A stretch of 48,734 bases of DNA from Crocinitomicaceae bacterium (GTDB lineage Bacteria; Bacteroidota; Bacteroidia; Flavobacteriales_D; Crocinitomicaceae): positions 95,424-144,157 of the forward strand of contig JAKVAQ010000005.1 in the NCBI GenBank assembly GCA_022447665.1. The letters are read 5' to 3'. Shown here piece after piece: positions 1-48,734 of this stretch; the stretch's first letter is position 1, and every line of letters begins with the position of its first letter. A program made the translations under genes and the position numbers. Under the pieces are notes generated by a model. It had not been told where the DNA came from, did not search any database, and was given only the letters and a program-made list of their open reading frames with translations.

Positions 1-248
1 GCAACGTTTACTCAGAAATTGTTCAAGGAGAAGAAGGTTCCCATTGGGAAGAATCTACGAATAGAAAACTAGACGTCACCATAAAATATGATGAAGATAT
101 AGTCGTAGAAAAAGAGGAAGACGAAGAAGTTGGTGTAGATAGTCTATTGGGGAAACCTACTTCAAGCGATAGTGCTGGAAAATCAGGATGCATGGGAGCA
201 ATAGCATTTATATCCATTGGATTATTTATTGTTTACATGTTCATTTAA
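1..248 (+). CDS. Hypothetical protein with C-terminal membrane anchor (3' fragment)
   Basis: The reading frame is open from the window edge (first full codon at position 3) and stops with TAA at 246-248, so only the last 81 residues are visible. They contain a very acidic stretch (VEKEEDEEVGVDS), a Ser/Gly-rich linker, and a hydrophobic C-terminal segment (GAIAFISIGLFIVYMFI) that looks like a single tail-anchoring membrane helix. The frame was chosen because it is the only one open across the segment and its codon use resembles the genes downstream. It precedes the DUF1569 gene by 29 bp on the same strand, so it may be the upstream member of the same operon. Family unknown; the N-terminus lies outside the window. 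Confidence 0.6.
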   Translation, partial: NVYSEIVQGEEGSHWEESTNRKLDVTIKYDEDIVVEKEEDEEVGVDSLLGKPTSSDSAGKSGCMGAIAFISIGLFIVYMFI

Positions 249-277
249 TCCTACTGTCTGAAAAAATATTAAGTACT

Positions 278-721
278 ATGAAATCATTATATAATCAAGA
301 AACACGAGAAGAGGTAATTGCACGAATACAAGCCTTAACCATTGAGTCTACTCCTTTATGGGGAAAAATGAACGTAACTCAAATGCTGAAGCATTGCGAA
401 ATTTCGGATCAATTGTACCAAGGTCAACACAATTTACCACGCATATTCATGGGTAAATTATTTGGCAGAATAGCCTTAAATAAAATACTCAAAGCAGGTA
501 AATTGAAGAAAAACCTACCTACCGATGAGAGTTTTAAGTTTGAACCAGACGGTGATATTGAGGAATTAAAGCAAGAATGGATCAATCGTATTAGAGAATA
601 CGAAAGAATCCGTCCAGACTTCGTGATTGTACACCCTTATTTCGGAAAACTTTCCCGTGATGAGTCAGGACAAATGGCCTTCATTCACGGAAACCACCAC
701 CTTACGCAGTTTAAGGTATAA
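278..721 (+). CDS. DUF1569 / DinB-like family protein
   Basis: A 147-residue cytosolic protein. The frame is open further upstream (ATG at 188), but the ATG at 278 is preferred because the upstream extension overlaps the previous gene and does not look like this family. The N-terminal motif LWGKMNVTQMLKH and the C-terminal pattern HPYFGKL...HGNHHLTQF are typical of DUF1569, a DinB-like four-helix-bundle group whose conserved histidines suggest metal binding. No enzymatic activity is established for the family. The next gene starts 2 bp after its stop. The broken gene at 1410-1859 shares the HPxFGxL...NHHL C-terminal signature, so the locus once held two members of this fold. Confidence 0.72.
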   Translation: MKSLYNQETREEVIARIQALTIESTPLWGKMNVTQMLKHCEISDQLYQGQHNLPRIFMGKLFGRIALNKILKAGKLKKNLPTDESFKFEPDGDIEELKQEWINRIREYERIRPDFVIVHPYFGKLSRDESGQMAFIHGNHHLTQFKV

Positions 722-723
722 CC

Positions 724-1413
724 ATGATAACTGAACTACCCCTATATGTTTACATAGGCTTCGGACTTGCAACATTCCCTACAGTATTTTTCCTGTTTTT
801 AGCCTCTAATAAAAATATAAGGGCCTTAGTATTAATTATAGTTTTAGGTACCATCCAAGCGATACTAGCCTTTCAAGGATATTTTGCCGATACGACAACA
901 GAACCACCTTCTTTCATTTTTCTTTTCCCCCCAGTATTTATCCTAATCATTCTACTGTTTGTTACCAAAAATGGTAAAGCCTTTATAGACCAACTTGATC
1001 TTAAGTATCTAACGATATTGCATGTGGTCAGAATTCCTGTAGAGCTCACACTGTATTGGTTGTTTCTAGACCAATATGTACCAGAATTGATGACCTTTTC
1101 AGGATGGAATTTTGATATCTTGGCCGGTATTACTGCTCCATTCATTTTCTATTTAGGATATTTAAAGAAAAAGCTCACCATCCGCATACTACTAGCTTGG
1201 AACATTATCTGTTTGGGGCTCTTATTCACTATAATTGCACTAGCACTGTTGTCTGCACCGTTACCTTTCCAAACACTGGCGTTTGACCAACCGAATATTG
1301 GCGTTCTATACTTTCCATTTATTTGGCTTCCAGGAATCATTGTTCCAGTAGTACTTTTTTCTCATCTTGCAAGCATACGTCAACTAATACGTCAAAGAAA
1401 AAGAATAGAATGA
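724..1413 (+). CDS. Polytopic inner-membrane protein, unknown function
   Basis: A 229-residue, very hydrophobic protein with about seven predicted membrane segments (roughly residues 7-27, 32-52, 61-80, 92-114, 122-144, 152-175 and 192-216) and a basic C-terminal tail (RQLIRQRKRIE) consistent with a cytoplasmic end. No catalytic motif is recognisable. The start lies 2 bp after the upstream stop, and its stop overlaps the next ATG by 4 nt (ATGA), so it sits in a translationally coupled cluster with two DinB-like genes. Function not recognised. Confidence 0.7.
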   Translation: MITELPLYVYIGFGLATFPTVFFLFLASNKNIRALVLIIVLGTIQAILAFQGYFADTTTEPPSFIFLFPPVFILIILLFVTKNGKAFIDQLDLKYLTILHVVRIPVELTLYWLFLDQYVPELMTFSGWNFDILAGITAPFIFYLGYLKKKLTIRILLAWNIICLGLLFTIIALALLSAPLPFQTLAFDQPNIGVLYFPFIWLPGIIVPVVLFSHLASIRQLIRQRKRIE

Positions 1414-1859
1414 AAATAGAAGATCTAGAAAAGCTCACCCCCTATTGTGACGATGGAGACAACAAGAACACTGAAGTCTCGTAAGCCAGTATTTATTGGC
1501 GTTTAGATCATATTTTTCAAGTAATTACTGGGATATCTAAGGCCTTAATAAAGTCTGACCCTTCTCAATACAAATCAAAATTCTCTCCTTCTTGGGCCGG
1601 TATTAAGCTGGCCGGTATTATACCAAGAGGAGCTGGTAAAGCGCCTAAATCTGTTCAGCCTCAAAATATAAAGGATTCTGTAGCCCTTCTTGACGATTTG
1701 GAGAGTACTAAGTCCATTCTTAAACGTGTTCACATGCTGAACAAAAGAGCCCATTTCGACCATCCTGTATTTGGTACGCTCGATTTAAAAAACAGCCTGA
1801 AATTCCTGAAAATCCACACGAATCACCACTTAAAAATTATCGATGACATTCTTAAATAA
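1410..1859 (+). pseudogene. DUF1569 family protein interrupted by an in-frame TAA
   Basis: The ATG at 1410 overlaps the previous stop (ATGA). Reading continues in one frame to TAA at 1857, giving a 149-codon frame broken by a single TAA at 1482-1484. Before the stop: MKIEDLEKLTPYCDDG and on to EVS. After it, ASIYWRLDHIFQVI, GIIPRGAGKAPKSV and HPVFGTLDL...HTNHHLKIIDDI read as a normal member of the DUF1569/DinB-like group. The position is just before the conserved (S/A)SxxWxLDH segment, and a single AAA-to-TAA change would explain it. No frameshift is needed. Either the gene is dead, or the stop is a sequencing error or is read through. Its 3' end overlaps the following lipoprotein gene by 17 nt. 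Confidence 0.72.
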
Positions 1860-2556
1860 ATTACTCTTTATCCTATTGGGGATACTCGCTTTTTCTTGTT
1901 CTTCTGCACCAAAAACTTTTGTTGAAAAGGTTGAAGAAGCTCATGGAAAATCAACTTTTTCTAAACACTCTACAATTGCTTTTGATTTACAGCTATTCTT
2001 TGGCGGCACAGAAAGATTTAATGGGAGGATTACCTGGGCCACCAATTCATCAAAAGGAAAATTGGATTATATGGACGGAAGAAATATTGAGGTTAATGAA
2101 ATGGAAATAACCTATTCCGACACTTCGATGAGCGAGGAGTCCGCTCGATTCACAGCATATACCTGGTCATATTTTTTTATGCTCCCTTACAAATTATCAG
2201 ACCCTGGTACCCAATGGAATGATTATGAAAACAAGTCCATGAATGGCACTGAATATGATGTGGAAAAGCTAAGTTTTGAATCGGGAACAGGAGATGCTCC
2301 TGATGATTGCTATGTGGTTTATGCAGATAAAGAATCTCATCTAATTCATGTTGCTTCATATATAGTTACTGCCGGTCAATCGGTAGAAGAAGCAGAAAAA
2401 GATCCACATGCAATCAAATACGACGAATATAAAGAAATTGATGGTGTACCTATTGCACATAAATGGTCATTCTGGGGATGGACAGAAACCGAAGGTTTGA
2501 CGGATGAACTTGGCTATGCTAACCTCAGTAATATCTGTTTTGTAGAAGATTTTTAG
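1843..2556 (+). CDS. Putative lipoprotein
   Basis: A 237-residue protein with a lipoprotein signal peptide: basic/hydrophobic start MTFLNKLLFILLGI and lipobox LAFSC, with Cys19 as the expected lipidated residue. The mature part has no named catalytic motif but is rich in aromatic and acidic residues (TAYTWSYFFMLPYKL, DGVPIAHKWSFWGW). The alternation of strands and the KYDEYKEIDGVPIAHKW segment resemble Bacteroidota DUF6503-type lipoproteins, which are of unknown function; that is a tentative match. The start lies inside the end of the broken DUF1569 frame, and the next gene follows after 42 bp, so it is probably co-transcribed. Confidence 0.68.
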   Translation: MTFLNKLLFILLGILAFSCSSAPKTFVEKVEEAHGKSTFSKHSTIAFDLQLFFGGTERFNGRITWATNSSKGKLDYMDGRNIEVNEMEITYSDTSMSEESARFTAYTWSYFFMLPYKLSDPGTQWNDYENKSMNGTEYDVEKLSFESGTGDAPDDCYVVYADKESHLIHVASYIVTAGQSVEEAEKDPHAIKYDEYKEIDGVPIAHKWSFWGWTETEGLTDELGYANLSNICFVEDF

Positions 2557-2598
2557 TTACCTTCTAAGAGATATTACATTACCTAATAAACGGTAATT

Positions 2599-4107
2599 AT
2601 GAAATCAATATTCACACTTCTTGCAATTTGGTCGATTTTGGCTATTGCTCAATATCAAAATCCTATTCAAGACACAGTAGGCACCTATGAAGTGGAAGAT
2701 ATTGCTGGTCTTCGAGCATTGAAAATCCCTGTTAACTTTAACCAATCGAATCCATTAAAATCAATTCCAGATTCAATTAATGACCTTACCATTCAGCGTA
2801 TTGATTTGGTGTATTCTTTAAACAAAGAAAACCCAAATTTCGATCAGAAATCGTTGAATAAAAAGCGAATAAATGCTTTCACCAAAAAGTTTCCGGCTTC
2901 AAAAAATGATTTGGTAGCATGGCGAGAAATAGCTCAAGGTTCGGCCAAGTCGCCAGAAGAGGCAAAAGAGTTATTTCATGGGTTTGTTATTTATTTCAGA
3001 CCCTCTCCTACCAAAGCATCAATGGAAAAAGAATTGGCTTATATTGATGAAATGTTGGGATTCTCAGATAGTCCAAAAAGTGAGGAGACCAAGGAAGCTT
3101 TGAACAGTACAACAACTGAAACCACCTCTGAATCTTCCACAACCAGTATTGAAACAAGCAATAGTACCACAGAAGAAACGGCAGTGCTTTCTGATGTTTT
3201 GCTCCCATTAATCATTGGCGCAGAAGATGGGTGTTTCGAACAAATCTCAATGGAGCGTTACTGCACACCCATTGAAATGAAATCCTACATAGATAGTTTA
3301 TCGGGCACTGTTGGGTATTTAGGAGGTTCCTATTCATTTACATCGATGGGGGGAGAAATTGAAGAAGATGAGCCCGTAAAATATGATGTATTATGGTACC
3401 GAAAAATAGAAGCGGAAGGTTGTGAAAGTGTTACGCCAGTTATAGGCCTGCCCATAACCTATACTATGAATTTTGACCCTGATTACGAGGTTGTAGAAGC
3501 AGTATTCAAACGACATCCGAAATGGCGAAGAGCTTTGGTTGTGATGGATGTAACAGGAAGTATGTCGCCGTACATCGGTAAGACTATGGCGTGGCTAAAA
3601 GAACGAGCAAAGCAGGATCAAATAAACGCTTTTGTATTTTTTAACGACGGAAACATGACTCCAGATGCTGCTAAAAAAGTGGGAATGGTAGGAGGGGTTT
3701 ATGGCACAAAAAATAGCAGTTTTGATGCTATTTACACCACCATGAAAAAAACCATGAGTAAAGGTTATGGTGGAGATTGTCCGGAGAATAATGTTGAAGC
3801 CACCCTCAAAGGGATAAAAGACTATCCGGGATCTGACGAAATAGTTATGGTAGCTGATAATTGGGCTACCCCAAGAGACTTAAGTTTAGTTAAAGACATT
3901 GGCAGACCTGTACACGTCATTTTATGTGGCTCTTATGCCGGAATTAATATCGATTATGTACAGTTAGCTTATGATACTAAAGGCTCTGTTCACACCATTG
4001 AAGAAGACCTCGATATGATGGGTGTAAAACCGGGTGAAACCTTCAATATTGGTGGATACTATTACACCATAATTGATGGAAAGGTGGTAACCGCAGGGAA
4101 TGGGTGA
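2599..4107 (+). CDS. Secreted protein with C-terminal VWA-like domain
   Basis: A 502-residue protein. An N-terminal signal peptide (MKSIFTLLAIWSILAIAQ) sends it out of the cytoplasm. Residues about 20-155 form an alpha/beta region of unknown type, about 160-195 a Ser/Thr/Glu-rich linker, and about 200-305 a Cys-containing region. From about 312 a VWA-like domain begins with a MIDAS-type motif, MDVTGSMSPY (Asp317), followed by a FVFFNDG strand and EIVMVADNWATPRDLS. VWA domains bind ligands through a divalent metal. Here the usual DxSxS reads DVTGS, as in some metal-binding variants. An imperfect 6-bp hairpin (2578-2597) lies immediately before the ATG. It is last in the 1-4107 cluster, and the next gene is on the other strand. 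Confidence 0.72.
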   Translation: MKSIFTLLAIWSILAIAQYQNPIQDTVGTYEVEDIAGLRALKIPVNFNQSNPLKSIPDSINDLTIQRIDLVYSLNKENPNFDQKSLNKKRINAFTKKFPASKNDLVAWREIAQGSAKSPEEAKELFHGFVIYFRPSPTKASMEKELAYIDEMLGFSDSPKSEETKEALNSTTTETTSESSTTSIETSNSTTEETAVLSDVLLPLIIGAEDGCFEQISMERYCTPIEMKSYIDSLSGTVGYLGGSYSFTSMGGEIEEDEPVKYDVLWYRKIEAEGCESVTPVIGLPITYTMNFDPDYEVVEAVFKRHPKWRRALVVMDVTGSMSPYIGKTMAWLKERAKQDQINAFVFFNDGNMTPDAAKKVGMVGGVYGTKNSSFDAIYTTMKKTMSKGYGGDCPENNVEATLKGIKDYPGSDEIVMVADNWATPRDLSLVKDIGRPVHVILCGSYAGINIDYVQLAYDTKGSVHTIEEDLDMMGVKPGETFNIGGYYYTIIDGKVVTAGNG

Positions 4108-4110
4108 CCT

Positions 4111-4287
4111 TTATCCCACCAAAGCTATTATCATAATTAATAATCCGGCTATCCAAGTTGTACTCGTTAGATGATTTTTAACCCCAATTCTCTTTGTAAC
4201 AAGTTGTGATGTGCCTCTAGGGTTTTGCACTAAAACAAGCGTAATTAATAAGAGTGTTAATGCTGATATAATTGTGAAATATAACAT
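4111..4287 (-). CDS. Short SecG-like protein-export subunit
   Basis: A 58-codon frame on the minus strand, ATG at 4287-4285 and TAA at 4113-4111. The protein has a hydrophobic helix (LTLLLITLVLV), then QNPRGTSQLVTKRIGVKNHL, then TSTTW and a second hydrophobic helix (IAGLLIMIIALVG). Two helices joined by a polar loop, with (V/I)QN(P/S)(K/R)G after helix 1, match SecG, the small subunit of the SecYEG translocon. The usual Gly-rich segment and the long C-terminal tail of Bacteroidota SecG are missing, so it is about half the usual length. It could be a divergent second SecG or an unrelated small membrane protein. It ends 3 bp from the stop of the convergent VWA gene. The rest of this gap (4288-4450) shows no further gene. 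Confidence 0.6.
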   Translation of the reverse strand: MLYFTIISALTLLLITLVLVQNPRGTSQLVTKRIGVKNHLTSTTWIAGLLIMIIALVG

Positions 4288-4450
4288 AGTTCTTTTTCAA
4301 TGGAATAGATCATAAATCGGACCGTATAAAAATTGATGCCAAATTGGCTTTATTATAGAAAATTGAAAGATAATTCACTGATTATTTGTCAATTGGAAAA
4401 ACACTCAAACCCTAACAATAACTTAATTTCAAAAGCCGTAATTTTATGCT

Positions 4451-7198
4451 GTGCTACGAATCCTGACAACGATAATTCTTCTAGTCTCTTTCCTAACACA
4501 TGGTCAGGAACTACAGCTGGTTTTACAAACCGGGAACAAGGGAAAAATCACAGCACTAGACTTCCACTCAAATCGGCCTTACCTTTTGAGCGCGGACAAT
4601 GAAAGTATTGTGATTTGGAACCTTAGTCAGAAAAAGCAATACTCTTCATTCAACTCCAAAAACTATGTCCTCTCTACGGGTTTTTACAGTGAATCTGAAG
4701 TTTTCATCGCTACTAGTAAAAAAGTAACTATTTGGAACTTCGTTCAAGATAAAATCACGGAAGAAATTGAGGACTATAAGGGCATTAAGCAAGTAGATGA
4801 TCTTAATGATGGTTTGGTTATTCAGAACTACAATGAAATCATCATATACGACGTAAAAAGCCATACAGAAAAAAACAAGTATTCTTCTTCTAATATCAAG
4901 AGTTTTGAGCTTTCAACCGAAGGGAATTACATTGGAATTACAGAAAGCGACACCTACGTGTTGTTGCAAACAAGCAGTCTAGAAAAGGTCAGTTCAATTG
5001 AAGAAAAGAACCTCATTGCCTCACATATATCTGATGCAGAAAACAAGGTTTTAATCTCATCGGAAAAGTCAAGTGTAAAAGCATTTAGTGAAGTTGAAAA
5101 TCCTCAACGAAAATATACTATTACTAATGACAGAAACTGGCATATATATAATGCAGTGGCGATATCTGATCATACGATTGTCGTAGGTGACGAAAACGAC
5201 ATCATATCCATCATTGACAATGAAACCGGACGGGTGCTCAAAAACATAAAAAACAATAGTTCTGCCATAAGCGCCTTAGTTATTTCTAAAGATGAAAGCT
5301 TGTTGGCGGTTGGTGGTTTAAATGGACGTGTTAACCTCTATGAATTGAAGAAATACTCCAAACTTCACACATTCGAATCTATTAGTCCAAACGTGACTTC
5401 AATGAAAGTCATCCCATCTACAAATGAATTGTTGCTTGGCTACGATAACGGAATCATCAAAAAATGGAACCTCAACACCCATCAGGTTTCTACCTTAAAA
5501 ACAGATGTTTCACTAGTACCAACTGGCATTAAAAAAGCAACCTATACAGTAATTGAAGTACATGAAGATTATGCAATTCTTGAAAAAGCCTGGTATAAAC
5601 TAGGCTCTGGAAAGAAGACAAAAGAATTCTATATCATGAATTTTGACGATGGTTTTAATACTTATACTTTGGGTGATGAAATAAAAGAAAAAGAGAAAAT
5701 CAAAGAGTACTCAAAGAAGAAGAAAACAGATCTAATTCAATACGGCGAATTTAAAATACGAGCAGATCAAAAAGGGTTTATTCACATTTTGAGGGGAGAA
5801 GAGAGTATACTACGTTTGGTTTCTCCTGAATCCAATTCATTTTTCTACATCACGAATGATAATTATTATTTTGCCTCAAAATCTGCATTGAAATATGTTG
5901 GGGCCCGCTACAAAAATGACTTAATTGGATTTGAACAAATTGATTTAATATTAAACAGGCCTGATAAAGTAATTACTGTTCTGAATTCCGATGCTGATCA
6001 GGAGTATATCGATTTACTGACACGGGCATACGAGAAACGTCTCCAAAAACTAGGTATAAAAGAGGCTTCCTTGCAACTTCTTTCAGATATTCCAACTATC
6101 CAAACAAACCTTGACTCCTTACCTATTCAAGTAAGTGAGCGTGAGCTGACTATCCATATTTCAGCAAATTCAAATGCCAATCTTAAAGCTTTACATGTTC
6201 TTGTTAACGAAGTGCCAATTTATGGTAAGTCTGGAAAACGAATCAATGGACAATCAATTAGCGAAAATATTTCGCTTAAACTCTCCTATGGTATAAATAA
6301 AATATCCGTTTACGTGGAATCGGAAAATGGCTTAAAATCTATCCGAGAAAGCGCCACTATTACTTTAAACGGGTCATACAAACCTGCTATGCATATCCTC
6401 GCCATTGGAGCGAATAAATTTCGAGAAAGCAAATACGACCTTAACTATGCTCGAAAAGATGCAGAGGACCTGACAAATTTATTTGAAGGAAATAAAAACT
6501 ATGATCAAGTTTACACCCACCTTATCGCCTCTGAAGAAGTAACAAAGGAAAATGTATTCAACACCATTAAAGAATTCTCAACAGTGGGTGAAGATGATGT
6601 TATTCTAGTATTCTATGCTGGTCACGGTGTGCTCGATGAGAATTTAGACTATTTCCTATCCACAAGTGACATGGATTTCATGGATCCTTCTTCTAAAGGA
6701 ATTTCATTTGATCTATTTGAGGAAGAGCTCTCAAAATTGCCTTGTCGAAACAAGATGTTAATGATTGACGCCTGTCATTCGGGAGAGTTAGACAAAGATG
6801 AAGTTGTTATTACCGATAAGGAGAAAACTGACGATGATGTAGGTTTAATTGAATTTAGGGCAGCAGGAAGCGAAGTAGATTTGATTGGTGGTAGGAGTGT
6901 TTTTGAACTATCAAAAAATCTATTTGCAGACCTAAGATCCAATTCTGGAGTTGTTACAATATCCTCTGCAGGTGCAGCAGAATATGCGTTAGAAGGAACA
7001 GAGTGGAAAAACGGAGCATTCACCTATTGCCTGCTTGAAGGAATTAGAAACATGGAGGCAGATCTAAATCGCGATAAAAGAATAGACATTAACGAGCTTC
7101 AAACCTATATTTTTGAAAAGGTTCCTGAACTCACCGGAGGGCGTCAAACCCCAACATCTAGAGTTGAATTATTAGAGAAAAACTTCTTTGTATGGTAA
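4451..7198 (+). CDS. Exported WD40-repeat protein with C-terminal caspase (peptidase C14) domain
   Basis: A 915-residue protein beginning at GTG (4451). An in-frame TAA at 4439-4441 rules out any upstream start, and the first residues form a signal peptide (LRILTTIILLVSFLTHGQ). Residues about 25-350 carry degenerate WD40 blades, for example SADNESIVIWNL, AVGGLNGRVNLYEL and LGYDNGIIKKWNL. A variable middle region with a beta-sandwich-like segment follows. From about residue 645 a caspase-like fold begins (MHILAIGANKF), with catalytic His725 in FYAGHG and Cys775 in MIDACHSG, then ISSAGAAEYALEG. Known family activity is cysteine endopeptidase, usually specific for Arg/Lys or Asp. Export places this one in the periplasm or outside. 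It overlaps the next gene by 7 nt and heads a five-gene envelope operon. Confidence 0.88.
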   Translation: MLRILTTIILLVSFLTHGQELQLVLQTGNKGKITALDFHSNRPYLLSADNESIVIWNLSQKKQYSSFNSKNYVLSTGFYSESEVFIATSKKVTIWNFVQDKITEEIEDYKGIKQVDDLNDGLVIQNYNEIIIYDVKSHTEKNKYSSSNIKSFELSTEGNYIGITESDTYVLLQTSSLEKVSSIEEKNLIASHISDAENKVLISSEKSSVKAFSEVENPQRKYTITNDRNWHIYNAVAISDHTIVVGDENDIISIIDNETGRVLKNIKNNSSAISALVISKDESLLAVGGLNGRVNLYELKKYSKLHTFESISPNVTSMKVIPSTNELLLGYDNGIIKKWNLNTHQVSTLKTDVSLVPTGIKKATYTVIEVHEDYAILEKAWYKLGSGKKTKEFYIMNFDDGFNTYTLGDEIKEKEKIKEYSKKKKTDLIQYGEFKIRADQKGFIHILRGEESILRLVSPESNSFFYITNDNYYFASKSALKYVGARYKNDLIGFEQIDLILNRPDKVITVLNSDADQEYIDLLTRAYEKRLQKLGIKEASLQLLSDIPTIQTNLDSLPIQVSERELTIHISANSNANLKALHVLVNEVPIYGKSGKRINGQSISENISLKLSYGINKISVYVESENGLKSIRESATITLNGSYKPAMHILAIGANKFRESKYDLNYARKDAEDLTNLFEGNKNYDQVYTHLIASEEVTKENVFNTIKEFSTVGEDDVILVFYAGHGVLDENLDYFLSTSDMDFMDPSSKGISFDLFEEELSKLPCRNKMLMIDACHSGELDKDEVVITDKEKTDDDVGLIEFRAAGSEVDLIGGRSVFELSKNLFADLRSNSGVVTISSAGAAEYALEGTEWKNGAFTYCLLEGIRNMEADLNRDKRIDINELQTYIFEKVPELTGGRQTPTSRVELLEKNFFVW

Positions 7199-8040
7199 GG
7201 TTAATCGTTTTCATAGCATTAATCATAAGCCTTAACTCCTTTGGTCAAAAAACTGGTTTTGGGCTAAATATTGAATGGGTTCCTACTTCAACGTATCACA
7301 CAGTATTCGACAATACTAACTTTCAATATTTATACGCTGCACCATACACTAGCGAATCTTTAGGTGACAACTTTTTTGAGGAAAATAGTATTTACGATCA
7401 AGTTAGAATCGTCAATATCAACGGTGTTCGTTCTACACCGGGGCAAATAAACTTTGGAGGTTCTTTTGATTTCACTACAAAAAATGACTTCCAATTTATC
7501 GCTGGACTAGACTACACGTATAAAGAATATGACGTATTCTATAACTTTCAGAATATGCTTATTGATTTGGACGATCCAGGTATCGAATTTTTGAATACGG
7601 ATGCTCCGGGAATTGTTGATGAAAGTATCACAGTTAGTAATTGGCAAACCCTATTTTCATTCACCACGAATTATTTCTTACCTACTAAAACAGGAATAAA
7701 ATACTTCGTAAGTGCCGGTTATGCTTCTGCGCTGACATTCGCTACTTCTTATTCCTCTTATATAAAACAGAATGAAGACTATTATCTAGTTCAAGATGAG
7801 TCAGTACAAGCTGAATACTACAATACTCGAATTTTTCAAGACCGTTTATTTGAGGAAGTAAAGACAGATGGTATAGCCAATTACGTGAAATTTGGTGCGG
7901 GCTTAAAACACTTTGGAATTAACTTCGGCTTCAATTACTGGATGAGTTTGGGAGGTTCTAATTCGGAATACTTTTTAAGAAGAAACCAAGTTTCATTCTA
8001 CCTACGTTATCAACTATTTTCAATCCCTGTTTTCAAATGA
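7192..8040 (+). CDS. Outer-membrane beta-barrel protein
   Basis: A 282-residue protein with a signal peptide (MVRLIVFIALIISLNSFGQ) and alternating amphipathic strands with aromatic girdles (GGSFDFTTKNDFQFIAGLDYTY, FGAGLKHFGINFGFNYWMSL in part). It ends in a strand rich in aromatic residues (NQVSFYLRYQLFSIPVF), as expected for a small outer-membrane barrel inserted by the BAM complex. No specific substrate can be read from the sequence. Its start overlaps the caspase gene by 7 nt, and its stop overlaps the next ATG (ATGATGA). It is probably the membrane component around which the neighbouring lipoproteins assemble; that role is inferred from the operon only. Confidence 0.75.
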   Translation: MVRLIVFIALIISLNSFGQKTGFGLNIEWVPTSTYHTVFDNTNFQYLYAAPYTSESLGDNFFEENSIYDQVRIVNINGVRSTPGQINFGGSFDFTTKNDFQFIAGLDYTYKEYDVFYNFQNMLIDLDDPGIEFLNTDAPGIVDESITVSNWQTLFSFTTNYFLPTKTGIKYFVSAGYASALTFATSYSSYIKQNEDYYLVQDESVQAEYYNTRIFQDRLFEEVKTDGIANYVKFGAGLKHFGINFGFNYWMSLGGSNSEYFLRRNQVSFYLRYQLFSIPVFK

Positions 8041-9065
8041 TGAAAAGCTTACTTTACATAGCGATTATCATATTGGGGATCACTTCCTGTAAGAAGATTG
8101 ATGTTTCACCTGCAGGATTCTTTGAGGCTAATTATATCACCGACCCTAATACAGACCAGAGCTTTACTTACTATTACGACGATGGTGAATTAGTGGCTGA
8201 TGCATTAGGAAACCCAATAGTAAATGTAACGTCCAGTGCCGGCACTTTTGATCAAGAAAGTCTACTTCTCTTGAAGTTCAAACGCGAAATAGAACAACTC
8301 CAAGATTCTATTTTACCCTACACTTATTTTATGGGTATTCAGTATGATGATACGATTAAGCAGGATCTTAATCTTTCGTTTAATCTGAACTATGCCTACA
8401 ATAACACGGTCAATAAAAACTATTACGAACGCGAATTTATGCGCGATAACTTCAGCCAACTCAAGCTCTATGAAATTCAATACGAAGATCAAGCAAGCTT
8501 CTATTATGACCCTAATGTAACAGTAGTAGAAAAACCTTTCGTAATTGAAGGAAATGAATTAAAATTCTCAACTAGTAGTAAGAGTTCATTATTCGGATTT
8601 TGTTGGGTTGAAGAGAGTTGGCAAGATACCTTACAGTTTCAATTGAGTGGAACAGATCAAACCAATCTTTATCAAGGTAACCGAGCCAATCCTACAGGAA
8701 GAGAAGGTGCATACTTAGCTGGGAACACACTATTTCTTGATTATTCTGATTCAACATTTGCGGATTCCACTATCGCAGGTGGATCACTTTGGAGAATCCG
8801 AGAATGTCATTTAGCCATCAATAATCCTTCTGAAAGTGTTATAGACAACAATGATGTTTTTTCAGACATCATCATTTTCAGGTATTTAGGAACAACTAAA
8901 ATTCATACTCGCTTGAGTATTACAGAAGATACTGAGATTGAAATTTTAAATTGGCCTGACAATAATCAACATGGACGTTTATCAATAACTGGGCAAGTAA
9001 GGAAAGAGGATACTCAATCTGATGTTCTTATTGATATGATCATTAACTTTAAACGACAGAGATAA
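8037..9065 (+). CDS. Lipoprotein of the WD40-caspase operon
   Basis: A 342-residue protein with signal peptide MMKSLLYIAIIILG and lipobox ITSC, Cys18 being followed by KK. The mature protein is beta-rich (SFTYYYDDGELVADALGN, ESWQDTLQFQLSGT) and has no catalytic motif that I recognise. The basic residues after the Cys do not resemble the acidic surface-export signals known from some Flavobacteriia, so a periplasmic-facing anchor is a reasonable guess. Two adjacent ATGs (8037, 8040) exist; the first was used because it gives the 4-nt overlap with the barrel gene. The stop shares one base with the next ATG (TAATG). Confidence 0.72.
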   Translation: MMKSLLYIAIIILGITSCKKIDVSPAGFFEANYITDPNTDQSFTYYYDDGELVADALGNPIVNVTSSAGTFDQESLLLLKFKREIEQLQDSILPYTYFMGIQYDDTIKQDLNLSFNLNYAYNNTVNKNYYEREFMRDNFSQLKLYEIQYEDQASFYYDPNVTVVEKPFVIEGNELKFSTSSKSSLFGFCWVEESWQDTLQFQLSGTDQTNLYQGNRANPTGREGAYLAGNTLFLDYSDSTFADSTIAGGSLWRIRECHLAINNPSESVIDNNDVFSDIIIFRYLGTTKIHTRLSITEDTEIEILNWPDNNQHGRLSITGQVRKEDTQSDVLIDMIINFKRQR

Positions 9066-9910
9066 TGAGACATTTAGTTTACATACTGCTCTTGAGTTTG
9101 ATTATTATCGGATGTAAGAAAGAAACGCCACAAATCAATCAATCCAATGTATCCCTCAAGTTGATCTCTGATGTGTTCACTCCAAATAAATACTTGATTC
9201 AAAATTTATTGGTGACTTCTACGAACGACACAGTAATCAATGATGGTAGAATCCGTATAATTGACTCTTTAAATGGCGTTTTGGCCGATGATACGTGGAG
9301 AAATTTCTTGGAGTATACTATTGAATTGACCGAACCAGTAGAGTACAATATTAATTTCAATCTTTACCATATCTCTGGAGGAAGAGAAGTCTTAGATGCC
9401 ACGACAAACGCAAATCTCGACAACCGTGTTTATCCAAAATACTTGAAGTTAAATTCTGCAGAAATGACAACCGCTTGTCTTGAAGATGGTTTTTATGGAG
9501 AAGAAGTAAGTAGTACCTTCGGAACTTTCGTTTATATAAACCAAAAGCAGCTTGATATTTTTGATGATGAGGACACAGAATATGACACGCCTTATGAAAA
9601 CTTGACCTTCTTTGAACGTGTTTATTCACCAAAAAAACTCAGCTTTAACTTTACGGACTTGAAATTCCCTGTAAGGACTTTACAAAACAATAGCATGCGC
9701 TGGATGTATTACCAAGTTTATATCAACTACCCATTAGCTATCGGTTCATCATTTATTGAATATCGAGACATCCGATTTAATATTGATTTACAAGAATTAT
9801 ACTACGCTGGAAATAACGAAGCCGGAGTTGAATATTCGATTGTCAACGAAATCCGAAACACAGGCGACCCTGATTACGGAGAGATAAAAATTGAATGGAT
9901 TTATGAATAA
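9065..9910 (+). CDS. Lipoprotein of the WD40-caspase operon
   Basis: A 281-residue protein with signal peptide MRHLVYILLLSLI and lipobox IIGC, Cys17 followed by KKETPQ. The mature region is predicted to be mostly beta-strand, with many Tyr/Phe/Asp residues (FYGEEVSSTFGTFVYINQ, RWMYYQVYINYPLAIG) and no named domain. It overlaps the upstream stop by one base. It differs in length and sequence from the lipoprotein before it, so the two are not obvious duplicates. Function not recognised; co-expression with the caspase and barrel is very likely from the overlaps. Confidence 0.72.
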   Translation: MRHLVYILLLSLIIIGCKKETPQINQSNVSLKLISDVFTPNKYLIQNLLVTSTNDTVINDGRIRIIDSLNGVLADDTWRNFLEYTIELTEPVEYNINFNLYHISGGREVLDATTNANLDNRVYPKYLKLNSAEMTTACLEDGFYGEEVSSTFGTFVYINQKQLDIFDDEDTEYDTPYENLTFFERVYSPKKLSFNFTDLKFPVRTLQNNSMRWMYYQVYINYPLAIGSSFIEYRDIRFNIDLQELYYAGNNEAGVEYSIVNEIRNTGDPDYGEIKIEWIYE

Positions 9911-10949
9911 GTTTCTCTTCATAGTATCCCTTTTCTTTGTGGTTTCTTGTACGGAAAAAGCGAGTAACCCTGAACGCATTACACTTGAAGGTGGAGAAGC
10001 TTTTGAGTTTACCGCATCAACAAGTGGGAATAAAAACTATTTATGGGATTTTGGAGATGGAAAAACGAGTACTGAAAAGTCTCCTACTTATGCTTATTCT
10101 ACCCCAGGTATTTACATGGTGACGTTTTCCGAACTAAAAAATGGTCGCTTAAAACGTCAAATAAACCGGTATTTGGTGAAGGTTAATCAACTGTATCGCC
10201 CAAGAGTATTTGGCACCCGACTGGCCAGTTCCGGGAGTTACGGCGGGCTTGAATATGATTACCTATACGCTTCTAAAGAGTCTTGGATCGCTTTTGAACT
10301 CGCCGAGAATGAAGATCCTGAAGACTACTCGTATGAGATTATTATTGACAATACAATAACCTTTACTAGCGATATGGATACATGGCTGTATTCTGGAATC
10401 AATTACCAGTTCACGGAATCTGGGCCTGTTGATTTGACATTCAAGGTATACGATAAAAATAATGTGAGTGATCAGTTGGATACAACCGTGTGGATAGGAG
10501 AAGATGAGAGCGAAGTAACCTATCAATTTCCAGATGTTCACAGCGCCAGTATCGGAACGGTTTCGCAACGGTGCTTAATTTTTTATGAAGCCGAAGACGC
10601 CACATCTTACGGACCTATAAGCGATAAAGAAAGTATACTTATCTACCCTGGACCTTCTAGTAGTTATAATCTTTTCAGTTTCGGTGCTGAGGAAATCTGG
10701 GATGAAGATTTGAATACATATTGGGACTACAGAGGGATCTCTATGAATTCATTTGGAGCAGTTTCAGATGGAGGGTCTGCTACTGTAACAATTCCGGCAT
10801 TCGACGATAGTGATGATTTTGATGAGCTATATGTGATGTGCGTTATTGTTGGTCAAAACGGAATTGCTTTTGGTGAGAAAATTCAAAAAATCACTCCCGG
10901 CGCTATCGCATCTTCAGAAGTCTTTGACTTGAATTATTTACCTTATTAA
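9903..10949 (+). CDS. PKD-domain lipoprotein of the WD40-caspase operon
   Basis: A 348-residue protein. The ATG at 9903 is preferred over the one at 9891 because it gives a standard lipoprotein signal (MNKFLFIVSLFFVVSC, Cys16) and an 8-nt overlap (ATGAATAA) with the preceding stop. Residues about 25-100 form a PKD domain with the diagnostic WDFGDGKTSTEKSPTYAYSTPG, an Ig-like fold used for binding proteins or glycans at cell surfaces. The remainder is beta-rich and unassigned (FTSDMDTWLYSGINYQF, WDEDLNTYWDYRGISM). It is the last gene of the operon and faces the AlkD gene tail-to-tail with only 1 bp between them; no intrinsic terminator is evident. Confidence 0.8.
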   Translation: MNKFLFIVSLFFVVSCTEKASNPERITLEGGEAFEFTASTSGNKNYLWDFGDGKTSTEKSPTYAYSTPGIYMVTFSELKNGRLKRQINRYLVKVNQLYRPRVFGTRLASSGSYGGLEYDYLYASKESWIAFELAENEDPEDYSYEIIIDNTITFTSDMDTWLYSGINYQFTESGPVDLTFKVYDKNNVSDQLDTTVWIGEDESEVTYQFPDVHSASIGTVSQRCLIFYEAEDATSYGPISDKESILIYPGPSSSYNLFSFGAEEIWDEDLNTYWDYRGISMNSFGAVSDGGSATVTIPAFDDSDDFDELYVMCVIVGQNGIAFGEKIQKITPGAIASSEVFDLNYLPY

Positions 10950-10950
10950 C

Positions 10951-11640
10951 CTACTTTAAAAGCCGCAGTGCTTCTTTCTTGCTTAGCGGGGATAGTTTCT
11001 CCCCATGGGCCTTAACAAAGGCTTTAATTTCTTCAGGGATCCTTCTAGAATTATCTCTTAAAATCCACCCAATGGCCTTATTAATGAAGAATTCTTTAGT
11101 ATGACACGTCTTTAATATGATGGTGAATAAAAAATCTAAATCCGTTCTCTCTTTATACTTCAATTGGAAGAGAATCGCCGACCGAATTAACCAGATATTA
11201 TCCGAGTTAATCCATTCGTCGCAAATTTCTTGGCGCTTTTCGGGATATTTAAGGAAATAAGCTCCAGCCAATTGAGGAGCAACAAAATCCACGCTGTCCC
11301 ACCATGAATTTGTTGTAATGAATTCTGTTATCCAGTGTATATCATCTTCTGCTATGTTCCGCTTGTATCCTTTTCCAAGTAATTCTTGCGCAACGTGGTG
11401 GAGCTCCCGCTCAGGATAGCCATGAAGAATACGTGCAATTTCAACTTTAAACGACTGGGGGTAAGATTTACAATAATCTATAAAAAACTTAGACAATTGT
11501 CTTCTTGGAGTAGCCTTAATTCCATACATTTTGAAGTGATTTTTCATGTACGCCTCCATATGATGGGCGTCTTCTTTATTCCTGTTGGCATCAAAGACTT
11601 TACGTAGTTCCTCTATCTTCTCTAAAATACTAGAATCCAT
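10951..11640 (-). CDS. AlkD-like DNA alkylation repair glycosylase
   Basis: A 229-residue all-helical protein of the DNA alkylation repair (AlkC/AlkD, HEAT-like repeat) family, which removes cationic N3- and N7-alkylated purines from DNA. Family landmarks are visible: RRQLSKFF, the WWDSVD block (Trp114, Asp115, Asp118) around the catalytic aspartate, IWLIRSAILFQL (Arg153) and INKAIGWILRD (Trp192), which correspond to the Trp/Asp/Arg/Trp set that cradles DNA in AlkD. Length is normal. The start codon lies in the 3' arm of an almost perfect inverted repeat (11629-11662), suggesting control of initiation. It is transcribed toward the caspase operon and ends 1 bp from it. Confidence 0.87.
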   Translation of the reverse strand: MDSSILEKIEELRKVFDANRNKEDAHHMEAYMKNHFKMYGIKATPRRQLSKFFIDYCKSYPQSFKVEIARILHGYPERELHHVAQELLGKGYKRNIAEDDIHWITEFITTNSWWDSVDFVAPQLAGAYFLKYPEKRQEICDEWINSDNIWLIRSAILFQLKYKERTDLDFLFTIILKTCHTKEFFINKAIGWILRDNSRRIPEEIKAFVKAHGEKLSPLSKKEALRLLK

Positions 11641-11662
11641 ACTTGAAAGTACGGATTCTAGT
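11629..11662 (-). promoter_or_regulatory. Inverted repeat covering the alkD-like start codon
   Basis: Arms ACTAGAATCC (11629-11638) and GGATTCTAGT (11653-11662) are perfectly complementary over 10 bp. A shorter inner complement (TACTT/AAGTA) is separated from them by one mismatch. On the minus-strand transcript the start codon and the first codons (ATGGATTCTAGT) form the second arm, so folding would bury the initiation site. As DNA it could also be a dimeric repressor operator. Neither role is proven. Confidence 0.6.
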
Positions 11663-11705
11663 CATTCTTCGGGCGTAATTTTTAAAAAAGCATCACCTTA
11701 ACAAT

Positions 11706-11837
11706 TAGGTTGGTTAGGTTGGTTATTCGGGGGGTATAGGGCTTAGCCGAATGAGCACGTGGGTTAGACTGCCAAAGTGATGCTGTTTTTGGGTTAGGTT
11801 AAGGGTGGGTTTGGGTTTAGGTTAGGGTTAGGGTTTA
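11706..11837. repeat. G/T-rich degenerate repeat with quadruplex potential
   Basis: This gene-free spacer (11663-11866) holds two clusters of TTAGG-type repeats. The first contains GGTTGGTTAGGTTGG at 11709-11723: four GG tracts with loops of 2, 3 and 2 nt. The second (11792-11834) has six GGG tracts with TTA/TTT-like loops, including GGGTTAGGG, which resembles telomeric repeats. The G-rich strand is the template for the minus-strand genes on both sides. No coding frame is supported. Confidence 0.6.
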
Positions 11838-11866
11838 AAGGTTCATAGGGTGAAGGTCTCTTGGGT

Positions 11867-12556
11867 TCATTTTCTTACGCGCTCTTTCTCTAACCAGAAA
11901 TTATTATCGTCCCAGACTAATGCATATTTGTAGTCTGCTTCACGAAGATATTTTCCCTTGCTCTTCTTTTTTGTTTCATAATCTAAAAAAGCAAACTCCA
12001 CTTCATTAGATTCTGGGGAGATAAAGGCATATGATACTCCAAATTCATCTACAATTGCCATGTCAGATTCATTCTGATCTTTGAAAAAATCAGCATTATT
12101 AGGTGTAGGTAAATTATTACCCAATTGCCATACTAGTTCATCTTCTTTGAAAACGAGGTAATCAAACTTTTGCTCGAACTTTGAAATCTGGTTTAAGAAT
12201 CCGATCTTTTGACCGCCTTTATTAAAAATCTTGAATTCAATAATTGCAAGATTTTCCATGTTCTCGAAAATGATGTACGAGTGATCGGCAGAAACAATGT
12301 AATTGCTCCATCCTTTTTTCGATGATAGGTTGTTCGACTTCACCAAAGTCTCTAGAGCACTTCTGTTGTAGTGGAAATCCTTTTTGTTGAATAAATCTTC
12401 ATCCAATGAAAAGAAATCATGAACAATTTGAGGATGCTCTAGAAATTCCTTGCTCGTGATTTTTTTTACATTTTTGGATGCGTCTTTAGTTGTGTTTTGT
12501 GCGTGTGTTGGAATAAAAAAGAATAAAATACCAAGTAGAGTTATTGTACGTTTCAT
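11867..12556 (-). CDS. Secreted protein, paralogue of the adjacent lipoprotein
   Basis: A 229-residue protein with an ordinary signal peptide (MKRTITLLGILFFFIPTHAQ). The mature part aligns along its length with the upstream gene (12733-13491): HPQIVHDFFSLDEDL against EPEIIQDLFSLPNDI, GWSNYIVSADHSYI against GWHKYIIQEDDHYF, and NADFFKDQ...MAIVDEFG against YADFFEEL...VDIVNEYG. The fold is unnamed and no catalytic residues are apparent. A 176-bp gap separates it from the paralogue; that gap holds a short palindromic stretch (12673-12686) and no gene. This copy lost or never had a lipidation Cys, so it should be soluble in the periplasm or secreted. Function unknown. Confidence 0.68.
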   Translation of the reverse strand: MKRTITLLGILFFFIPTHAQNTTKDASKNVKKITSKEFLEHPQIVHDFFSLDEDLFNKKDFHYNRSALETLVKSNNLSSKKGWSNYIVSADHSYIIFENMENLAIIEFKIFNKGGQKIGFLNQISKFEQKFDYLVFKEDELVWQLGNNLPTPNNADFFKDQNESDMAIVDEFGVSYAFISPESNEVEFAFLDYETKKKSKGKYLREADYKYALVWDDNNFWLEKERVRK

Positions 12557-12732
12557 GAGGTAGGATTTTGTTGGTTTCTATTATCAAGTTACGGCGCAAT
12601 TAAGAAAAACAAAACTTGACTTTCTCGAAATGTTGTGTATATTATATACTCCCTATCCCAGGACACGACTGACCTAAAAGGTTTTAGATCAAGTAACGTA
12701 GAAATTGAAATTTATTGTGCTTGCATAGTATT

Positions 12733-13491
12733 TTATTCTAAAATACTTGTAGAGTTTTGATCGTTTTTTAGACTTTTACGTTGAAAATCGAATTCACCAT
12801 CCGATAAAAATAACTCAAAAATATAGTCCGCATCTCGGTTAAATTCATCCACTTCCTTCTCTCCCATTCTCAAGCCCATTTCCCATTCTGAAAAAATAAA
12901 TACAACCGTGTCGCCAGAAGCCGTTAAATATGTTGAGTAATAGCCATATTCGTTCACAATATCAACTTCTTCCATTGATAACTCTTCAAAGAAATCGGCA
13001 TAGCTTGGTTCAAAAGGGAGTTCAGAATTCTTATACCAATTACCCGAAGCATCTTGCTCCAAATAATCAAACTCCCTAAAATTCTTATCCATCCGACTTA
13101 AGAATGCTTCCTTTTTACCTTCTCTTGTGAAAGTCTTGAATGATATTTCCGAATAACATTCATAATTATCGGCATCGAAGTAATGATCATCCTCCTGGAT
13201 AATATATTTATGCCAACCATACTCATCCTCTTCTCCATCCACTACAACAGTGAGCAAAGCCTCACGATCATAACAATAATCGTCTGTCAAAATATCATTT
13301 GGAAGGGAAAACAAATCCTGAATAATCTCAGGTTCATTACTTAAATCTCTTTCAAGCGTTCCACCGTTGGCTAAGGTCAATGAATCCTCATCAACCTTGT
13401 ACTCCATAATTGCTCCAGTATCTTCTAGAGGCTCTTCTTCGGAACAGGCAATAAAACCTAAACCAATAAAGAGGCAATGCCAAATTTTCAT
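12733..13491 (-). CDS. Putative surface lipoprotein, paralogue of the adjacent secreted protein
   Basis: A 252-residue lipoprotein. The signal [16 protein letters not shown] ends in lipobox FIAC (Cys16), followed immediately by SEEEPLED. An acidic run right after the lipidated Cys resembles the lipoprotein export signal described in Flavobacteriia, so surface exposure is plausible (inference). The mature protein is very acidic and is homologous to the protein at 11867-12556 throughout, including the LFSLPNDILTDD, YADFFEEL and DIVNEYGYYSTYL segments. Its ATG overlaps the kbl stop by one base (TAATG), so it is translated from the kbl transcript. Why a threonine/glycine enzyme is coupled to it is unclear. 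Confidence 0.7.
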   Translation of the reverse strand: MKIWHCLFIGLGFIACSEEEPLEDTGAIMEYKVDEDSLTLANGGTLERDLSNEPEIIQDLFSLPNDILTDDYCYDREALLTVVVDGEEDEYGWHKYIIQEDDHYFDADNYECYSEISFKTFTREGKKEAFLSRMDKNFREFDYLEQDASGNWYKNSELPFEPSYADFFEELSMEEVDIVNEYGYYSTYLTASGDTVVFIFSEWEMGLRMGEKEVDEFNRDADYIFELFLSDGEFDFQRKSLKNDQNSTSILE

Positions 13492-14681
13492 TACTTGATT
13501 ACCCCAAGTTCTTTACCAACTTTTTCAAAAGCAGCTAATGCTCTATCCAACTGCTCGGTTGTATGCGCTGCCGAAAGCTGAACTCTAATTCTTGCTTGCT
13601 CCTTTGGTACAACTGGGTAGAAGAATCCTACGGCGTAAACACCTTCTTCTAATAGTCGATTCGCAAAATCTTGCGATAATTTAGCGTCATACAACATTAC
13701 AGGCACAATTGCCGAATCACCGTCTAACGATTCTAAACCAATTCGCTTTAATCCTGCTTTGAAATAGTTTGTATTCGCTTCTAGTTTATCTCTTAACTCA
13801 GTTGACTCGCTCAACAAATCGAAAACTGCAATAGAAGCACCAACTATGGAAGGTGCTAATGAATTCGAAAATAAGTAAGGACGTGAACGCTGACGAAGCA
13901 TATCAATCACTTCCTTCTTACCCGAAGTAAATCCACCCATTGCTCCACCTAATGCTTTTCCTAAAGTGCCCGTGATAATATCTACTCTACCCATTACACC
14001 GTTATGCTCATGTGTACCTCTACCCGTTTTTCCTATAAAACCAGTAGCATGACAATCATCAACCATTACCAAAGCATCATATTTTTCAGCTAAATCACAA
14101 ATCTTATCAAGCTTTGCAACATAACCATCCATAGAGAATACACCATCAGTTACAATAATTCTATTGCGTTGTGCTTGAGCAGCAATCAATTGCTTTTCAA
14201 GGTCCTCCATATCAGAATTTGCGTATCTATAACGTGCTGCTTTACAAAGTCTCACACCATCAATAATAGAAGCGTGGTTTAAGCTATCTGAAATAATTGC
14301 ATCTTCTTTTCCAAATAACGGCTCAAATACACCTCCATTTGCATCGAATGCAGCAGCGTAAAGAATCGTGTCTTCCATGCCTAAGAAATCTGCAATTTTC
14401 TTCTCTAAGGTTTTATGAATATCCTGTGTTCCACAAATAAATCTTACCGACGACATTCCAAATCCATGCGTATCTAAAGCTTTTTTTGCTCCCTCAATAA
14501 CTTTAGGATGTGAAGATAATCCCAAGTAGTTATTCGCACACATAATAATTACATCCTCACCAGAATCTACTTTCACTTCAGCGCCTTGAGGCGTTACAAT
14601 AATACGTTCTTCTTTGTATAAACCAGCATCTTTTATGTCTGCTAACTCTTCTTGTAATTGCTTTTCTAATTTTCCTATCAT
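13491..14681 (-). CDS. kbl: Glycine C-acetyltransferase (2-amino-3-ketobutyrate CoA ligase)
   Basis: A 396-residue PLP enzyme of the alpha-oxoamine synthase family. It interconverts 2-amino-3-oxobutyrate plus CoA with glycine plus acetyl-CoA, the second step of threonine catabolism after threonine dehydrogenase (no tdh in this window). Visible landmarks: [12 protein letters not shown] near residue 50, [12 protein letters not shown] with the PLP-stacking His near 136, [13 protein letters not shown] (Asp208, His211), and the Schiff-base lysine in [15 protein letters not shown] (Lys242). Length and spacing match the family; the related bioF and ALA synthase activities are less likely given the close KBL-type TGRGTHEH segment. 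Upstream are a TATATTTG -7 box and an imperfect 18-nt direct repeat in the leader. Confidence 0.92.
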
Positions 14682-14683
14682 CT

Positions 14684-14747
14684 TTTGTGTAATTTAAGGT
14701 GAGACCCTTTGTGTAACTTAGGTGACAAATATAATCAACTAATTTTG
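14684..14747. promoter_or_regulatory. Divergent promoter region between kbl and the hydroxylase gene
   Basis: Two Bacteroidota -7 boxes (TAnnTTTG) face opposite ways: TATATTTG on the minus strand (14733-14726) for kbl and TAATTTTG on the plus strand (14740-14747) for the gene at 14768. Neither has a convincing TTG at the -33 position. The kbl leader holds an imperfect direct repeat (TTTGTGTAATTTAAGGTGA at 14684-14702, TTTGTGTAACTTAGGTGA at 14708-14725 in plus orientation) with a 24-nt period that overlaps the expected start site, as an operator might. Confidence 0.45.
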
Positions 14748-14767
14748 TCTAATATTGTTCTTATAGT

Positions 14768-15721
14768 ATGAAGAAGTATCTTTTAATCTTAGCGCTAATT
14801 CTTCCTATTATTGGACTATCGATTAATGAGGAGGCACAAGAATTACCAGGATTTTGGTCAATGCTAGGTAACAACATTCTGAACTACGCCAACTATATAT
14901 GGGCCGAAATAACATTTCAAACTAGCCCTTTTTATGTGAATTATTTTTGGTGGTTGGTGCTATTATCATTGGCTGTCTGGGGATTAGAGATTGCCTTTCC
15001 ATGGAGAAAAAATCAAGGCATTATTCGTAAAGACTTTTGGCTAGATGCCTTTTACATGTTCTTTAACTTCTTCGCTTTTGCGATGGTTATAAACAGTATT
15101 TATGGTGTGATTGACGCTTACTATTTGCGTACTGGACTAACAGCAAAATCGCTTGCCATAGTTGATCTTTCGGATTGGCCAATGTGGTTACAACTATTGG
15201 TATTCTTCATTCTTACAGATTTTGTTCAGTGGTTTACACATGTTCTGTTACATAGGTTTCCGGCATTATGGCGATTTCATAAGGTACATCATAGCGTTGA
15301 AGAAATGGGGTTTGCCGCTCATTTACGCTACCACTGGATGGAAAATATTTTATACAAACCGCTAAAGGTTCTTGCCGTAATGTTGCTTGGAGGATTTGAG
15401 CCTGAAATGGCATTTTTGGTTCATTTCATTGCCATTGGAATAGGTCATTTAAACCATGCTAATTTGGGTTGGGACTATGGTCCTTTGAAATATATATTGA
15501 ACAATCCTAAAATGCATATCTGGCATCATGCGAAAGAAATGCCAGAAAATCATAAATTTGGGATCAACTTTGGAATTTCCTTGAGTATTTGGGATTATCT
15601 TTTCAAAACAGCACATATACCACATAGTGGAAGAGATATAGCATTAGGTTTTGATGGAATAGAAAAGTATCCTAAAACGTTTTTTAAACAGTTAATATCA
15701 GGTTTTTCTAGAGAGAAATAG
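14768..15721 (+). CDS. Sterol desaturase / fatty acid hydroxylase family membrane protein
   Basis: A 317-residue integral membrane di-iron oxygenase. After an N-terminal hydrophobic segment and two or three further membrane spans, the histidine clusters that ligate the metals are all present: HVLLH (158-162), HKVHH (171-175), the H227/H230 pair in HLNHANLGWDYG, and HIWHH (250-254). The family oxidises lipid C-H bonds (sterols, fatty acyl chains, carotenoids); the substrate cannot be read here. The TAATTTTG box at 14740-14747 would start the transcript a few bases upstream of the ATG. Its stop codon lies within the 3' arm of an 11-bp hairpin that ends at the next start codon. Confidence 0.83.
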   Translation: MKKYLLILALILPIIGLSINEEAQELPGFWSMLGNNILNYANYIWAEITFQTSPFYVNYFWWLVLLSLAVWGLEIAFPWRKNQGIIRKDFWLDAFYMFFNFFAFAMVINSIYGVIDAYYLRTGLTAKSLAIVDLSDWPMWLQLLVFFILTDFVQWFTHVLLHRFPALWRFHKVHHSVEEMGFAAHLRYHWMENILYKPLKVLAVMLLGGFEPEMAFLVHFIAIGIGHLNHANLGWDYGPLKYILNNPKMHIWHHAKEMPENHKFGINFGISLSIWDYLFKTAHIPHSGRDIALGFDGIEKYPKTFFKQLISGFSREK

Positions 15722-15729
15722 AAAAACCT
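15700..15729 (+). promoter_or_regulatory. Hairpin at the stop/start junction
   Basis: AGGTTTTTCTA (15700-15710) and TAGAAAAACCT (15719-15729) form a perfect 11-bp stem with an 8-nt loop. The second arm contains the hydroxylase stop codon (15719-15721) and fills the whole 8-nt gap before the next ATG (15730). Folding would hide the ribosome-loading site of the lipoprotein gene unless a ribosome finishing the upstream gene opens the stem. It lacks a following T-tract, so it is not a standard terminator. Confidence 0.6.
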
Positions 15730-16653
15730 ATGCGTAATTTTTTTTTCCTAATTATCCCCGTTATTGTCATCTCTTGTGGACCAGGAGAACCAGATAGCAT
15801 CTATGTTCCAGATACAACTGAACCAGAAGAAGAAAAGTTCCTTCCAACGGAAATAGAGATTATTTCCCAAGGCTTAAGTTGTGATGATACTTATTTCACC
15901 GCTGGTAATAAACGTACCACTAGTGTATTTTACCAATATGGTGAGAAGGTCAATATAAACTTCATCAATTTAACCGGTTTTAAGGTTGTAGATGAATTGA
16001 TATTTCCTAAAATGGATGCCTTTATTATCGACAAGAATGGTGATACGATTTCCAAAGGTTTTGATTTAGACCTTGGAATTGATGAGGGGTATAAGTCTCA
16101 AACTGGAGGTATTGATTTGAACACATTCACGTATTTAGACAATCCTATTCTCCCTCGTGAAAATTATCGTTGGGACGTGTATATATCCGATAGAAATAGT
16201 GAGAACAGACTTCAAACTACTTGCATACTAGGAATATCCAGAAATGATCAAATCAAAGCCACGGCGAACAATGCCACCTTTGTTGAAGTGTATTTATATG
16301 ATACGGGAGAAGGCATGGTGATCACTGATAACAAAGTATTTCCAGGGCAAAGTTTTAAAATGTATTTCGATGGTGTAGAGGGCTTAGAAGAAGTAGATGG
16401 CAAGATGTTTCCGGGGATGGAGATGAGCCTTAAAAACGGTACTGGAGATGTAGTATTGTACGCTGAAAATGCATTAAGGACATATGCAGAAACAGGAATA
16501 GACGCCGAAATTGTAAAAAAATCTATTTATGGTCTAGTAGAAGTGCCGGAAGGTGAAGAAGGTCCTTTACAACTGTACATAAGAATATTTGACCTCAACG
16601 GAAATGCAGAGGTCATTGGTGAAGTTGAATTAGAGTTGGTTCAATTCGGATAA
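15730..16653 (+). CDS. Putative lipoprotein with internal duplication
   Basis: A 307-residue protein with signal MRNFFFLIIPVIV and lipobox VISC (Cys16), followed by GPGEPDS. The mature part appears to hold two related modules: GEKVNINFINLTGFKVVDEL with FPKMDAFIIDKNGDTI in the first half, and GQSFKMYFDGVEGLEEVDG with FPGMEMSLKNGTGDVV in the second, both predicted beta-sandwich-like. No enzyme motif is seen. It starts 8 bp after the hydroxylase and is probably translated by coupling through the junction hairpin. A role linked to the lipid product of the hydroxylase is possible but unsupported by any motif. Confidence 0.68.
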   Translation: MRNFFFLIIPVIVISCGPGEPDSIYVPDTTEPEEEKFLPTEIEIISQGLSCDDTYFTAGNKRTTSVFYQYGEKVNINFINLTGFKVVDELIFPKMDAFIIDKNGDTISKGFDLDLGIDEGYKSQTGGIDLNTFTYLDNPILPRENYRWDVYISDRNSENRLQTTCILGISRNDQIKATANNATFVEVYLYDTGEGMVITDNKVFPGQSFKMYFDGVEGLEEVDGKMFPGMEMSLKNGTGDVVLYAENALRTYAETGIDAEIVKKSIYGLVEVPEGEEGPLQLYIRIFDLNGNAEVIGEVELELVQFG

Positions 16654-16866
16654 TCATTCGAATCCTTTCAAGATCTCTTGAGCTTTCTCTTTATCTGATT
16701 TCCGAACTTGTAGTTTAGTGCCTCCAAAAGCGAAACTAGCATGCCCATAAAGGTTCGATACTTGTTCGTCGATAAGCCAACAGTCAATTCCTTCACTTTC
16801 TAATTTCGACTTCACTAAATGCGCTTGCATTGATTCATCGAATGCTTTAATTGTAATCAGGTTCAT
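16654..16866 (-). CDS. DUF2007 domain protein
   Basis: A 70-residue cytosolic protein. MNLITIKAFDESMQAHLVKS, then SKLESEGIDCWLIDE and KLQVRKSDKEKAQEIL, follow the DUF2007 pattern: a ferredoxin-like alpha/beta unit in which a strand-helix (an N-terminal residue pair contacting a helix that shuttles 'LxxxGI') precedes a C-terminal VxxxDxxxAxxIL helix. The fold is often annotated as a putative signal-transducing or regulatory domain, but no function is established. It lies 50 bp downstream of the helicase on the same strand and its stop abuts the convergent lipoprotein gene with no gap. Confidence 0.8.
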   Translation of the reverse strand: MNLITIKAFDESMQAHLVKSKLESEGIDCWLIDEQVSNLYGHASFAFGGTKLQVRKSDKEKAQEILKGFE

Positions 16867-16916
16867 ACTTCAATTTACGGAAAATGAAGCGGAATTAAAA
16901 CTAAAATCTGTTAAAT

Positions 16917-18452
16917 CTATTTCTTAGGTCGGAAACGACGTTTTTTACCGTCTGACCTTTTTTTACCACCGTAATTGCGCTTTCCTTCCTCGCCTCTTCG
17001 TTTACTTTGTGGCGGACGTTTTTTATTTCTACGACTTTTACCATCGCGTTGACCGCTTCCTCCTCCACCACGACGACGACCGTCATTTCCGCCACCACGA
17101 GAACGCGAATTATCATTCAAGTCTTTGCTCTTGTCAACACTCAATTTTTCAAGCTCTGAGGCCACTAATTTTGCGAGTAATTCTTCCTTAGATATTCCTC
17201 CAAATAATGCATCAGCCAACTCCAAGAATTGAGGATCAACTTTGCCTTTTACTTTAGTTGATAGTATATTCTGAGCCCATTTTTGAAGTCGAATAGCAGC
17301 GATAGAATCACCGTCCGGTACTTCCACTTTATCAAACGTTATTTTTAAGCTCTTTTCTAAACGCTTCAGCTTCTCTTTTTCCTTTCCAGCAGCAAATACC
17401 AAAGAAATTCCTTCCTTACCAGCACGTGCAGTTCTACCCGAACGATGCGTGTAGTACGCAAGATCATCTGGTAAATTAAAGTGAAAAACATGCGTTAAAT
17501 CATTTACATCAATTCCACGCGCGGCAACATCTGTAGCAATTAGAACTTGTAAATCATGTTCCTTGAAACGCTTCATTACACGATCACGCTGGTTTTGCGA
17601 AAGATCTCCATGTAAAGCATCAGCTCTGTACTTATTCTTTAAAAGGAACTCTGCTACATTTTGTGTTTCACGTTTTGTTCTGCAAAATACAACTCCTCTC
17701 ATCTCTGGAATCATATCAAGAAAACGACATAATGCTTCTGGTTTATTCGAATGCTTTACTGGAACATATTGATGGTCAATATTTACATTAACCTTTTCCT
17801 TCGTATTGATTCTAACCTCAAATGGATCATCCATGTAAAGGTCTACAATCTTCTTTATTTCGTTCGGCATTGTGGCCGAGAACAACCAAGTATTCTTTGT
17901 ATCAGGAGTAAATTCTAATATTCGATCAATATCTTCTTTGAACCCCATATTCAACATCTCATCCGCCTCATCAAGTACTACAAATTTTACTTGATTAAGC
18001 TTAACGGCTTTACGTCCAATTAAATCGATTAATCGTCCTGGGGTAGCAATAATTATTTGCTGCGGATTTTTTAGCGCTTTAATTTGAGTGGAAATATTTG
18101 CACCACCGTACACCGCCATAACATTTAGCTTGTTTTTATACTTACTGAATGTGGTTAACTGTTGCGCTATTTGCTGACCTAACTCTCGTGTAGGGGCAAG
18201 TACTAATGCTTGAGTCGCTCTATCTTTAGCGTCTATTCGTTCCATTAAAGGAAGACCAAAAGCAGCAGTTTTACCAGTACCAGTTTGTGCCAGGCCAATG
18301 AAGTCTCTTTCAGCAGTTAAAAGTGTTGGAATGGACTTTTCTTGGATTTCACTCGGCTTCTCAAAGCCTAGTTCTGATAGAACTTTCAATACTTCTTGCG
18401 AAAGTCCTAAGTCGTTAAATGATGTCAAAAGATCTGTTTTATAAAAATGCAA
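16917..18452 (-). CDS. DEAD-box ATP-dependent RNA helicase
   Basis: A 511-residue helicase with the full superfamily 2 motif set: Q motif around residues 30-41 (GFEKPSEIQEKSIP), Walker A AQTGTGKT (55-62), PTREL (87-91), ATPGR (136-140), DEAD (161-164), SAT (192-194), ATDVAARGIDV (306-315) and HRSGRTAR (336-343). The C-terminal region (about 450-511) is Arg/Gly/Lys-rich (RSRGGGNDGRRRGGGG), which usually gives non-specific RNA binding. The architecture matches CshA/DeaD/RhlE-type cold-shock and ribosome-assembly helicases; which one cannot be decided by eye. The start ATG at 18452 gives a slightly longer N-terminus than many relatives, but no closer ATG exists before the Q motif. Confidence 0.93.
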   Translation of the reverse strand: MHFYKTDLLTSFNDLGLSQEVLKVLSELGFEKPSEIQEKSIPTLLTAERDFIGLAQTGTGKTAAFGLPLMERIDAKDRATQALVLAPTRELGQQIAQQLTTFSKYKNKLNVMAVYGGANISTQIKALKNPQQIIIATPGRLIDLIGRKAVKLNQVKFVVLDEADEMLNMGFKEDIDRILEFTPDTKNTWLFSATMPNEIKKIVDLYMDDPFEVRINTKEKVNVNIDHQYVPVKHSNKPEALCRFLDMIPEMRGVVFCRTKRETQNVAEFLLKNKYRADALHGDLSQNQRDRVMKRFKEHDLQVLIATDVAARGIDVNDLTHVFHFNLPDDLAYYTHRSGRTARAGKEGISLVFAAGKEKEKLKRLEKSLKITFDKVEVPDGDSIAAIRLQKWAQNILSTKVKGKVDPQFLELADALFGGISKEELLAKLVASELEKLSVDKSKDLNDNSRSRGGGNDGRRRGGGGSGQRDGKSRRNKKRPPQSKRRGEEGKRNYGGKKRSDGKKRRFRPKK

Positions 18453-18587
18453 AGGTCGTTAAAATAAATTGATTAAACTAAGTAATCGTAACATCCACAT
18501 TAATAGACGATCATGTTAATTTTGGTATCACCTTTGCTATACAAAGCAGCAATTGCTTTATATTTACGTACCATTATTTAAAGAAAA

Positions 18588-20078
18588 ATGAAAAAACTAC
18601 TTTTGCTAACCGCCATTATTACTGGGTTTTCAACTAACACCAATGCTCAGGCAGCATTAATCTATCAAGAAGGAAATAAATTTGGATTAAAGACCGATTT
18701 TGGTAAAGAATTACTTCCTGCTAATTGTGATACAATCTTTAAAATTGAAACAGCAGAATTCGATTTTTATGTTGCCGATGAAAATGGTAGCTCTTCAATG
18801 TATTCTTACTTAACCGATAAGCGTGAAATATTTGATGAAACAACAAATACAGATTTTACAGAAATCAGAGTTGAATATAGTGCAGACCTTGTAAATTGGA
18901 GTATCATAGGAATTGATAAGTTAGGGAATAAGTTCAAACATCAAGATGAAGGTGGATGGGCTGCGTTAAAATCGAAATCAAAATATAACGTTGGTAGAGA
19001 TTATAATGGTAAATACGCAATTTGTACCTCAACGGAAGCAGTAACTGGTTATGACTATGATAGAGTGAATACAGAGCATGCAGGATTCTTCCTAGCATTA
19101 ACTGACTCAGGATACATTGTTTATAATGACAAGGTTGAAATAGCTTACCCGTTCGCAGTACGCAACATTTACAAATCAAAAAAACACACAGAAACATATA
19201 TCGCAAGTAAAGGTGCTAAATGGGGAATCTTCTCTTCTTCGGAGGAATTTTACACGCCATTATTAGAGTACAAAAACCCGAAGTATAACTTCACGATTAA
19301 TAAAGATATTTCGAATGCCGACCTTAACCGTTCATTTTCTGTAAAAAGAGGTGGGAAATGGGGAGTGATTGACGCTCAAGGTAAAGAGATAATGCCTTTC
19401 ATACATGATGATGCTTACATGTTTAAACAGTACGACATCAATCTACACCAATTACCTTTTATTGGGATTGTAAAACTAAACGGTAAGTGGAAATTCATCA
19501 ATAAGAAGTATAAAGACTACAAAGAAGTTGAGATTGATAACTGGATTTGTATTTACGGAAATATTGGTATTGTTCAAAAAGGAGCAGAATTATTTGCTCT
19601 AGATCTTAAAACATTCGAGACTTCAAAGAAATTTGGATTTGCGGATGGCGAAAAGATCGCTCCAATAAAGTCTGATAACGGAATGTTTGGTTTAATTGAT
19701 GAGAACGGGAAAATCTTAATGCCGTTTGAATACGAAATCATTACACTTGACCATAGAGAAGATGGTACAGAGTATTTAATCGCTACAAAAAATGGGAAAG
19801 ATGGTATTTATGATGAGACGGGTAAAATGCTAGTACCACATAAATACAGACACCTAATTCAAATTGCATCTGCTGATAAAGAGTATTTCGAAATTTCGAA
19901 TGGAAAGCTAGTTGCTTTAGGATATTGGGATACTGAAAAACATAAAATCATTATTCTCACGGATTATATCTACGAGTACTTGACATTTGAGTCTACTACA
20001 GAAGGTAAACCAATTGCTATTGGTACTACTCCCGAGGGAAAAGATGTGAAGATATACCGCGACGGTAAGCAGGAATAA
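18588..20078 (+). CDS. Secreted WG-repeat protein
   Basis: A 496-residue protein with a signal peptide (MKKLLLLTAIITGFSTNTNAQA) followed by tandem WG (KWG) repeats across almost all of the mature chain. Examples are GNKFGLKTDFGKELLPANCD, GAKWGIFSSSEEFYTPLLEY, GGKWGVIDAQGKEIMPFIHD, DNGMFGLIDENGKILMPFEY and KNGKDGIYDETGKMLVPHKY. The repeats pair a G-x-(W/F)-G-(L/V/I)-(I/Y)-D strand with a (I/L)-(M/V)-P-x-x-Y/H strand and are thought to form a beta-propeller-like binding surface. No catalytic site. A TAATTTTG -7-like box is present at 18517-18524, but no good -33. A strong terminator follows (20112-20160). Confidence 0.85.
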   Translation: MKKLLLLTAIITGFSTNTNAQAALIYQEGNKFGLKTDFGKELLPANCDTIFKIETAEFDFYVADENGSSSMYSYLTDKREIFDETTNTDFTEIRVEYSADLVNWSIIGIDKLGNKFKHQDEGGWAALKSKSKYNVGRDYNGKYAICTSTEAVTGYDYDRVNTEHAGFFLALTDSGYIVYNDKVEIAYPFAVRNIYKSKKHTETYIASKGAKWGIFSSSEEFYTPLLEYKNPKYNFTINKDISNADLNRSFSVKRGGKWGVIDAQGKEIMPFIHDDAYMFKQYDINLHQLPFIGIVKLNGKWKFINKKYKDYKEVEIDNWICIYGNIGIVQKGAELFALDLKTFETSKKFGFADGEKIAPIKSDNGMFGLIDENGKILMPFEYEIITLDHREDGTEYLIATKNGKDGIYDETGKMLVPHKYRHLIQIASADKEYFEISNGKLVALGYWDTEKHKIIILTDYIYEYLTFESTTEGKPIAIGTTPEGKDVKIYRDGKQE

Positions 20079-20111
20079 TAATCCTCATAGTACCTCCGGT
20101 TTAAAATAATA

Positions 20112-20160
20112 AAAACCCGATGTCAATAGAAGCCCTAAAACTATTGAGCATCGGGTTTTT
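20112..20160 (+). terminator. Intrinsic terminator after the WG-repeat gene
   Basis: AAAACCCGATG (20112-20122) pairs with CATCGGGTTTT, and an inner CAATAG/CTATTG pair extends the stem around an A-rich loop; a T-run follows. The helix is long (about 17 bp with a small bulge) and A-flanked on the 5' side. It lies 33 bp after the stop of the WG-repeat gene. Confidence 0.85.
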
Positions 20161-20236
20161 TAGGTTTTGAGTAAAGAAGCAATATCAAACTCAAATCGAT
20201 AGTTCAAATGTATAGCCATTAATCCCCTCAAATAAA

Positions 20237-20265
20237 TTGAAAAGCGCGGTGTGATTTTACTTTTG
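20237..20265 (+). promoter_or_regulatory. Promoter upstream of the small secreted protein
   Basis: TTG (20237-20239), an 18-nt spacer and TACTTTTG (20258-20265) match the Bacteroidota housekeeping promoter. Transcription should start near 20272. That leaves a leader of about 158 nt before the gene at 20430, or a leaderless 24-codon frame beginning at ATG 20272 (MQFTKTSLIRNQLL, stop at 20344-20346). Apart from this, the gap 20161-20429 shows no gene. Confidence 0.55.
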
Positions 20266-20429
20266 CGCTAAATGCAATTCACCAAAACTTCTTTAATCAG
20301 GAATCAATTGCTAACCACCTACTTCACTCAAATTGTCTATTCCTAAACTAAATTGACCATTGGTTAAGAAGTGCTTTTTACATGTAAATGTTCGACTAAC
20401 TTGGTCTAAAATTATTAACCAACAACACA

Positions 20430-20741
20430 ATGAAAAAGATATTATTTATTGCAGCATTAACGTTTTCTGCGTTCACATTCGCTACGGAAACGGAACCGGT
20501 AAAAACACAAGCAGTAAAAGCTGACACTGAAGTTAGCGGCGGAAAAGTAACCGTTATTAATGACACAGATAGCAAGGTGAGTCTTCACACAGGATCTGGT
20601 TCTGTATCGTTAAATCCAAATGGAGGTAAAACTTCATTTAGCTGTGATACTGGAAAGAAAGTAAAAGCAGACGGAGATGTAATCTTCACAAATACAAGTG
20701 ATTTTTGCGGAGAAACTGTAAAGTTATCTGACTACTTATAA
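20430..20741 (+). CDS. Small secreted protein, unknown
   Basis: A 103-residue protein with a clear signal peptide (MKKILFIAALTFSAFTFA, cleavage near TFA/TET). The mature 80-odd residues are beta-rich (GGKVTVINDTDSKVSLHTG, GSVSLNPNGGKTSF) with two cysteines (SCDTGKKV and SDFCGETV) that could form one disulphide in the periplasm. It resembles a small Ig-like or amidase-inhibitor-like sandwich in pattern only. It is monocistronic, bounded by a candidate promoter with a long leader and by a strong bidirectional terminator (20768-20802). Such an isolated layout fits a gene expressed at high level or under its own control. Confidence 0.7.
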   Translation: MKKILFIAALTFSAFTFATETEPVKTQAVKADTEVSGGKVTVINDTDSKVSLHTGSGSVSLNPNGGKTSFSCDTGKKVKADGDVIFTNTSDFCGETVKLSDYL

Positions 20742-20767
20742 GAGTCGCTTAATGATGCACTTCATTC

Positions 20768-20802
20768 AAAAGGCCGGATAGAGAGTTCTATCCGGCCTTT
20801 TC
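20768..20802. terminator. Bidirectional intrinsic terminator
   Basis: AAAAGGCCGGATAGA (20768-20782 region) pairs perfectly with TCTATCCGGCCTTTT around a 4-5 nt loop. The GC-rich core is flanked by A-run and T-run, so it works on both strands: for the small secreted protein (+) and for the M42 peptidase gene (-) that ends at 20825. Confidence 0.92.
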
Positions 20803-20824
20803 ATTTTCTTTTTTTCGAAAAATA

Positions 20825-21892
20825 TTATTTAAAACTCCAGTCGTATTTATCAAGATCAGTTAAACACGCAGTTAGAAGATCAATTCCTCCTTTAATATCT
20901 TTTTTATGCGCCATTTCAATTACTTGATGAAGATGACGAGTTGGAATTGAGATTGCTCCAGCAATAGAACCACCATCTGTCATTCTTTGAATCCCGGAGG
21001 TATCCGTTCCTCCCGCCGTTAAAATCTCTGGTTGCCATTTAATCTTCTTTTTATCCGCCGTTTGCTTCATAAAGTCCACCATTCTATAATCACAAATGGT
21101 TCCAGCATCCATAATTTTAATGGCAGTGCCTTCATTTAATCGCGTAATCTTTTCATGCTCCGCCGCACCTGGTAAATCAAAAGCAATAGTCGTATCCAAT
21201 CCAAATCCAAAATCAGGTTGAATATTCAATGAAGCGACATTCGCCCCTCTAATTCCAACCTCTTCTTGCACTGTAAAAACACCATATACATCGTAAGGCA
21301 CTTTCTTGCTCTTTAATTTTCTAAGTGTCTCAATTAGCATGAAGACTGCTAAACGGTTGTCCAACGATTTAGAGTTTACACAATCTCCCATCTCGATAAA
21401 CTCCCGTTCGCGGGTAATTGGGTCTCCTACTTTTATTAGTTTATTCACTTCCTCTGCAGGTAATCCCGTATCAATGAAATAATCAGAAATCTTAGCTACT
21501 TTGTTACGTTCAGCAGGAGTCATCACATGAATTGGCTTCGAGGCCATAACTCCAACTACATCTTTCTTTCCATGTATTAACACTCGCTGAGCCGTCAACG
21601 TCTTTGGATCAAATCCACCTAAGGTATGAAAACGAATAAATCCATTGGAATCAATATGGGTAACAATAAATCCTATCTCGTCCATGTGAGCGCCTATCAT
21701 AACGCGCTTCATCTCTTGACCCTTTTTTGGAGTACCACGTTTAATGGCGTAGACATTCCCCATATTATCTAGCTCAACCTCATCTACCAAATCCTTGACT
21801 TCTTTAATAACTAATTCCCTCACTTTTTGCTCAAAACCCGGTGCCCCAGGAGTCTTGCATATCTTCGCTAATAACTTTGTATTAATTGACAT
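20825..21892 (-). CDS. M42 family metallo-aminopeptidase
   Basis: A 355-residue protein starting at the ATG at 21892. A longer in-frame start (21940) would overlap the upstream gene and add 16 residues unlike the family. M42 peptidases are cytosolic tetrahedral, di-metal aminopeptidases (glutamyl aminopeptidase/TET type; older annotations call them endoglucanases). Motifs: GAHMDEIGF with metal His69 and Asp71, KSLDNRLA with bridging Asp178, VQEEVGIRGA with catalytic Glu210 and metal Glu211, GLDTT (Asp233) and PTRHLHQ (His322). The ATG lies 1 bp after the stop of the DUF2480 gene, so the two are coupled. A bidirectional terminator follows. Confidence 0.9.
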   Translation of the reverse strand: MSINTKLLAKICKTPGAPGFEQKVRELVIKEVKDLVDEVELDNMGNVYAIKRGTPKKGQEMKRVMIGAHMDEIGFIVTHIDSNGFIRFHTLGGFDPKTLTAQRVLIHGKKDVVGVMASKPIHVMTPAERNKVAKISDYFIDTGLPAEEVNKLIKVGDPITREREFIEMGDCVNSKSLDNRLAVFMLIETLRKLKSKKVPYDVYGVFTVQEEVGIRGANVASLNIQPDFGFGLDTTIAFDLPGAAEHEKITRLNEGTAIKIMDAGTICDYRMVDFMKQTADKKKIKWQPEILTAGGTDTSGIQRMTDGGSIAGAISIPTRHLHQVIEMAHKKDIKGGIDLLTACLTDLDKYDWSFK

Positions 21893-21893
21893 C

Positions 21894-22403
21894 TTACTTT
21901 TTTCTTTTATACACAGGAACCGCTGAACACGGCTCTCCAAACATTAAACTCTTTACAACAGGCTGAAGTTTTTTGGTCACTTCAACATAGGCTTTTTGAG
22001 GATTGGGAATGTCCGAACATCCTTTAATCATCACTATTTTATCCTTCAATTCTTCAGTATCCCATTGCTGAATATTGTTAAAGAAATCCTCTTCAATTGC
22101 ATTTACTTTAGATGCTGAAAAATAAACTCCTTCTGCATTTTCTAACTTAGAAGTAATGAGCATATATGCCCAGCTTGGAATAATCGCATCTTCAGAACAA
22201 TACATGAATACTTTCGAATTTTCGTATTGATCCCAATTATGTTCCTTTACCCATTCTCTAAAATCTTTTTCCTTTAAAACCAGGCCATTCCATAATCGGT
22301 CTTTCATATCAATTTCTGCCCAATCACCTGAGAATAAGAAACTTTTTAGGTCAATTTGCTCAATTCCACTCTGAGCAACTCTATTTACAATCTCTTCTGC
22401 CAT
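21894..22403 (-). CDS. DUF2480 family protein
   Basis: A 169-residue cytosolic protein that begins MAEEIVNRVAQSGIEQIDL and contains the family blocks LVLKEKDFREWVKEHNW, DAIIPSWAYMLITSKL, IVMIKGCSDIPNPQKAYVEV and MFGEPCSAVPVYKRKK. DUF2480 is a conserved Bacteroidota family; I know of no defined activity. Two conserved cysteines (in KGCS and EPCS) lie in invariant-looking contexts and could be functional. It is followed 1 bp later by the M42 peptidase gene and is transcribed divergently from the TerC gene. Confidence 0.85.
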   Translation of the reverse strand: MAEEIVNRVAQSGIEQIDLKSFLFSGDWAEIDMKDRLWNGLVLKEKDFREWVKEHNWDQYENSKVFMYCSEDAIIPSWAYMLITSKLENAEGVYFSASKVNAIEEDFFNNIQQWDTEELKDKIVMIKGCSDIPNPQKAYVEVTKKLQPVVKSLMFGEPCSAVPVYKRKK

Positions 22404-22499
22404 GTAACGAATTTAACCAGAATTTCCATTGAAAGTTTTCCTTCCAAACCTGATAATTTCAGTTCATACATTTTTTCAAAGGGTTTTATTATGATCTAT

Positions 22500-22531
22500 T
22501 TGCCAGCCAGTTCTCTAAGTTTTTATCTTTG
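22500..22531 (+). promoter_or_regulatory. Promoter of the TerC-family gene
   Basis: TTTG ending at 22502, a 21-nt spacer and TATCTTTG (22524-22531) match both boxes of the Bacteroidota sigma factor consensus. The predicted start site is about 10 nt upstream of the ATG at 22549, giving a very short leader. Confidence 0.65.
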
Positions 22532-22548
22532 TGTCAATACACTAACCT

Positions 22549-23508
22549 ATGCCAATAGTCTGGGGAGGCCTAATCGCCTTTATCATCTTATTACTTGCCT
22601 TTGACATGCTCGTTTTGCATAAAAAAGGGGTTGCTCCTTCTAATAAAAGGGTGGCGAGAGAATCTGGATTTTGGGTAGGGCTTGCGTTAGCTTTTACAGC
22701 TGTGATTTATTGGCTTTACAGCTCAGGATATGTCCTAAATATTGACAATTACACACCACGTAAAGCTTCTGAATTATACATTACAGGTTACCTCATTGAA
22801 CTTTCTTTAAGTGTCGATAATCTCTTTGTAATTGCTATGATTTTCGCCTCTTTTAAAATACCCGTTAAATACCAGCACAAAGCTCTATTTTGGGGGATAT
22901 TAGGTGCTATTATATTTCGTGGTTTGGCCATTGGTGTGGGTGTCGTTTTAATCCGGAAGATTGATTGGATGACTTACGTTTTTGGGGCATTCCTTCTTTT
23001 TACTGCCTTAAAAATGATCTTCAAAAAGAATGAAGAAGAAGACGATGGAAGTGAAAGTAAAATATTCAAATTCTTAAGTCGTTTCTTAAAGTTCAGCAAA
23101 GAAATAGATGGCGAAAAGTTCTGGACTATTCAGAATGGAATTCGAATGGCTACACCACTCTTTGCGGCATTAATCATTATCGAAGTTTCAGATTTACTTT
23201 TTGCCTTAGATAGTATTCCAGCTATTCTAGGTGTTACACAGGATCCATTTATCGTTTTTAGCTCAAACATATTCGCCATACTCGGACTTAGATCCATGTA
23301 TTTCTTCTTGGCCAATATGCTCGAAAAATTCGAGTATTTAGAATACAGCGTTTTCGTAATTCTCATGTTTGTAGGAGTCAAATTAATTCTTGTACACCAC
23401 GTTCATATTGCTGAATGGATTTCTTTAACTGTGATAGGAGTTTCATTGCTTGCGGGAATATTCTACTCCATTTATCGCATAAAAGTAGAAGAAGGTCAGT
23501 CAAAATAA
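22549..23508 (+). CDS. TerC/Alx family integral membrane protein
   Basis: A 319-residue protein with about nine membrane spans. It matches the TerC family: an N-terminal WGGLIAFIILLLAFDMLVLHK, the acidic signature LIELSLSVDNLFVIAMIF near residue 88, and a second SDLLFALDSIPAILG with FVVF-like surroundings. The paired membrane-embedded acidic motifs (LSVDN and LFALDS) are thought to bind a metal. Characterised relatives export manganese or help load metals onto secreted proteins. A basic/acidic cytosolic loop (FKKNEEEDDGSESK) separates the two halves. The start is supported by the nearby promoter. LepA follows after 72 bp. Confidence 0.9.
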   Translation: MPIVWGGLIAFIILLLAFDMLVLHKKGVAPSNKRVARESGFWVGLALAFTAVIYWLYSSGYVLNIDNYTPRKASELYITGYLIELSLSVDNLFVIAMIFASFKIPVKYQHKALFWGILGAIIFRGLAIGVGVVLIRKIDWMTYVFGAFLLFTALKMIFKKNEEEDDGSESKIFKFLSRFLKFSKEIDGEKFWTIQNGIRMATPLFAALIIIEVSDLLFALDSIPAILGVTQDPFIVFSSNIFAILGLRSMYFFLANMLEKFEYLEYSVFVILMFVGVKLILVHHVHIAEWISLTVIGVSLLAGIFYSIYRIKVEEGQSK

Positions 23509-23530
23509 TAGGTTTCCCAATCAAATTGAA

Positions 23531-23538
23531 TATTTTTG
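23531..23538 (+). promoter_or_regulatory. lepA: Possible lepA -7 box
   Basis: TATTTTTG fits TAnnTTTG and lies 42 bp before the lepA ATG, but I find no TTG at the proper -33 distance, so read-through from the TerC gene is equally possible. Confidence 0.35.
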
Positions 23539-23580
23539 TATGCTCCAATAAATCTTGGACGAGCACCTAATAGCATTTGA

Positions 23581-25374
23581 ATGGAACATATTCGTAATTT
23601 CTGTATAATCGCACACATTGATCATGGTAAGAGTACCTTGGCCGACAGACTGTTGCAAACTACAAATACCATTTCTGAGCGTGAAATGAAAGATCAAGCT
23701 TTGGATGATATGGATCTAGAGCGTGAAAGAGGAATTACCATTAAGAGTCATGCCATTCAGATGGACTATGAATATGAAGGAACAAAATATGTGCTTAACC
23801 TTATTGATACTCCGGGTCACGTTGATTTTTCCTATGAAGTTTCAAGATCTATTGCGGCGTGCGAAGGGGCCTTATTGATTGTAGATGCTGCGCAAGGAAT
23901 TGAAGCGCAAACTATATCTAACCTTTATTTAGCACTTGAAAACGATCTTGAAATCATTCCAGTCCTGAATAAAATGGACCTTCCTTCCGCTCAACCGGAA
24001 GAAGTGAAAGATCAAATCATTGATTTAATTGGGTGTGAAGATGAAGACATTATACCAGCCAGTGGCAAGACTGGATTGGGCGTTGAGGATATCTTAAAAT
24101 CAATCATTGAAAAAGTTCCTGCTCCAAAAGGTGACCCTAAAGCACCTCTAAGAGCCATGATCTTCGACTCTGTCTTTAACCAGTTCCGTGGTATTATTGC
24201 TTACTTCAGAATTTTAGACGGAGAACTTAAGAAAAATGACCTTGTAAAATTCATGGCAACGGATCGAGAATACCAAGCCGATGAGATTGGAATTTTACGA
24301 CTAGATATGGAGCCACGAAATAAGGTTTCTGCCGGGGACGTAGGCTACATTATTTCTGGAATTAAAAAAGCAGATGAAGTTAAAGTAGGTGATACCATAA
24401 CTACGGTAGAAAACCCATGCGCTGAGGCTATTCAAGGTTTTGAGGATGTAAAACCTATGGTATTCGCAGGTATTTACCCTGTAGATACTGATGAATATGA
24501 AGAGCTTCGTGCTTCTTTAGAAAAGCTGCAGTTAAATGATGCGTCTTTAGTTTTTGAACCAGAAAGTTCAGCGGCCTTAGGCTTTGGTTTTAGATGTGGA
24601 TTCTTGGGAATGCTTCACATGGAGATTATCCAAGAAAGATTGGAGCGTGAGTTTAACATGACCGTGATTACTACGGTACCAAACGTATCTTACTTTGCTT
24701 ACTTGGCAAAAGGCGGAGAGCAAATCATTGTGAATAACCCTTCAGAGCTTCCAAATCCGAATGATTTGGATTATGTGGAAGAACCATATATAAAAGCTCA
24801 AATCATTTCAAAGTCTGAATACGTTGGTCAAATCATGAACCTTTGTATTGAGAAAAGGGGCGAATTAAAAAACCAAGTTTACTTAACACAAGACAGAGTT
24901 GAGTTAACCTTCGAAATGCCAATGGGTGAAATTGTATTCGATTTTTACGATAAGCTTAAAACGGTTTCTCGAGGATATGCTTCATTCGATTATTTCCCGA
25001 TTGGTTATAAGAAATCTGACCTAATTAAAATGGATATCCTTCTAAATGCTGAGCAAGTGGATGCCTTGTCGGCACTAGTTCATAGAAGTAATGCTTTTGA
25101 TTTAGGGAAGAAGATATGTGTGAAGTTGAAGGAGTTAATACCTCGTCAACAATTCGAAATTCCTGTTCAGGCTGCCATTGGTGCTAAAATTATTGCCCGT
25201 GAAACAATTAAGGCGCTTCGTAAAGATGTAACTGCGAAGTGTTATGGTGGTGATATTACTCGTAAACGTAAGTTATTAGAAAAGCAGAAAGCGGGTAAGA
25301 AAAGAATGCGTCAAGTTGGTAGAGTCGAGGTTCCGCAAGAAGCTTTCTTGGCGGTGTTGAAGCTGGATGATTAG
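23581..25374 (+). CDS. lepA: Translation elongation factor 4 (LepA)
   Basis: A 597-residue ribosomal GTPase that acts on stalled or improperly translocated ribosomes and in 30S biogenesis. G-domain motifs: AHIDHGKST (11-19), DTPGHVDF (76-83) and NKMD near 130. The protein then shows EF-G-like domains II, III and V without domain IV, and the LepA-specific C-terminal domain ending in [19 protein letters not shown], which identifies LepA rather than EF-G or TypA. The length is the usual ~600. A TATTTTTG box (23531-23538) without a clear -33 lies upstream. It ends before a short dispersed-repeat-like hairpin and faces the lipoprotein gene on the other strand. Confidence 0.97.
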
Positions 25375-25407
25375 ACAAGACTTTTTGTGCGGAAAAATTA
25401 TTGCTGT

Positions 25408-25429
25408 AGTCCGAGCGGAGTCGAGGACT
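25408..25429. repeat. Short intergenic hairpin of the 'GAGCGGAGTCGAG' type
   Basis: AGTCC (25408-25412) pairs with GGACT (25425-25429) around CGAGCGGAGTCGAG-like sequence. Short elements of this wording are, from general knowledge, scattered between genes in many Bacteroidota genomes. It lies between the convergent lepA and lipoprotein genes. It has no T-tract of terminator quality. Confidence 0.4.
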
Positions 25430-25436
25430 CCTTAAT

Positions 25437-26639
25437 TCATTGATCATTTACCTTTACTCGGTATTCATACTTACCGTGCTGAGCGATAACGACGTAGTCA
25501 TCTTCTGGAACCGAAACGCAACAAATTTTCTGTGAAGGCAGTAGCTCTGTAACATCTATTGGAACAGCTTTGCGTGTAGATTCTCCTTTTTTATACACAC
25601 GAACCAGTATCGCTTCAGTAAGGATTAGGTTATTCACACTTAAACACTCTAGTTTTCTGCCATTTTGAGCAATCCAGTCAGGACGTCCGTTTATAAACTC
25701 AGTTCTTGGATGAAAGATTGAAACATCAGCTTTAGCGGAACTTAAAGAATCATTAAATGGTTCATTATTTACTCGTCTTGATAAAATAGTCGGTTTATCT
25801 ACATTAAGAAAATCAACAACAGTATCAACAGATTCGAAACCTCGATATTCAGAGAAAACAACTTGATCTATCGTAAAAACCTCATGTCCTGAAAAATCCT
25901 CAAGATTTTGTGCCATACATTTTTTAAAGAATGAATGAGTCCCTTCTAAAACATGGTCAAAACCACAATGGACTAATATTTTAGCTGATGAATCCTTTTC
26001 GAATATTCTATTAATGTTTTGAGCTTGTAAAACCTCTCTTCCTATTTCATCAGAAGGCCCAGTAGCCTCGTAAGGAAAAACTTGAAAACCAATTTCTAAA
26101 GCTTTTCTAATCAAATTACCATACATCGGTTCTGCACTGTAAAAGCCAGAATTCAAAACTGGGTAGCCACGTTTGTTTAAGAGGGTATCGCAAGCTTGGC
26201 CATTACCCAAAGTCTCAATCCCGAAATATCTATATCCTGAATCGTAAAGTCCTTGCAAAATAGACTCTGTGAACACCCTATGAGAAGGCATAGAATGAGC
26301 TTCATTTATGATCGTAATTCTATGGTCATTGGATTTGTCAATGATAAACTCTTTAGCATCAATCTTATCATAATCAATTAACAAAGATTTTAGCTCATTC
26401 TCATTAAAACTGCTTTTGACAGAATTAATTCCATTCAACGCATTTCTAACATTACCATTTTTAGTGAGCTCAAATTCTCCCATAAGTTTCGCAAGAGGAG
26501 AATCATATATTAGCATCAAAGAATTGATTTCGTAAGTTGTTCTGTATCTTTTGCTAATGTTGTTCGATTTAGACTTTTCAGAGCAACCAAAAAGAATGAT
26601 TAAAGAGAGATATAAGACAGCGCAATTATAAATTTTCAT
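25437..26639 (-). CDS. Lipoprotein with ChaN/Tiki/erythromycin-esterase-like domain (copy 1)
   Basis: A 400-residue protein with signal MKIYNCAVLYLSLIILFGC (lipobox LFGC, Cys19). Residues about 105-270 contain INEAHSMPSHRVF (Glu113, His115, His120), LYDSGYRYFGIETLG (Glu142), IGFQVFPYE (Glu191) and ILVHCGFDHVLEG (His224, His229). The ExH..H then E then H pattern resembles the active or metal/haem-binding site of the ChaN/Tiki and erythromycin-esterase superfamily, whose members include haem-binding proteins, proteases and esterases. The C-terminal 130 residues are beta-rich. It is paralogous to the next gene upstream. The superfamily assignment rests on motif order alone and the reaction is unknown. 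Confidence 0.65.
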   Translation of the reverse strand: MKIYNCAVLYLSLIILFGCSEKSKSNNISKRYRTTYEINSLMLIYDSPLAKLMGEFELTKNGNVRNALNGINSVKSSFNENELKSLLIDYDKIDAKEFIIDKSNDHRITIINEAHSMPSHRVFTESILQGLYDSGYRYFGIETLGNGQACDTLLNKRGYPVLNSGFYSAEPMYGNLIRKALEIGFQVFPYEATGPSDEIGREVLQAQNINRIFEKDSSAKILVHCGFDHVLEGTHSFFKKCMAQNLEDFSGHEVFTIDQVVFSEYRGFESVDTVVDFLNVDKPTILSRRVNNEPFNDSLSSAKADVSIFHPRTEFINGRPDWIAQNGRKLECLSVNNLILTEAILVRVYKKGESTRKAVPIDVTELLPSQKICCVSVPEDDYVVIAQHGKYEYRVKVNDQ

Positions 26640-26768
26640 TGACTGCGAAACGAACGCATTAGCCTAAAAAATATTTTGACTACAACTGTTTAATTCTTTT
26701 GCAAATAAGGTGGTTAGCTCCAAACCCTTCAAATAGGAGGATAATGATCTTTTAAAAAGAATTTAAGT

Positions 26769-27908
26769 TTAATATTTATCGGAAACATCTTTGAGTTTAC
26801 CATCTACGTCAGCATAAATCACATAACTCTCATTATTCGGTACTATGCACCATGTGTGCTCGTGGCTTGATGTTATTTCAACAACATCATATGGTATACC
26901 ATTTTTAACTTCAGACTTGTTACAGTACACTCTTACTAAACAAGGTTTTTCAGGAAAATGCTCATTATTTAATTTCAACCATGAATTACTCGAATTAGCT
27001 TTCCATTCTAATCGCTCAGTGAAGTTTTTAATCGGATTTATAACATACAGGTCTCTCTGGGTGCCAAGTTGATCGTAGGGCTTATCGTTATCAATCAAAA
27101 TAAATGGCTCTTCTTCATTTGTATTTCTCACCCCATAAAATTGCGTTTGATCTACTGTCAATGGATCTATGCCAAGGTACTCGTATAACCTTCCTGCCAT
27201 TGCTTTGCCCCATCTAGGTAGTTCGCCCTCCTTATTATGATCATATCCACAATAAATAAACACCTTACCACTTTCTTTTGAGTTCATGTATTCCACTATA
27301 TTTTTCGCTTGCCCTATCTCTCTCGGGTTTCCAGAACCTTCTGAAATATGCTCGTAAGGAAATATTTCAAATCCGATGGCCAGTGCCTCTCTTATAAAAT
27401 TCCCAAAAGTGGGCTCTACAGAATAATACCCAAGATCATAAGTTGGGAATTTAAGCTTTTTAGTATCTACCAAATTTCCTAGCGTTTCAATACCAATATG
27501 TCTGTAACCATTTTCCCACAATCCCTTTAACAACTTTCTAGCAAAATCTCTGTGTTCAGGCACATGATGTGCCTCGTTTAGAATTAGGATAGAATGATTT
27601 TCCGACTCACCCAGGATGTAATCAATTGCATTAGTCCTTCCTACATTTTCAGGTAAATAAAGAGAATCAATCGGATAGTTGTACATCCCAATTCGAACAT
27701 AATCTAGAGATAATTTTAACCTTTCTACTGTTGGCACGAACGATAAAAGTGTTGCAGAATTCTGGAAGACAAACTTATCATCCTTATTACTTTCAATTGA
27801 TTCTAATATGTCTGCGGTAGTAGTATATGAAGAGCCCTTATAATTTCTACAGCTGCAATTCAAAATCAGAACAAACACTGTGAATGCTTTTATGAGATAG
27901 GTATTCAT
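26769..27908 (-). CDS. Lipoprotein with ChaN/Tiki/erythromycin-esterase-like domain (copy 2)
   Basis: A 379-residue protein with a lipoprotein-type signal (MNTYLIKAFTVFVLILNCSC; the lipid Cys is 18 or 20). It shares with copy 1 the motifs LNEAHHVPEHRDF (Glu112, His114, His119), WENGYRHIGIETLG (Glu141), GYYSVEPTFGNFIREAL, IGFEIFPYE (Glu186) and IYCGYDHNKEG (His224). All putative active-site positions are kept in both copies, so both are probably functional. The 129 bp between the two copies contain no gene. Its own promoter must lie in or next to the 141-bp tandem repeat immediately upstream. Confidence 0.65.
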   Translation of the reverse strand: MNTYLIKAFTVFVLILNCSCRNYKGSSYTTTADILESIESNKDDKFVFQNSATLLSFVPTVERLKLSLDYVRIGMYNYPIDSLYLPENVGRTNAIDYILGESENHSILILNEAHHVPEHRDFARKLLKGLWENGYRHIGIETLGNLVDTKKLKFPTYDLGYYSVEPTFGNFIREALAIGFEIFPYEHISEGSGNPREIGQAKNIVEYMNSKESGKVFIYCGYDHNKEGELPRWGKAMAGRLYEYLGIDPLTVDQTQFYGVRNTNEEEPFILIDNDKPYDQLGTQRDLYVINPIKNFTERLEWKANSSNSWLKLNNEHFPEKPCLVRVYCNKSEVKNGIPYDVVEITSSHEHTWCIVPNNESYVIYADVDGKLKDVSDKY

Positions 27909-27937
27909 TGGCTACAAATTTTAATTCAAAGATAATT

Positions 27938-28246
27938 TTACACGCGTACTCCTATGACAAGGACAGCCTCATCTTTTCGACCTTTCCGGTCGAGATTCGG
28001 TCCTTCACGAGCCGTGCTCGCTCTCAACATCGATTCTTGACAGAATCAAATTCCGTCACTTGTAATAGTTCGTCCGAGTTACACGCGTACTCCTATGACA
28101 AGGACAGCCTCATCTTTTCGACCTTTCCGGTCGAGATTCGGTCCTTCACGAGCCGTGCTCGCTCTCATCATCGATTCTTGACAGAATCAAATTCCGTCAC
28201 TTGTAATAGTTCGTCCGAGTTACACGCGTACTCCTATGACAAGGAC
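27938..28246. repeat. 141-bp tandem repeat, 2.2 copies, overlapping the phosphatase 3' end
   Basis: Unit 1 is 27938-28078, unit 2 is 28079-28219, and a partial third copy of 27 bp (28220-28246) is the real end of the phosphatase gene. The two full units differ at one base (A at 28027, T at 28168). Each unit starts with the last codons and stop of the phosphatase gene (minus strand) and then holds three hairpins: in unit 1, TCGACC/GGTCGA (27977-27993), CGAGC/GCTCG (28008-28020) and GATTCT/AGAATC (28032-28047). Because 141 is a multiple of three, spurious long frames appear through it. Confidence 0.9.
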
Positions 28247-30220
28247 GTCATCAACCTGTTCAAAATCACCCTTCCATTTATGAAAAATATCAAGCAATAA
28301 CTCTTTTTGTTCTGCCATTGCTAACGTATGGTTTTTATGCAGAAGATTGCGAAAAGGTTTGTACTTCATCTTTTTACCTGATAATTTTATTTTCGGATCG
28401 CCACCAAATTGATCAGCGTACCCGTCTGAAAAAAGATAAATTGCATCTCCTTCACTCAATTGCATCTCTTGATTCTCAAAAGGAATGGACTCACCATGCA
28501 TATACCCCACTGGCATTTTATCACCTTTGAGTATTTTCATTTCCCCACCTTGACAGATATAGGCTGGGTTATTGGCTCCTGCAAATTGAACCTTATTCGT
28601 TTTCTGATTCAGGGCACAAATGCTCATGTCCATACCGTCTTTACGCATATTTCCACCCCCTTCTCTAATCAATGCATTAATCACTTTCTCGCGTAATTCA
28701 TTTAATATAATCGCAGGAGTTGTAATCTTCTTTTCATTAACTATTTGGTGCAAGAAGGTATTTCCAATCATTGACATAAAAGCACCCGGAACGCCATGTC
28801 CAGTGCAATCCACCGCAGCAAATATTAACTCATCTCCAACCTTTGAATACCAATAAAAATCGCCACTAACAATATCACGAGGCATCAATATGACAAATGA
28901 ATCTTTGAATAATTTCTTGTTGGCCTTTGTAGGTAATAACGCCTCTTGAATTTTACGCGCATAAAGTATACTTGCAGTAATATCCTCATTCTTCTCGTTG
29001 ATGATTGCGTAAGCCTGTGTGAGTTTATTGTTGGCTTGTTGCTTAATTCTATTTCTATTGTACAAAGTGAATACACTTAGCAGTAAAAGCACCAATCCAA
29101 TGATAGACGACCATATAATGATTCTAGAATTGGTCAATTCTTCTTTTCCTTTTTGAAGTTCTAGGTCAGCTACTTTGTTTTGGGTAGCCAATAATTCATT
29201 TTCTCTTTCAGTTCTTTCCGTATTGTATTTTTCTTGAGTCTCAAGCATAAAATTTCTATTCTCCTGAACAAGTACAGAATCATTCCATGCTATATACAGT
29301 TTATAATATTCAATACTTTCTTCATATTCCCCTTTTAACTCTAATGCTTCTGCCGCCGTTTTATAGGCGTTACGCATATCAGCAGCAATAGGGTTATCTA
29401 ATTTCAACAGGTATTTTAAAGAGAAATTATTGTATTTCAATGCCATATCAGGATCACCAATGTCTTCATACAATACAGCCAAATTTCCATAGGTATCAGA
29501 AACACCTAACCAATCGCCTTCGTCTTTGTATATATCAATCGCATTGAAATAGTTCTTTTTGGCCTGTGCCATATTCCCTTTAAGCTTCTCCAAGCTTCCG
29601 AGATTAATATATGTATGTGCAAGAAGTGCCCTATCCTCTGATGTAAGCGCTAAATCCAAAGCCTTTGTCAAATATTTTTCAGCCGTTTCATTATCGTTCA
29701 GTTGAATATAAATAGCACTTAAGTTTACAAACGAAAGCGTTGCATCATCAACTGCTCCAATCGCCAATTCAATATTTGCCGCCTGATTAAAAAACGCTAA
29801 GCCCCCCTCATAATTCTCTGTCATGAATTCAAGTACCCCGAGATTATTGTAGGTTTTAGCCAAGTAAACCGAATCATTTCTTAAAAGACAATAATCCAAT
29901 GCCTCTTGGAAATAGAACATCGCCGAATCACTTTCACCATTGTTTATATAGTGATAACCTAGAAGATTGTAAGACTTTGGTAAATCCTTTTGAGAGAACT
30001 CTTGCGCAATATTGACTGACTTCTCAGCAATGAATAATGCTTTCTCAGAATCAACACCTTCATAAAAATCATAGGCCTCCTCTAAAATGAGGATTTGTTC
30101 ATGATGATCAGATGTTCTTGTGAGAATACTTTCTAAACTATCAATATCCTGCCCAGCAATTAACTCACTCGATAACAGAGAGATAAAAAAGAATGATAGT
30201 AATTTCAAGTATTTTAACAT
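28220..30220 (-). CDS. TPR-containing sensor with SpoIIE-type PP2C serine phosphatase domain
   Basis: A 666-residue signalling protein. Signal peptide (about 1-23), then six or so tetratricopeptide repeats in the periplasm (about 45-310; for example YNNLGVLEFMTENYEGGLAF), a coiled coil (about 320-366), one membrane helix (367-385), a short linker and a cytosolic SpoIIE/RsbU-type phosphatase domain (about 440-666). Metal-binding aspartates appear in DIVSGDFYW (Asp454) and AAVDCTGHGVPGAFMS (Asp471). Such proteins dephosphorylate anti-sigma-antagonist-like partners; no partner is encoded nearby. The last eight codons (VLVIGVRV and stop) are repeated downstream in the 141-bp tandem repeat. Confidence 0.9.
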   Translation of the reverse strand: MLKYLKLLSFFFISLLSSELIAGQDIDSLESILTRTSDHHEQILILEEAYDFYEGVDSEKALFIAEKSVNIAQEFSQKDLPKSYNLLGYHYINNGESDSAMFYFQEALDYCLLRNDSVYLAKTYNNLGVLEFMTENYEGGLAFFNQAANIELAIGAVDDATLSFVNLSAIYIQLNDNETAEKYLTKALDLALTSEDRALLAHTYINLGSLEKLKGNMAQAKKNYFNAIDIYKDEGDWLGVSDTYGNLAVLYEDIGDPDMALKYNNFSLKYLLKLDNPIAADMRNAYKTAAEALELKGEYEESIEYYKLYIAWNDSVLVQENRNFMLETQEKYNTERTERENELLATQNKVADLELQKGKEELTNSRIIIWSSIIGLVLLLLSVFTLYNRNRIKQQANNKLTQAYAIINEKNEDITASILYARKIQEALLPTKANKKLFKDSFVILMPRDIVSGDFYWYSKVGDELIFAAVDCTGHGVPGAFMSMIGNTFLHQIVNEKKITTPAIILNELREKVINALIREGGGNMRKDGMDMSICALNQKTNKVQFAGANNPAYICQGGEMKILKGDKMPVGYMHGESIPFENQEMQLSEGDAIYLFSDGYADQFGGDPKIKLSGKKMKYKPFRNLLHKNHTLAMAEQKELLLDIFHKWKGDFEQVDDVLVIGVRV

Positions 30221-30288
30221 AGGTGCGAACCGAAAGTACGTAATATTTTGGCTATTTTGTTTCCTTATTAACCATAATATCTAAATCT

Positions 30289-30606
30289 ATGTTTGAAGAA
30301 GATTTCATCATTAGAACAGTGCGCGAAGGAAGCATACAAACAGACCAAGCAATTGAAGATGGCATCACCGCCATGGGAATAGCTCTATTCCAAAATAGAG
30401 CTTTGGGAACAGTAGTTATTGATGTTGAAATGGCCAATGGTCAATTCACAAAAGAAAAGGTTAGATGGGGCCAAGGGAATGATCCTGCCTTCGACCAATC
30501 ATTAGCAAATATTGCCCAAAAATTATTGGGAGAAGCTAAGCGTGTTGTGCAAGGAGGAGGCGGAGGAGCCGGTGATCTTAAATTAAAGGTCGTTGCTAAG
30601 AAATAA
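30289..30606 (+). CDS. Small conserved-type hypothetical protein
   Basis: A 105-residue, probably cytosolic protein. The body (EEDFIIRTVREGSIQ, AIEDGITAMGIALFQNRALG, VVIDVEMANGQFTKEKVRWG) is an alpha/beta mixture. It ends in a Gly-rich flexible tail (VVQGGGGGAGDLKLKV). No family recognised. It stands alone, transcribed divergently from the TPR-phosphatase gene and closed by a strong bidirectional terminator, and its codon use looks like that of a well-expressed native gene. Confidence 0.68.
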   Translation: MFEEDFIIRTVREGSIQTDQAIEDGITAMGIALFQNRALGTVVIDVEMANGQFTKEKVRWGQGNDPAFDQSLANIAQKLLGEAKRVVQGGGGGAGDLKLKVVAKK

Positions 30607-30610
30607 TTAA

Positions 30611-30637
30611 AAAAGCCCCGCTTCTGGCGGGGCTTTT
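30611..30637. terminator. Bidirectional intrinsic terminator
   Basis: AAAAGCCCCGC (30611-30621), loop TTCTG, GCGGGGCTTTT (30627-30637): a perfect GC-rich 7-bp stem extended by A/T pairs, ending transcription of the small protein (+) and of pyk (-). Confidence 0.93.
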
Positions 30638-30640
30638 CAT

Positions 30641-32074
30641 TTATACTTGACTTAGTTTCATCATATTCGATTTACCTTTCGCTTCAATTGGAACTGAAGC
30701 AATATTAATCACATAATCACCTTTATCTAGGTATCCATTTTTCTGAAGAATATATAAGCAATCTGAAATAGTATGCTCTGTGCTCACCATCTTATCATAA
30801 AAGAAACAGCGCGTACCCCAAACCAAATTCAGCTGCGTTAAAATTCTTCTGTTCTCAGTAAACACAAAGATTGAAGACTTTGGACGTTGAGAAGAGATTT
30901 TGTAAGCCGTATACCCAGAAAATGTCATCGTAACAATCCCTGAAGCTTCAACACGGTTACTCAAACGAGTTGCATTAAAACAAACTGAATCTGTAATGAA
31001 TCGTTCTTGATTTTTTTCAGGTAATTCTTCCTTATTATAAATCGAAGATTCTTTTTCAACTTCCTCAATAATCTTAGACATTGCTTTAATACACTCTATA
31101 GGAAACTCACCTACTGAGGTCTCTCCTGATAGCATTACAGCATCTGTACCGTCCAATACAGCATTCGCAACATCATTCACCTCTGCCCTAGTCGGAGTAA
31201 TATTTGTAATCATACTCTCCATCATCTGCGTAGCTACGATTGTCGGCTTGGCAAAAGAACGACACATTTTAATGATACGCTTTTGAATTGTAGGTACCTT
31301 TTCCATTGGAACCTCCACCCCTAAATCACCACGAGCAATCATCACAGCGTCGGTCTCCTTAACAATGTATTCAATATCTTCAATAGCTTCTGGCTTCTCA
31401 ATTTTAGCGATAACCTTTGCGTGACTTTTTCTATTCGCAATTATGTGCTTAAGTTCTATAATGTCACGTGCAGTTCGCACAAAAGAAAGTCCAACCCAGT
31501 CTACTTCTTGTTCCAAAGCAAACTCTAAATCCAATCGATCTTTTTCCGTTAACGAAGGCGAGCTCACTTGTGTATTCGGAAGGTTAACTCCTTTTTTAGA
31601 CGATAACATTCCACCGTGAAGCACCTTAGCCTTCACCTCATTTTCGCCATTTGTCGCAGTCACTTCGAGGTGAAGTTTACCATCATCAACTTTAATCAAT
31701 TCCCCTACTTCTACGTCGCGCGCGAAATCTTCGTAAACTATGTGTACTTTCTCCGCATTTCCAACACACTTTTCTGTGCTAAAAACAATCTCCGAACCCT
31801 CTATTATTTCTACTCCTCCATCCTCCATGTCGCCGATTCTAATCTTAGGACCTTGAAGATCTGCCAATAAAGAAACATTTGATCCTATTTTCTCATTTAT
31901 AGCACGCACCATCTCAATAGTTCGGGCGTGATCCTCATGCGAACCATGCGAGAAGTTCAAACGACAAACGTTTACCCCACTTTTTATCATTTCCTCAAGA
32001 ACCTCTTTACTAGCAGTACTTGCAGGACCCATTGTTGCAACGATTTTTGTCTTTTTATTTCTGTCGTAATTCAT
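30641..32074 (-). CDS. pyk: Pyruvate kinase
   Basis: A 477-residue glycolytic enzyme transferring phosphate from phosphoenolpyruvate to ADP. Motifs: KIVATMGPAS near the N-terminus, CRLNFSHGSHEDH (active-site Arg/Asn), LLADLQGPKIRIG, KIEKPEAIEDIE with the catalytic Lys, MIARGDLGVEVPMEKVP (metal/substrate loop), ATQMMESM and MLSGETSVGEFP. An N-terminal barrel interrupted by a B domain and followed by the alpha/beta C domain is the normal architecture. It lies 9 bp downstream of the IPExxxVDY gene, a linkage common in Bacteroidota. A bidirectional terminator closes the unit. Confidence 0.97.
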   Translation of the reverse strand: MNYDRNKKTKIVATMGPASTASKEVLEEMIKSGVNVCRLNFSHGSHEDHARTIEMVRAINEKIGSNVSLLADLQGPKIRIGDMEDGGVEIIEGSEIVFSTEKCVGNAEKVHIVYEDFARDVEVGELIKVDDGKLHLEVTATNGENEVKAKVLHGGMLSSKKGVNLPNTQVSSPSLTEKDRLDLEFALEQEVDWVGLSFVRTARDIIELKHIIANRKSHAKVIAKIEKPEAIEDIEYIVKETDAVMIARGDLGVEVPMEKVPTIQKRIIKMCRSFAKPTIVATQMMESMITNITPTRAEVNDVANAVLDGTDAVMLSGETSVGEFPIECIKAMSKIIEEVEKESSIYNKEELPEKNQERFITDSVCFNATRLSNRVEASGIVTMTFSGYTAYKISSQRPKSSIFVFTENRRILTQLNLVWGTRCFFYDKMVSTEHTISDCLYILQKNGYLDKGDYVINIASVPIEAKGKSNMMKLSQV

Positions 32075-32083
32075 TCTTATTCT

Positions 32084-32500
32084 TTAAAAAACTAGGTTGT
32101 CTTTTGACTTAAGCTCTTCGACATTAAACACAAATGCCGTCAAAACAGTTTCACTTGGTTTAATCTTCTCTACTACATCTTCCGGCTCTAATTCCGTATT
32201 GTCTTTCAAAATCAAAAAGAAATCAATTTGATCTTTCTCAGGAATTAAGCGCTTAAATGTATCAGAAACATTTCGAAGGAGATAATATGAAATATGTGTT
32301 TCTTCATCGTAATAACTATAAAAGGAAAATCGATAATCCCCATCCTTTTTATGCCCTACAATATAGTCCTCTTCCTTCTCTAAGCGTATGTCTAGTAACT
32401 TGTTTAATGTCCAAGTCAACCTATAGTCTGCATGGTTCGAACATATCCCTATTAGATCAAAATCATATTCTTCATCCCACTCTAATTTATACTTCGCCAT
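32084..32500 (-). CDS. IPExxxVDY family protein
   Basis: A 138-residue cytosolic protein carrying LIPEKDQIDFFL, the variant of the IPExxxVDY signature that names this Bacteroidota family, together with CSNHADYRLTWTLNKLLDI near the N-terminus. The function is not known. Across the phylum, from memory, it is found with fatty-acid synthesis (acpP-fabF-rnc) and pyk genes; here only the pyk link remains and there is no ACP or rnc next to it. The 77 bp upstream separate it from the divergent cyclase gene. Confidence 0.85.
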   Translation of the reverse strand: MAKYKLEWDEEYDFDLIGICSNHADYRLTWTLNKLLDIRLEKEEDYIVGHKKDGDYRFSFYSYYDEETHISYYLLRNVSDTFKRLIPEKDQIDFFLILKDNTELEPEDVVEKIKPSETVLTAFVFNVEELKSKDNLVF

Positions 32501-32577
32501 GCATCACGAAATTAGCCTTTTTTACTCTGCCGTTGCTAAAGAAAATACTAAATTCATGGTTTTAACATAGATTTTAG

Positions 32578-33333
32578 ATGAAATTAACATTGGAGAACGG
32601 CAAGCAAATTGATACTTCAAAGTACTATGATATCTCAATGACGCTCTCTTCGAGTGATGATAATGTACTTGCCTGGTATTGCGACCCTCCAAAGATTACA
32701 CCAGTAATGACGGACCAATTCACTGGAGATGTGAATCTAGGAGGTAATGTTAATTTCAGAGACGTTGTTTTTAACCCCCATGGTAATGGAACCCACACCG
32801 AATGTTTAGGACATATTTCAAAGGAGTTTTATTCGGTGAACAAGTTGTTCAAAGACTTTTTTGTTCAAGCTCATGTTATCACTGTAAACCCCGAGGTTAA
32901 ACGAAATAATGAATACGACTGTGATGATCTCGTAATCACAAAAGAATTGCTAGAAAAAGCGCTCCCAAAAAAAAGAGCAGAGTGCATCATCATTAGAACT
33001 TTACCTAACACTGAAGAAAAATTAAAAAAGAATTATTCTGATACAAATCCACCGTTCATTGAGGTTGATGCCATCTCACTATTTAATTCACTTGGCGTTA
33101 ATCACTTGATGATTGATTTACCTTCAGTGGATCGAGAGCTTGACAACGGTGAATTGGCCTTCCACCATGCCTTTTGGCAATACCCTGAAAACCCACAACT
33201 CCATAAAACAATCACTGAGTTAGTGTATATCAATGATTTAATAGAAGACGGTGAATACTTCGCGAATATCCAAATCGCAAGCTTCGAAAATGATGCCTCT
33301 CCCTCTAAAATTCTACTGTTTCCGTATGAATAA
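32578..33333 (+). CDS. Cyclase-family metal-dependent hydrolase
   Basis: A 251-residue protein of the putative cyclase/kynurenine-formamidase-like family. The metal site is visible in NPHGNGTHTECLGHI (His68, His73, Glu75 and His79), the family's HxGTHxD motif with Glu in place of Asp. Later VNHLMIDLPSVDRELDNG and LAFHHAFWQ provide the usual second-sphere acidic and His residues. Members hydrolyse N-formylkynurenine or related cyclic amides; the true substrate here is unknown since no tryptophan-degradation genes are nearby. It is followed by the promoter and leader terminator of the rimP operon. Confidence 0.83.
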   Translation: MKLTLENGKQIDTSKYYDISMTLSSSDDNVLAWYCDPPKITPVMTDQFTGDVNLGGNVNFRDVVFNPHGNGTHTECLGHISKEFYSVNKLFKDFFVQAHVITVNPEVKRNNEYDCDDLVITKELLEKALPKKRAECIIIRTLPNTEEKLKKNYSDTNPPFIEVDAISLFNSLGVNHLMIDLPSVDRELDNGELAFHHAFWQYPENPQLHKTITELVYINDLIEDGEYFANIQIASFENDASPSKILLFPYE

Positions 33334-33346
33334 ATTGAACCTACTC

Positions 33347-33376
33347 TTGCTATAGATTTAAAATTGATTATATTTG
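33347..33376 (+). promoter_or_regulatory. Promoter of the rimP-nusA-infB operon
   Basis: TTG (33347-33349), a 19-nt spacer and TATATTTG (33369-33376): the best match in the window to the Bacteroidota consensus. The predicted start is near 33383, which places the hairpin at 33405-33424 inside the transcript leader, before rimP. Confidence 0.7.
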
Positions 33377-33404
33377 TCGTGTTAATTCAATTCAACACAG
33401 GAAT

Positions 33405-33430
33405 GAGGGGACATTAGTCCCCTCTTTTTT
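33405..33430 (+). terminator. Terminator-like hairpin in the rimP leader
   Basis: GAGGGGAC (33405-33412), loop ATTA, GTCCCCTC (33417-33424), then a T-run to 33430: a perfect 8-bp GC-rich stem with a U-tract. It lies 8 bp before rimP and downstream of the operon promoter, so it would terminate both read-through from the cyclase gene and the operon's own transcripts; it may be an attenuator. Confidence 0.8.
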
Positions 33431-33437
33431 ATAAAAG

Positions 33438-33914
33438 ATGATTGATAAACAGAAAGTTTGGGATTTAGCGGAAGAGCGGATTGAAGATCATAATCCGAAA
33501 CTCTACATTGTAGACTTATCGATCAGTAGTGGTAATAAGATTCTTGTTGAAATTGATAACGAAGAAGGTGGCGTGTCAATTGAAGACTGCATGCAAGTGA
33601 GTCGAAATATTGAACACAACCTAGACCGCGAATCTGAAGATTTTGAACTGGAAGTATCTTCTGCCGGCCTGACCAAACCTTTCAGAGTTCATAAGCAATA
33701 TGTTAAAAATATTGGACGAACAGTGAAAGTTGCGACGGTTGAGCACGGAAAGAGTATTGAAGGAACTTTAACTAAAGTCACGGATGAAGGGATAGTTATT
33801 GAACAAACCACCAAAAAGAGATTGGAAAACAAAAAGAAGAAGGTTGAAGTAACCGAAGAATTTGCTTTCAATTTCGATGAAATAAAAGAAACTAAATTGG
33901 TGATTACTTTTTAA
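33438..33914 (+). CDS. rimP: Ribosome maturation factor RimP
   Basis: A 158-residue protein needed for 30S subunit maturation, with the family's N-terminal alpha/beta KH-like domain (VVDLSISSGNKILVEIDNEEGG, SIEDCMQVSRNIEHNLDRE) and the junction motif LEVSSAGLTKPFRVHKQY before an Sm-like C-terminal domain. Normal length. It is first in the classical rimP-nusA-infB order: nusA begins 14 bp later. Confidence 0.95.
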   Translation: MIDKQKVWDLAEERIEDHNPKLYIVDLSISSGNKILVEIDNEEGGVSIEDCMQVSRNIEHNLDRESEDFELEVSSAGLTKPFRVHKQYVKNIGRTVKVATVEHGKSIEGTLTKVTDEGIVIEQTTKKRLENKKKKVEVTEEFAFNFDEIKETKLVITF

Positions 33915-33928
33915 TTGTTATTTGAGCT

Positions 33929-35167
33929 ATGAATGCTTTAGAACTAATTGACTCGTTTGCAGAGTTTAAAGAATTTAAAAACATTGATCGTGAAACGATG
34001 ATGGGAATCCTTCAGGATGTTTTCCGTTCAATGTTAAAAAAGAAGTACGGTACAGATGATCATATTGATGTCATTATTAACCCAGACAAAGGTGACCTTG
34101 AAATCTGGATTAACAGAGAAATCGTTCCTGACGGAGAAGTAGAAGATGACAATTTAGAAATCGCTCTCTCTAAAGCTATTTTAATTGAACCTGACTTTGA
34201 AGTAGGTGAAGAGGTTGCTGAAGAAGTTAAATTAGAAGACTTTGGTCGTAGAAATGTATTATCACTAAGACAGAACTTAATTGGTAGAATTCTAGAATTA
34301 GAAAAAGACCATATTTATAAAATGTACAAGGAACGCATCGGTGACATCATCACTGGTGAAGTTTACCAGGTATGGAAAAGAGAAATCTTGGTACTTGATG
34401 ATGAAGGTAACGAACTTATCCTTCCTAAATCAGAACAAATCCCTTCTGATTACTTCAAAAAAGGAGAATCAGTTAGAGCGGTAGTGGCGAGAGTAGATTT
34501 AAGAAACAACTCGCCAGTAATTATTCTTTCAAGAACTGCTCCAGAATTCCTTGAAAGACTATTTGAACTTGAGGTACCTGAAGTATTTGATGGTCTTATT
34601 ACGATTAAGAAGATTGTACGTGAGCCAGGTGAAAGAGCTAAGGTTGCTGTAGAATCTTACGATGATAGAATTGATCCAGTAGGTGCTTGTGTTGGTATGA
34701 AAGGTGCGCGTATTCACGGTATTGTTCGTGAGTTAAAGAACGAAAACATCGATGTAATTAACTACACTAGTAATGAAAAGTTATTCATCCAACGTTCATT
34801 GTCACCAGCTAAAATCTCTAATATTGATTTAAATGAGGAAGAGTCTCGTGCAGATGTATTCCTTAAAAACGATCAAGTATCATTAGCGATTGGTAAAGGT
34901 GGACACAACATTAAACTAGCGAGTAAATTAACAGGCTTTGAAATCGATGTGTACCGAGAAGGTGCTGAAGACATTGAAGATGTGGATTTAGATGAGTTCA
35001 CTGATGAAATTGAAGCTTGGATTATTTCTGAACTTAAAGCAATTGGTTTAGATACAGCTCAAGCGGTATTAGAGCTTGAAAAAGAAGAACTATTAAAAAG
35101 AACAGACTTAGAGGAAGAAACGGTAGAAGACGTTATGAATATCCTTAAGTCTGAATTTGAAGAGTAA
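33929..35167 (+). CDS. nusA: Transcription termination/antitermination protein NusA
   Basis: A 412-residue RNA polymerase-associated factor. Order: N-terminal RNAP-binding domain (about 1-130), S1 domain (about 135-205; GDIITGEVYQVWKREILVL), KH1 with GACVGMKGARIHGIVREL, KH2 with VSLAIGKGGHNIKLASKL, and an acidic C-terminal helical tail (WIISELKAIGLDTAQAVLEL). The protein pauses polymerase and stabilises hairpins, and in some bacteria it reduces its own operon by attenuation. That makes the leader terminator before rimP relevant. infB follows after 46 bp. Confidence 0.97.
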   Translation: MNALELIDSFAEFKEFKNIDRETMMGILQDVFRSMLKKKYGTDDHIDVIINPDKGDLEIWINREIVPDGEVEDDNLEIALSKAILIEPDFEVGEEVAEEVKLEDFGRRNVLSLRQNLIGRILELEKDHIYKMYKERIGDIITGEVYQVWKREILVLDDEGNELILPKSEQIPSDYFKKGESVRAVVARVDLRNNSPVIILSRTAPEFLERLFELEVPEVFDGLITIKKIVREPGERAKVAVESYDDRIDPVGACVGMKGARIHGIVRELKNENIDVINYTSNEKLFIQRSLSPAKISNIDLNEEESRADVFLKNDQVSLAIGKGGHNIKLASKLTGFEIDVYREGAEDIEDVDLDEFTDEIEAWIISELKAIGLDTAQAVLELEKEELLKRTDLEEETVEDVMNILKSEFEE

Positions 35168-35213
35168 AATTGGGATAAATTATAATCCCTCTTAGAATAA
35201 AGTAAGTTAAAAA

Positions 35214-37823
35214 ATGGCAGGTAAACCAACCAGATTAAACAAGGCGGCCAAAGAGTTCAACATTAGTATCAGTACTATCGTTGAGTTCCTAGGCACCAAG
35301 GATGTGACGATTGATTCGAATCCAAATACTAAATTGAATCCGGATACAATGGCGCTTCTTGCTGAAGAGTTTGCTGATGACAAATCAGCGAAGGAAGCAT
35401 CGAAATCAACAAACGTTTCTTCTGAAAAAAGAGAGTCCATCTCATTGAAGGACCTTAAAAAGGAAGAAGAAGAGCCTAAGAAGGAAGAGGAAGTAGAAGA
35501 GGAGGTAATAGAAGAAGTTGTTGAAGAAGCTCCAGTGAAAGAAGTGGAGACCGTAAAAGCAAAAGTTGATAAAGGAGAACCAAAAGTTCTTGGAAAAATC
35601 GACTTAGATTCTGTTGGTAAACCTAAGAAAAAAGAACCTGCCAAAGAGGAACCAGTAGAAACTAAGGAAGAGCCTAAGAAGGAAGAAGAACCGAAGAAAG
35701 AGGAACCAAAAGCTACCCCTACTCCAGCGCCGATTGAAACTATTAAGGCTAAAACAGACAAGCTTTCTGGACCAAAAGTAGTCGGTAAAATTACCTTACC
35801 TGTTGAGAAGGAAAAAACCGACAAAAAGAAGAGAAAAAGAATCAAGAAAGTCAACATTGAAAAGCAAGCAAAGCGTAATGTTGGCGGTAAGAAAAAAGGA
35901 AAAGCAGCTGAAAAACCACAAATTACAGAAGCTGAAATCCAAAAAGAAATCAAGGAAACTCTTGCACGTCTTCAAGGCGGAGGTAAAAGTAAAGGTTCTA
36001 AATTCCGTCGTGAAAAAAGGCAGAATGTTGCTGAAAAACGAGCTGAGGAACTAGAACAAGAAGAACTTGAAAAAGGTATCTTAAAATTAACCGAGTTCGT
36101 TACAGTATCCGAACTTGCAAGCATGATGGACGTATCCGCAACTGAGGTAATTGGTTCTTGTATGTCGCTTGGTATCTTCGCATCGATCAACCAAAGGTTA
36201 GATGCTGAAACAATTCAATTGGTCGCTTCTGAATATGGATTCGAAACAGAATTTATTTCATCTGAGGTACAAGAAGCTATTGAAGTTGAAGAAGACAATG
36301 AAGACGATCTGATCGAACGTCCACCGATTGTTACTGTAATGGGTCACGTTGACCACGGTAAAACTTCATTACTAGATTATATTCGAAATGCCGATGTAAT
36401 CACCGGTGAGGCCGGGGGAATTACCCAGCATATTGGTGCCTACTCAGTTACAGTTGAAGGCGGTAGAAAAATTACTTTCCTAGATACTCCGGGTCACGAG
36501 GCCTTTACGGCAATGCGTGCTCGTGGTGCACAGGTAACAGATATTGCAATTATTATTATTGCCGCAGATGATGACGTAATGCCTCAAACAAAAGAGGCCA
36601 TTGCTCACGCTCAGGCTGCAGGTGTACCAATGGTATTTGCGATAAACAAAATTGATAAGCCGGGAGCTAACCCAGACAAGGTAAGAGAACAACTTTCTAC
36701 CATGAATATTCTTGTTGAAGAATGGGGTGGTAAATACCAATGTCAAGAAATTTCGGCTAAGAAAGGAATCAACATTGAAGAACTACTTGAAAAAGTATTG
36801 CTTGAAGCGGATATGCTTGAACTAAAAGCCAACCCTAATAAAAAAGCGCTAGGTACTGTGGTTGAAGCTACTCTTGATAAGGGACGTGGTTACGTAACTA
36901 CTTTACTTGTATCTGCCGGAACATTAAGAGTTGGTGATAATATTATTGCTGGTCAGTACCATGGTAAAGTTAAAGCGATGTTCAACGAACGTGGTCAAAA
37001 ACTTGACGAGGCAGGACCTGCAGTTCCAGTATCAATCCTAGGATTTAACGGAGCTCCAAGTGCGGGTGATAAATTCAACGTACTTACAGATGAGCGTGAG
37101 GTGAAGCAAATTGCTGCTAAACGTGAGCAACTTAACCGCGAACAAGGATTGAGAACTCAAAAACACATTACACTTGATGAAATTGGTCGTCGTCTTGCAA
37201 TCGGAGACTTCCAAGAACTTAACTTAATTGTAAAAGGTGATGTGGATGGTTCAATTGAAGCATTATCTGATTCTTTACTGAAACTTTCTACCGAGAAAAT
37301 TCAAGTGAATATTATACATAAAGCAGTAGGTCAGATTTCTGAGGCCGATGTAACTTTAGCTTCTGCATCAGACGCTATTATCATTGGATTCCAGGTAAGA
37401 CCTTCAGCACTTGCAAGAAAGCTCGCTGAAAAAGAAGAAATCGATATTCGTCTTTACTCAGTTATCTACAAGGCCATTGAAGAGATTAAAACTGCAATGG
37501 AAGGTATGCTTGCACCAGAATTCAAGGAAGAAATTCTTGGTACTGCTGAAATTAGAGAAACATTCAAAATCTCTAAGGTTGGAACTATTGCTGGATGTTA
37601 TGTTACTTCAGGTAAAATCACGCGTAATGCGAGCGTAAGAGTTATCCGCGACGGTATTGTTCAATACGAAGGCGTACTTGGATCACTTAAGCGATTCAAA
37701 GATGATGTTAAAGAAGTTAAGAATAACTACGAATGTGGTCTTAACATCGAGAACTATAACAACATCGAAGTTGGTGACGTGATTGAAGCATTCCATGAAG
37801 TAGAGGTTCAAGCGAAACTGTAG
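35214..37823 (+). CDS. infB: Translation initiation factor IF-2
   Basis: An 869-residue GTPase that brings initiator tRNA to the 30S subunit. An IF2_N module starts the chain ([20 protein letters not shown]), followed by a long Lys/Glu/Pro-rich, repetitive linker (about 60-285; EEPKKEEE-type repeats), a second IF2_N, then the G domain: GHVDHGKT (377-384), DTPGHEAF (424-431) and [12 protein letters not shown]. Domains II-IV follow to the C-terminus. The low-complexity linker creates long spurious open frames on the opposite strand. It is the third gene of the rimP-nusA-infB operon. Confidence 0.97.
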
Positions 37824-37897
37824 AAAAGTAAATTTTTGAACCAATTTGATATTCCATGATCAAATTGCCTCATGGATTTTTAGTAATTTCATATTTC

Positions 37898-40800
37898 ATG
37901 AAGTTTCTAAACCTCATATTATTTCTAGCTCTCGGAAATATTGCCTTATCGCAGGCGTATACTCGAGAAGAAATTGAAGTTACAGAACCAAGAGCGGCAG
38001 GTTGTGCTCCAGCCAATGGTGCTACTTTCTTAGAATTCAACAATGTAAAAGCATTGATTCACACCGGAGGAAACCTTTGGCAAATTACTGGCCAAAACTT
38101 CTCTCAATATGAAATTCCAAAAGGTTCAGGAATTATGGCCTTGTTCACGAGCGCTTTGTGGCTTGGTGGAGTTGACATAAACGGGCAGTTAAAATTAGCT
38201 GCAGTGAGATATAGGCAAGGACAAGATTATTGGCCCGGACCTCTCACTACTACCGGTGATGCAGAAGTATTCCCTGAAACTTGCGTTAAATACGATCGCC
38301 ACTTTCCTATTACTCAAGATGAAGTAAGAGAATTTAATGCTTGGTATGAAGCTGGCATTGCTGATGCTGCTAATGGAACAAATACTCAATCTGAGAATTT
38401 CGGAGACTACGAAATCCCGATCTCTATCCTTGAATGGCCCGCACATGGCGACCCCGGCTTAGGACAAGATTATTACCTCGCTCCTTTTTATGATAGAGAC
38501 GAAGATGGAACATACGATCCTCTTAATGGTGATTATCCTTGGTACGATATCAATAAAGATTTAGATTGTGGGAATGATCGAACTGTAACCCTTTATGGTG
38601 ACCAAACACTCTGGTGGGTAATGAATGATAAAGGAAATATCCATACTGAGTCCAATGGAGAACCATTAGGGATGGAAGTTCGTTGCCAGGCTTTTGCATT
38701 CGCTACGAATGATGAAATCAATAACATGACCTTCTATAATTATGAGTTGGTTAACCGCTCTACACAAACCCTTTACGAAACCTATTTTGGGGTGATGATT
38801 GATGGAGCTTTAGGGGGACCAAACGATGATTATGTTGGTTGTGATGTAAGTAGAGGTTTGGCTTATACTTACAATGGTAATTCATTTGATGCTACCATGG
38901 GCGGTTTCCTGGGTTATGGAGCCAATCCTCCTGCAGCTGGTATTGACTTCTTTGAAGGCCCTTATCAAGATGATGATGGTTTGGACAATCCTTTAATCGC
39001 TGACTATGCCCTAGCTTCTGATGGAGGAGGTGTTCCTTATTCTGGTTTAGGTATTGGATATGGTGATGGCGTTATCGATAATGAGCGTATTGGAATGAGT
39101 CGTTTCTTATACTATAATAACTTCGGTGGCGGTGGTTTAGTGGCACAAACAGACCCTCAAACAGCAGCAGAATATTACCGATACCTTAAAGGATTCTGGA
39201 AGGATGGTGCTGAAATGGTTTACGGAGGAAATGGTCATCCGTCTAACCCAAATTCAAACCCAACCGCACCTGCTAAATATATGTTCCCAGATAATACCGA
39301 CCCTGTTGGTTGGGGAACTGGAGGCTTGAGTCAACCAAGCTGGACAGAGCAAACCGCTGGTAACCCCCCTTTTGATAGAAGATTTGCAACCTCATCAGGA
39401 CCATTTACTTTGCAGCCTGGTGCCGTAAACAACATTACATATGGTATAGTTTGGGCACGCGCCACTTCAGGTGATCCATTTGAATCAGTAATAGCCCTTC
39501 AAAAGGCAGATGACAAGGCACAAGCCCTATTTGACAATTGTTTTAAAGTATTGGACGGACCCAATGCACCTGAACTTTCAATTCAAGAATTAGAAAATGA
39601 ATTAGTAATCTCCATTTTCAATCCAGAATCAAGTAACAACGTTAACGGTACTTATTCTGAAATTGATCCTTTTATCGTGAATTCGGATAACGATCCTAAC
39701 TTCAACAACACTTATACATTCCAAGGATATCAAGTATACCAAATCAAAGATGAAACGGTATCTACCACCGAACTTTCAGATATCTCTCAGGCTCGTTTAG
39801 TTTTTCAGTGTGATATTAAAGATAGTGTGTCACGACTCGTAAATTACACCTTCGATGACAATATTGAAGCATCCGTCCCAGAGGTAATGGTTAATGGAGC
39901 CAATGAAGGAATTCGTCACTCATTTTCTGTAAAGGAAGATTTGTTTGCCACTGGCGATAGAACACTGGTTAACTTCAAGCGCTATTATTACATGGCTGTT
40001 TCGTATGCTAGCAACTCCTATAATATTTATGATCCATCCGATCCAACAACTATAGGCGGAAACAAAAAACCTTATTTACGATCAAGAAAGGCGGCTGTGG
40101 GGGAAATTAAATCGTTCGAAGGTATTCCTCATTCGCCAAGACCGGAAAATGGCGGAACATTCTTTTCCGTTGGATATGGGTATGAAATTCCTTTGACAAA
40201 AATAGACGGTTGGGGTAATGGAAGAGCGTGGACTGGATTAACCTCAGAAACAGAAGCCGAAATCTTGGCCAATGGATTTGCAAATGAACTTACCTATAAT
40301 TCAGGTGAAAGTCCTGTTGATGTGCTGGTTATCGACCCACTTAACATTCCAAATGCAGACTTCGAACTTTATTATAAACCGGATGCTTCGGGAGATTTAG
40401 ATTCCGCGAATTGGTATTTAGTCAACATAACTACCAGCGATACTGTATTTTCAGACCAACCAGTAAATGTATTCAACGAACAACTCATTCCAGAATGGGG
40501 TATTTCAGTTATTGGCAACCAATCTGAATATGAAGTAGACAATGGTACCAGTGCAAATTATTTCACAGCTCCTATTGGCGCTACAATTGAGTTTGCCGAT
40601 TCATCGAAACAATGGCTGACCTTTGTAGAAGACAATGATGGTTTTTACCCTACCAACTGGCTGAGATCGGGAGACTATACTGCAGAGCCTGAGGAATGTA
40701 TTCCGGGCAGTTTATTTAGCCCTTGCTATTATCCAGATAAAAACCGTGATTTAAACAAGCTCTATCAAGGATTATTAGAGGGTGGAATTGGGCCATTTAA

Positions 40801-41896
40801 AATGTGTGGTGATGAATTCTTGGGAATGCCTGTTGGTCATCCTGATGCGACTTATGATGCCGATGAACAAGCTTCATCATGGTTTAATATTAACGCAGCA
40901 CAAATTCAAGCCAACTTCTTAGATCTTCATGGAATAGATTTAGTAATTACGGCAGATCAAACCAAATGGACGCGCTGTTGCGTTATAGAAACTTCACACA
41001 AGTCAACCCAGTCTGAGGGCGGTTCATCAATTATGAAATTGAGGTCAGCACCCTCTAAAGATATTAACGGCGACATTGAAACAGGTAGTACTGGAATGAG
41101 TTGGTTCCCTGGTTATGCAATTGATGTTGAAACGGGTCAGCGCCTAAACATGGCTTTTGGTGAAAACTCATGGTTAACCGGTTCTAACGGAAGAGACATG
41201 TTGTGGAATCCTACATCGGAGTTTTCTGACAATGTTGGTTTACCGCTCTTTGGTGGAATGCACTTTATATACATCTTTGGAGTTAATGTTGATGATTCTG
41301 GAATGCCAGTTTACGATGGCGGGAATTGGCTAAGAGATCAATTGGTTGATGAAACAAACTCGACGTATATCAATGCTTGGAAAAACTGTATGTGGGTAGT
41401 AAATCCTATGTCAGTAGAATTTGAAGAGTTCCTTGGAACGGAAGTACGTATAAAAACACGTGTAAATCACCCTTTCCAGAATGAAGTAATTTCAAACATT
41501 AATGGCGGTAATCCTGCTTTCAGATTCTCTACCGCCTTTGCAGCGACCGAAACTTCCAGAACAGATGTTAGTATTGACGCACTTGATCAAATTAAAATAG
41601 TTCCAAACCCTTATTATGCCTACTCTCAATACGAAACAAACAATATTGAAACCGTTGTGAAAATTACCAACCTACCGCAGGTTTGTACCATCACGATCTT
41701 CAATACCACCGGACAATTAGTGAAAAGAATTGATAAAGACAATGCTTTAACCTTTGAAGATTGGGATCTAAATAATCACGCTGGAATTCCTATTGCAGGT
41801 GGGGTATATATCTTCCATATTGAAGTGCCGGGCGTAGGTGAAAAGGTTATGAAGTGGTTTGGCTCACTGAGAACAATTGACATTTCTAATATCTAA
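37898..41896 (+). CDS. Large secreted protein with type IX secretion-like C-terminal domain
   Basis: A 1332-residue protein. The ATG at 37898 is preferred to the one at 37856 because it puts the signal peptide (MKFLNLILFLALGNIALSQ) at the N-terminus. The mature chain is rich in Gly, Asp, Asn and aromatics, with calcium-loop-like stretches (FYDRDEDGTYDPLNGDYPWYD) and no known catalytic domain. The last ~80 residues (IKIVPNPYYAYSQYE, TITIFNTTGQLVKRIDKDN, GIPIAGGVYIFHI) have the PNP...G.L...G.Y. pattern of T9SS sorting or FlgD-like domains. It probably ends up on or outside the outer membrane. It lies 75 bp after infB; the 3' end overlaps the convergent gene by 11 bp. Confidence 0.78.
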   Translation: MKFLNLILFLALGNIALSQAYTREEIEVTEPRAAGCAPANGATFLEFNNVKALIHTGGNLWQITGQNFSQYEIPKGSGIMALFTSALWLGGVDINGQLKLAAVRYRQGQDYWPGPLTTTGDAEVFPETCVKYDRHFPITQDEVREFNAWYEAGIADAANGTNTQSENFGDYEIPISILEWPAHGDPGLGQDYYLAPFYDRDEDGTYDPLNGDYPWYDINKDLDCGNDRTVTLYGDQTLWWVMNDKGNIHTESNGEPLGMEVRCQAFAFATNDEINNMTFYNYELVNRSTQTLYETYFGVMIDGALGGPNDDYVGCDVSRGLAYTYNGNSFDATMGGFLGYGANPPAAGIDFFEGPYQDDDGLDNPLIADYALASDGGGVPYSGLGIGYGDGVIDNERIGMSRFLYYNNFGGGGLVAQTDPQTAAEYYRYLKGFWKDGAEMVYGGNGHPSNPNSNPTAPAKYMFPDNTDPVGWGTGGLSQPSWTEQTAGNPPFDRRFATSSGPFTLQPGAVNNITYGIVWARATSGDPFESVIALQKADDKAQALFDNCFKVLDGPNAPELSIQELENELVISIFNPESSNNVNGTYSEIDPFIVNSDNDPNFNNTYTFQGYQVYQIKDETVSTTELSDISQARLVFQCDIKDSVSRLVNYTFDDNIEASVPEVMVNGANEGIRHSFSVKEDLFATGDRTLVNFKRYYYMAVSYASNSYNIYDPSDPTTIGGNKKPYLRSRKAAVGEIKSFEGIPHSPRPENGGTFFSVGYGYEIPLTKIDGWGNGRAWTGLTSETEAEILANGFANELTYNSGESPVDVLVIDPLNIPNADFELYYKPDASGDLDSANWYLVNITTSDTVFSDQPVNVFNEQLIPEWGISVIGNQSEYEVDNGTSANYFTAPIGATIEFADSSKQWLTFVEDNDGFYPTNWLRSGDYTAEPEECIPGSLFSPCYYPDKNRDLNKLYQGLLEGGIGPFKMCGDEFLGMPVGHPDATYDADEQASSWFNINAAQIQANFLDLHGIDLVITADQTKWTRCCVIETSHKSTQSEGGSSIMKLRSAPSKDINGDIETGSTGMSWFPGYAIDVETGQRLNMAFGENSWLTGSNGRDMLWNPTSEFSDNVGLPLFGGMHFIYIFGVNVDDSGMPVYDGGNWLRDQLVDETNSTYINAWKNCMWVVNPMSVEFEEFLGTEVRIKTRVNHPFQNEVISNINGGNPAFRFSTAFAATETSRTDVSIDALDQIKIVPNPYYAYSQYETNNIETVVKITNLPQVCTITIFNTTGQLVKRIDKDNALTFEDWDLNNHAGIPIAGGVYIFHIEVPGVGEKVMKWFGSLRTIDISNI

Positions 41897-42737
41897 TCTC
41901 GTATAAGTTACCGCCTCCAAGTTTTGAATGATGCTCATCTGTCATGTAAAGGGTGTTTTCATCTTTTACACATATCGCTTCGCGCTGTTTTATAAAAGTT
42001 AAATCAACCGTTTTCTTTTTTCCTTTCCAAAACTCTACTCCTTGAAAATCCGAAATTATATAAAGCTTGGTATAGGTCAATAGTAAAAGAATGTTCTGCT
42101 CCGGATCATAATCCGCTGCTGTAATGGAACAACTCCTCCACCCTAGCTTACACAAGTTTAGCTGACCCACTTTGGCCGCCTCATAATCCCCGGGTTTATC
42201 TGGAATGCGGTAAATATTTGAAATCCCTGTAAATGGTTTCGCTCGGCACTTTGTGAAGAGATAAATGAATCCTCCTTTCCAGATCATAGCCTCGCAATCA
42301 AAATTCATTTCTTCTTTTTTTGGAGGAAACTTCTTTTGATCGGGATAATAAAATGAAATCTTCTCTGGATCAACATCCTCCTTTTTCACGAAGCCTTTCT
42401 CAATTTTATAAACACACAGGTCTTTTCGTTTATTGAGATTATTTCCAACATCGCCTATATAAATATTGCCTTTATCGTCCTTTGCAATATCCTCCCAATC
42501 TTTATTCTTCGTGTCTTTTACATTGATCGTTTTTTTGAGTTTTCCCTCTTCATCCAATAAAAAGAATTCGCTCTTATTACCGCCATCATTATGGGTAATC
42601 ACATATTTATTGTCATACCATAGAACGCCTGATGTTTCGTACATACGTTTTGGTAAATCATCAATCTTCTTCACCTTGTATTGACAGAAGGCCAAAGGTG
42701 AAATAATGATGGAAAATATGGCGATTAAAAATCTCAT
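41886..42737 (-). CDS. Secreted beta-propeller-like protein
   Basis: A 283-residue protein with signal peptide MRFLIAIFSIIISPLAFCQ. Repeated strand motifs suggest a propeller with SdiA-regulated/phytase-like blades: ETSGVLWYDNKYVITHNDGG, DWEDIAKDDKGNIYIGDVGN, FDCEAMIWKGGFIYLFTK and REAICVKDENTLYMTDE. The acidic Glu-Asp pairs in each (WEDIA, CEAM, REAI) are those that bind Ca2+ in some relatives, but the enzymatic function is not shown. Its last 11 bp overlap the end of the large convergent gene. It is divergently placed from the pseudouridine synthase gene. Confidence 0.72.
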   Translation of the reverse strand: MRFLIAIFSIIISPLAFCQYKVKKIDDLPKRMYETSGVLWYDNKYVITHNDGGNKSEFFLLDEEGKLKKTINVKDTKNKDWEDIAKDDKGNIYIGDVGNNLNKRKDLCVYKIEKGFVKKEDVDPEKISFYYPDQKKFPPKKEEMNFDCEAMIWKGGFIYLFTKCRAKPFTGISNIYRIPDKPGDYEAAKVGQLNLCKLGWRSCSITAADYDPEQNILLLLTYTKLYIISDFQGVEFWKGKKKTVDLTFIKQREAICVKDENTLYMTDEHHSKLGGGNLYEIRY

Positions 42738-42831
42738 GATAATTATACCACTAAAAGTATTCCAAATTTAGTTAAAACAGGTATTTCATTCAGAATGGAG
42801 GAAATGAGAATCGAATCTCGGTTCAAAAGCC

Positions 42832-42839
42832 TAACTTTG
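42832..42839 (+). promoter_or_regulatory. Possible -7 box for the pseudouridine synthase operon
   Basis: TAACTTTG fits TAnnTTTG and lies 17 bp before the ATG at 42857, but no TTG occurs at the expected -33 distance. The AAGGAGAAATG just before the start contains a Shine-Dalgarno-like AGGAG, unusual for this phylum. Confidence 0.4.
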
Positions 42840-42856
42840 CTGTGAATTAAGGAGAA

Positions 42857-43717
42857 ATGAGCAGAAATCGAAATTCTAACAAAGGTAAGTCGGGAGACAA
42901 TAAGGGCAAACGACAAGGAGGTAACAAACCTTACCAAAAAGGAAAGTACCGCGGTGATAATAACTTCGGTGCTAAAAAAAGAAAAGGTGATCCATTACCA
43001 AGTTTTAGCGACGAAGTTCGTTTAAACAAATTCATTTCTAATGCCGGTATTTGCTCGCGTAGAGAGGCCGATGTTTTAATCAAAACTGGAGTTGTAGAAG
43101 TCAATGGCAAAGTAGTGCTTGAGTTCGGTTACAAAGTAAAACCCGGAGATGAAGTTCGATTTGATGGGCAATTAATCAAGTCTGAAAAGAAACAATATGT
43201 ACTCCTGAATAAACCAAAAGATTTTACCGTTTCATCTGATAAATATGTCGGAAGAACTGTACTTCAGTTAACACAAGGAGCGTGTAAAGAGCGTATTATT
43301 CCAGTAGGAAAAATGGACAAAATGTGGACAGGGTTAATTCTTTTAACGAATGATTCTGACATGATGAAAAGACTCTCTCACCCAAAGCATGCAATAACAA
43401 GTATTTATCACGTAGAAGTAACCGGTGAATTTTCAAAAGAACAAGCGGAGACTTTAATGGAAGGTGTGGAAACCAAAGAAGGTGGGTTCTTAAAAGCAGA
43501 GAAAATTGAGTTGATTAAAAGTGATAAAGGACGCGAGATTGGGGTAGAAATAAAATCCAATAAAAACAGAGCTGTGGAACGCCTTTTTGAAGCTATTGGA
43601 TGCAAAGTTGTTAAGCTCGATAAGGTAAGCATTGGTAGTTTAACTAAAAAAGATGTTCCAAGAGGACAATGGCGTCATTTAACCGCCAAAGAAGTTGATT
43701 TCCTTAAAATGATATGA
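42857..43717 (+). CDS. RsuA/RluB/F-type rRNA pseudouridine synthase
   Basis: A 286-residue enzyme isomerising uridine to pseudouridine in rRNA. A basic, disordered N-terminal tail (about 1-50; NRNSNKGKSGDNKGKRQGG) precedes an S4 RNA-binding domain (about 53-112; RLNKFISNAGICSRREADVL) and the catalytic domain. The catalytic Asp is expected at Asp154 in PVGKMDKMWTGLILLTND. The usual form of this motif is GRLDxxTxGLLLLTND, so the R, L and following positions differ here while the Asp and TGL are kept. The best guess is RluF/RluB-like activity. Its stop overlaps the next ATG by 4 nt, starting a four-gene coupled cluster. Confidence 0.82.
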   Translation: MSRNRNSNKGKSGDNKGKRQGGNKPYQKGKYRGDNNFGAKKRKGDPLPSFSDEVRLNKFISNAGICSRREADVLIKTGVVEVNGKVVLEFGYKVKPGDEVRFDGQLIKSEKKQYVLLNKPKDFTVSSDKYVGRTVLQLTQGACKERIIPVGKMDKMWTGLILLTNDSDMMKRLSHPKHAITSIYHVEVTGEFSKEQAETLMEGVETKEGGFLKAEKIELIKSDKGREIGVEIKSNKNRAVERLFEAIGCKVVKLDKVSIGSLTKKDVPRGQWRHLTAKEVDFLKMI

Positions 43718-44796
43718 GCCAACCGGCTAAAGAACCTGCATTATTCAAAAAATCGCGCATTTACCTAGTGCTGCTGATTTGTATTGGATTAAGTGGATTC
43801 ATCGTCTTTAGAGAAACACAAAAGGCCAACTTTAGCGTTGATAATATTTCTTGGACGGGTTGGACATTCTTTTGCCTTTTCCTTGGGCTAATAATGATGG
43901 TTGGTCGGGACTTTTTTTATATGGTTCGCCTGAAAATGCTCGCTCCCGACAAACTCACTTGGCGACAAACCTTAAACGTGATTCTTTTATGGGAATTTGC
44001 ATCGGCACTATCACCAGGTGTAGTTGGTGGTACTGCAGTGGCCATGTTCATTTTAAAACGTGAAGGCATCAACCTCGGTAAGTCAACTGCAATGGTAATG
44101 CTTACGGCAATTTTTGACAACCTTTTCTACCTCTTGCTCCTACCCTGCCTATTTATTTGGTTGCCGCTAGACAATCTTTTCCCTGCTGGAAATTCATGGG
44201 TAATATCAAGCGGCAAATGGGTCTTTTGGATAGGATATGCCGCCGTGGCTGTTTTCAATTTAATCATGATTTTAAGCGTATTCTTTTATCCTGTTATCAT
44301 TTGCCGTATTGTATTAGGCATATTCAAGATTCCATTTTTAAAAAAGCACAGCGAAAAGGCGATTCGATTTACTAACGAAATCACTTATGCATCAAGAGAA
44401 GTGCGAAAAAAGAATGCCTTCTTTTGGGTAAAATTTTTCCTCGCCACAGGAGGTTCTTGGATTTGTCGTTTTCTGGTTTTAAACTTCGTTTTACTCGCTT
44501 TTTTGGAGTTGGGTTTATTGGAACATTTAATTCTTTTGGCAAGACAGTTGGTGATGTGGATGATTCTCATCATTCCTACTACACCTGGCGGAGCTGGGCT
44601 AGCTGAGATGCTCTTTACTGACTTCCTTGCTGACATTGCAGGTACCGGAACCTTAATTCTTACCATGGCCTTTATTTGGCGGGGGGTATCCAATTACCTC
44701 TACCTAATTATTGGGTCTATTCTTTTACCTCGATGGTTGGTCAGCACAAAAAAAGCACAAATAAGTAGGGAATCCACTTCAGAGCCGTCAAAGTGA
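43714..44796 (+). CDS. Flippase-like integral membrane protein (UPF0104/LPG-synthase TM type)
   Basis: A 360-residue protein with about eight membrane spans that fits the lysylphosphatidylglycerol-synthase TM-region family (AglD/UPF0104). The family's glycine/proline-rich motifs are present: WEFASALSPGVVGGTAVAMF and, near the C-terminal end, IPTTPGGAGLAEMLFTDFL. Members without an MprF synthetase domain are thought to flip or move polar lipids across the inner membrane. It shares 4-nt overlaps with both neighbours and so is translated with the RND exporter and the glycosyltransferase that follow, which fits a shared role in lipid or glycolipid handling (inference). Confidence 0.8.
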   Translation: MSQPAKEPALFKKSRIYLVLLICIGLSGFIVFRETQKANFSVDNISWTGWTFFCLFLGLIMMVGRDFFYMVRLKMLAPDKLTWRQTLNVILLWEFASALSPGVVGGTAVAMFILKREGINLGKSTAMVMLTAIFDNLFYLLLLPCLFIWLPLDNLFPAGNSWVISSGKWVFWIGYAAVAVFNLIMILSVFFYPVIICRIVLGIFKIPFLKKHSEKAIRFTNEITYASREVRKKNAFFWVKFFLATGGSWICRFLVLNFVLLAFLELGLLEHLILLARQLVMWMILIIPTTPGGAGLAEMLFTDFLADIAGTGTLILTMAFIWRGVSNYLYLIIGSILLPRWLVSTKKAQISRESTSEPSK

Positions 44797-47006
44797 AAAA
44801 TGCTCAAAACGTGAAACTCAAAAAGGCCATAATTGTATTTGTTGGTTGCCTAATTATTGCCGGCGGATATTTGGCCTTCACCAAGGTGAGCTATGACTTT
44901 GACACTTCTCCTTTTGCTTATGCCAGCGTAGAGGAAGAGAAAAAACACAATCATTTCTTAAGTCAGTTTAGACAGTTCGAAAAAGAAACTACGGTTATTC
45001 TAGAAAGAGAAGCAGGTTTTAATTCCTTGGATGTGTTTCAACGTTTACAAACAGCCCAAGATGACTTTTACAATATTGCAGGGCTAGAGAAAATAACCTC
45101 ATTACAAACCTTAATTCTCCCCACAAAAACTCCATTTGGAATTATTTGGTCAGAAGCCCTACCGCTGGAAGAACCTAAGTTCAATCAAAAATTTTCCTTG
45201 CTAAAAAAGCATCAGGATATTATGGAAAAATTCCTGTCTGTAGATGAGAAATTTCTTTGCTTTTATGTTCGAAACGACAGCACAAATTCGAACTTCACCA
45301 ATGATCTAGATTCAGCACTACGCACCTTAGATTTTGTAGACGAATACTACCTTCTTGGCGAGAATGTTCAGAGTGATCAAGCCGAAAAAGCATTGGCCAA
45401 TGAATCACTCACCGTTGGAATTACAGCGACAATCATTCTACTGGTTCTCTTTTTCATATTTGTGCCTTCTCCCGCACGTCTCATTTCAGTACTCTTCATA
45501 ACGCTTCTTAATGTTAGTTTTACTTTCATTTTTATGGTATTGCTCAAGATTCCCATTACCGTGCTCACGGGCATAGTTCCCGGAATTGTAGCGATTCTCT
45601 CTTTTACTGACCAAATGCATATTTCCTATCATTATTCTTTATTAAAGCGAGAAAAGGTTGAAGAAAAGGAAATATTCGTAAAGCTCTTTCAAACCATTGG
45701 CCTTCCTTTAATCCTTACTTCACTTGCGAACCTCATAGGATTTATCATCTTCTTTGCGAATGGAGGTATTGAGCGCATTAATGAGTTAGCCCTTATTGCA
45801 ACACTGGGTATTATAACCTCCTATATTCTTTCGCGTTTAGTACTTCCTCAATTATTATCTGTCCGCATAAAAAGAGGAAAAGGAGAGGAAAAAGCTACGG
45901 CCATACTATCAGGAATTTTGGGAAAGGTAATCGGTAAACCCGTATTTTCACTTTTGTTCTTTTCAGTTTTAACACTTGGCATTGGCTACATAGTTTACGA
46001 AAAGTCAACCATTAACATGCATTATTACTCTCAGGATGAAAATCGATTGAAATATGAAGAGGCCTCAGCGGTATACGACCAAAACTTTCTTGGCGTTCGA
46101 GATATAGAAATAGTTATTGAACAAGAATCTTCACTTTTCAATTCTACAACCGTTTCCTTAATCGAGGAAATTGAGAACTACCTCTTGGAAGAATATGAAT
46201 GTACGAGCATTTATAGCCTAAATACTATTCTCAAGCGTTACGAACGTTACCTAGCTGGTGGAGCACCTACCGGCTATAAACTTCCAAAAAGCATTGACGA
46301 ACCATACATTTCCGAAATTAATAAGTTTAGACATGATTTGGGTATAGATGCCCTTCTTAATGAAGGCGAAACCTGCACGAGAGTTATTGGCTCTTTACCG
46401 GATATTGGAACGCATGAAGGATTAAAACGCAGCAAGGCACTTGAAATATTTCTTCAAAAGCTAGATACCGATTATTCCATAACCATTGGTGGAAACGCTT
46501 TGATGTTCGACAAAGGGGTGTATGGATTGAGCAGGACAGTGATTGTACTTCTTGTTATTGGAATTTCTTTGGTTTCGATTTTTATAAGTCTCTATTTTAG
46601 AAAGTTTTGGTTAGGGCTAGCAACGATTTGGGTGAATCTATTACCCATTGGTTTTGCGTTAAGTATGATGGCAATTCTTGGAGTAGACATCAACCCATCC
46701 TCTTTATTTATGCTCACTATTTTAATCGGTATTGCCTTCGATGATTCCATCTATCTCCTCGGTAATTTGAAACGAATTAAAGGCCCAATTGCGGATCAAG
46801 AACTAATTCAAAATCTCTCGAAAAATGCTTTCCCTCTGATGGTTACAAGTTTTGTAATAGGATTTGCATTTATTGCTTTGCTCCTTTCCGCTCATCATAT
46901 CACCTATAATTTCGGGATTATTATGGCAACAAGTCTTATTTTTGCTCTCGCGACGGATTTACTTTTACTGCCTGTTTTAATTCGAAAGATTTATAGGAAT
47001 ACATGA
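44793..47006 (+). CDS. RND-superfamily (MMPL-type) exporter
   Basis: A 737-residue inner-membrane protein. One helix (about 11-30), a periplasmic domain (about 31-200), a bundle of about five helices (206-365) with TGIVPGIVAILSFTDQMHISYHY, a second periplasmic domain (about 400-585) and another five-helix bundle (590-735) with MLTILIGIAFDDSIYLLGNL. The Asp residues in FTDQMHISY and AFDDSIYL match the proton-relay positions of RND and MMPL transporters, which move lipids such as hopanoids, mycolates and isoprenoids. Length is usual for a single-chain MMPL protein. Overlaps of 4 nt join it to both neighbours. Confidence 0.87.
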   Translation: MKNAQNVKLKKAIIVFVGCLIIAGGYLAFTKVSYDFDTSPFAYASVEEEKKHNHFLSQFRQFEKETTVILEREAGFNSLDVFQRLQTAQDDFYNIAGLEKITSLQTLILPTKTPFGIIWSEALPLEEPKFNQKFSLLKKHQDIMEKFLSVDEKFLCFYVRNDSTNSNFTNDLDSALRTLDFVDEYYLLGENVQSDQAEKALANESLTVGITATIILLVLFFIFVPSPARLISVLFITLLNVSFTFIFMVLLKIPITVLTGIVPGIVAILSFTDQMHISYHYSLLKREKVEEKEIFVKLFQTIGLPLILTSLANLIGFIIFFANGGIERINELALIATLGIITSYILSRLVLPQLLSVRIKRGKGEEKATAILSGILGKVIGKPVFSLLFFSVLTLGIGYIVYEKSTINMHYYSQDENRLKYEEASAVYDQNFLGVRDIEIVIEQESSLFNSTTVSLIEEIENYLLEEYECTSIYSLNTILKRYERYLAGGAPTGYKLPKSIDEPYISEINKFRHDLGIDALLNEGETCTRVIGSLPDIGTHEGLKRSKALEIFLQKLDTDYSITIGGNALMFDKGVYGLSRTVIVLLVIGISLVSIFISLYFRKFWLGLATIWVNLLPIGFALSMMAILGVDINPSSLFMLTILIGIAFDDSIYLLGNLKRIKGPIADQELIQNLSKNAFPLMVTSFVIGFAFIALLLSAHHITYNFGIIMATSLIFALATDLLLLPVLIRKIYRNT

Positions 47007-48472
47007 CCATATTCGCCACCATACTCTATACGCTTTGGCAAATTGTCAATGTATTACTCTTTATCTATGTGATCGTTGAAACCGTACTTCTAATCTCTTC
47101 TTTTATTCGAGAGAAAAGAATCAATCTTCCAAAACAAAAGGAAAGTAACTTACCAAAAGTGTGTATTCAGTTACCAGTGTTCAATGAAAAGTATGTAATT
47201 GAACGTTTATTGGCTTCAGTCACTAAAATTGAATACCCTCGAGAATTATTAGAAATTCAGGTATTGGATGATTCTACGGATGAGACTTCGACGATCATTT
47301 CTGAATATATCGCGAATCATCCTGAAGAGAACATACAGCATATTCAGCGCAATGATCGCTCTGGTTTTAAGGCAGGTGCACTTGATTATGGACTAAAGAA
47401 AACTGACGCTAAATTCATTGCCATTTTTGATGCTGATTTTATTCCAAAACCCGACTTTTTAAAGACTTCTCTTCCTTACTTTTTTGAAAATGCACAGGTT
47501 GGTGTAGTTCAAAGTAGATGGGCACATACGAACGAGCATTTTTCATTTCTTACCCGCGCCCAGGCGATAATGCTAAATACTCACTTTTCAATTGAGCAAA
47601 TGGGTAGAACCAAAAGCGGCGCTTTCATCAACTTTAATGGTACTGCAGGTATTTGGCGAAAAGAGTGTATTGAAGATGCGGGAGGATGGAAATCGGACAC
47701 CTTAACCGAAGATTTGGATTTAAGTTTCAGAGCTCAAAGCAGAGGATGGAAGTTTCAATATTTACATAACCTTACCTCTCCCGCGGAACTACCTGTAACG
47801 CTTGACGCATATAAAACACAACAATTTAGATGGTCTAAAGGTGCTGCGGAATGCATTCGAAAAAACTTAATTCCACTATGGAAATCTCCTGCTTCATTTT
47901 GGGCAAAATTTGCAGGTTCATTTCATTTATTCAATTCTTCAATTTACATCATTGTATTGTTGCTGATTATTGCATCGCCCCTTATATTTTGGCTAAAGAA
48001 TTTAGGCTATATTGATGCTAGCAAGGAGAGCTTTATAAATTTTGCGACAATCTTTACAAGCTGTGCACTGCCTTTTATTTTCTTGGTAGGCCATATTCGT
48101 GCAAAAAGCATAAAACCACTCCAAATCATTCTATTTCCAATTCAGTTTTACCTGTTCTTAGCCATTTCAACCGGAATTTCGTTGTACATGGTACTTGGTG
48201 TAATTCAAGGGTATTTGGGTAACCAATCACCATTTATTCGGACTCCAAAATTCAACCTTTCCACAGATAAAAAAGAAGTTGAATCGGAAGAGTACACCAC
48301 TAAAAAAGAAGTGAACATTAAAGGAATTGAATTTGCATTGCTGCTTTACGCGATCTTCGTATTTACACTTGGCATTATTTACGCGAATATTTTCATGTTC
48401 CTTTATGCCTTGCTCATGATTATTGGCTTCTCGTTAAAGTTGTTCGCAGCACAAAAGGTGTTTAAGTTTTAG
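47003..48472 (+). CDS. Processive family 2 glycosyltransferase (cellulose-synthase-like)
   Basis: A 489-residue membrane glycosyltransferase of CAZy family GT2. One N-terminal helix (8-31) is followed by the GT-A domain with QVLDDSTDET (Asp89/Asp90), DADF (143-146), TEDLDLSFRAQSRGW (base at Asp238) and QQFRW (273-277), the D,D,D,QxxRW set of processive enzymes. C-terminal helices (about 305-400 and 440-485) form the membrane channel region. It resembles CslA/BcsA-like glycan or glycolipid synthases; the sugar donor cannot be read. It is the fourth gene of the coupled operon, overlapping the exporter by 4 nt. The region after it is non-coding. Confidence 0.88.
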   Translation: MTIFATILYTLWQIVNVLLFIYVIVETVLLISSFIREKRINLPKQKESNLPKVCIQLPVFNEKYVIERLLASVTKIEYPRELLEIQVLDDSTDETSTIISEYIANHPEENIQHIQRNDRSGFKAGALDYGLKKTDAKFIAIFDADFIPKPDFLKTSLPYFFENAQVGVVQSRWAHTNEHFSFLTRAQAIMLNTHFSIEQMGRTKSGAFINFNGTAGIWRKECIEDAGGWKSDTLTEDLDLSFRAQSRGWKFQYLHNLTSPAELPVTLDAYKTQQFRWSKGAAECIRKNLIPLWKSPASFWAKFAGSFHLFNSSIYIIVLLLIIASPLIFWLKNLGYIDASKESFINFATIFTSCALPFIFLVGHIRAKSIKPLQIILFPIQFYLFLAISTGISLYMVLGVIQGYLGNQSPFIRTPKFNLSTDKKEVESEEYTTKKEVNIKGIEFALLLYAIFVFTLGIIYANIFMFLYALLMIIGFSLKLFAAQKVFKF

Positions 48473-48510
48473 TTAAAGGATTTCATTTTTCATATCCATT
48501 TACCTAGACT

Positions 48511-48550
48511 TCTCGACTCCGGTCTCTGCTGAGCTTGTCGAAGTACTCGA
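48511..48550. repeat. Dispersed-repeat-like inverted sequence
   Basis: CTTCTCGAC and GTCGAAGT-type arms flank TCCGGTCTCTGCTGAGCTT, in wording close to the CGACAAGCTCAGC elements seen between genes in many Bacteroidota. Just after it a weaker stem (GCTTT/AAAGC, 48556-48571) with a short T-run may end the operon at 48472. Nothing coding is seen from 48473 to the window end. Confidence 0.45.
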
Positions 48551-48590
48551 AGGCCGCTTTCATCATAAAGCATTTTTATTGATGACATCT

Positions 48591-48688
48591 GATCCTTCCC
48601 CCTTTGGAGGGAAAAGAAAGCACGGCTTTTGCACATCGAGTGCCGTCTGCTTAAGACGGGGGAAAAGAGTGATTGAGGGGGAGGGACC
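48591..48688. repeat. MITE-like or REP-like element with imperfect terminal inverted repeats
   Basis: GATCCTTCCCCCTT (48591-48604) and the complement of 48675-48688 (GGTCCCTCCCCCTC) match at 11 of 14 positions and bound about 98 bp. Inside are three short stems: AAAGC/GCTTT near 48618, GCAC/GTGC (48631-48643) and CCGTCT/AGACGG (48643-48659). No target-site duplication could be recognised, and the end of the window is 46 bp away. Confidence 0.45.
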
Positions 48689-48734
48689 TTGAAAGTATTA
48701 CTTTTTAACAACACCTCGCCACCAAATCATCACC

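Follow-up and report, generated by a model that had tools for sequence, protein, structure and literature searches.

A divergent member of a recurrent cassette predicted to encode an exported WD40-caspase and an outer-membrane barrel in a Crocinitomicaceae bacterium

The five overlapping genes at positions 4451 to 10949 of the window (the whole 48,734-nucleotide stretch of DNA that was analysed) appear, by sequence comparison, to be a divergent example of a cassette that recurs in Bacteroidota and combines a putatively exported WD40-caspase with an outer-membrane barrel and, often, a lipoprotein. Gene overlaps, domain content, an intact catalytic dyad, the modelled barrel fold and the recurrence and clustering of the cassette together form the sequence and model basis for an envelope caspase module, a reading that we consider evenly poised, in which the exported WD40-caspase would work with its cognate barrel and the operon lipoproteins. 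From this basis we infer the localization of the module, a physical complex, proteolytic activity, its specificity and a sensing role. Such a cassette is not described in the open-licence literature searched, in keeping with the initial annotation, which knew of no named system with this composition.

Operon layout and export signals

The genes and the first junction are as follows:

4451..7198, + strand: gene 1, WD40-caspase with signal peptide (GTG start, 915 aa)
7192..8040, + strand: gene 2, OmpA/NspA-type outer-membrane beta-barrel by its model (282 aa), divergent member of the cassette barrel family
8037..9065, + strand: gene 3, orphan lipoprotein (342 aa; lipobox ITSC)
9065..9910, + strand: gene 4, orphan lipoprotein (281 aa; lipobox IIGC)
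9903..10949, + strand: gene 5, lipoprotein with PKD domain (348 aa from ATG; lipobox VVSC)
7192..7198, + strand: ATGGTAA overlap of genes 1 and 2, where the final codons of gene 1, Trp and stop, contain the start of gene 2

The open reading frame coordinates agree with the earlier description of five overlapping genes: from gene 1 to gene 5, the four junctions overlap by 7, 4, 1 and 8 nt (were gene 5 to begin instead at the TTG at 9891, it would have 352 aa and overlap gene 4 by 20 nt). Overlaps of 1–20 nt occur in 8 of the 25 same-strand neighbour pairs in the window, the operon supplying 4 of these 8; four in succession are unusual, but alone not decisive. A gap of 343 nt sets the operon off upstream, a convergent gene follows it 1 nt downstream, and its five genes are probably co-transcribed. 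A flavobacterial promoter consensus is absent upstream of gene 1 and occurs 4 times in the window, against 3.3 expected. Every product had been credited with an export signal, and inspection combined with a home-made rule (not SignalP) bears this out, with signal peptides on genes 1 and 2 and lipoboxes on genes 3–5.

The upstream VWA gene (2599–4107) was considered as a sixth part and rejected, on account of the 343-nt gap and its wide occurrence apart from gene 1: with its own genome counted, 47 of 99 genomes match it at E ≤ 1e-5, two of these being G005 and G006, for which there was no gene 1 match.

The WD40-caspase

Gene 1 matches Pfam Peptidase_C14 (E 6.3e-21, 75.6 bits against a cut-off of 21.4) and WD40 (E 4.2e-10), and its structural model (pLDDT 79.8, pTM 0.73) suggests the following features, all on the + strand:

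about aa 22–348, + strand: propeller (Pfam WD40 and model)
between propeller and sandwich-like domain, + strand: beta-rich and helical linker (named from the model strand list)
about aa 549–639, + strand: sandwich-like beta domain (named from the model strand list)
about aa 645–915, the protein's end, + strand: caspase domain (Pfam Peptidase_C14 and model)
6623..6625, + strand: codon of catalytic His725
6773..6775, + strand: codon of catalytic Cys775, in DACHSG
7061..7096, + strand: EF-hand-like loop DLNRDKRIDINE, aa 871–882, in the C-terminal part of the caspase domain

The initial annotation had described a WD40 region and a C14 domain with an intact His725/Cys775 dyad, and had named conservation of the dyad among homologues as a test. 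Both descriptions stand, and the two residues are invariant in 9 of 9 relatives and in 41 of 41 relatives gathered without motif selection. The latter also all keep Asp773, which corresponds to the S1-pocket acid of metacaspases; the caspase perhaps cuts after Arg or Lys, as orthocaspases do, a specificity that this residue would fit. The EF-hand-like loop matches Pfam EF-hand_1 below the cut-off (E 0.0059), and D871, its first residue, is kept in 109 of 110 gene 1 relatives, while position 882, its last, is acidic (E or D) in 109 of 110, the remaining row showing a gap in either case; the caspase may perhaps be loaded with Ca2+ through it.

The closest structural match of the propeller is Apaf-1 (Z 31.2, 274 residues aligned, 2.1 Å), from which nothing is concluded because G-beta and ribosome-factor propellers lie within 2 Z. 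Among solved structures, the 60 matches listed for A3 are WD40 or WD40-containing proteins, and the caspase part found no match among solved structures. The propeller also matches the BamB model TIGR03300 weakly (E 8.4e-5; 21.4 bits, with the cut-off at 285.2), as might be expected if the caspase served constitutive envelope processing or quality control, maturing or trimming barrels and lipoproteins with no sensing and with a propeller like that of an assembly factor. The operon partners do resemble envelope proteins, and 9 of 19 genomes with gene 1 matches have 8–13 such matches each; however, the resemblance to BamB seems to be one of propellers in general, and the patchiness of gene 1 relatives, found at E ≤ 1e-20 in 24 of 395 genomes of the class, would be odd for a housekeeping function. 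We regard this explanation as unlikely.

Among known proteins, the prokaryotic caspase homologues (orthocaspases and bacterial metacaspases, Peptidase_C14) share with gene 1 a C14 domain with a His-Cys dyad. The available part of PMC3501461 describes a caspase-NACHT-WD40 architecture, reports 28 genes for Haliscomenobacter hydrossis (Bacteroidetes), and finds that 14 of 217 operons include OmpA domains; gene 1, by contrast, has an N-terminal WD40 region and an export signal, and a small barrel and lipoproteins are co-encoded with it, a combination absent from that part of the paper. On caspase-containing conflict systems, the available part of PMC7159879 deals with NTP-dependent ones. The best NCBIfam match of gene 1 is the EACC1-associated caspase NF047832 (E 4.7e-22), whose curated cut-off of 140 bits is well above the 78.5 bits scored; for none of the five genes does any NCBIfam model exceed its cut-off. 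PG1058 of the type IX secretion system, presumably PorE, is likewise a WD40-containing envelope protein of Bacteroidetes, but gene 1 carries a caspase domain at its C-terminus, and the five genes gave no match to the type IX secretion system.

The barrel and the lipoproteins

The second product had been called a beta-barrel, and its AlphaFold2 model is one (pLDDT 73.6, pTM 0.69; 95 of 282 residues at pLDDT of at least 90; nine strand segments). By this model gene 2 matches the eight-stranded outer-membrane barrel fold that is common to the OmpA/OprF/NspA type, in comparisons with OprF (4rlc; Z 16.6, 128 aligned, 2.5 Å), NspA (1p4t; Z 15.7, 146 aligned, 2.5 Å) and OmpA (1bxw; Z 14.7, 164 aligned, 3.3 Å). 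As Pfam gave no match over the cut-off for genes 2–4, gene 2 is taken to be without the OmpA C-terminal domain.

Gene 2 ranks second of 207 exported proteins of 200–360 aa when these are compared with the cassette barrel profile by hhalign (probability 91.6, residues 88–281), and is borderline by hmmsearch with that profile (E 0.013–0.06); its rank fell from 2 to 6 when L078 was added. With phmmer, no training barrel was among its better matches. When only the initial seven long barrels were compared, neither phmmer (E 0.033) nor hhalign (probabilities 8 and 5) gave a significant result. Gene 2 is placed in the barrel family, as a divergent member, by profile and fold together and not by single-sequence search. 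A plain protein search of 59 relative genomes found it in its own genome only, and among 240 family genomes it had 13 weak, partial non-own matches (best 7.9e-5). At three of these 13 loci, which were inspected, no gene 1 relative lies nearby; two of the three matches follow a 1280-aa gene that we take to be PorU, and are presumably PorV, a label that derives from this position after the presumed PorU.

Genes 3–5 are lipoproteins by their lipoboxes, the last with a PKD domain (PKD_4, E 1.1e-11), as initially annotated. Genes 3 and 4 matched their own genome only in the 59 relative genomes, and had no convincing homologue in the 240 family genomes (best non-own E 8.1e-4 and 0.0076, respectively, each over a short piece), while gene 5 matches other proteins through its PKD region. 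Against three lipoprotein profiles built from the cassettes, genes 3–5 gave a match at signal-peptide level or none, and they fall outside the recurring lipoprotein families.

Partners without recognizable relatives in the 59 relative genomes, a patchily distributed caspase and a weak match to the generic caspase model of PADLOC (4.2e-10) might also speak for envelope-level defence, in which the module would detect phages or predators attacking at the surface, with the caspase damaging or remodelling the envelope. This seems quite improbable: the Pfam-scanned neighbours in the window are of housekeeping types or without assignment, with no defence gene among them, and PADLOC, run on the five genes and one L165 lipoprotein, found no other match and no complete system.

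Recurrence of the cassette and a possible mechanism

The caspase tree comprises 110 of 113 rows (L121_1, the same locus as L072, and the fragments L144_3 and L119_1 were dropped; other partial genes were kept). In this biased sample, a family barrel lies in the operon or convergently alongside in 27 of the 110 gene 1 relatives, or in 31 with four uncertain ones, and none was detected in the operon in 79; 25 of the 27 counted barrels sat in the profile training set, and L180 entered through the barrel search itself. The barrels of L069 (E 0.16) and L127 (E 2.4) are uncertain. A lipoprotein accompanies 18 of the 27 (by inspection of gene listings). The iteration of the barrel profile was guided by position, since it took in L101 beside L097 (E 0.97) and L105 beside near relatives (E 0.14) and left out better-scoring outsiders such as L050_9600 (E 0.031).

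Genome-scan frequencies and dyad counts are inflated by the use of an alignment of barrel-partnered caspases and of motifs containing the dyad. A fairer sample was drawn from the 24 matching class genomes (45 matches listed), namely 20 stretches from 18 of them with 21 caspases of at least 150 bits. Two of the 21 have barrel, lipoprotein and caspase together, by profiles not trained on them, and in 19 no family barrel was detected in the operon, though neighbours can be missing because some contigs are short (L194, L197). As most relatives, 79 of 110 and 19 of 21, showed no family barrel in the operon, the caspase family in general does not seem to need one. The barrel profile gave 14 non-own matches at E ≤ 1e-5 in the 395 class genomes, where misses are likely because at most 6 candidates were scored per genome. 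The strongest (G612, 1.8e-23) lies in a barrel, lipoprotein and caspase set and is the only one to adjoin an exported-type gene 1 relative; that of L191 adjoins a signal-less WD40 protein, itself a weak match. Six held-out genes reached E 0.05 with the profile, only two of them in caspase operons.

Cassette members cluster on the caspase tree, with 7 label changes against a mean of 27.2 and a minimum of 20 in 1000 shuffles, and export signals are common to gene 1 relatives, though not to all (home-made rule). Two tandem caspase-barrel pairs occur in one genome, and in the downstream one caspase and barrel alike group with L071. The test that had been proposed, a search for the same gene order and the same five families in other Bacteroidota, succeeds in part: the composition recurs and the component types are retained, but order is permuted and lipoprotein families differ between lineages, and genes 3 and 4 are orphans.

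That the exact genes 3–5 are not conserved, and that short overlaps are found in 4 of 21 window pairs outside the operon too, would suit a loosely assembled operon, in which unrelated surface proteins lie next to one caspase among many paralogues and their association is functionally meaningless. Against it, the cassette recurs in several lineages in permuted order, its members cluster on the tree, it was detected among genes outside the training set, and the ATGGTAA junction is identical in all 7 bases in 7 of 16 junctions examined. We judge this reading very improbable.

In the envelope module that we favour, the signal peptide would export the WD40-caspase to the periplasm, where it may act with the cognate outer-membrane barrel and the same-operon lipoproteins, held at the outer membrane. 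The propeller, as a protein-binding platform, could dock the protease to these partners or recognize substrates; the lipoprotein ectodomains, which vary between cassettes (here PKD, in others PepSY-like or VWA-like), and the loops of the barrel might sense signals or present substrates; and the caspase, perhaps Arg/Lys-specific and perhaps Ca2+-loaded, would then cleave envelope proteins. The originally proposed protease joined to a putative surface-exposed assembly survives in part, with an intact dyad and co-encoded outer-membrane components, and loses the wording of five fixed families. More tentatively, and with some doubt, such modules may represent a new class of Bacteroidota envelope signalling, a periplasmic caspase controlled by a dedicated barrel and swappable lipoprotein sensors; if so, caspase signalling would operate at the outer membrane without any NTPase. 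The papers retrieved on bacterial caspase homologues are chiefly concerned with cell death, conflict systems and cyanobacteria. The recurring cassette makes an extracytoplasmic role testable, for example in two strains that carry it, Crocinitomix catalasitica ATCC 23190 and Reichenbachiella faecimaris DSM 26133.

Among cassette lipoproteins elsewhere, Pfam finds PepSY_like in 4 of 5 scanned GPEGG lipoproteins, and the 'VWA-like' lipoprotein is one weak match among six scanned (L114, 0.0016). By impression only, the GPEGG lipoproteins look ZU5-like.

Operon architecture and gene order in relatives

The first gene of the operon encodes an exported WD40-caspase. It belongs to a real, recurring predicted envelope caspase cassette, which combines such a caspase with a family outer-membrane barrel and often a lipoprotein; the window represents a divergent version of this cassette. 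The five ORFs and four overlaps (7, 4, 1 and 8 nt) claimed in the initial annotation were borne out by ORF mapping; the upstream neighbour is separated by 343 nt, and a convergent DNA-alkylation-repair gene lies 1 nt downstream. In Pfam scans, gene 1 gave Peptidase_C14 and WD40 matches and gene 5 a PKD match, with no match above cut-off for genes 2-4. Features of the window are:

4451-10949 (+), five-gene operon: caspase, barrel and three lipoproteins
2599-4107, exported protein, weakly matching VWA; widespread (47/99 genomes) and with no tie to the caspase
28220-30220, TPR-SpoIIE protein

Genes of relatives were mapped in 40 stretches (loci, L plus number) by a simple ORF caller. A barrel-like exported protein directly follows the caspase in L044, L045, L046, L069, L070 and L071; in L072 a lipoprotein comes first and the barrel second. 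In L070:7791-17607 a single genome carries two caspase-barrel pairs in tandem, both with the 7-nt overlap, and a stop in the propeller part splits the upstream caspase gene into two ORFs. In L050:11272-16151 the barrel gene is convergent with the caspase (4-nt overlap), the two being co-directional in related loci. Of 16 junctions examined, 7 share the 7-nt overlap ATGGTAA (those of the window, L071, L091, L097 and L130, and both in L070), a recurrence that suggests translational coupling.

When an alignment of nine barrel-associated caspases was used to scan named genomes, 79 loci were kept, mostly labelled Bacteroidota, including Crocinitomix catalasitica ATCC 23190 (L130) and Reichenbachiella faecimaris DSM 26133 (L091). 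The caspase precedes barrel and lipoprotein in L091, L093, L097 and L101, and a barrel alone in, for example, L089 and L130. Barrel and lipoprotein precede the caspase in the scan loci L165, L128, L151, L153, L126 and L136, likewise in L105, L114, L117, L119, L125 and L096, and in L078, which came from the relatives and not the scan. In four cassettes a second exported, possibly barrel, protein (218-223 aa) lies immediately upstream of the family barrel:

L119:2393-3064
L125:4486-5157
L105:2287-2943
L117:2515-3177

Passages of PMC3501461, PMC7159879 and PMC5587647 describe operons that contain caspase homologues, in some cases together with OmpA domains; in the open-licence papers searched, including those passages, no description of the caspase-barrel-lipoprotein set was found.

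The barrel family and its association with the caspase

Searched among 1322 distinct genes, a profile of nine long barrels matched the single-domain barrels of L165, L128, L151, L153, L126 and L136 (5e-11 to 2e-4) and that of L093 (3.5e-6). Later rounds added L091 (4e-8), L096 (3.6e-9) and L072 (1.4e-4) and matched L114, L119, L117 and L125 (1e-4 to 3e-3); the L101 and L105 barrels were included beside close relatives despite E-values of 0.97 and 0.14. Gene 2, left out of every profile, ranked fifth among the remaining genes at E 0.013 and then second at E 0.014, aligned over most of its length; after L078 had joined, it ranked sixth at 0.06. In an hhalign comparison of 207 exported proteins 200-360 aa long, it came second (probability 91.6, residues 88-281), below only the L180 cassette barrel, and its structural model is a barrel matching OprF, NspA and OmpA.

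At 150 bits or more, 113 distinct relatives of gene 1 were collected; 29 of them have a barrel-profile match in the operon run or convergent alongside. With one duplicate and two fragments removed, a family barrel accompanies 27 of 110, plus four uncertain cases (L069, L127, L078 and L136). The profile had been trained on 25 of these 27 barrels; the two exceptions are gene 2 and the L180 barrel, L180 having entered the sample via the barrel search itself. By our reading of gene maps, a lipoprotein adjoins the barrel or caspase in 18 of the 27 cassettes; the other nine have barrels of 602-650 aa, a more distant L089 lipoprotein being left uncounted.

A held-out sample comprised 20 stretches from 18 of the 24 caspase-bearing class genomes, with 21 caspases, all new. 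Two of the 21 (L196 and L205) are preceded by a barrel and a VWA-like lipoprotein, both components being detected with profiles trained on neither locus (barrel E 0.0096 and 5.3e-6). Six matches to the barrel profile reached E 0.05 or better among the held-out genes; four of them are something other than cassette barrels, namely L203_4730 (2.5e-4), the L196 caspase and two weaker ones. Searching the class genomes with the barrel profile first gave one strong match outside the window's own genome (1.8e-23), adjoining a caspase, and 13 weak ones, none adjoining an exported caspase.

Caspase phylogeny and active site

In a midpoint-rooted tree of 41 caspases, the barrel-associated ones and the window lie near each other; deep support is weak, with L069 joining the rest at 28. 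On the 110-caspase tree, 31 labelled tips, uncertain ones included, required 7 label changes versus a mean of 27.2 (minimum 20) in 1000 shuffles. The 17 caspase-before-barrel members, two of them uncertain, are set apart by a branch with support 1.0; among the remaining 93, the barrel-before-caspase sets emerge in separate parts. L093 groups as sister to the window (0.991), and support is weak at many of the other deep nodes.

H725, D773 and C775 are kept in 41/41 relatives found without motif selection; their presence in 69/69 of the others says little, because all but one came from a motif scan. In the EF-hand-like loop near the gene 1 C terminus, D871 is present in 109/110 and E or D at 882 in 109/110, and the caspase may be calcium-dependent.

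Lipoproteins, copy number and other neighbours

One lipoprotein group (n = 8) is VWA-like in appearance, with one weak Pfam match, and its profile matches an L100 protein upstream of a caspase (2e-30). Members of a second group (n = 7) start with a GPEGG..FY-like sequence; Pfam found PepSY_like repeats in four of five scanned, the R. faecimaris one having none. The GPEGG-group profile picks up a short C-terminal segment of the L093 (9e-6) and L072 (0.0015) lipoproteins, and a profile of short lipoproteins matches L072 (3e-11) and L151 (1.5e-4); given these cross-matches, lipoproteins of both lineages may share a C-terminal part. Genes 3-5 matched the cassette lipoprotein profiles nowhere beyond the signal peptide, and homologue searches found no convincing full-length relative of them.

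The window's own genome (4.06 Mb) has seven C14 matches, one just in a 118-aa frame. It also carries a decayed caspase copy, with C-terminal pieces only, in two frames (L043:11848-12455, contig C34). The gene 1 protein is matched in 19/59 genomes, its own included, nine of which have 8-13 matches each, although some matches cover just the WD40 part or are fragments of a single gene; the caspase domain occurs in 24/395 class genomes at E <= 1e-20. The contigs that carry the relatives in L109, L163 and L095 bear the labels Thermoplasmatota, Deltaproteobacteria and Spirochaetota, through either misbinning or transfer. Judged by eye, family caspases adjoin FecR-like or CHASE2-like proteins in L140:5918-11077, L109:4967-10131 and L180:3416-7728. 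In L083:11074-16520 and L085:11242-16639, the caspase is followed at <=4 nt by an exported protein (709-725 aa) with a C terminus that by eye resembles SpoIIE-type phosphatases.
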